A DNA stretch of 33,707 nucleotides from Armatimonadota bacterium (GTDB taxonomy: Bacteria; Armatimonadota; Chthonomonadetes; Chthonomonadales; JAMCWF01), in contig JAMCWF010000032.1 in NCBI GenBank assembly GCA_023481295.1, forward strand, positions 1 to 33,707, read 5' to 3'. Of this stretch, positions 1 to 33,707 are shown in pieces (positions within the stretch are counted from its first letter, which is position 1; each line of letters opens with the position of its first letter). The notes under the pieces were generated by a model. It did not search any database, was not told where the DNA came from, and saw only the letters and a program-made list of their open reading frames with translations. The position numbers were made by a program, and so were the translations under genes.

Positions 1-215
1 GCATTGCGAAGTTGATGTTCCATCTGCACTCGCGGTGAGGAAAAATATTCATTCCAACCAACTCCCCGCTCAGCCAGCGGGAACCGACTGTCAAACCCAA
101 ATACCACTGGCACTCGATCTACATACTCAAAGCGCTCCACCGCCTCCAATCGGGCACGATTCTGAAGCATTCGGTTTTCCGGATAACGCAGGTCAATGCG
201 CGTCTTTGCTGTCAT
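1..215 (-). CDS. UroD-superfamily (uroporphyrinogen decarboxylase/MtaA-like) protein, N-terminal part only, truncated by window edge
   Basis: Manual reverse-strand translation from ATG at 215..213: MTAKTRIDLRYPENRMLQNRARLEAVERFEYVDRVPVVFGFDSRFPLAERGVGWNEYFSSPRVQMEHQLRN..., open to the window edge and absent from the ORF track. The RLEAVERFEYVDRVPV segment resembles the N-terminus of UroD-like methyltransferase proteins. Same strand as mtaC-like gene, 55 bp downstream. Confidence 0.6.
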   Translation of the reverse strand, partial: MTAKTRIDLRYPENRMLQNRARLEAVERFEYVDRVPVVFGFDSRFPLAERGVGWNEYFSSPRVQMEHQLRN

Positions 216-270
216 AACCTTCAGCTTTCTTTCAAACGGCTATCCATTCGATGCTGAAATTCTCATCGGC

Positions 271-2091
271 TCAATGGGCAAAGGTGCTTCTGATTTCACG
301 CCATCCGGCACCTGCAGCGGCAGCGGCCGCAATAGCGGGAGCACGGCTGGCCTTCCCGCCGTGTATGCCCAAATCAAAGGAGTTGCAGAACTCCTGGGTA
401 ACCGCCCCGCCGCCGCAGGCGAACGGCAGCTCGATGCCGGCCTGCTTGAGATTGGCGGCAACCCTCGGAAATGCCGACATCGTGGTGGTCATCAGAGCGC
501 TCCCGATCAGCAATATGGGACGATACTGCCGCACCGCCTCCACCACTCGCTCATCGGAGACGTCAATCCCCAGGTCAATGATCTCGTACCCATTCGCTGA
601 GAGCAAAGAACGAACGATGTTTTTGCCGATGGAATGGATATCACCCTGTGCCACGAACATCACCACCGTGCCCTTGCGCTGGAGCGCTTTGCCAATCTTC
701 TTTTCACAGAGGACAACACCTGCCTCCATCGCGTCCGCAGCCCGAATGACTTGCGGCAAAAAGTAGCGGCCGCTGTCCCAGAGCTGGCTCACCCGGGTGA
801 TGCCGGCAACCAATCCTTCCTCCACCACCTGTAGCGGCGCATGCTTTTCCAGCGCAGCGATAACCGCCGATTGGGTCCTTGGCTGATCCCCCACCGTAAC
901 CGCCTCGACAACCTCATGCAGCTCGGCCGACTTTAAATCCGATGGGGATTCCGCATTTGCCGACGACAGTTTCCCGCTCTCCTGCAAAGCCGGCCGACGC
1001 GATAAAGCGTTGTATCGGACAAACAGCGGGCCATCCGACATCGAGATGCCGGCCGGCCGGCTCGCTACAAACTGGCTGCGACGCTCGGCGCTTCGAGCCC
1101 CTTCGATCATCGCCTTCACATTGGCGATCGGCGTTTCCGGCGCGATCCCGCATCCTGGAGCTACCACGTCGAAGCCGGCTTCCGCCGCTTCCACCGCTTC
1201 TTGCCGAATCCGCTCGACCAGACCATAGAGCAGTACGCCGGTGGGAGACAACGGCCCGATCAGCGCCACCTTGCCGCGGGTGGCGTCTCGTGCGATCCTA
1301 GAGTTGGTTTTTGCATCAATGCTCAACGCCGAGGCGCCCGAATTCGCCATATCGGCGATAATCCCAGCCACATCCCCGCAAATGTGAAGGATAGATGGCA
1401 CACCTATCGCTGAAAACAGTCTCTGCTCATATTTCAGCACAATTTCACGATAGGCGTCCGGCGAGATCATATCAGGACTAGCCAACATGTCTTCCACACA
1501 GATGGCATCGGCCCCCGCCTCGATCAATTTCTGGGCCAAGATGCCGGCCGCTTCAACTGACATCTCCAGTAAAGGCGCCAGTTGATTGGTGTCTTCAAGC
1601 GTCGCCAGCAGCACCTCGGAGGTTCCAGCCAACGCACCGGTCAGTGAAAAAGGCCCTACCACCCCACCGATTACCAGCGCATCCCGTCCCACATCCGCCT
1701 TCAGCCGCCTCAGTGCCCCCACCGTCCGGTTCACAGCCGGATGATCCGCAAATTCGAACGGCAGCTTAACCGCTGTTCCAATCTTGTAAGGGTGACTGGA
1801 AACTTGGGGTAAAGCTGCTTTTCCCCCATAATCAATGCGACAACCCAACGCTTCCGCCTCGGTCGTCTGCCCGAACGGCACTCGTGCCATATCGAGTCCC
1901 AACAAGTGCACCGCCCCGGCCGCCAATTTAGACATCGCGACGGCGTCCTGGTGGGCTTCGGGAAAAGCGACACCCAGTATGTCCATCTGCTCGACGGTAG
2001 CGGTCTGGTTCACCGCCCCAACGCATATCGTATCGTTCTTTCCTTGAAAGAGCGCGGCCAGCGCTCGATTCCGACTATTCATTATCGCCAT
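271..2091 (-). CDS. Fusion protein: MtaA-like (UroD-fold) methyltransferase domain + MtaC-like corrinoid-binding domain
   Basis: 606 aa. Aa ~1-340 is MtaA/UroD-like with zinc-type motif ILHICG (H236-x-C238) and VVAPGCGIAPETP (C314). Aa ~383-606 is a corrinoid protein with helical cap (VVEAVTVGDQ...) and B12 motif GDIHSIGKNIV (D484-x-H486-x-x-G), SALMTTTM, CGGGAV. Confidence 0.9.
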   Translation of the reverse strand: MAIMNSRNRALAALFQGKNDTICVGAVNQTATVEQMDILGVAFPEAHQDAVAMSKLAAGAVHLLGLDMARVPFGQTTEAEALGCRIDYGGKAALPQVSSHPYKIGTAVKLPFEFADHPAVNRTVGALRRLKADVGRDALVIGGVVGPFSLTGALAGTSEVLLATLEDTNQLAPLLEMSVEAAGILAQKLIEAGADAICVEDMLASPDMISPDAYREIVLKYEQRLFSAIGVPSILHICGDVAGIIADMANSGASALSIDAKTNSRIARDATRGKVALIGPLSPTGVLLYGLVERIRQEAVEAAEAGFDVVAPGCGIAPETPIANVKAMIEGARSAERRSQFVASRPAGISMSDGPLFVRYNALSRRPALQESGKLSSANAESPSDLKSAELHEVVEAVTVGDQPRTQSAVIAALEKHAPLQVVEEGLVAGITRVSQLWDSGRYFLPQVIRAADAMEAGVVLCEKKIGKALQRKGTVVMFVAQGDIHSIGKNIVRSLLSANGYEIIDLGIDVSDERVVEAVRQYRPILLIGSALMTTTMSAFPRVAANLKQAGIELPFACGGGAVTQEFCNSFDLGIHGGKASRAPAIAAAAAAGAGWREIRSTFAH

Positions 2092-2129
2092 CCAGCTCTT
2101 ATCCTTCCGAACGAGGAAATTGATTTAAA

Positions 2130-3518
2130 CTAATTAATTCCGTAGTTTTTCGCACGAAACTCCGGTACCGATTGCGAGTAGATTTGGATGCACTCCTTCA
2201 TGAATTGCTCCTCATCTTCGGGCAGCTCATCCAGTGCTTTGCGGCAACTGTCCAACGCTTCCCGCTCATTTTCCGACAATGGAAGCTCCCCGGAGCGATC
2301 ACTGCTTGCGATTATTTCGGCGGCTCGTTGCATCGCACGAACCGTCCGCTTGTAATAACCTTTTTCATTGACGATCACCGCCGCGATATCCATCGCCACG
2401 TCGGGAGAGAGCACCAGCGCCTGCGGGTCTCGATTCCGGTCGGATGTGATAAGCACATCCCGCATCGTATCGGCGCACCCCATCTGGAGGGAGGCGTTCA
2501 TTTGGGCGCAATCGTAAGCCAACATTTCGGCAAAAACTTGAGGGGTGGTTCCCCCAAACATCTCACCGTACTCCACCGCTTCGTTGCTCCACAGATCGCA
2601 CACCGCCGCGCTCAAATTACCCATCAGATCGGAATGAGCGCAGGCCGAGGTCTTGCCCTCCATCGAGATCGGTTTGCCGGTTATTGCTTTCAAAATCACG
2701 CCCTCATAACCACAGTCCTTATCCGGTCCGGTCGCCCCGGCTTCAAAAGCAACCAACGATCGCACCGCCCCGGCCGGACGTACCAGCGCGGCGAAGGTGT
2801 GCGGAAGCTGGGTTTCCATCAAGCCGCCTGCCATAAACATGGCGGTATTGGAGTGAGCGCAATCGGTGTCGCCGCCCGGTAAGACGCCTTGCTGTTCCGC
2901 AATGGAGACGATATCAGACCAGAGGTGAGCCATATCCAAGCTGCCCAGGATGCCGACCGCAAACACCACCCCTCGAATATCCTGGCGCGTGACCGCATAA
3001 TTGAAAACCTCTTTTCCGCCGATCGATTCGATGCTGAGTATGTCGGCGCCGGCTTCGGCGGATGCCTTCATCCCGTTCAAGATTTTTATGTATTCCGGCG
3101 AATCCCAAAGGCCATTCTCCGGCTTGCGGATATCGGCAATCGTCGCCCTCAATGCGCCCTTCAATCCGTAACGATCGTAATACTCCTTCAAAAGCCATTT
3201 CGTGCGGTGGGCGATCTCTCGGCCCCACTCCACCTTATCCGTTAACTGAAACACATGCTCCAGCTCCATCACGATCGCCGGCGCTCCGATACCGACTATC
3301 CGATCGAGGGCATCCCTCGTGATGCGCTGGTACTCCTCCATCAGCGTATTTAAATCCTTTTCGCGACCAGGCCGTGGGGCATATTTTAACTCAGGGATGA
3401 CCGCTCCGGCGCCGATTTCGACGTCGAAACCGGCCTTAATCGGGTGAAGCGACCGTCCGAAAACCATATCTTGCCAACTTGAGTACTCGCAACTATGATA
3501 AGGCTTGATCGTCATCAA
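2130..3518 (-). CDS. mtaB: Methanol:corrinoid methyltransferase (MtaB)
   Basis: 462 aa. Close along its length to remembered Methanosarcina MtaB: DMVFG, GAGAVIPELKYAPRPG, ESIGGKEVFNYAV, GGDTDCAHSNTAMF, CGYE, MEGKTSACAHSDLMGN, DLWSNEAVEY, ENYG at C-term. E164, C220, C269 occupy the reported MtaB Zn-ligand positions. ATGA overlap with upstream gene. Confidence 0.93.
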   Translation of the reverse strand: MMTIKPYHSCEYSSWQDMVFGRSLHPIKAGFDVEIGAGAVIPELKYAPRPGREKDLNTLMEEYQRITRDALDRIVGIGAPAIVMELEHVFQLTDKVEWGREIAHRTKWLLKEYYDRYGLKGALRATIADIRKPENGLWDSPEYIKILNGMKASAEAGADILSIESIGGKEVFNYAVTRQDIRGVVFAVGILGSLDMAHLWSDIVSIAEQQGVLPGGDTDCAHSNTAMFMAGGLMETQLPHTFAALVRPAGAVRSLVAFEAGATGPDKDCGYEGVILKAITGKPISMEGKTSACAHSDLMGNLSAAVCDLWSNEAVEYGEMFGGTTPQVFAEMLAYDCAQMNASLQMGCADTMRDVLITSDRNRDPQALVLSPDVAMDIAAVIVNEKGYYKRTVRAMQRAAEIIASSDRSGELPLSENEREALDSCRKALDELPEDEEQFMKECIQIYSQSVPEFRAKNYGIN

Positions 3519-4630
3519 TTCACTCCATTGTGAGCTGTCGGACGCGGTATGCCAAACAGATCACGCTTGTAATCGAGATAGTACAGGTAATTTTCGTACG
3601 TCACATCGGGTGGCACCCGATGATCCACGTGCGGGATGTAACCGCCCTGATCGGCCAGCGGCTTCAGATGGTTTAGCTCCTTTCGAATCTCTTCCCTGCC
3701 GGCGATGAGCGCTATTTTATTCACGCCGCCAAGCAGGATAACGTCCTTGCCGAACTTGTCCCGCAGCCGGTAGGGATCGCTGTGAGAGGCGCGCTCGATG
3801 GGGAACATTCCCCGCACGCCGGCTTGAATCCAGAGGGGCGCCAACTGATTGATGTCGCCGTCGCAATCCACGTAGACGATATCCACACCGTGCTGCTTCA
3901 AAAAGTCGGTGATCCGCTTATACCGGGGAACCAATATGCGCTCAAAATCGGCCGGTGAGATAAGCGGACCACCGTTAAACGCCATATCCTCCCAGAAATC
4001 GGCGAAATCATATTGAACGCCCACCACCACATTTTCCAAAACTCTCATTATAAGGTTGCAAAGATGTTCGACCATATCTTCCATCAGATCCGGCTCTTCA
4101 ACGGTGCAGATGGCGGCCCCCTCCAATCCCATCCAGTCTCGAATTCTCCCCCACAGGCTTCCCACGTGAATGCCAAGCGGATAGGTTCGATTTTCCCACT
4201 GCTTGGTGATCTCCGACCAGTTGGACGGATACCGACCCGGTACCTCCGGATCGAGGCGCTTCTTAAACTCCTGCCAGGAGGCGCGATCCTTGAGCGTGTG
4301 ATCGATGAAATGAGGAATCGAGGTGAGTTGGCTACCGTATTTAAATATCATGCACTTGACGCCGTTACCGTCTATGATGATTTGATGGCGGTCATCCTCT
4401 TCCACCACTTTGGTTTCAAAACCTGGGGCCAGATCAAAATTTACCGGTGCCCATCGTCGCTCCGCAAATCCAAAAAAAACATCCGCCTCCGGGTTATTTC
4501 GCACCGTTTTCGGCAACCCCTGATCGTGCCAAGCGACGATGGTCTCATCCCAATACCCAAACTCTTCATCGGGAATCCGGTCTATCGGCTGGAAATGAAG
4601 ACAGTTTATCCATCTTTCACGATGGTTCAT
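3515..4630 (-). CDS. UroD-superfamily protein (putative corrinoid methyltransferase-associated)
   Basis: Likely start MNHRERWINCLHFQPIDRIPDEEFGYW at 4630, with AAGGAG upstream; this removes the overlap with the previous gene. UroD-like end ...VDCDGDINQLAPLWIQAGVRGMFPIE...VILLGGVNK. Confidence 0.8.
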   Translation of the reverse strand: MNHRERWINCLHFQPIDRIPDEEFGYWDETIVAWHDQGLPKTVRNNPEADVFFGFAERRWAPVNFDLAPGFETKVVEEDDRHQIIIDGNGVKCMIFKYGSQLTSIPHFIDHTLKDRASWQEFKKRLDPEVPGRYPSNWSEITKQWENRTYPLGIHVGSLWGRIRDWMGLEGAAICTVEEPDLMEDMVEHLCNLIMRVLENVVVGVQYDFADFWEDMAFNGGPLISPADFERILVPRYKRITDFLKQHGVDIVYVDCDGDINQLAPLWIQAGVRGMFPIERASHSDPYRLRDKFGKDVILLGGVNKIALIAGREEIRKELNHLKPLADQGGYIPHVDHRVPPDVTYENYLYYLDYKRDLFGIPRPTAHNGVN

Positions 4631-4655
4631 CGGTGTGGTCTCCTTGGTGGTCGAA

Positions 4656-5450
4656 TCAGCTCTCAATCACTTGGGGCTGGGGATCGCTAAGCTCATCGGT
4701 CGCTTCGATCACCCTCTCATCATAGGTGGGTCGGATGGTCATACCGGGTTCAATAATGATAAAGTCGTCGCTATCCCACTCCCCGTCAATCCAACTTCTC
4801 AACATATTAAGGGTGGCCGGTATCTCTTCATAAGCCCAGCCGTTTTGTCGGCAAGTCTCCTGCACTCGCCGATCCATTTTGAGGTGATCAAGGAAGTCAT
4901 GTCGAATGAAAGAGCCCCGGGCGTACTTTTGGCGCCACTGCATGCCAAGCTCCATTAAATAACGCGCGTTCTCTTCACCATATCGCTCAATCAAGCTATC
5001 AAGGTCTTCACCGAGCAGCTCGCCGACCTCGTTTTGCTGGATGTCACGCCCAACCCGCCGCGGGCCTTCCAGCCAGCCGGTGCTGTAGTAGTAGCTGCCC
5101 GGTCGTTTCATAAAGTGATCGAGATAGCGCTCGCGTGACCCGATCAGGAAGGTGAGGCAGTCATGGGCGCGCGGGACGACCAGCTTGGTGTCGCGCGCGG
5201 TTACGCCATCCAACAGGCGATTGCAGAGGCCGTAGCCCAAAAGTATGGCGTCGAAGTGATTGGGTGAGGTGGCATCAATCCTCTGTTGAATTTCGGCCGC
5301 GCCGTTCATCGGCCTTTCATGATGCGCCTGGGAGAGAAACTCAAGGCAGATCGTGTTGCGGGAGGCGGCAACCACCGCACAAATTTCCCGGGTTGCCACC
5401 TCGCACGCGATTACTTTTAACATTAATGGAGGGGATTCATCATTTGTCAT
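4656..5450 (-). CDS. DUF1638-like protein
   Basis: 264 aa; LKVIACEVATREICAVVAAS... and AILLGYGLCNRLLDGVTARDTKLVVPRAHDCLTFLIGSRERY resemble the DUF1638 family. Confidence 0.75.
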   Translation of the reverse strand: MTNDESPPLMLKVIACEVATREICAVVAASRNTICLEFLSQAHHERPMNGAAEIQQRIDATSPNHFDAILLGYGLCNRLLDGVTARDTKLVVPRAHDCLTFLIGSRERYLDHFMKRPGSYYYSTGWLEGPRRVGRDIQQNEVGELLGEDLDSLIERYGEENARYLMELGMQWRQKYARGSFIRHDFLDHLKMDRRVQETCRQNGWAYEEIPATLNMLRSWIDGEWDSDDFIIIEPGMTIRPTYDERVIEATDELSDPQPQVIES

Positions 5451-5477
5451 TTTCTTCCTACACTCTCCTGAAACGAT

Positions 5478-7739
5478 TTAGAGCACCGGCGATTCGTGCA
5501 TCGCTTTGAGCCTTGCCCAGCGCCGATCCACCTCTTGCTGAAGATCGGCCACCACATCGGCGTATTCCGGCTTCAAAAGATGAGCGGAGGCCGCACCCAT
5601 CAAAGGCACCATATCGGCAACCGGGCGCTTTTTGCCGAGCGCTTCCGGATTATACGTCAAGGTGGTGATGCCATGTGCGATTTTCAACAGCGGAAACATA
5701 CAGGTATCAACCATCGTGCGGGCGATTATTGGACCGTCCTCCCCCTTTGTGCCCCAGTTTAAGGGACAGGTGGAGAAAGCCTTCAGAAAGGCGAACCCCC
5801 CGTTTCTAACCGTCTCCTGCGCTTCTCGTGCCTTCATCACCGCATCCTCATAGTGGCTTTCGCAGACGGATGCAATGTAGGGTGCATGGGTGCCCCTTAA
5901 TATCTCCACCATATCCTTGGAATGAAACGTTTTGCCCACCTGTGCCTTGCCGACCCGGCTGGTCGCCGTCATCATGCCTTTAAAACCGGTATAACAAAGC
6001 TGAGCGCCGGTATTGGCGTAGATATTGTTGTCGTACTCCAGGTAGATGAATGGGTGGTTTCGCAAGGCGGCGCCGATGAGCTGATCCATCCCGATGTCGC
6101 CCGAGCCGTCACCGCCTACCACCAGAAGCGTCATATCTCGATCCACGCGGCCATGCTTTTTCAGCCACTCGTAATAGGCGACAATGCCGCTGGCGGTGGA
6201 GGAGCCGTTGTGAAACAGGTTGTGGGCGTATGGAACTTTAAAGGAGGTGAAGGGGAAGCCGGAGCTGGTAATCTCGGCGCAGCCGGTATTGTAGACTAAG
6301 GCGACTTGCCCGTCAATTCCCTTTAAAACCATTTCAAGGTTCAAAAAAGCGCCGCAACCAGGACAGGCGGAGGTCTTGTCAATCCGATTCGGCATATCGG
6401 AAGCAAGCGTCTTCAATACGCTGACATTCATTCGGCTGCCCAGCTTTTCATTCAGCGAGATATCGGTCTTTTCCACAATCGGCGCCGGCGCTTCGGGCGG
6501 GTTGAGTATTTGCTGCTCCGGATCGCCCTCCCAGTGTCCATAGTAGTCAAAATCAGCCACCGCCTCACCATGGTCAGCGATGAGAGCCTGGTCGTAAAGC
6601 TCAACTGCATCGTGAAAGCTGAAGTTCAGCCCACCCAGGCCGTATACACGGTTGATGATTCTTGCCGAATTATGCCTGGCTTGCAGCAGCGCACCAACCT
6701 CGTTGGCTAGGTAGGAACGGTAGGCACCGTACTCATCGGCTCGATCAGCCACCATCAGGGTTCGGACTCCTTCAAGGGCGTCGGCCAGCTCGTCGGCCGG
6801 AAACGGTCGCAACACGCTCATCGAAACGAGGCCGACCGATCGGCCGCTAGCCTTGATCCGGTCCACCGCATCCTCGCTGGCGTGGGCGGCCGAGTTTAAA
6901 ATCAGCATCGCAACCGGTGGATGATCTTCCATCCCCACTGTGCTGACCATCGAGTAGCGCCGCCCGGAGATTTTAGCGTACTCCTGGAAAATGACGGGCA
7001 GCAAGCGGTAAGCGTCCTGCATTGCCAGATGAAGCTGATATTTGTTGTTGATTAAATCGTCATTCATATAGGCGCCGAACGTCTTCGGCCGATCGAAGTC
7101 TATGTACAGGTCGCGAGGTGGTTTCGGCCCAATGAAACCCCGCACGATACGGTTGTCCGCAAAGATTTGAAAACGTCGAGTGCCGTGACTGGTATGAAAT
7201 CCATCGTAAGCGACGACACAGGGCAGCTGAACCTGTTCGGCCCACTTCAGCGCAATGATATTCATATCATAAACTTCTTGAACGCTCTTTGCCAGCAAAA
7301 TGAGCCATCCCATGCCAAGGATCGACATCAGATCGGAGTGGTCGTTCTTAATGTTCAGCGGTGCCGAGACGGTTCGGGTGGCTAGATTCAGGACCATCGG
7401 AATGCGTAGCCCGCTGATTGCCGGAAGCTCCTCCATTTTCAAAAGCAGACCCTGGGCGGAAGTGGCATCCACAACCCGGGCGCCCGCTATCGCTCCACCG
7501 GCACAAATTGATATGGCGGCCAGTTCACTGGTGGCCGGCACAAAGACCATGTCCACCTCACCGCGTGCGACGCGGGCCGATATCTCTTCACCCACATCGC
7601 TGGAAGGGGTGATTGGATAAAAGCCCTCCAGCTCATAGCCGATCGCCGCTATGGCCTCGGCGGCCGCTAGATTGCCCCCTCCAATGCACACCTTTTGTTC
7701 GATCGCACGGTCGATTATCGAATATGCTTTTTCACTCAT
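5478..7739 (-). CDS. 2-oxoacid:ferredoxin oxidoreductase, fused alpha+beta subunits (PFOR-like)
   Basis: 753 aa. Alpha part: GFYPITPSSDVGEE, ATSAQGLLLKMEEL, RTVSAPLNIKNDHSD. Beta part: SACPGCGAFLNLE, YNTGCAEI, GGDGSGDIGMDQLIGAALRN, DNNIYANTGAQ (TPP binding). Confidence 0.88.
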   Translation of the reverse strand: MSEKAYSIIDRAIEQKVCIGGGNLAAAEAIAAIGYELEGFYPITPSSDVGEEISARVARGEVDMVFVPATSELAAISICAGGAIAGARVVDATSAQGLLLKMEELPAISGLRIPMVLNLATRTVSAPLNIKNDHSDLMSILGMGWLILLAKSVQEVYDMNIIALKWAEQVQLPCVVAYDGFHTSHGTRRFQIFADNRIVRGFIGPKPPRDLYIDFDRPKTFGAYMNDDLINNKYQLHLAMQDAYRLLPVIFQEYAKISGRRYSMVSTVGMEDHPPVAMLILNSAAHASEDAVDRIKASGRSVGLVSMSVLRPFPADELADALEGVRTLMVADRADEYGAYRSYLANEVGALLQARHNSARIINRVYGLGGLNFSFHDAVELYDQALIADHGEAVADFDYYGHWEGDPEQQILNPPEAPAPIVEKTDISLNEKLGSRMNVSVLKTLASDMPNRIDKTSACPGCGAFLNLEMVLKGIDGQVALVYNTGCAEITSSGFPFTSFKVPYAHNLFHNGSSTASGIVAYYEWLKKHGRVDRDMTLLVVGGDGSGDIGMDQLIGAALRNHPFIYLEYDNNIYANTGAQLCYTGFKGMMTATSRVGKAQVGKTFHSKDMVEILRGTHAPYIASVCESHYEDAVMKAREAQETVRNGGFAFLKAFSTCPLNWGTKGEDGPIIARTMVDTCMFPLLKIAHGITTLTYNPEALGKKRPVADMVPLMGAASAHLLKPEYADVVADLQQEVDRRWARLKAMHESPVL

Positions 7740-7772
7740 TGAAATCCTCCAAAACGAAAAACGTCCCGACTT

Positions 7773-8777
7773 TCAGGACGCTTTTCGTACGCTCTTGTAT
7801 GATGCCGCTGTGTTTGCAAGGACGACCTCGGGATTGTCCGCTTCCTGCACTTTCGTCAGCGCCCTGCCGTTCTTGGTATCGGGGCAGACCATCACACACC
7901 GGTTGCAACCCTTGCAATAGTCGTAATCAATGCCCATCATCTTGCCGTTTACGAAGACGATGGAGCCTGGATCGCTGCAGGCGTAGTAACATTTCACGCA
8001 ATGGATGCATGCATCCGGGTTAAACAGCGGCATCTGACCGGTGCGTGAGGCTCCATGTGTTTTGCTATAGGAACTGCTTAAAGCGTTGATCAACACGCCG
8101 CCCGGTCGCTGGGTCAGATAACCAATCACGCCACCCTGTGGCTTAGAGTAAGGCTGATGCTGATACTTGCCGTCATAGGGGAAATCTTGAAACTGAGCGG
8201 AGGAGATGCCTTCGTAAGCCTTCAAATTTGCTTCCACCACCTTTGGCCAGGTGACGGTCAGCATTTCGCGAGCCGCCTGATCGGGAAAGCCAAGCACCTG
8301 TATCAGCAGCCCGAACACCGGAATGTTAATCCGCGACCTTGCTTCCGCCGCGATACGGGTCGCATCCAAACAGATAATTTTGCCGTCGGCAAGCTGCAAC
8401 CGATCGCGAATTGCAGCCGGGCTCTCGGTCGTATTGACGATCACGGTGGCCCTGGGTTGAAGCCCCACATTCAGACGCATCGGCTCGATGAGCTGCTCCC
8501 GCATAATCGCCAGAATGTGAGGGGTGGAGAGAGTTCCGCTTGTGCGGACCGGCCTGCCTAGCTTGCAGAGCCGAATCGAAACATCGGTTGGGGTCCCTTT
8601 TTTTTCTGAGCCGTACTGCGCATCAAACGCGCCATCCAGATTGAGCTTGTCAACCGCGATTTTGAAAAGGAGCTTTCCGATTGTATTGGCGCCGTCACCA
8701 CCCAACGCAACCAGCTTGACATTGCAATACCCCAGCTCATCCTCATAACAGAGATCGAATTCCTCTTCGGTTTTCAT
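7773..8777 (-). CDS. 2-oxoacid:ferredoxin oxidoreductase, fused gamma + delta (2x[4Fe-4S] ferredoxin) subunits
   Basis: 334 aa. Gamma-like domain (ALGGDGANTIGKLL...GSEKKGTPTDVSIRL) followed by CIHCVKCYYAC and CKGCNRCVMVCP clusters. Confidence 0.87.
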   Translation of the reverse strand: MKTEEEFDLCYEDELGYCNVKLVALGGDGANTIGKLLFKIAVDKLNLDGAFDAQYGSEKKGTPTDVSIRLCKLGRPVRTSGTLSTPHILAIMREQLIEPMRLNVGLQPRATVIVNTTESPAAIRDRLQLADGKIICLDATRIAAEARSRINIPVFGLLIQVLGFPDQAAREMLTVTWPKVVEANLKAYEGISSAQFQDFPYDGKYQHQPYSKPQGGVIGYLTQRPGGVLINALSSSYSKTHGASRTGQMPLFNPDACIHCVKCYYACSDPGSIVFVNGKMMGIDYDYCKGCNRCVMVCPDTKNGRALTKVQEADNPEVVLANTAASYKSVRKAS

Positions 8778-8877
8778 TTATGGTGTACCTATCAGCCCGG
8801 TATTCCCAAACGCGAGCCGTTCCTTTCAACCGTCACGCTTTATTCTACATCCACAACTGCAAACCCGATCTGGTCTA

Positions 8878-8906
8878 TTAGTACTTATAAGTTATTACTT
8901 TAGTAC
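8878..8906. promoter_or_regulatory. Possible operator upstream of the OFOR/mta gene cluster
   Basis: Direct repeat TTAGTAC at 8878-8884 and 8900-8906 (22 bp period), overlapping perfect palindrome ACTTATAAGT at 8883-8892; ~100 bp upstream of the start at 8777. Confidence 0.3.
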
Positions 8907-8961
8907 CAGCATACTTGCAAATATATCATTATATCCGTTGCGAGGATGCTCATTTCTTTAA

Positions 8962-11900
8962 TCAGCCCCAGCGTATGGTAAGCCGGTCGCCGACCCTTAA
9001 AATCATCGGCTCGGGGAATTGGAGCGATGTCCACTCCCCAGCCCTGGATGCGACCACCGATACTATTTTACCGTTTACCAGCACCCGATACCTTACGCCG
9101 GTATGCCCAAGGCCGGCCTTTACCGAGCGCAACGGAAGCTCGCCTTCCACTAGCTCAATCGTTTGGGCCGCCGAACTCTGCATGATGATGCCCCAACATA
9201 CCGGCGTCGTAAATACCGAGCGGTGATCGGTCGGCGCCACTCGAGGTGAAAATGCAATCCAGCCCTCCGGCGCGCTGTAATGGAATCCCTGGATGGCCAT
9301 CAATACCGTCCAGATGCTCATTGGGCGAAAGTAGTGGTTTCCGCACTCGAAATGGTTCCAAGGCCTGCCCATCTTTAAGTAGCGGTCTTGAACTTCGCGG
9401 ACAACTTGCAGCCCCTGCTCCACCATACCGTTATAAATCATATTGGAGGCCAGCGCGTACTCCACCCCACTCCAAACCGCCGACCATTGGCCGCCGCGCG
9501 GCATCGCTTCAGCCGGATTGGGCCACCAGCCGTTGATGATGCTGCCGTTCTGACGATTACGGGTGTAGATCGTGTTCAGAGTGGAAAGCAGCCGCTCTTT
9601 GGGATAAGGGCTTCCCAATCCGGGGTGCAGCGAGGCGTACCAAACCGCATCGGTCGCCGCCGCTAAGCTGGCGTGATCCCGTTTTCCCGTCTTGGGATCG
9701 TAGTACAGATCGTAATATTGACCGTTCCACAGCTCTTTCTGAAAATTCGGCTGCGCCTTGTGATACCTTTGGCTGAAGATATCCGCCTGTGCGGTCTGCC
9801 CCAGCGCCTTTCCCATCTGAACCGCCGCCCGCAGCGCGGTCAAATAGAGCGAGGAGACATATACCGAAGTCCCGTACATGGGCCATCCATCATAAGTTTG
9901 ATCGGCGCCGGTGTCATTGGGAAGGCCGTCACCGTCGGTATCGCGGCGGTTCATATCATCCAGCGCCGCCACCACGTGGGGCCAGTGGAATTGCAAGAAT
10001 TGGCGATCACCGATCCATTGCCAATCCCGGTAGGCCATCAAAACGTATTGGGACATCATATCAATCCGGTAGTATCCATCCGGATGATCGAAGGTGGCCG
10101 GGAAAAAGTGGGGAATGTCACCGTTAGGCGCCTGGTGGTCAACGGTTATATGGATTTCACTACGCTCCAGCTTGGGGAATAGAACGGTGATCATGTTAGA
10201 CCCATAGTAGCTCACATCCGTCGTTTGCAGGCCGCAACAGCCCTCACCCTCCCATACTCCGAACTTCCCGTCCTTATCCCACCAAGAATCTTTGGACATC
10301 GTGGTGAGTTGGGCATTGATCGCGTCTAGTATTTTCCGCTCGACGCGGGCCGAGTAAAACTCACGGCGAAACCGATCGGTTTTTCGGCGCAGATCAGGCA
10401 AACTCGCAATGACATAATCGGCGACTTCATCCGCATCCTCAAACCAGTTTGAATACATATGTCCGATCTGATTCCGATCGGCATCGAGGTGATTGGGAAA
10501 GTGCCAGGTTAGGACAAACGTAACCTTGCCGCCCTTATTCGGCTCCAGATGCAAACGCTGGGTGACGGCCGCATTACGGACATAGCTGCTCGAGTCCAGC
10601 GTGCCCTCCGGCTCAAGCTTGCCGTCTTGATTGAAATCGGTCCAGATATCCTCGAAATCGTTCCAGGCCACTCGATACGCCCCTCGCCCTAACCCGGTCA
10701 GCGTCATCAAACCAAACGATTGCCAGGTCGCCGGCATATGGTCGGGCTGAAGGTAGCTGGAACGAGATACATAAGCGACCATTGTCCGATAAAAGCTGTC
10801 GACCCGATCCAGCGTCGGCGGCCATCCACCCCACACCGATGAAGCGTAAACCAGGGTTCGCCCCTTCCCATAATGGCCGGCAATCACCAGCGGCTGCCCG
10901 GCGAATCCGTTCGCGATGACGGTGCCGCCCGGCTTTACCCCGGCGATCAGGTTATAGCCGTTGATGGAGGGAAGAGTCAGATTGCTAAATACCTGTTGTG
11001 CCAGCTCATTTTTCACCTTTGAGATGCTGGTCGCCTGATTAACCGCATCGAACCGGTTTAGGAAGTTAACGGGCAGAATGCCTTCCAAGATCGAGCCGTT
11101 CATGTGCCCCCAGCGATCGCTCGAATAGCCGTAAAAGGCATCCCAGCCGCCGGAGTAGATCAGCCCCATCCCCGCATTGACCGCCTCTTGCAGTATCTTC
11201 ATGTCGGCGTCTCCCAGCATGTCTCGAGCGTGAGTGATCTCGCCGACCCAAACGCAATCGAACCGCCGAGCCAGCTCCTGGCCATTATCGGCTGGAAGCC
11301 GAATCGCATTGGAGCCCTCACCAGTCGCCCAGGTCACCTTAAGCCCACTCACTCCGTCGAAGGCGCTTGCAAAGCCGCCATGCACACGATCGGAGACGAG
11401 CAATAGTCGAATTGGCTTCGACATCGAAGGCGGCTTACCGCCGCTTAACGCTTCCATTGACACCCGAATCCCTTTGGATGTAGCGCCCTTGCGATTGCGG
11501 GTTCCCCGGAAATTAAGGTCGTACCCAGCGCCGTTTCGCTGGCTGGCCATAATCGAGACATCCACCGGATTGGAATTCGGGTTATGAACATTAAAGGTGA
11601 AGATTGCGCAAGGCAGCGCGGAATCTTTTTCGTTCAGTGGAATGAAAGGCGTCCACGCATCCAAATGAATATTCACCGGCAGGTTAGGATCGGCATAATC
11701 GAGCATCGCGAACGGGTGCTCGCCGACATATCCGATCTCGCTCACGCCCTGAGCCAATCCCCTCGAATTCAATTGCAGTAACCGCGAGAGGGTCTCCACA
11801 CCGGTGTTGACCCACACGGCGAACAGCGAATCCTCAAGCCGAAGTTTTGATGCCCAGTCGTTGAATATTTGCCACTCATAAAAGGTACCGTCGGCGCGCA

Positions 11901-12084
11901 GCTCCACGGTACCGGCGCCGATCCCGCCCATCGGGATGCCGGAGTTCATAGGCGGATTCGCTCCAATGACGGTTTGCTCTCCCTGGACCGGCTCAACGCT
12001 CGTCATCGAGTAGCCGGCCGCACCAATGGTTGCAGTTACGGCTATGGTCTTCACGAATTCACGCCGCGAAATTCCACCTTTCAA
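8962..12084 (-). CDS. GH116-family glycoside hydrolase with Tat signal and an inserted GATase1-like domain
   Basis: 1040 aa. Tat-type N-term GGISRREFVKTIAVTATIGAAG; GH116 N-domain GIPMGGIGAGTVELRADGTFYEWQIFND; catalytic-type motifs GVWEGEGCCGLQTTDVSYYGS and GADQTYDGWPMYG; insertion aa ~222-442. Confidence 0.85.
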   Translation of the reverse strand: MKGGISRREFVKTIAVTATIGAAGYSMTSVEPVQGEQTVIGANPPMNSGIPMGGIGAGTVELRADGTFYEWQIFNDWASKLRLEDSLFAVWVNTGVETLSRLLQLNSRGLAQGVSEIGYVGEHPFAMLDYADPNLPVNIHLDAWTPFIPLNEKDSALPCAIFTFNVHNPNSNPVDVSIMASQRNGAGYDLNFRGTRNRKGATSKGIRVSMEALSGGKPPSMSKPIRLLLVSDRVHGGFASAFDGVSGLKVTWATGEGSNAIRLPADNGQELARRFDCVWVGEITHARDMLGDADMKILQEAVNAGMGLIYSGGWDAFYGYSSDRWGHMNGSILEGILPVNFLNRFDAVNQATSISKVKNELAQQVFSNLTLPSINGYNLIAGVKPGGTVIANGFAGQPLVIAGHYGKGRTLVYASSVWGGWPPTLDRVDSFYRTMVAYVSRSSYLQPDHMPATWQSFGLMTLTGLGRGAYRVAWNDFEDIWTDFNQDGKLEPEGTLDSSSYVRNAAVTQRLHLEPNKGGKVTFVLTWHFPNHLDADRNQIGHMYSNWFEDADEVADYVIASLPDLRRKTDRFRREFYSARVERKILDAINAQLTTMSKDSWWDKDGKFGVWEGEGCCGLQTTDVSYYGSNMITVLFPKLERSEIHITVDHQAPNGDIPHFFPATFDHPDGYYRIDMMSQYVLMAYRDWQWIGDRQFLQFHWPHVVAALDDMNRRDTDGDGLPNDTGADQTYDGWPMYGTSVYVSSLYLTALRAAVQMGKALGQTAQADIFSQRYHKAQPNFQKELWNGQYYDLYYDPKTGKRDHASLAAATDAVWYASLHPGLGSPYPKERLLSTLNTIYTRNRQNGSIINGWWPNPAEAMPRGGQWSAVWSGVEYALASNMIYNGMVEQGLQVVREVQDRYLKMGRPWNHFECGNHYFRPMSIWTVLMAIQGFHYSAPEGWIAFSPRVAPTDHRSVFTTPVCWGIIMQSSAAQTIELVEGELPLRSVKAGLGHTGVRYRVLVNGKIVSVVASRAGEWTSLQFPEPMILRVGDRLTIRWG

Positions 12085-12220
12085 GTCTGTCCCTCCATAC
12101 GCTGAAGTGATTTGTGATTGGCTACCGGCGCTGCCTGATGCCGCTTGAATAAACCGGATGGCATAAATATCTTAATCACATCCCCCGCTCTTTCCTGCCT
12201 ATTAACCCGACAAATAATTA

Positions 12221-12346
12221 TCCCGTATTTGTCATTCCCTGTCATCCCCAGCGTAGGCGGGGAGAAAGCGGGAGCCCAGAAGGCTCTGGATGCTGAATCA
12301 ACTCCGGCATGCCGGTATTTCATCGCCGGATTAATAATATACGGGA
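12221..12346. repeat. Putative MITE/REP-like palindromic element
   Basis: 126 bp bounded by perfect 8-bp inverted repeats TCCCGTAT (12221-12228) / ATACGGGA (12339-12346). Internal GTCATTCCC/GTCATCCCC, hairpin CCAGAAGGCTCTGG and 12-bp palindrome CCGGCATGCCGG (12304-12315). Confidence 0.45.
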
Positions 12347-12532
12347 CTAAACCATAAATTCCAATCTGCCATAACTTGATTGTGCGGTTAAATTCACTCA
12401 ACCTTACCAAATGGATACGGGCTGGGGTAAAATAAATTTACAATTTAGGTTTTCTAATTGCAATAAAGTTGCGAATCAATTGGGCCGACCAACGGTATCC
12501 ATATCGGTCGGCGACGAATAGGGGGTTAGATT

Positions 12533-14326
12533 ATGAGTCAGCAAACGGCGACACACGCCACCGATGTCGTTGTGCGCCTCGCGGGCGAGTCGGGTGAAGG
12601 CGTGGTAAGCCTCGGTGACTTGACCGTTCAAATGCTTTCAAGCTTAGGGCTTGACATTTACACATTTCAAACATTTCCCGCCAAAATCAAGGGTGGCACC
12701 GTTATGTACCAGATTCGAGTCCATAGCGGTGTCACTCTTTCACAAGGGGATGGCGTTGACGTCTTGATCGCACTGAGCAAGGATGGCTACGACTCGTTTC
12801 ATATGGGAATGCGCGAGGATGGAATCTTGCTCTACGATAGCGACGCCTTCACTCCGCCGGAATCGCCGGGACGAACCGAATACGGGCTTCCGATTTCCAC
12901 GCTCGCAAACCATGAAAAACAGGCCATTCGCAGCGAAGTCGAGGGCGAACAACTCAAGCGATTACCACCGCCGAAGAACATCGTCGGATTGGGAGCGCTG
13001 ATGCGCCTGATCTCCGCCCCGCTGGAACCGGCCGAGCAGTACATCCGAGATCTGTTCGGCCGTAAGGGCGAGCCGATCGTCCGCATGAACATTAACGCGC
13101 TGCACGTGGGCGCTCAGCACATCGAGGATCAAATTGGAGCCAAGCGAACACCGCATGTCTATCCGGTTCCCGTCGAGCGGGAACGCTTAACCATAAACGG
13201 CAATCAGATGCTGGCCATCGGAGCGCTTGCGGCCGGTTGCCGCTTTTACGCCGGTTATCCTATCACTCCGGCCAGCGACATCATGGAGTTTTTGGCCAAA
13301 GAGATGCCCAAATTTGGGGGTGAACTGATCCAGGCCGAGGATGAGATCGCGGCGCTGGGCATGTGCCTGGGCGCTTCGTTCGCCGGCAAAAAAGCAATGA
13401 CCGCCACCTCCGGCCCCGGCCTCTCGCTGATGGTGGAGCAGATTAATCTGGGCGGTCAGGCCGAAATCCCGGTCGTGATCGCCGATATTCAAAGGGGCGG
13501 CGCCTCAACCGGCATGCCGACTAAAACTTCTCAAGGCGATCTCAACCTGGCCGTTTACGGGGTTCACAACGAATCACCTCGAATTGTGATCGCCGCCTCA
13601 TCGGTGGAGGACTGCTTCTGGACCAGCGTAGACGCCTTTAACCTGGCTGAAAAATACCAGTGCCCGGTCATTCTGCTGTCTGATCAGGCGCTCGCGACCC
13701 GAAAATGCACCATCCCCATGCCGGAGCTGGATAAGGTGCGGCTGGAGGATCGGCTAAAGCCGACATCGGAGGAGCTGAGCAACGGATTCCGACGCTTTGA
13801 GATCACCGAAACCGGCGTCTCACCGATGTCCATTCCGGGGATGGCCGGGGGCGCCTACGTTTCCACCGGTATCGAGCACGACGAGCTGAGCAACCCCGGC
13901 TATGATCCCGATCTGGCTCAGCGAATGAAAGCAAAGCGCTTCCTTAAGCTCGAAACGTTGGCCAAGTCAGAGGGCGCCTCATATTACCGGCTATGGGGTG
14001 TGAAGGGTCACGCAAAGGTCGGCATCATTGCATTCGGCTCAACTGAGGGCGTACTGCGCGAGTCCACCGAACGGGCTCGAGAGGAAGGCTATAAGGTAGC
14101 CCATCTTCATTGCCGCCTGATCAATCCGCTGCCGGTGGAAGCGATCAAGGAGTTCGCCGCTCGCTGCGATAAAATTTTAATACCGGAATTAAACTGGTCC
14201 GGACAATTCGGCCACTGGGTGCGCGCCAACACTAACATCGAGTACCGTGCCTTTGCCAAAGATGTGGGGCTGCCATTCGCGCCCAACGAAATCTACAATC
14301 AGATCATCGAATTGCTGGCCGAATAA
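12533..14326 (+). CDS. korA: 2-oxoglutarate:ferredoxin oxidoreductase-type, fused gamma-alpha subunit
   Basis: 597 aa. Gamma domain (RLAGESGEGVVSLGDL...FPAKIKGGTVMYQIRV) then alpha domain (GNQMLAIGALAAGCRFYAGYPITPASDIMEFLA, TATSGPGLSLMVEQI, QRGGASTGMPTKTSQGDL). Confidence 0.9.
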   Translation: MSQQTATHATDVVVRLAGESGEGVVSLGDLTVQMLSSLGLDIYTFQTFPAKIKGGTVMYQIRVHSGVTLSQGDGVDVLIALSKDGYDSFHMGMREDGILLYDSDAFTPPESPGRTEYGLPISTLANHEKQAIRSEVEGEQLKRLPPPKNIVGLGALMRLISAPLEPAEQYIRDLFGRKGEPIVRMNINALHVGAQHIEDQIGAKRTPHVYPVPVERERLTINGNQMLAIGALAAGCRFYAGYPITPASDIMEFLAKEMPKFGGELIQAEDEIAALGMCLGASFAGKKAMTATSGPGLSLMVEQINLGGQAEIPVVIADIQRGGASTGMPTKTSQGDLNLAVYGVHNESPRIVIAASSVEDCFWTSVDAFNLAEKYQCPVILLSDQALATRKCTIPMPELDKVRLEDRLKPTSEELSNGFRRFEITETGVSPMSIPGMAGGAYVSTGIEHDELSNPGYDPDLAQRMKAKRFLKLETLAKSEGASYYRLWGVKGHAKVGIIAFGSTEGVLRESTERAREEGYKVAHLHCRLINPLPVEAIKEFAARCDKILIPELNWSGQFGHWVRANTNIEYRAFAKDVGLPFAPNEIYNQIIELLAE

Positions 14327-14354
14327 CCGGAGCAGTTTGAATAAGGAGAATAAA

Positions 14355-15257
14355 ATGCCTGAAACTGCGGTTTCACAACAACAATATGCACCCAAGGATT
14401 ACAAGAGCAGCCTGAAGCCGATCTGGTGCCCCGGCTGCGGTGACTTCGGAGTGCTCAACGCGCTCTACAAAGCGATGAGCATCTGCGGGTTGTCGCCGGA
14501 AAAAACGGTTATCGTGTCCGGAATTGGTTGCTCCTCGCGATTGCCCGGATTCGTCACCACCTACGGTTTCCACAGCGTCCACGGCCGCGCGCTCACCATC
14601 GCGACCGGCATCAAGGTGAGCCGCCCTGACCTCAATGTGGTGGTGGTGGGCGGCGACGGCGACGGCTATTCAATTGGAGCCGGACACATACCGCATACCG
14701 CACGACGCAATCCCGACATCACCTACTTGATCATGAACAACAACGTCTACGGACTGACCAAGGGCCAGGTTTCCCCCACATCAATGGTACCGATGGCATC
14801 GCTTCAGGCCAATATAGACCCAAAGCGGTGGAAAACCACCCCCTATGGGATGACCGAAGATTACATCAATCCCATCGCAATGGCCATCGCCTATGATATA
14901 TCGTTCGTGGCCAGAGGCTTCTCATATCGCCCAAACCAACTTACCGAGATCATTGTCGCCGGTTTGCAACACAAGGGGTTCTCACTGATTGATGCTTTCA
15001 GTCCCTGTCCAACCTTTAACCAGGATCAAACCGACGATTACTATAAGGAGCAAACCTACGACGTTCCGGAAGATCACGATCCCACCGATCGAGTAAAAGC
15101 CTTTGAACTGGCGCTCCGAACCGATGGATATCCCATTGGCGTTATCTACCGAAACGATACCAAACACTCCATTATGGAGGAGCAGGCCGCGTTGAAAGCT
15201 CGGTTTGCCGGCCAGCCATCCGGCAGCGTTTCGGCGCTCCTGCATCGCTTCGTTTAA
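14355..15257 (+). CDS. korB: 2-oxoglutarate:ferredoxin oxidoreductase-type, beta subunit
   Basis: Start at ATG 14355 with AAGGAG upstream; IWCPGCGDFGVLNAL, GIGCSSRLPGF, VVGGDGDGYSIGAGHI, NNNVYGLTKGQVSPTS. Confidence 0.92.
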   Translation: MPETAVSQQQYAPKDYKSSLKPIWCPGCGDFGVLNALYKAMSICGLSPEKTVIVSGIGCSSRLPGFVTTYGFHSVHGRALTIATGIKVSRPDLNVVVVGGDGDGYSIGAGHIPHTARRNPDITYLIMNNNVYGLTKGQVSPTSMVPMASLQANIDPKRWKTTPYGMTEDYINPIAMAIAYDISFVARGFSYRPNQLTEIIVAGLQHKGFSLIDAFSPCPTFNQDQTDDYYKEQTYDVPEDHDPTDRVKAFELALRTDGYPIGVIYRNDTKHSIMEEQAALKARFAGQPSGSVSALLHRFV

Positions 15258-15265
15258 GGACCTAC

Positions 15266-15309
15266 AGGTTGGCCAGTGACCAGATGCATACCATTCGACT
15301 GGCCAACCT
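15266..15309 (+). terminator. Perfect 12-bp inverted repeat after korB (possible terminator or operator)
   Basis: AGGTTGGCCAGT (15266-15277) / ACTGGCCAACCT (15298-15309), 20-nt loop, 8 bp after korB stop, followed by TTTGCTTT-like tract. Confidence 0.5.
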
Positions 15310-15412
15310 TTGCTTTACCTCAGAACAATTACAACGCGTCTCCTCAGGATATAGTCATCTCCAAATGACGGACACCATAATAACTCAATTCATTGAAGAA
15401 GGAAAAGGAAAC

Positions 15413-17761
15413 ATGCGCAACCTATGGCTCGGTCTGTTGCTCCTCGCCACCTACCTCCAACCCGCTCAGGCACTCTCTCGGACGCCGACGCCCGATCCCA
15501 CATACGGCCTTCCGGTGTCTCCGATTCATAAATCTCAGACGGTCAGCTCACCGGCGCGGTGGATATGGGCTGCTCAGACTCTGAATAATCAAACCGTCTA
15601 CTTCAGGAAGGCCTTCTCGCTGGCTAAGGTTCCCGCTTCTGCAGAGCTGTACATTACCTGCGATGATTTCTTCACCGCTTATCTCAACGGTCACCAGGTC
15701 GCTCATAGTTCACCGGAACCGAACAACGATTTTGTTTGGCGACAGGTTCATCGGGTAAAAGTGACTCAATACCTTCATCCAGGCCAAAACTTGCTTGCGG
15801 TTGAGGGGAAAAATGCGGGTGGAGCGGCCGGGCTGGTTGCCATGCTGGATTTTGGCAACAAGATGGTGGTCGCCACCGATCGTTCCTGGCTCTGCTCGGA
15901 AAGCGCCGCCTCCAATTGGAACTCCGACATAAGCCACGGTGCAGGGTGGAATCCGGTCAATGTTGAAGGGGTGCTCAACAGTGGTCCCTGGCAAGAAGGC
16001 TTGGTCGGGTGGCCGGGATACTCCTCCATTCCCTACTATCTGGCCCAGCTTCCAATCCGGCCGGTTCACGTTACCTTACTGAACGGCACGTCCGATTTTG
16101 AGAACCTTACCGATCTCACGGAAAAAAACGGCCGCCCGATCACCGTCCACCTAGGCTCATCAGGTACCGTTTCAAATCAGCCATCCATATTGCTCGATTT
16201 TGGAAAAGAGCTGGCCGGTGAAATCCAGATCGCATCCGATAGTTCCCAGCCAATACAGGTCATTCTCGCCACCGGTGAATCGGCGGGCGAAGCGCTGAAC
16301 AGCCCCTGGCAAGGCCCGCTCAATTTGAAGGTTGCGCCCGGCAGCGTTGCCGATGGCCGCCACAGCGCCTTTCGATATGCCAAGGTGACCTTTGTAAGCG
16401 GCCCGCCCACGTTTAAAATCCGATTTATCCGCTGTAATATGATCTACTACCCGGTGCGGTATCAAGGCAGCTTCGATTGCTCGGACCCCTTGCTCACCCG
16501 CATCTGGTACGTTGGCGCTTATACCGCTCACCTCTGTATGCAAGATGACATCTGGGATGCACCAAAGCGCGACCGCGCGCGATGGATGGGCGACCTTCAG
16601 GTCTCCGGCGAAACGATCAACGATGCCTTCGGCGATCGCTTCTTGATGGAACAGACGATGGACCGGCTGCGCGCCGATGCTGGAAATCCGCCTCACAGCC
16701 ACGTCAACGGGATACCCGGCTACTCATGCGCTTGGGTAGTCGGCATGACCGATTTTTATAAGCATACAGGTGACCTCAACTATATCCGCCGCCATCGCGA
16801 AGATCTCATCCAAATGATGAACTTCTTTAAAGCTGAGCTTGACAACCGAGGGCTTTTTGCCAATAAGAGAAAAGAATGGGATTTCTGCGACTGGTCACCA
16901 GGATTTAATGGTGGAGGCCCCCACTCGCTGGCCGCGACTCACTTCTATATGGTGAAGATGCTGCGTGACGGCGCCTGGTTGCTGGATCAAATCGGTGATA
17001 AGGCCGACGCTGAACGGTTCCATCTGTGGGCGGAGCAAGCCATCCAGGCCGCTCAACACTACCTGCTCAACCCAAGCACCGATACCTTTGGTGATCGTTG
17101 GCAGGACAATGCGATGGCCATCTACTCGGGAACCGCCACAGCAACTGAGAGGAAAGCGATATGGGAAGACGTTTTGTCCCATCTCTACCCGGTAAACGAT
17201 ATGATCACCCCTTATTACAACTATTACGATATCTGGGCGATGTCGGAAACGGGGCATACACAGCAGGCGCTCGATTTCATCCGTTGGTTCTGGGGTGGAA
17301 TGATAAAAGAAGGAGCCACCACCTTTTGGGAAGGCTATGATCCGCGCTGGCCGAAGCAGCATTTTCATAGGTACCTGAAAGCGGACAACGGAATGGGCTA
17401 TTTCGTCAGCTTAAGCCATGGCTGGTCTAGCGGTCCGACCAGCTTTTTATCGGAGCGAGTGCTGGGGCTTCAGCCGATCGGCGGCGGATTCAGCACCATG
17501 TTGATAAAACCGGAATTAGGCGGCTTAATCTGGGCGAAAGGCGGTGTTCCGACGCCGCATGGGATCTTGTACGCGAGCTACCGTGTTGTAAGCGGCCGGC
17601 TTAACGCATCGATTAGGCTGCCAGATCATGAGGTCGCCACCGTTTCTCTGCCGGGCCGTTATACCCATTTAAGAGTGAATGGGCGGAGCGTCGCCTCGCA
17701 TATAGTCGGCGACCGATCTGAAATCGTATTAAAGCATGGCGGCCATTACACCATCGAGTAG
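15413..17761 (+). CDS. Secreted GH78-like alpha-L-rhamnosidase family protein
   Basis: Likely start 15413 (GGAAAAGGAA upstream) giving signal peptide MRNLWLGLLLLATYLQPAQA; beta-sandwich RWIWA...FRKAF; (alpha/alpha)6 motif DDIWDAPKRDRARWMGDLQVSGETINDAFGD. Confidence 0.78.
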   Translation: MRNLWLGLLLLATYLQPAQALSRTPTPDPTYGLPVSPIHKSQTVSSPARWIWAAQTLNNQTVYFRKAFSLAKVPASAELYITCDDFFTAYLNGHQVAHSSPEPNNDFVWRQVHRVKVTQYLHPGQNLLAVEGKNAGGAAGLVAMLDFGNKMVVATDRSWLCSESAASNWNSDISHGAGWNPVNVEGVLNSGPWQEGLVGWPGYSSIPYYLAQLPIRPVHVTLLNGTSDFENLTDLTEKNGRPITVHLGSSGTVSNQPSILLDFGKELAGEIQIASDSSQPIQVILATGESAGEALNSPWQGPLNLKVAPGSVADGRHSAFRYAKVTFVSGPPTFKIRFIRCNMIYYPVRYQGSFDCSDPLLTRIWYVGAYTAHLCMQDDIWDAPKRDRARWMGDLQVSGETINDAFGDRFLMEQTMDRLRADAGNPPHSHVNGIPGYSCAWVVGMTDFYKHTGDLNYIRRHREDLIQMMNFFKAELDNRGLFANKRKEWDFCDWSPGFNGGGPHSLAATHFYMVKMLRDGAWLLDQIGDKADAERFHLWAEQAIQAAQHYLLNPSTDTFGDRWQDNAMAIYSGTATATERKAIWEDVLSHLYPVNDMITPYYNYYDIWAMSETGHTQQALDFIRWFWGGMIKEGATTFWEGYDPRWPKQHFHRYLKADNGMGYFVSLSHGWSSGPTSFLSERVLGLQPIGGGFSTMLIKPELGGLIWAKGGVPTPHGILYASYRVVSGRLNASIRLPDHEVATVSLPGRYTHLRVNGRSVASHIVGDRSEIVLKHGGHYTIE

Positions 17762-17818
17762 GCGTGCGGAAACCGACTTCGCCGCCGATGGCTGGCAGGT
17801 ACGATTACGGAGCGGGTT

Positions 17819-18262
17819 ATGCGGCTGGTAGTGCAGCGGGTATTGCGTTCATCGGTTAAAGTGAATGGGATTTGTATCGGCTCCATCGAGTGCGGTATCA
17901 TGGTGCTGGTTGGAGTCCACCAAGCGGATACCGAAGCGATCGCGGTGGGCATGGCGCGCAAGCTCGCTGAGCTCCGAATATTCGAGGACGAACAAGGCAA
18001 GATGAACCGCTCGGTGCGCGAAATTGGAGGCTCGGTGCTTGCAGTCTCAAATTTCACCCTGTACGGCGATTGCCGAAAGGGCCGGCGGCCCAGCTTCTCC
18101 GAAGCGGCAGGCGGTGACCGTGCAAAAGCGATCTATGAAGCCTTTGTATCGGCGCTGTCCAGGCTGGTTCCCACCCAAAGCGGTCGGTTCGGGGCCGAAA
18201 TGCAGGTCGAGATTATCAATGACGGCCCGGTTACCTTACTTCTGGATAGCAAGATTGATTAA
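17819..18262 (+). CDS. dtd: D-aminoacyl-tRNA deacylase
   Basis: 147 aa; MRLVVQRVLRSSVKVNG, GGSVLAVSNFTLYGDCRKGRRPSFSEAA, GRFGAEMQVEIINDGPVTLLLDS. Confidence 0.95.
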   Translation: MRLVVQRVLRSSVKVNGICIGSIECGIMVLVGVHQADTEAIAVGMARKLAELRIFEDEQGKMNRSVREIGGSVLAVSNFTLYGDCRKGRRPSFSEAAGGDRAKAIYEAFVSALSRLVPTQSGRFGAEMQVEIINDGPVTLLLDSKID

Positions 18263-18315
18263 GAACGGCAATTCGCAAGTTGATCGGGTGAAGCCATCAC
18301 TTGAGGGACTGAACG

Positions 18316-19173
18316 GTGACTTCGAAGGAAGAGAACAAGATATCGCTAGACCAGGTGATTGAGGCGGAGCTGGAGAACAAACCGGATCCGGAGCCGGAAG
18401 ATCCGGAGACGACCGTCAAACTCGGCGACCAGTACATCGCCAACGGGCACGTCTCTCAAGCGATCCACCAATATCGCCGAGCGGTAAAAATGAAATCGGA
18501 CGACCCGGATAACTGCACCCGGCTGGGTGATGCCTACCTCTACGCCGAAATGTCGCTGAAGGCGATGTCTCAATACCGTAAGGCGATCCGTATCAGTCCC
18601 AGAAAGGCGGAACCCCATTTCAGCCTGGCTGAGGTCTACATCCGTTACGGAAAATATCACGCGGCCATCATCGAGTATCGCAAAGCAATCGAGATGAACC
18701 CGAAAAACGCCTTTTATCACTATAAGCTGGGAAGCGCGCTGGCGGTATCCGGTTTGCTGGAGCAGGCGATCGCCGAACTGGAGGTTGCCCGCGACCTGAA
18801 GCCGGAAGACGGCTTCTATCACTTCTGGCTGGGCGATCTTTACACCAGGGCAGGACGCAGCCGGGAAGCTCTTCACGAGATGGAGGCGGCCACCCAATAC
18901 TCCCCGTTGGACGATTACTATTCAGCGCGGCTGGGCATCATCTACCTCCAACTTGATTACCTGCCAGAATCTGCCCACTCTTTTCAACAGGCGGTGCGGC
19001 TTAACCCGGAAAACTCGGCCTACCATACGATACTGGGCGATATCTATCTCAAGCTGGGGCTTGAGCGCCAGGCATTGATCCACTACAGCCTGGCCGGTGA
19101 GCTCGATTCCTACGATTCGATCTGTCTTGAGCGAATCCGCAACGTCGGTGGACCGGTGTTAGTCGGTGAATAA
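18316..19173 (+). CDS. TPR-repeat protein
   Basis: 285 aa with multiple TPR units (AIHQYRRAVKMKSDDPDNCTRLGDAYL, AIIEYRKAIEMNPKNAFYHYKLGSAL, etc.). Confidence 0.85.
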   Translation: MTSKEENKISLDQVIEAELENKPDPEPEDPETTVKLGDQYIANGHVSQAIHQYRRAVKMKSDDPDNCTRLGDAYLYAEMSLKAMSQYRKAIRISPRKAEPHFSLAEVYIRYGKYHAAIIEYRKAIEMNPKNAFYHYKLGSALAVSGLLEQAIAELEVARDLKPEDGFYHFWLGDLYTRAGRSREALHEMEAATQYSPLDDYYSARLGIIYLQLDYLPESAHSFQQAVRLNPENSAYHTILGDIYLKLGLERQALIHYSLAGELDSYDSICLERIRNVGGPVLVGE

Positions 19174-19253
19174 TCGCTCGACAAAGAGAATTTGTTACAA
19201 TCAGCCATATTGCTGCTTGATACCCAATTCAATGGGATAATGGGTGTACTATT

Positions 19254-19655
19254 ATGCAGATAATTGCAACCGAAAACGAAATCATTGAGGTGACCCGCAC
19301 TATACTGGAGGCAATTCAAAACGGCGATTCTCAAAAGTACGCCGACCTCTGTGACCCCAGCTTGACCGCATTCGAGACCGATGTGGGACCGCATCGAATC
19401 GACGGTGTTGACTTTCATCGTGACACCATCAATGCAATGCATGCTTCGGCTGCACACCGAACCCTCGTCCATTACGAAATTCTTCACCCACTCGTCCATT
19501 TATTCAGTGATGGCGCTATAATCGTCTATACTCGCTTAATGACATATCAAACCAATGATAGAATTGAGTTTCAAGCCTGGAATGAGACCCGAGCCTACCG
19601 AAAATTGAAGGATGGATGGAAGATGATCCATTTCCACCGCTCATCGGCTGATTGA
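19254..19655 (+). CDS. CaMKII-association-domain-like (NTF2-fold/SnoaL superfamily) protein
   Basis: 133 aa; EIIEVTRTILEAIQNGDSQKYADLCDPSLTAFETDV...GVDFHRDTINA...VHLFSDGAIIVYTRL...DGWKMIHFHRS closely parallels the animal CaMKII hub ([36 protein letters not shown]...GMDFHRFYFEN...HFHRS). Confidence 0.85.
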   Translation: MQIIATENEIIEVTRTILEAIQNGDSQKYADLCDPSLTAFETDVGPHRIDGVDFHRDTINAMHASAAHRTLVHYEILHPLVHLFSDGAIIVYTRLMTYQTNDRIEFQAWNETRAYRKLKDGWKMIHFHRSSAD

Positions 19656-19681
19656 ACGACCTGAGGAGAAAACAATTTCTG

Positions 19682-20377
19682 ATGCAAACCATTCAAATAG
19701 CAATTGCGGACGATATGACCCTGTTTCGAGAGGGCCTGATCGCCCTATTATCGCCGGAAGAAGATTTTTCCATTCTTGGCGAGGCGGCGACCGGGCGTGA
19801 AGCGGTCGCTCTCTGTGTTAAGATGCACCCCCATGTCTTGTTGCTTGACTTGAAAATGCCCGAGATGGATGGGCTGGAAGTCATCTCCGAGCTACGGGCG
19901 GTTGCGGCCACAACCGCTATCCTGGCAATGGCGGACGAGGCGGAAGAGTACTGCCTGGTTCGCCGAGAGGGGAATATACTCTGCGGTGGCGCCCAAGATT
20001 GCCTCCAACTCTCTTTACGGCGCGGTGCCCGAGGTTGCATCCGCAAAACGGTCTCCCGGGACGACCTGGTGAAGGCGATCCGCGCGGTGGCGGCCGGCCA
20101 TATCTGGACTGAAAACCAGACCGCATCCCGCTGGGTTCAACTTCTGGTAAACCCCTCCTATGAGATGGACAAATTCGGGGTGACCGACCGAGAGCGCGAT
20201 GTCCTCATCGCGGTCGCCCAGGGATTGTCCAATAAGGAGATAGCCGCTCAACTCGTTCTTTCTCCGCAAACGGTGAAAAACCACATCAGCCATTTGCTGG
20301 AAAAGCTGGAGTTGGAGGACCGCACCCAGCTCGCCCTGTTTGCGGTGGAGCATGGCTTCGATATGGCGGCAAAGTAG
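19682..20377 (+). CDS. NarL/FixJ-type response regulator with atypical receiver insertion
   Basis: Likely start MQTIQIAIADDMTLFREGL at 19682; phosphoacceptor LLLDLKMPEMDG; C-terminal LuxR HTH (TDRERDVLIAVAQGLSNKEIAAQLVLSPQTVKNHISHLLEKL). Confidence 0.92.
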   Translation: MQTIQIAIADDMTLFREGLIALLSPEEDFSILGEAATGREAVALCVKMHPHVLLLDLKMPEMDGLEVISELRAVAATTAILAMADEAEEYCLVRREGNILCGGAQDCLQLSLRRGARGCIRKTVSRDDLVKAIRAVAAGHIWTENQTASRWVQLLVNPSYEMDKFGVTDRERDVLIAVAQGLSNKEIAAQLVLSPQTVKNHISHLLEKLELEDRTQLALFAVEHGFDMAAK

Positions 20378-20443
20378 AGCTTTGGAATTGGTTTTCAACC
20401 TGAGCTTGAAGCGGAAAGGCATTATGAAGGGCTTGGTAGCCGG

Positions 20444-20518
20444 TGGAGCCGACGCCCGGATTCGAACCGGGGACCTGCTCATTACGAGTGAGCTGCTCTA
20501 CCACTGAGCCACGTCGGC
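20444..20518 (-). tRNA. tRNA-Thr(CGT), CCA encoded
   Basis: Reverse complement folds as GCCGACG-TG-GCTC..GAGC-A-GCTCA CTCGTAA TGAGC-AGGTC-CCCGG TTCGAAT CCGGG-CGTCGGC-T-CCA; anticodon CGT. Confidence 0.95.
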
Positions 20519-20533
20519 TGATTATGAATGGGG

Positions 20534-20609
<76 letters not shown>

Positions 20610-20736
20610 TTAAAACAGCGATCATTTGGTAGAATGAACCCTGATTGGATGGATAATTACGGAATTAACCGGCGATATTATAGCTGAAGAGGCGCGGACG
20701 AATCAAGCGCCGTTTAGACAGACTTTGGGGTGAAAA

Positions 20737-21231
20737 ATGATCATCCTTGGACTTGATCCTGGAACCGCCATCACCGGTTACGCCATCATCGAGCAGGACG
20801 ATGGAAATCTCACCGCCCTTCACTACGGCGTCACACAAACCAGCCCTGACCAACCCACTCCGCTGCGCCTGAAAATCATCTACGATCAAATCATTCAGCT
20901 TATTGATCGGTATAACCCCGATGTGCTGGTTACCGAGCGAATTCTGTTTTCTAAAAACGAGCGGACCGCGTTTCAAGTGGGACGAGCAATTGGAGTAGCA
21001 CTGCTCGCGGCCGCCCAGCACAAGCTGGAGTGGCATGAGTTTACTCCGGCTGAGGTCAAGCTGGCGGTGGTGGGATTTGGCAACGCGGAAAAGCACCAGG
21101 TCCAGCTAATGGTGCAGCGGATTTTAAGCTTGAAATCGGTGCCCGAACCGGATGACGCAGCCGATGCGCTGGCAGTCTCGATATGCTTTGCCCACTCCAA
21201 CAAACTGCGCGCACTTGGTGTCGGCCGATGA
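20737..21231 (+). CDS. ruvC: Crossover junction endodeoxyribonuclease RuvC
   Basis: 164 aa; MIILGLDPGTAITGYAII, VTERILFSKNERTAFQVGRAIGVALLAA, EFTPAEVKLAVVGFGNAEKHQVQLMVQRIL, PEPDDAADALAVSICFAH. Confidence 0.95.
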   Translation: MIILGLDPGTAITGYAIIEQDDGNLTALHYGVTQTSPDQPTPLRLKIIYDQIIQLIDRYNPDVLVTERILFSKNERTAFQVGRAIGVALLAAAQHKLEWHEFTPAEVKLAVVGFGNAEKHQVQLMVQRILSLKSVPEPDDAADALAVSICFAHSNKLRALGVGR

Positions 21232-21237
21232 TCGAGA

Positions 21238-21501
21238 ATGGATGGGTTGGTGGGTGTCTTTGAGTTTTCACCGATATGGGAAGCGATCCTTTACGTGCTG
21301 TGCGCGATCACGATCGCCTGCCTGGCGGTTGTGGTATCACGGACAATCAGACGGTTAAATCGGCGAATCATTGAGTTTCAGGGGGATGAAACCCAAAACA
21401 CTCCGCCCGCCAACCCCTATGCGGCTCTGGCCGAGCTTTTTGATGAGAGCAATCCACCTACCGCTCAATCCAACGGATCATCGAAGCGAAAGCACACTTA
21501 A
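21238..21501 (+). CDS. Small single-TM protein, unknown function
   Basis: 87 aa; TM segment AILYVLCAITIACLAVVVS; starts 6 bp after ruvC stop. Confidence 0.55.
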   Translation: MDGLVGVFEFSPIWEAILYVLCAITIACLAVVVSRTIRRLNRRIIEFQGDETQNTPPANPYAALAELFDESNPPTAQSNGSSKRKHT

Positions 21502-21503
21502 TA

Positions 21504-22925
21504 CTACGGTACACCGTTCACCACGATAAGCTTTGGCTCCGTCATCTCCATCATCGCGTATTTTGGGCCTTCACGGGTGTTACCGCTCTCCTTCCAGCCG
21601 CCATAGGGCATCTGATCGGCCCGGAACGTAGGCGCTTCGTTGATTAAAACGCTCGCGAATTGAAGTCGGCCGGCCGCTGCGATCGCACGGTCCAACGAAT
21701 TGGTATAGACACCGGCCTGCAACCCGTACTCGGTTGCGTTTGCCAGCTCCACCGCTTCGTCCACATGATCGAAGCGGCTTATCACGACCACCGGCCCGAA
21801 GATTTCGCGGTTGAAGACCTTCATCTCCGGCTTTACATTGGATAACACGGTCGGCTGCACGATCGTTTCTTGGGCGAGGCGCCCACCGGATAAGATCATA
21901 GCTCCATCCTTCTGAGCCTCATCAATCCACGACAACACGCGGTCGCACTCCCGTTTCGAGATTAGCGGGCCGACATCGGTACTTTCATCCATCGGATCCC
22001 CAACCACCAGGTCGCTCACCCGCTTTAGAAATTCCCGCTCGAACTCATCGGCCACACCGCGATGCACGATCGCCCGTTGAACCGAGATGCAGCTTTGACC
22101 GGAAAAAGAAAAACCATTCCGGGCGCAGGTGGATGCCGCCGCTTCAACATCGCCGTCATCGAATACCAGTACCGGAGAGGAGTTGCCCAACTCCAGCAGT
22201 ACCTTTTTGCGTGGCGCCTGCTCGCGAATGCTCCAGCCAACCGCGCCGCTGCCGGTAAAGGTGATAAGGGCGATGTTCGGTTCATTCACCAGAGCCGCTC
22301 CCAGCGTCGGGCCATCGCCAACGAGCACATTGAGCCAGCCCGGTGGTAAGCCTGCTTCAAGGAATAGTTGCGCCAACTTGATGGCCGAGATCGGCGTGCG
22401 CTCGGCTGGCTTTAAGACCACCGCACAGCCGGCCGCAATCGCGGGAGCCAGCTTGTGACAGACCAGGTTGAGCGGAAAGTTGAATGGGGTGATCGCGCCC
22501 ACCACTCCGATCGGCACCCGAACTGTAAAAGCCAGTTTGCCGGCGCCGGCCGGGGTGGCTCCCATTGGGATCACCTCGCCCGACATATTCCGCGCTTCGG
22601 AGGCAGCCACGGTTAAGGTGGAAACGGCTCGCTCCACCTCTCCACGCGCCGACTTGATCGGCTTGCCGGCTTCTAGAACCAGCGTTTTACTGAAATCCTC
22701 CGCCTTCTGCTTTAATAACTTCGCCACACTTTCCAGGATGTCAGCCCGCCGATAAGCGGGGATCGGCTCCTTCATCGCCCGCATCGCGGCGGAAGTTGCC
22801 TCCGTGACGTTTTCCGGCTTCGCTTCGGCGACGCTCCCGACCAAGGCTCCGTCGTAGGGAGACCTTACCTCCCACACCGCGCCGGTATCGCGCCATACGC
22901 CGTTGAGTAACATTCCGTACTCCAT
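21504..22925 (-). CDS. NAD(P)-dependent aldehyde dehydrogenase family protein
   Basis: 473 aa ALDH; PFNFPLNLVCHKLAPAIAAGCAVVLKPAERTP, LELGNSSPVLVFDD, FSGQSCISVQR, EIFGPVVVISRF. Confidence 0.93.
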   Translation of the reverse strand: MEYGMLLNGVWRDTGAVWEVRSPYDGALVGSVAEAKPENVTEATSAAMRAMKEPIPAYRRADILESVAKLLKQKAEDFSKTLVLEAGKPIKSARGEVERAVSTLTVAASEARNMSGEVIPMGATPAGAGKLAFTVRVPIGVVGAITPFNFPLNLVCHKLAPAIAAGCAVVLKPAERTPISAIKLAQLFLEAGLPPGWLNVLVGDGPTLGAALVNEPNIALITFTGSGAVGWSIREQAPRKKVLLELGNSSPVLVFDDGDVEAAASTCARNGFSFSGQSCISVQRAIVHRGVADEFEREFLKRVSDLVVGDPMDESTDVGPLISKRECDRVLSWIDEAQKDGAMILSGGRLAQETIVQPTVLSNVKPEMKVFNREIFGPVVVISRFDHVDEAVELANATEYGLQAGVYTNSLDRAIAAAGRLQFASVLINEAPTFRADQMPYGGWKESGNTREGPKYAMMEMTEPKLIVVNGVP

Positions 22926-24578
22926 TTAAACTCCCTCCCGCTTCACCAGATCGCCAAGCGTCATGGCAAGGCAATCGTTTTCACGATAATCGATCGGCAC
23001 CTCAACCATTGAAATGCCGGGTGTGGAAATCGCCTTTTGCAGAACCTCATAATGTGAGACCGCGTCAGTAACCCGAAACCCAGTAACACCAAACGCCTCC
23101 GCTAATTTGAGAAAGTCAGGGTTGTTGAATCGGGTGCCTGAAACCCGACCGATCTCTCGTTTTTGATGCCACTCGATAACGCCGTAAGCGGAATCGGTCC
23201 AAACAATCACCATAAATTGGAGACGTAGCCGTTTGGCCGTTTCCAATTCCTGAACGTTCATCAAAAACCCGCCGTCACCGCAGAGAGCAACGATCTTTTG
23301 CGAAGGCTTCAGCACCAGCCTCGCCGCAATTGCACCCGGCAGCGCGAATCCCATCGTAGCCAGTCCGTTCGAAACCAGCACCGTATTGGGTTCATAGGCG
23401 GGATAAAAACGGGATACCCATAGCTTGTGAGCGCCCACATCCGAAATGACCACATCATCGTCACTCAGCAGCTCTCGTAGGTCGTACAGCGCTTTTTGCG
23501 GCTTAACCGGCAATCCTTTATCGATCGCGTGAGCGGCGATGATGGACCGGCTCATCGCACCGAAATCAGGGGTTTGCCACTTCACCACGCCTGCACCGCA
23601 CAGTTTTTCAAGCCGGCCTAATATGACCTCGATGTCTCCGATTAGCTCTACCTCCGGGCAGTAATGCGAATCGGTTTCGGCCGGTGCCGTATCCACACAA
23701 ACCACACGAATTCGGCTGTCCGGATTCCAGGCTGCCGGCGACCACTCCACCAGGTCGTAGCCGATCGCGATAACGGTGTCAATCTCGCCTAGAAATCCGT
23801 GAGCGTAATCCCGGTCGCGCAGACCGGCGGTGAAAAGGTAGTTCGGGTGCCGCGCGTCCATCACTCCTTTTCCCATAAAGGTATGGATCACACTCAGGCC
23901 GGTCACTGCGGTGAATCGGCGTAATGCCCGATGCGCATGAGATCGAATAACACCGTTGCCTGCTAGTATGAGCGGCTTCTTCGCCTCCCGTATTATTTCG
24001 GACGCTCGTTGAAGGTCATCCTCTATCGGAGCCAAGATCGGATATTTCCTTACCGGTAGCGGGTGGCCGGCGATCGATTTTGTCATCACATCTTCCGGCA
24101 GCTCCAGATGGGTTGCGCCCGGCTTTTCAGCCTGAGCCAGCCGGAAAGCCTTCCGAACCGCTTCCGGTATCATCGAGGGCGACGTGATGCTGGCATTCCA
24201 TTTGGTGAGGGGTTGCAACGCATCCACAATATCCACATACTGATGGCTCTCTTTATGCGCCCGATCCAGCGATGCCTGGCCGGTAAAAGCAACCAGTGGT
24301 GCGCGATCCAGCGTAGCGTCCGCAATGCCGGTGATCAGATTAGTGCCGCCCGGCCCCAAAGTGCCGAGGCATACTCCGGGCTTGCCGGTCAATCTTCCCA
24401 CCATATCGGCCATAAAGGCGGCGCCTTGCTCATGGCGCACCGGAATAAATTGTATCTGCTCTGAGCGGTCTAGCGCATCGGAAAAGGCAAGGGTCTCCTC
24501 GCCTGGTATCCCAAAAACGAAGCGAGCCCCCTCATTCTCTAAGCAGTAAACCACCAGATCGGCTGCCTTTTGCTCCAT
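22926..24578 (-). CDS. Acetolactate synthase-like TPP-dependent enzyme
   Basis: 550 aa; FVFGIPGEETLAFSDAL, HEQGAAFMADMVGRLTGKPGVCLGTLGPGGTNLITGIADA, GDGGFLMNVQELETAKRLRLQFMVIVWTDSAYG. Confidence 0.9.
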   Translation of the reverse strand: MEQKAADLVVYCLENEGARFVFGIPGEETLAFSDALDRSEQIQFIPVRHEQGAAFMADMVGRLTGKPGVCLGTLGPGGTNLITGIADATLDRAPLVAFTGQASLDRAHKESHQYVDIVDALQPLTKWNASITSPSMIPEAVRKAFRLAQAEKPGATHLELPEDVMTKSIAGHPLPVRKYPILAPIEDDLQRASEIIREAKKPLILAGNGVIRSHAHRALRRFTAVTGLSVIHTFMGKGVMDARHPNYLFTAGLRDRDYAHGFLGEIDTVIAIGYDLVEWSPAAWNPDSRIRVVCVDTAPAETDSHYCPEVELIGDIEVILGRLEKLCGAGVVKWQTPDFGAMSRSIIAAHAIDKGLPVKPQKALYDLRELLSDDDVVISDVGAHKLWVSRFYPAYEPNTVLVSNGLATMGFALPGAIAARLVLKPSQKIVALCGDGGFLMNVQELETAKRLRLQFMVIVWTDSAYGVIEWHQKREIGRVSGTRFNNPDFLKLAEAFGVTGFRVTDAVSHYEVLQKAISTPGISMVEVPIDYRENDCLAMTLGDLVKREGV

Positions 24579-24710
24579 TCAACTCCTCCACTATATATTC
24601 ATATTTAATTTTACCGACATTGCACCCCTTTTGCCGACCCGATCGGGCAGGAAAATTGAAACCGCCGGCGTATTCCGCTCGTAGTACCTTTAAGAATGGG
24701 GGGAGTATAA

Positions 24711-24893
24711 ATGTCAGGAAAAACAATCGGAACCTGGATAATTGTCGCAGTGGTGGCTCTCATTGCGATCAACGTGCTACGGTTCGTACTTCACTTCCTC
24801 ACCGGTATGATATACCTCGCGTTTCATATTGCGATCATCGTTTTCGTGGTATGGTTGATCTACACGCTGATCGCTGGTAGAAGGACGACATAA
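24711..24893 (+). CDS. Small hydrophobic membrane protein
   Basis: 60 aa, two hydrophobic segments (TWIIVAVVALIAINVL...AFHIAIIVFVVWLIYTLIAG); GGGGGGAG ribosome-binding-like site upstream. Confidence 0.6.
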   Translation: MSGKTIGTWIIVAVVALIAINVLRFVLHFLTGMIYLAFHIAIIVFVVWLIYTLIAGRRTT

Positions 24894-25099
24894 CGGCTCA
24901 CCACCAATACACAGCAGTAGAAATCCAACCGAACCATGAAGTCACTTTGTGGTTGCGGACAGCACCCGAAAGGGAAATTTTGAGGAGGGATTCAGCAGTA
25001 GTAGCTGCCTTGCAGGGATTCCCACCATCACGGGTTGGGAATAGAGATTTACATTCAGTATTTCAATATCGACTGAAAGGATCGCTCGGCAGCGGATCG

Positions 25100-26419
25100 C
25101 TAAGCGGCTCGCGGTGCGGCTGTCTTGTCAGGCATAATCGAGGTGGCTCGCTCTTTAGCAATATCGGGTAAAGCTCCGATGTCATAAGGATAAACGGCCG
25201 CTCCCATTCGAACCTCTGGAATCACTCGGCTGAAGAGATGGCGGAACTGGTTTTGCCAGGTCATCACCACCTCCTCAATTCTTGGCTTAATGTGCTTCAC
25301 TGAATCGCCGGTATAGGGCATAATAATTGCGATCTCCGCCTCATTCATTCGGCAGGTGATGTCGGCGCGCCGCACCGTTTTCCGAATCGATTTACCTAAC
25401 GCGCTCAGTGCATCCTGCAATCCCAAGTTACCCACTCCGCTCGACAACTCCCGTAGATTCGCAACGCCGACATAGAGAACAGCCACCTCGTGCGTGCTTC
25501 TGCTCGCCCGCTGTAACTCTTCGCTCAGACGATACTCAAAGTACCTCGCGTTGTACAGGCCACTGCTCGGATCGGTCACCATCTCCAACGAAGATGATTC
25601 GGATCGCTTGCGTCTCGATTCTCGGAGTTCGGTTAGATGAGCCTCCTTGAGCGCTTCGTTGGCAAACATCTTCTTTAATTTGCGGGTGGAGATTCGCAAT
25701 ATGTGCGAAACGTAGTTGCATGAAATTCCAAGCTGCTTGGCGATATCGGTTTGGCTCATTTCACGGTAAAAATACTCGTAAATGACCCGCTGCTCCAGCT
25801 TTTTCAGCCGCTCCAACACCCCTTCCAGCACCACCTTTTCTTCCAGTGGAAGCTGAAAATTGACCACCGGCTCGGCCAGAGTCCGCTCGAGATCGGTGGC
25901 ATTGGTATCATCATCCTCTTCACCGGATGCATCCAATGAGCCGACTTTAAAGACTTCGCGGGTAGTCAATATCTCTTCGACGCCTTCTTCCGTCATTCCC
26001 AGCAAGGCGGCGATCTCAGCGGTGGTCGGCGCGCGACCGAGTTGTTGAGTTAAGGCGTCAATGGTTCTGGTTATCCGCTGGTTAAGCTCCTGGAGCCAAG
26101 CGGGTTCCTTGATAATTTTCCCGCGATCCCTCAGATAGTGCTTGATCTGACCGATCACGAAATGAGTTGCGTAGGTGCTGAATTTTATTCCCCGCTCCGG
26201 ATCAAAACCGTCAATTGCGGAAATCAGCCCAATATATCCTTCCTGGGCTAAATCTTCGATCGGCTCGGCGGATCCCGCAAACCGGTGAGCGATGCTTTCC
26301 ACTAAGCCCACATACTGCTCAACCAGTAACGCTCTGATCTCGTTTCGGTGTGTCTTTTTGAATTGAACTAGGAGCTGGTTTACTTCACCATCCGTTAATT
26401 TGGAGGATTTTAGCTTCAT
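25100..26419 (-). CDS. Sigma-70 family (SigB/F/G-type) sigma factor fused to degenerate GGDEF domain
   Basis: 439 aa. Aa 1-~258 sigma regions 2-4 (EDLAQEGYIGLISAIDGFDPERGIKFSTYATHFVIGQIKHYLRDRG; TDIAKQLGISCNYVSHILRISTRKLKK). Aa ~278-430 GGDEF-like (TDPSSGLYNARYFEYRLSEEL...RMNEAEIAIIMP). Confidence 0.85.
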   Translation of the reverse strand: MKLKSSKLTDGEVNQLLVQFKKTHRNEIRALLVEQYVGLVESIAHRFAGSAEPIEDLAQEGYIGLISAIDGFDPERGIKFSTYATHFVIGQIKHYLRDRGKIIKEPAWLQELNQRITRTIDALTQQLGRAPTTAEIAALLGMTEEGVEEILTTREVFKVGSLDASGEEDDDTNATDLERTLAEPVVNFQLPLEEKVVLEGVLERLKKLEQRVIYEYFYREMSQTDIAKQLGISCNYVSHILRISTRKLKKMFANEALKEAHLTELRESRRKRSESSSLEMVTDPSSGLYNARYFEYRLSEELQRASRSTHEVAVLYVGVANLRELSSGVGNLGLQDALSALGKSIRKTVRRADITCRMNEAEIAIIMPYTGDSVKHIKPRIEEVVMTWQNQFRHLFSRVIPEVRMGAAVYPYDIGALPDIAKERATSIMPDKTAAPRAA

Positions 26420-26646
26420 CTTCTATGTAAATATGGCGTGAAGCTCGTGCCCATCTCGGCTTCCATACCTTTAACCTCATCCATGAGTTGACCTACTCCG
26501 TGGTCATACCATCATAATTATCGGAGAACGAATTCCTATCTGCAGGTAAAAAAGCGGTGAATTTATACATTGCATGGGCTGCTGATCGCACCTGTAATCC
26601 TGCTGTTGAAGGGGAAATGGTGAGAGCGGCGAGTGGGTTGATGGGT

Positions 26647-27357
26647 TCAGGCGCCGGTTCGGACGCCGTTTGCTACCGAATCAATCAGTGAGGAGAACAG
26701 CAAGCGACCATCGGCAGAGCCCATCAGCTTTTCGGTTGCGCGCTCGGGATGCGGCATCATTCCAAAAACGTTGAAGCGCTCATTTGCTATGCCGGCAATG
26801 TTATCCATTGAGCCGTTAGGATTGGAATCGAGGGTAGTACGGCCGTCCGTTTCACAGTACCGGAAGATAATCTGCCGATTCCGGTTTAATCGCTCGTAAG
26901 TCTCCTCATCGCAGACGTAGCAACCATCGCCGTGTGCAATCGGGATTCTCAATATTTGCCCGACCTGGCAGTGAACGGTTAGGGCGGTTTCAGCATTCTC
27001 AACCCGCAGATTCACATAGCGGCAAACGAACTTTAAGCCTGCATTCCGGACTAGCGCGCCGGGAAGCAGGCCCGCTTCACAAAGAACCTGAAATCCGTTG
27101 CAAATTCCAAGCACCAGCTTGCCTGAGTTTGCATATTTTTCAACCGAACGCATTACCGGGGCAAAGCGGGCGATGGCGCCGGTCCGTAGATAATCGCCAT
27201 AAGAAAATCCGCCCGGCAGCACGATCAGGTCGACGCCTTTTAGGTCGGTTTCCTGGTACCAGATGTACTCCACCGGTTGCCTAAGGTTATCCCGAAACGC
27301 GTAGTAGGCGTCCTGGTCGCAATTAGAGCCGGGAAAAACGATCACGCCAACCTTCAT
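26647..27357 (-). CDS. purQ: Phosphoribosylformylglycinamidine synthase subunit PurQ
   Basis: Likely start [21 protein letters not shown] at 27357 (track start 27384); [48 protein letters not shown]. Confidence 0.95.
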
Positions 27358-27380
27358 CCGGTGAAACACTTCCCCACCTC

Positions 27381-27665
27381 TCACTCCGTCGTCGGCAAAA
27401 CGAGTGGAGTGCCATTTCCATCCGAATCCCGATGTATCTCGAAGTGATAGTTCTCGATAACCGGATTAGCCAGCAAACGGTCGCACATCTCTTTTACCTG
27501 TCGTTCCAGGGCTTCGCCTTCAGCCAGCTCCATCCTCATATATTTACCGATGCGAACGCTGGTCACGTTTTCATAACCTAACGAGAGTAGCGCATTTTGC
27601 ACCACCCTCCCTTGGGCGTCCAGCAGTGTCGGTTTTAAAGTCACGATGATGTCAGCGTAAGGCAT
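27381..27665 (-). CDS. purS: Phosphoribosylformylglycinamidine synthase subunit PurS
   Basis: 94 aa; [40 protein letters not shown]...[17 protein letters not shown]. Confidence 0.92.
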
Positions 27666-27752
27666 TCATAACCGCTCCTGATTTTGATTTTGTGGCACTC
27701 CGGCTATTGATTGGGGCCATTGAAATAAGAAACTGAGATAGGGTTTCATGAA

Positions 27753-28058
27753 TCATGAATCGGATCGGCTTTTAACGAGCGAACGGATAAGCCGCTCATT
27801 TATTAGTTTACCCGATAGACCGTTCACGCGCAAACGCTTATGGCGTGCGCTTGCTCCACCCACGATCTCGATGGACGATTTATTGATTTCCAGGCACCTC
27901 GATAGCAGCTCGATCATCGCTCGGTTAGCCTCACCATCAACCGGAGCAGCGGTTACCCGGACATAGAGCACACCCTCCCGAAAATCGCTGATGCGATTTT
28001 CGGCGGCACGAGGGGTTAGCCGCAGTTCGATGATGCCGCTCTCTTCAGCCGATTTCAC
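27753..28058 (-). CDS. DUF167 (YggU) family protein
   Basis: 101 aa; LRLTPRAAENRISDFREGVLYVRVTAAPVDGEANRAMIELLSRCLEINKSSIEIVGGASARHKRLRV. Confidence 0.9.
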   Translation of the reverse strand: MKSAEESGIIELRLTPRAAENRISDFREGVLYVRVTAAPVDGEANRAMIELLSRCLEINKSSIEIVGGASARHKRLRVNGLSGKLINERLIRSLVKSRSDS

Positions 28059-29536
28059 GGACGCACCACCGCCAATAGATACAGAGTAACGATCGCGTTA
28101 TTGATTGCGTGAAAGCTCATCGAAGCAAGCAGCGAACTTCGAACATGATAGAGCGCAGCCAACGCGCAGCCGATTAGAAATAGCGAGATGAACCCTAACG
28201 GCAGTTGCGGGTGAAGGCCGGCAAATATGGCAGATGAGATGATAATTGCCCAATACACGCCCATTCGCTGCCGTAATGAGCCGAAAAGACAACCGCGAAA
28301 CATCAGCTCCTCCACAAACGGCGCTAAAACCGAAGCTTCCAGCAGCAAGGTCAGCGCAATCAAGGTGGATTGGTTGGCCATTAATTGTCCGATGAGAGGG
28401 TGAAGCGGTGTTGGGATGCCTCGCAACAGGTACTGGGCGATCGCTTGGGCGAGTAGTATGAATGGCATCAGCCCCCAGTAGAGCACCCCGGCGCAGAAAA
28501 TATCTCCAAGTGGATGCCGGCTCGTCCACCCCAAATCGGCGAAGCGGAGTCCCATCGCTCTGCCCTTCGTTATAAAATAGGCCCCTGCCACCACTGGTAC
28601 TAAAATTTCCAGGCTCACCGAGAGCAATACGTTCGCCCGCACCGAAGTCTGAAGATTCAACTTAAACGAGCGGCTGATGATGAACGGCAGCAAGGCACGC
28701 AACAGCGCAAAAATGCAGAGGTATAAGATAAAAGTATTGTACAACAAGCGTGACACTGCTGGACGCGATGCGACAGAACTGCGTTGCTGGACAACCCATC
28801 GCCAAAATCTGGAACGGGCTTCCGGCGGGCGCCTGATTTCGATGATAAACCAGATTAACACCCCAAATCCAACCGCACTCCCGCTGATAATCCCCAATAA
28901 TCCAAACAGTGATAATCTCATAATTATCATACCATCCGTAACGGCGGCTTCATGCTCACTGGCAGCCTGTTGTTTGTCGCCGCTTTTTCGGTAGATGGTC
29001 TCCAATGCCAGGTGGGAATACCACCCCAAGCGCATCTCAGCCAGCAGGTGCGTTAATTCAGGAACCTGCGACAGCTTGATGTGGGGCTGATTGTAGACCG
29101 TTTGCCAGAAGTACATCTCTTGGGGAAGCGGCAGCTTTTGTCCGATACGGATGGCATGGGGAATCTCCCGAATGGCCGCCCGCCATTCCGGTTGATGCAG
29201 CGCATAGGAGATAATGATGAGGCGTCGGTAAGCCGGGACACCGTGGGTGAGATGCGCCGCATTTTGAAGGGAACGGATCGTATTGGCAGGCAGCTTTGAA
29301 TCGCTGGCATTAGCGACGGTGCCGACGAAAGGGTATTCAGCCTGTAGGAAATAAGCGGTCTTCGCTGAGATGATGGCTCGTAATTGATCTTCAACCGACG
29401 CGTCGCCGGTCCGATGGCGCTGGTTGGATTCAATGAGATAAGACTGCACTGCCAGTAACAGCAGCAGAATGACCAACAGCACAAGCTGAGCGGGGGTTGG
29501 GGAACGCACGCTATCGGCTTGCTCAGGCGATTGCAT
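28055..29536 (-). CDS. CPBP family intramembrane metalloprotease with long N-terminal extension
   Basis: 493 aa; C-terminal EELMFRGCLFGSLRQR, AIFAGLHPQLPLGFISLFLIGCALAALYHVRSSLLASMSFHAINN; N-terminal TM plus ~170-aa soluble region. Confidence 0.88.
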   Translation of the reverse strand: MQSPEQADSVRSPTPAQLVLLVILLLLLAVQSYLIESNQRHRTGDASVEDQLRAIISAKTAYFLQAEYPFVGTVANASDSKLPANTIRSLQNAAHLTHGVPAYRRLIIISYALHQPEWRAAIREIPHAIRIGQKLPLPQEMYFWQTVYNQPHIKLSQVPELTHLLAEMRLGWYSHLALETIYRKSGDKQQAASEHEAAVTDGMIIMRLSLFGLLGIISGSAVGFGVLIWFIIEIRRPPEARSRFWRWVVQQRSSVASRPAVSRLLYNTFILYLCIFALLRALLPFIISRSFKLNLQTSVRANVLLSVSLEILVPVVAGAYFITKGRAMGLRFADLGWTSRHPLGDIFCAGVLYWGLMPFILLAQAIAQYLLRGIPTPLHPLIGQLMANQSTLIALTLLLEASVLAPFVEELMFRGCLFGSLRQRMGVYWAIIISSAIFAGLHPQLPLGFISLFLIGCALAALYHVRSSLLASMSFHAINNAIVTLYLLAVVRP

Positions 29537-30041
29537 GTTCTCCGCTTGGAGCGACCATGTCAGCCGGTAATTCTTTGCTAGTGGTTATGGCCGAATCGGA
29601 CAACCCTGAGGTTATGGAATCGAGATGGGCTTGCAACAATGCACGAAACTCCCACCCAAATCGCTTTCGCTGCTCTTTGAGCTGATCGAGCTGCCGCTCA
29701 TATTCCGCAACTCGGTCTTGAATCTCCTCCATGATATGGGTGGCTTGAGTCTGCGCCTCTCGAACGATCAGCTCCCCCTCCCGGCGCGCAGCATTCCTCA
29801 CATCTTCAGCCGATTGTTGAGCGAGGACCAGCGCCTCCTTCATTGCGTTATCCACATCGCGATAGCCTTTTAGCTCCTTTTGCATCAAGGCGATCTGATC
29901 CTTCAAGCTGGCATTTTCTTCCAGCGCGGATTGGTAGTCATCCGCCAGCTCACGCAGGAAATCATCCACTGCGCTCATTGAATAGCCCCGCATCTTACGG
30001 GGGAATTTCCGGTTCAAAATATCAATTGGGGTGATCCGCAC
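29523..30041 (-). CDS. divIVA: DivIVA family protein
   Basis: 172 aa; MRITPIDILNRKFPRKMRGYSMSAVDDFLRELADDYQSALEENASLK coiled coil. Confidence 0.92.
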   Translation of the reverse strand: MRITPIDILNRKFPRKMRGYSMSAVDDFLRELADDYQSALEENASLKDQIALMQKELKGYRDVDNAMKEALVLAQQSAEDVRNAARREGELIVREAQTQATHIMEEIQDRVAEYERQLDQLKEQRKRFGWEFRALLQAHLDSITSGLSDSAITTSKELPADMVAPSGEHAIA

Positions 30042-30067
30042 GACTCCGCTTCTCTCTTCTTGATTAA

Positions 30068-30349
30068 TTAATAGAGTGAGAAGAATAACCTCTGCACAAT
30101 CTCCAGCAGTACTATGGCAATCAACGGTGAAAAATCAATCCCTCCGGTACTCCAGGGATTGAGTATCCTACGAATCGGATTTACCAGCAGTCCTGCCGCT
30201 TCCTGTATCCCTCTCACAATCGGATGATAGGGGCGTATCCAACTCACCCTTGCAAAAAGGAGCCAGGAGATGATCACGTCGGCGATGATGATGTAGATAT
30301 AAATATTTATTATTTGCGCGATTAGCCCAACCGGATTGAAAGGATTCAC
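30068..30349 (-). CDS. YggT family membrane protein
   Basis: 93 aa; IADVIISWLLFARVSWIRPYHPIVRGIQEAAGLLVNPIRRILNPWSTGGIDFSPLIAIVLLEIVQRL. Confidence 0.9.
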   Translation of the reverse strand: MNPFNPVGLIAQIINIYIYIIIADVIISWLLFARVSWIRPYHPIVRGIQEAAGLLVNPIRRILNPWSTGGIDFSPLIAIVLLEIVQRLFFSLY

Positions 30350-30565
30350 GATTTGTCCTTGCTGATGTACTTGCGATGGCCGATCGTCATCGGCGGCTGT
30401 TAATAAAAATACGGACCGAACTTGTCATCGTTGGTGCTAGAAATTTTCGAAACAAGTGGAAATACCATTTTTGCATTATCTCAGTGATATTATTTCACTA
30501 TAAGGACACGTTGAATGGGGCTGGTTCTATTGTGTCATGGCTTGCGCGCCCCACCGATATCTGAT

Positions 30566-31156
30566 TTATTTGCTGCTTGCCCCGTTTGTGGATTCCAGCT
30601 CCTTACGCACGCGGTCATAGTTCACCACCGCAGCCGCATCTCCCTTATAGTGTTTAGCTGAATATTTCCAGGCTTTCAGTGCACCCTTCAAGTCCCCGTT
30701 ATGTTCCAGACTGTGCGCGTACATGTGCCACGTGAATGCGGGACAGGTAAACTTGACCGCTTTACCATACCACTCGGCCGCTTTATTGTAGTTTTTCTGG
30801 CGAAGGAAATAGTACTCACCCAACTCATCATACATATAATAATTATTCGGATTCGCTTTCAATCCCTGATGATAGATGGCGAGCGCCTCTTTATCTCGGT
30901 TCATGCTCCACAGCAGCCAACCGCAGTTGCTGTAGGCCTCAAGGTGATAGGGCTCGGCCGCAATAATCATTCGATAGAGATTGATTATGTGATTATACTC
31001 GCCTTCATGCCAGTGCAGGTCGGTGGCTTTGTCAAGGTCTTGAATGGTAGACCGAACTACCGCATTCACAACCGATTGGTCCAGATTGCTTGCCGAAGCT
31101 AAGCGCGGTGATACCAGAACTATAATTGCCAAAAACGCCCACGACCGGATTTTCAT
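30566..31156 (-). CDS. Exported TPR protein
   Basis: 196 aa; signal peptide MKIRSWAFLAIIVLVSPRLASA then TPR-like repeats. Confidence 0.75.
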   Translation of the reverse strand: MKIRSWAFLAIIVLVSPRLASASNLDQSVVNAVVRSTIQDLDKATDLHWHEGEYNHIINLYRMIIAAEPYHLEAYSNCGWLLWSMNRDKEALAIYHQGLKANPNNYYMYDELGEYYFLRQKNYNKAAEWYGKAVKFTCPAFTWHMYAHSLEHNGDLKGALKAWKYSAKHYKGDAAAVVNYDRVRKELESTNGASSK

Positions 31157-31218
31157 CGCACACCTCCGAAGAGTAGTTTAGCACTTCTATTACGGTGGGT
31201 CAATCCAACTTATCAATC

Positions 31219-31995
31219 TCATATCGGATTTTCAACGAAACTTCTCAAGGTGTGGAGTGAAAGTTTCGGCTCCTCAACGAAATTGCGCCACTGACACTCT
31301 ACTGAAATTCTCGCATCATACCCAATTTCCTTTAACGTTTGAATGAGCGCCTGGTTGGGGTAGCGCCCGGTTCCCGGCGCAAGCCGGCCGCTATCGGCGG
31401 TATGGACGTGCAGCAAGCGATCGACCGCATTTTCAATATGAGATATCGGCTCCCCGTCACTCTCCATATGATAGAGATCGGCCAGCACCCCTACCCAGGG
31501 AGAGGATATCGGTTGAACCATCCTATACGCCTCGGAAACCGTATTGATGATGTTGGATTCCGCAAGCTGCAACGGCTCCAGCGCAAATTTAATCCGGTAT
31601 TTCTCAGCGTACCGGCTGGATAAGGATAGAAAATCGCTGATCTGCTGCTCGCCTCGCGTACGAGACCATCCAGGCGGTAGGTTACGGGCGCCGGCGCTGC
31701 CAAAAACAATCACCTCCGCACCGGTTTGTGACGCCCTCCTGAACGCGGCGGCTAGATAACGACGTTGTAGCTCGAAATCGGTTTCCGGTCCGGTCACCTT
31801 CACATCGCCGGGCAGAAAGACGTTGTAGCTTTCGACCGGGATCGGCAGCGTGCTGATTTTCCTTAACGTTACCAATATCTCCGATTCCGGTTCCAATGGA
31901 CGTAAGGTCGAGGAGAGTGGCAGCTCGATGTAATCGAAGCCCGCTTCCCTAATATCGCCTGCGTGTTCTATTCCCGCACACACTCCGAGACGCAT
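31219..31995 (-). CDS. Sugar phosphate isomerase/epimerase (TIM-barrel, AP-endonuclease-like)
   Basis: 258 aa; RLGVCAGIEHAGDIREAGFDYIELPLS, FALEPLQLAESNIINTVSEAYRMV, VGVLADLYHMESDGE, HVHTADSGRLAPGTG. Confidence 0.85.
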   Translation of the reverse strand: MRLGVCAGIEHAGDIREAGFDYIELPLSSTLRPLEPESEILVTLRKISTLPIPVESYNVFLPGDVKVTGPETDFELQRRYLAAAFRRASQTGAEVIVFGSAGARNLPPGWSRTRGEQQISDFLSLSSRYAEKYRIKFALEPLQLAESNIINTVSEAYRMVQPISSPWVGVLADLYHMESDGEPISHIENAVDRLLHVHTADSGRLAPGTGRYPNQALIQTLKEIGYDARISVECQWRNFVEEPKLSLHTLRSFVENPI

Positions 31996-32044
31996 CTCTT
32001 ATCTGCCTTCACTTGAAATGAATTGAGCATTCAATAATAGCGGT

Positions 32045-33481
32045 CTAAAGGTTCAACCGCTTTTTAAGCAGCCGGTTAACCTCATGGGGATTGGCTCGTC
32101 CCTGCGATTCCTTCATCACCTGACCGATCAGATACCCGAACTTGTTCAACTTACCGTTTTGGATTGCAGCGACCACCTCCGTCTCCGCCTCAACCACCCC
32201 ATCCACTATCGCGGCAAGGGCAGCTTCGTCGCTGATCTGCGTCAGCCCGTGCTGAGCCACCAGCTCGCCTGCTGATCGCCCGCTCTCGTACATCTCATCA
32301 AAAATCGTCTTTGCGATCTTTCCGCTGATCACACCGGATTTGATCATCTCAATCATCTCGCCCAACCGCTGAGGAGTGATCCGGTATTGATCAATCTCCT
32401 CATTATGAGCGTTTAATAAACGGGTCAAATCCCCCGTTATCCAGTTGGCAACCGACTTCGGGTCATCAGTCACACCGGGAACCGCTTCGAAATAGCCAGC
32501 TATCGCTCTGGTTTCCGTCAATAATTCGGCATCGTATTCCGAGAGGCCATATTGGCTCAGGAAGCGATTTCGCTTGGTATCCGGTAGCTCCGGCATGGTG
32601 CGGCGTATCGCTTCCAGCCAGTCATCCGTAATCAGCATCGGTGGAATGTCCGGCTCTGGAAAATAGCGGTACTCCTGCTCAAACTCCTTGAAGCGCATCG
32701 AGTAGGTGGCGCCTTGAACCTCATTCCAACCCCGCGTCTCTTGGATGATCTTTTCGCCGCGTTTCAAGAGGCCGGTTTGTCGCTCAACTTCATGCTCAAC
32801 CCCTCGATATACCGCACGAAATGAGTTCAGATTCTTGATTTCCGTCTTAACGCCGAACTCACCGCTTCCCATTAACCGCACCGAAACATTTGGCTCGCAC
32901 CGTAGACTGCCCTGTTCCATTTTTCCATCGCAGACACCCAAAAAGGTAAGGATCGAGCGGAGCTTAACTAAATAAGCGCGCGCCTCCTCCGCCGAGTGGA
33001 TATCGGGCGGGAATTCGGTCACGATTTCCATCAAGGGCACACCGCTGCGGTTGAAATCCACCTCGCTCTCATCGCCCACCGAGTGGAGCAGCTTGCCGGT
33101 ATCCTCCTCGAGATGAACCCGCCGAATGTGAACGCGAATCGTCCTTCCATTTGCCTCGATATCCAGCCACCCACGAATGCCGATCGGAAGGTCGTACTGG
33201 CTGATCTGATAGCCTTTGGGTAAATCGGGATAGAAGTAGTTTTTGCGGTCGAAACGTGTTTGACGGTTTATTTCACAATTCAGGGCCAATGCAGTGCGGA
33301 TGACGTGCTCCACCGCCTGGCGATTGGGCACCGGCAGCGAGCCCGGAAGTCCCATACACACGGGGCAGCACCGCGTATTCGGATCGCCGCCGAATTGATT
33401 CGGGCACTTACAAAACATCTTGCTCTCGGTCAGCAATTCGGCATGGCACTCCATGCCGATCACCGGCTCATATTCAGGCAT
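32045..33481 (-). CDS. gatB: Aspartyl/glutamyl-tRNA amidotransferase subunit B
   Basis: 478 aa; [80 protein letters not shown]. Confidence 0.97.
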
Positions 33482-33540
33482 TCCTCACCTTCCGCCGATA
33501 GGAAAAGTCTGCCAAACGGCCCCATTCGGTTGGGCTAAGG

Positions 33541-33707
33541 TTAATCAAGGCGCGGCCTTTTAACGGTTTGGTTTGCGACCAGCTCGTACGCGCGGGCCAC
33601 CCGCAAAACGGTCAGTTCATCGAACCGTTTACCCAGAATCTGCATCCCCACCGGTAACCCATCAATGAAGCCACATAAGATAGAAAGGCCGGGCAATCCA
33701 GCCATGT
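33541..33707 (-). CDS. gatA: Aspartyl/glutamyl-tRNA amidotransferase subunit A, C-terminal end (truncated by window)
   Basis: Manual translation ending at TAA 33543..33541: ...[54 protein letters not shown], typical GatA C-terminus, immediately upstream of gatB. Confidence 0.9.

Follow-up and report, generated by a model that had tools for sequence, protein, structure and literature searches.

A fused protein with an MtaA-type and an MtaC-type corrinoid domain encoded next to mtaB in Armatimonadota

Introduction

The architecture of the protein analyzed here has a parallel in CmuA (614-617 aa), in which a URO-D domain is followed by B12-binding_2 and B12-binding domains. CmuA acts through its UroD domain as both the MTI enzyme and the corrinoid carrier, and CmuB is the MTII enzyme (PMC13222342). 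Our literature search on fused MtaA and MtaC proteins returned only one remark on Moorella and the precedents of the Mts and CmuA proteins. In Moorella thermoacetica, the gene Mothe_c14370 was mentioned in 2026, without being studied, as a fusion of mtaA and mtaC (PMC13391211); we liken it to our protein by description only. In the methylsulphide:coenzyme M system of Methanosarcina acetivorans, MtsD, MtsF and MtsH carry a corrinoid and a methyltransferase part in one chain (PMC10762971). Compared by description only, these proteins differ from our fusion in that they have no separate MtaB partner. The available part of the report on bacterial Mlp proteins describes, for type 1 mlp clusters, MtaA-like proteins encoded with a corrinoid protein and RACE and without a clustered tetrahydrofolate (H4F) methyltransferase; in these systems the carrier is separately encoded, MtaB is not reported in that part, and methyl-selenide or thiol chemistry is proposed (PMC10418091). 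CmuA, the fused Mts proteins and the unfused Mlp proteins are thus precedents for parts of the system described below.

The same three components as in our locus, MtaA, MtaC and MtaB, occur as separate proteins in other bacteria (loci L030, L032, L033, L035 and L198), and these are the nearest relatives in all our trees. In such operons mtaA and mtaC are separate genes, and the cluster often includes a CobW GTPase and RACo. CODH/ACS was present in the three genomes with unfused operons that were tested, whereas it was not detected in the genomes with the fusion. Among the loci inspected, L029, L030, L032, L033, L035 and L198 combine mtaB and mtaC with a UroD-type mtaA, several of them with a CobW-family GTPase and a short RACo that has a C-terminal 4Fe-4S domain. 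Here we analyzed a stretch of 33,707 nucleotides (the window) from an incomplete (65%) metagenome-assembled genome (MAG) of an Armatimonadota bacterium, in which the original prediction had placed MtaA and MtaC in a single polypeptide.

Results

The fusion gene lies on the minus strand (271..2091) and consists of one open reading frame with an ATG start and no internal stop, which translates into 606 residues. Pfam detected a URO-D domain (residues 7-333, 2e-60), a B12-binding_2 cap (residues 392-459, 6e-16; 715..918, minus strand) and a Rossmann-type B12-binding domain (residues 475-567, 8e-20; 391..669, minus strand). The best solved relative of residues 6-330 is the methylcobalamin:CoM methyltransferase of Methanosarcina mazei (4ay7, E 1.5e-64) and that of residues 387-602 is M. 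barkeri MtaC (2i2x_B, E 9e-54); both similarities are far beyond chance. The original prediction had listed H236-x-C238 and C314 as Zn-type ligands (codons 1384-1386, 1378-1380 and 1150-1152, minus strand), and these residues do align with the H, C and C of 4ay7 and are invariant across all UroD homologues checked. The B12 motif D484-x-H486-x-x-G489 (H486 codon 634-636, minus strand), S531-A-L533 and the glycines 560-562, which had also been named beforehand, are all present and invariant in the 5 fusions that we found. An AlphaFold2 model of moderate quality, built from a 5-sequence alignment (mean pLDDT 69) and used for domain boundaries and fold only, predicted 2 folded domains separated by a stretch of low confidence (residues 336-385), and a fold search with this model returned 4ay7 and 4ay8 as the top PDB matches and 2i2x_B for the second half. 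The open reading frame, the Pfam domains, the PDB relatives and the recurrence of the arrangement in 5 assemblies bear out the presence of an MtaA-type and an MtaC-type domain in one polypeptide.

We then located the boundary between the 2 domains by alignment with unfused proteins. The C-termini of unfused bacterial MtaA proteins map to residue 336 or thereabouts of the fusion (that of L035, for example, reads LLAMVEVAKRH followed by the stop), which sets the end of the N-terminal MtaA-like domain (residues 1-336; 1084..2091, minus strand). Unfused MtaC proteins have an F-V-R-Y motif approximately 10 residues from their start; its counterpart in the fusion is F357-V-R-Y360, of which F357 and Y360 are invariant in all 5 fusions. 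An Ala/Ser-rich linker had been proposed for residues 341-382 approximately, but in this alignment residues 347-388 or so, and with them most of the supposed linker, match the N-terminus of stand-alone MtaC. Because MtaA ends near residue 336 and the N-terminus of MtaC is retained, the true junction comprises only about 10-14 residues. It falls at residues 337-346 approximately (1054..1083, minus strand), which are not conserved between the 2 families of fusion-bearing genomes, and is followed by the retained MtaC segment (residues 347-391 approximately, with FVRY at 357-360; 919..1053, minus strand), which has low AlphaFold2 confidence. An internal ATG at residue 350 was considered as the start of a stand-alone MtaC and rejected, as it has no conserved counterpart in the genome of the sister species.

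The mtaB gene (2130..3518, minus strand) is found 38 bp upstream of the fusion gene. Its product (P0002, 462 aa) matches PF12176 over the full length (637 bits, above the gathering score, model positions 2-460 of 460), has 2i2x_A as PDB relative (E 7e-144), and was assigned from these matches and from alignment as a methanol:corrinoid methyltransferase (MTI). It carries E164, C220 and C269, which we take to match the sites where M. barkeri MtaB has its Zn ligands. The predicted separate MtaB partner is thus present as a full-length gene beside the fusion. P0002 narrowly missed the NCBIfam MtaB equivalog cut-off (621.7 against 720), so that methanol as the substrate is a strong inference rather than proven. 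MtaB-family genes were found in 47 of the 292 genomes of the phylum; of 25 non-fusion examples inspected, 15 adjoin UroD2-like or MtaC-like genes and none adjoins a fusion. Also widespread in the phylum is a divergent MtaB-like paralogue (L172-L196) that shares 37-45% identity with P0002 and often adjoins UroD2-like and corrinoid genes.

Upstream of mtaB, all on the minus strand, are the genes for a divergent UroD-family protein of 383 aa (3515..4666), relatives of which adjoin MtaB-family genes elsewhere in the phylum; a DUF1638 protein identified by Pfam (4656..5450); and a 2-oxoacid:ferredoxin oxidoreductase identified by Pfam and NCBIfam, with fused alpha/beta subunits (5478..7739) and fused gamma/delta (ferredoxin) subunits (7773..8777). 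Mutant fitness data link the DUF1638 family to B12 reactivation, and in Phaeobacter it is required for B12-dependent methionine synthesis (PMC5764234). The order oxidoreductase, DUF1638, divergent UroD, MtaB and fusion is kept in the genome of a sister species (G056). The window contig stops just past the fusion gene, and in G056 the same cluster runs on downstream, where it encodes a UroD protein, then an MtgC-like corrinoid protein, the reductive activase RACo and another UroD protein. In the fusion genomes of family f25 only mtaB and the fusion gene are clustered, and RACo and another corrinoid protein are encoded elsewhere. Genomes of this family (L096-L098, L140-L141) also encode, adjoining MetF, a MetH-type protein of 576-602 aa with homocysteine and pterin domains and no B12 domain. 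Elsewhere in the window, a 439-aa protein (25100-26419, minus strand) joins sigma-70 regions 2, 3 and 4 to a GGDEF (diguanylate cyclase) domain in a single chain, a direct fusion that looks unusual, and a GH116-type protein of 1040 aa (8962-12084, minus strand) contains a GATase1-like stretch (residues 294-423) inside its N-terminal region.

To determine the distribution of the fusion we searched genomes within and outside the phylum. Within its own phylum, 5 of 292 genomes (a set that includes the window genome) have it, and these 5 belong to 2 families: the copy of G056 is 88% identical to the window copy, and the copies of 3 species of the other family (G206, G207 and G208) are 46-47% identical. 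In all 5 genomes mtaB neighbours the fusion. Samples from two other phyla, 398 genomes from the one to which the Bacillota-type genome L030 belongs and 396 genomes from that of L035, yielded no fusion. When 85,462 species genomes were scanned with two peptide patterns, 50 loci were retrieved; on inspection 3 of them were truly fused, and these were the contigs of G056, G206 and G208; the scan is limited to genomes matching both peptide patterns and is therefore not a census. Full-length matches in another phylum (L197-L199, L203-L206, L211 and L212) were rejected as fusions since stops had been read through, and where both genes were readable they are adjacent and separate. Full-length methanogen matches (L051 and L053, for example) were likewise separate genes on inspection. 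The fusion, found here in a few uncultured bacteria, is thus rare and real.

Phylogenetic trees were built for each domain and for MtaB. In the UroD-domain tree the fusions share a clade (support 98) with MtaA proteins of bacteria, and many of these proteins are encoded in mtaB/mtaC operons of Bacillota and other groups; the clade stands apart from both the methanogen enzymes and CmuA. In a careful subset the 5 fusions form one clade (88/82). In the corrinoid-domain tree the fusions form one clade (97) within a 26-member MtaC clade (100) that includes 2i2x_B, far from CmuA. The MtaB partners of the fusions also form one clade (81/81), and the concatenation of MtaA, MtaC and MtaB unites the 5 fusions with support of 100/99, which makes a single fusion event likely. 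CmuA shares 25.6% identity with the fusion and its domains lie elsewhere in the trees. The original prediction held up in that neither domain groups with CmuA, which is a long branch in the UroD and corrinoid trees; its remark that the domain order differs from CmuA in detail was mistaken, as the Pfam order of CmuA is identical. A candidate assignment of the fusion as a CmuA orthologue is ruled out by both domain trees, and the shared architecture makes CmuA a parallel case. The sister lineages of the fusions are bacterial methanol operons with separate mtaA and mtaC, in which mtaA can immediately precede mtaC in the same orientation (76 bp apart in L035, 63 bp in L198, where mtaB follows, and 81 bp in L199). 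The simplest account is that mtaA and mtaC, as separate genes, were joined in frame a single time, and the adjacent pair of the unfused relatives is a plausible starting point.

Finally, we compared the fusion with family models and analyzed its genome context. The fusion passed the model for the MtaA/CmuA subfamily (TIGR01463, 262.5 bits against a cut-off of 235.4) and scored below the equivalog of the methanogen methylcobamide:CoM methyltransferase MtaA (NF040654, 298.6 against 400). It also scored below the MtaC equivalogs NF040669 (230.7 against 450) and NF040655 (219.1 against 420), a cut-off that the unfused bacterial MtaC of L035 fails too. ComA was not detected by profile search in four 97%-complete fusion genomes (a search confined to ComA, as distinct from genes of the cysteate route and of bacterial CoM synthesis). 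Since the equivalog cut-offs were missed and ComA was not found, the name MtaA stands in the sense of an MtaA-type domain of the broader subfamily and is not supported in the strict sense of a CoM-methylating enzyme. Profile searches did not find CdhC or Fhs in the fusion genomes, which indicates that they do not carry out Wood-Ljungdahl acetogenesis, while MetF and MetH-type proteins are present in the 97%-complete ones. A search for the pterin-binding domain (PF00809) returned 2 proteins per near-complete fusion genome, the MetH-type protein with homocysteine and pterin domains and a stronger match that we read, from sequence and context and without a dedicated model, as a probable dihydropteroate synthase. 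No stand-alone AcsE-type pterin methyltransferase was found in these genomes by this search, which was confined to PF00809 as distinct from the MtrH/CmuB family (PF02007). All these absences hold at the sensitivity of profile searches in draft genomes. Two positions distinguish the bacterial from the methanogen enzymes: Gln75 (1867-1869, minus strand) and Glu200 (1492-1494, minus strand; at the end of a strand in the AlphaFold2 model) are invariant in the 5 fusions and 22 bacterial MtaA proteins, whereas methanogen enzymes of the MtaA/MtbA type have apolar residues there, Leu/Ile and Ala/Ile, respectively. Gln75 and Glu200 may thus mark enzymes with a different acceptor.

Discussion

We propose, with a probability of roughly three in four, that the fusion unites in one chain the second half of a methanol methyltransferase system of the bacterial type, and that this chain is loaded by MtaB and unloaded in cis by its own UroD domain. 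We infer catalysis, transfer in cis, the acceptor and the roles of RACo and DUF1638 as follows. MtaB would take the methyl group from methanol and load it onto the cob(I)amide of the C-terminal MtaC domain. From the resulting methyl-Co(III), the N-terminal Zn-type UroD-fold domain would hand the methyl group on in cis to a soluble acceptor, and Co(I) would be restored. The corrinoid domain would swing back and forth, meeting MtaB for loading and the UroD domain of the same chain for unloading; transfer in cis is presumed because carrier and unloader share one chain, and the AlphaFold2 model does not bear on it. RACo, probably together with DUF1638, would rescue cofactor oxidised to Co(II). The Zn ligands by themselves do not prove the role of a second methyltransferase because UroD-fold enzymes that act on the donor also have a Zn site.

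H4F is the acceptor that we favour, at about even odds. Behind it, but to be taken seriously, comes a thiol, most likely homocysteine, so that MtaB and the fusion would form a methanol:homocysteine methyltransferase, an alternative methionine synthase. Activation of a thiol as Zn-thiolate is the chemistry of MtaA, MetE and MetH. This chemistry (for MetE, see PMC539065) and the invariant H-x-C...C ligands speak for such an acceptor, as do the thiol methylation proposed for related bacterial MtaA-like proteins (PMC10418091) and the lack of a B12 domain in the MetH-type protein of the f25 genomes. Against this, that MetH-type protein has another candidate carrier, encoded beside RACo, and the genomes of the unfused sisters have Wood-Ljungdahl enzymes, for which methyl-H4F is the expected product.

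A different division of labour, which we consider unlikely, would follow the logic of CmuA: the UroD domain would act as the first methyltransferase and charge the corrinoid domain of its own chain from another donor (a methyl halide or an O-methyl compound), MtaB would be a second loader, and a separate enzyme would unload the carrier. The identical domain order and the combined MTI and carrier function of CmuA, with CmuB as MTII (PMC13222342), are consistent with this, and the other UroD proteins of the operon could share the carrier. However, neither domain groups with CmuA and the UroD domain groups instead with MtaA proteins from mtaB/mtaC operons, mtaB adjoins every one of the 5 fusions, and the search of the near-complete fusion genomes returned no stand-alone unloader of the AcsE type.

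Coenzyme M as the acceptor, as in methanogens, is very improbable given that ComA was not found in the four 97%-complete genomes and that the bacterial clade has Glu200 and Gln75 at positions that are apolar in the methanogen enzymes, even though the fusion belongs to the MtaA/CmuA subfamily and its nearest solved structure is the M. mazei enzyme. That 2 genes were merged by a lost stop in the annotation or assembly of a single MAG, one only 65% complete, can practically be dismissed because 4 further assemblies hold the same fused frame, each beside mtaB, so that the frame is continuous across 2 families with conserved residues flanking the junction.

The fusion of MtaA-type and MtaC-type domains is natural evidence that these 2 components act as a pair, and it means that the CmuA-like layout arose a second time, independently. 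It also shows UroD-type MtaA outside acetogens and methanogens, as its hosts seem to belong to neither group, and the small unit of mtaB and the fusion gene makes the acceptor of bacterial UroD-type MtaA directly testable. We give an even chance to the full proposal that, in bacteria in which neither acetyl-CoA synthase nor ComA was detected, a single MtaB-loaded chain carries the methyl group of methanol and unloads it through a UroD-fold domain onto H4F or homocysteine, replacing the pterin-type MTII of acetogens. If true, this would be a previously unrecognised minimal two-protein route from methanol into general one-carbon metabolism.
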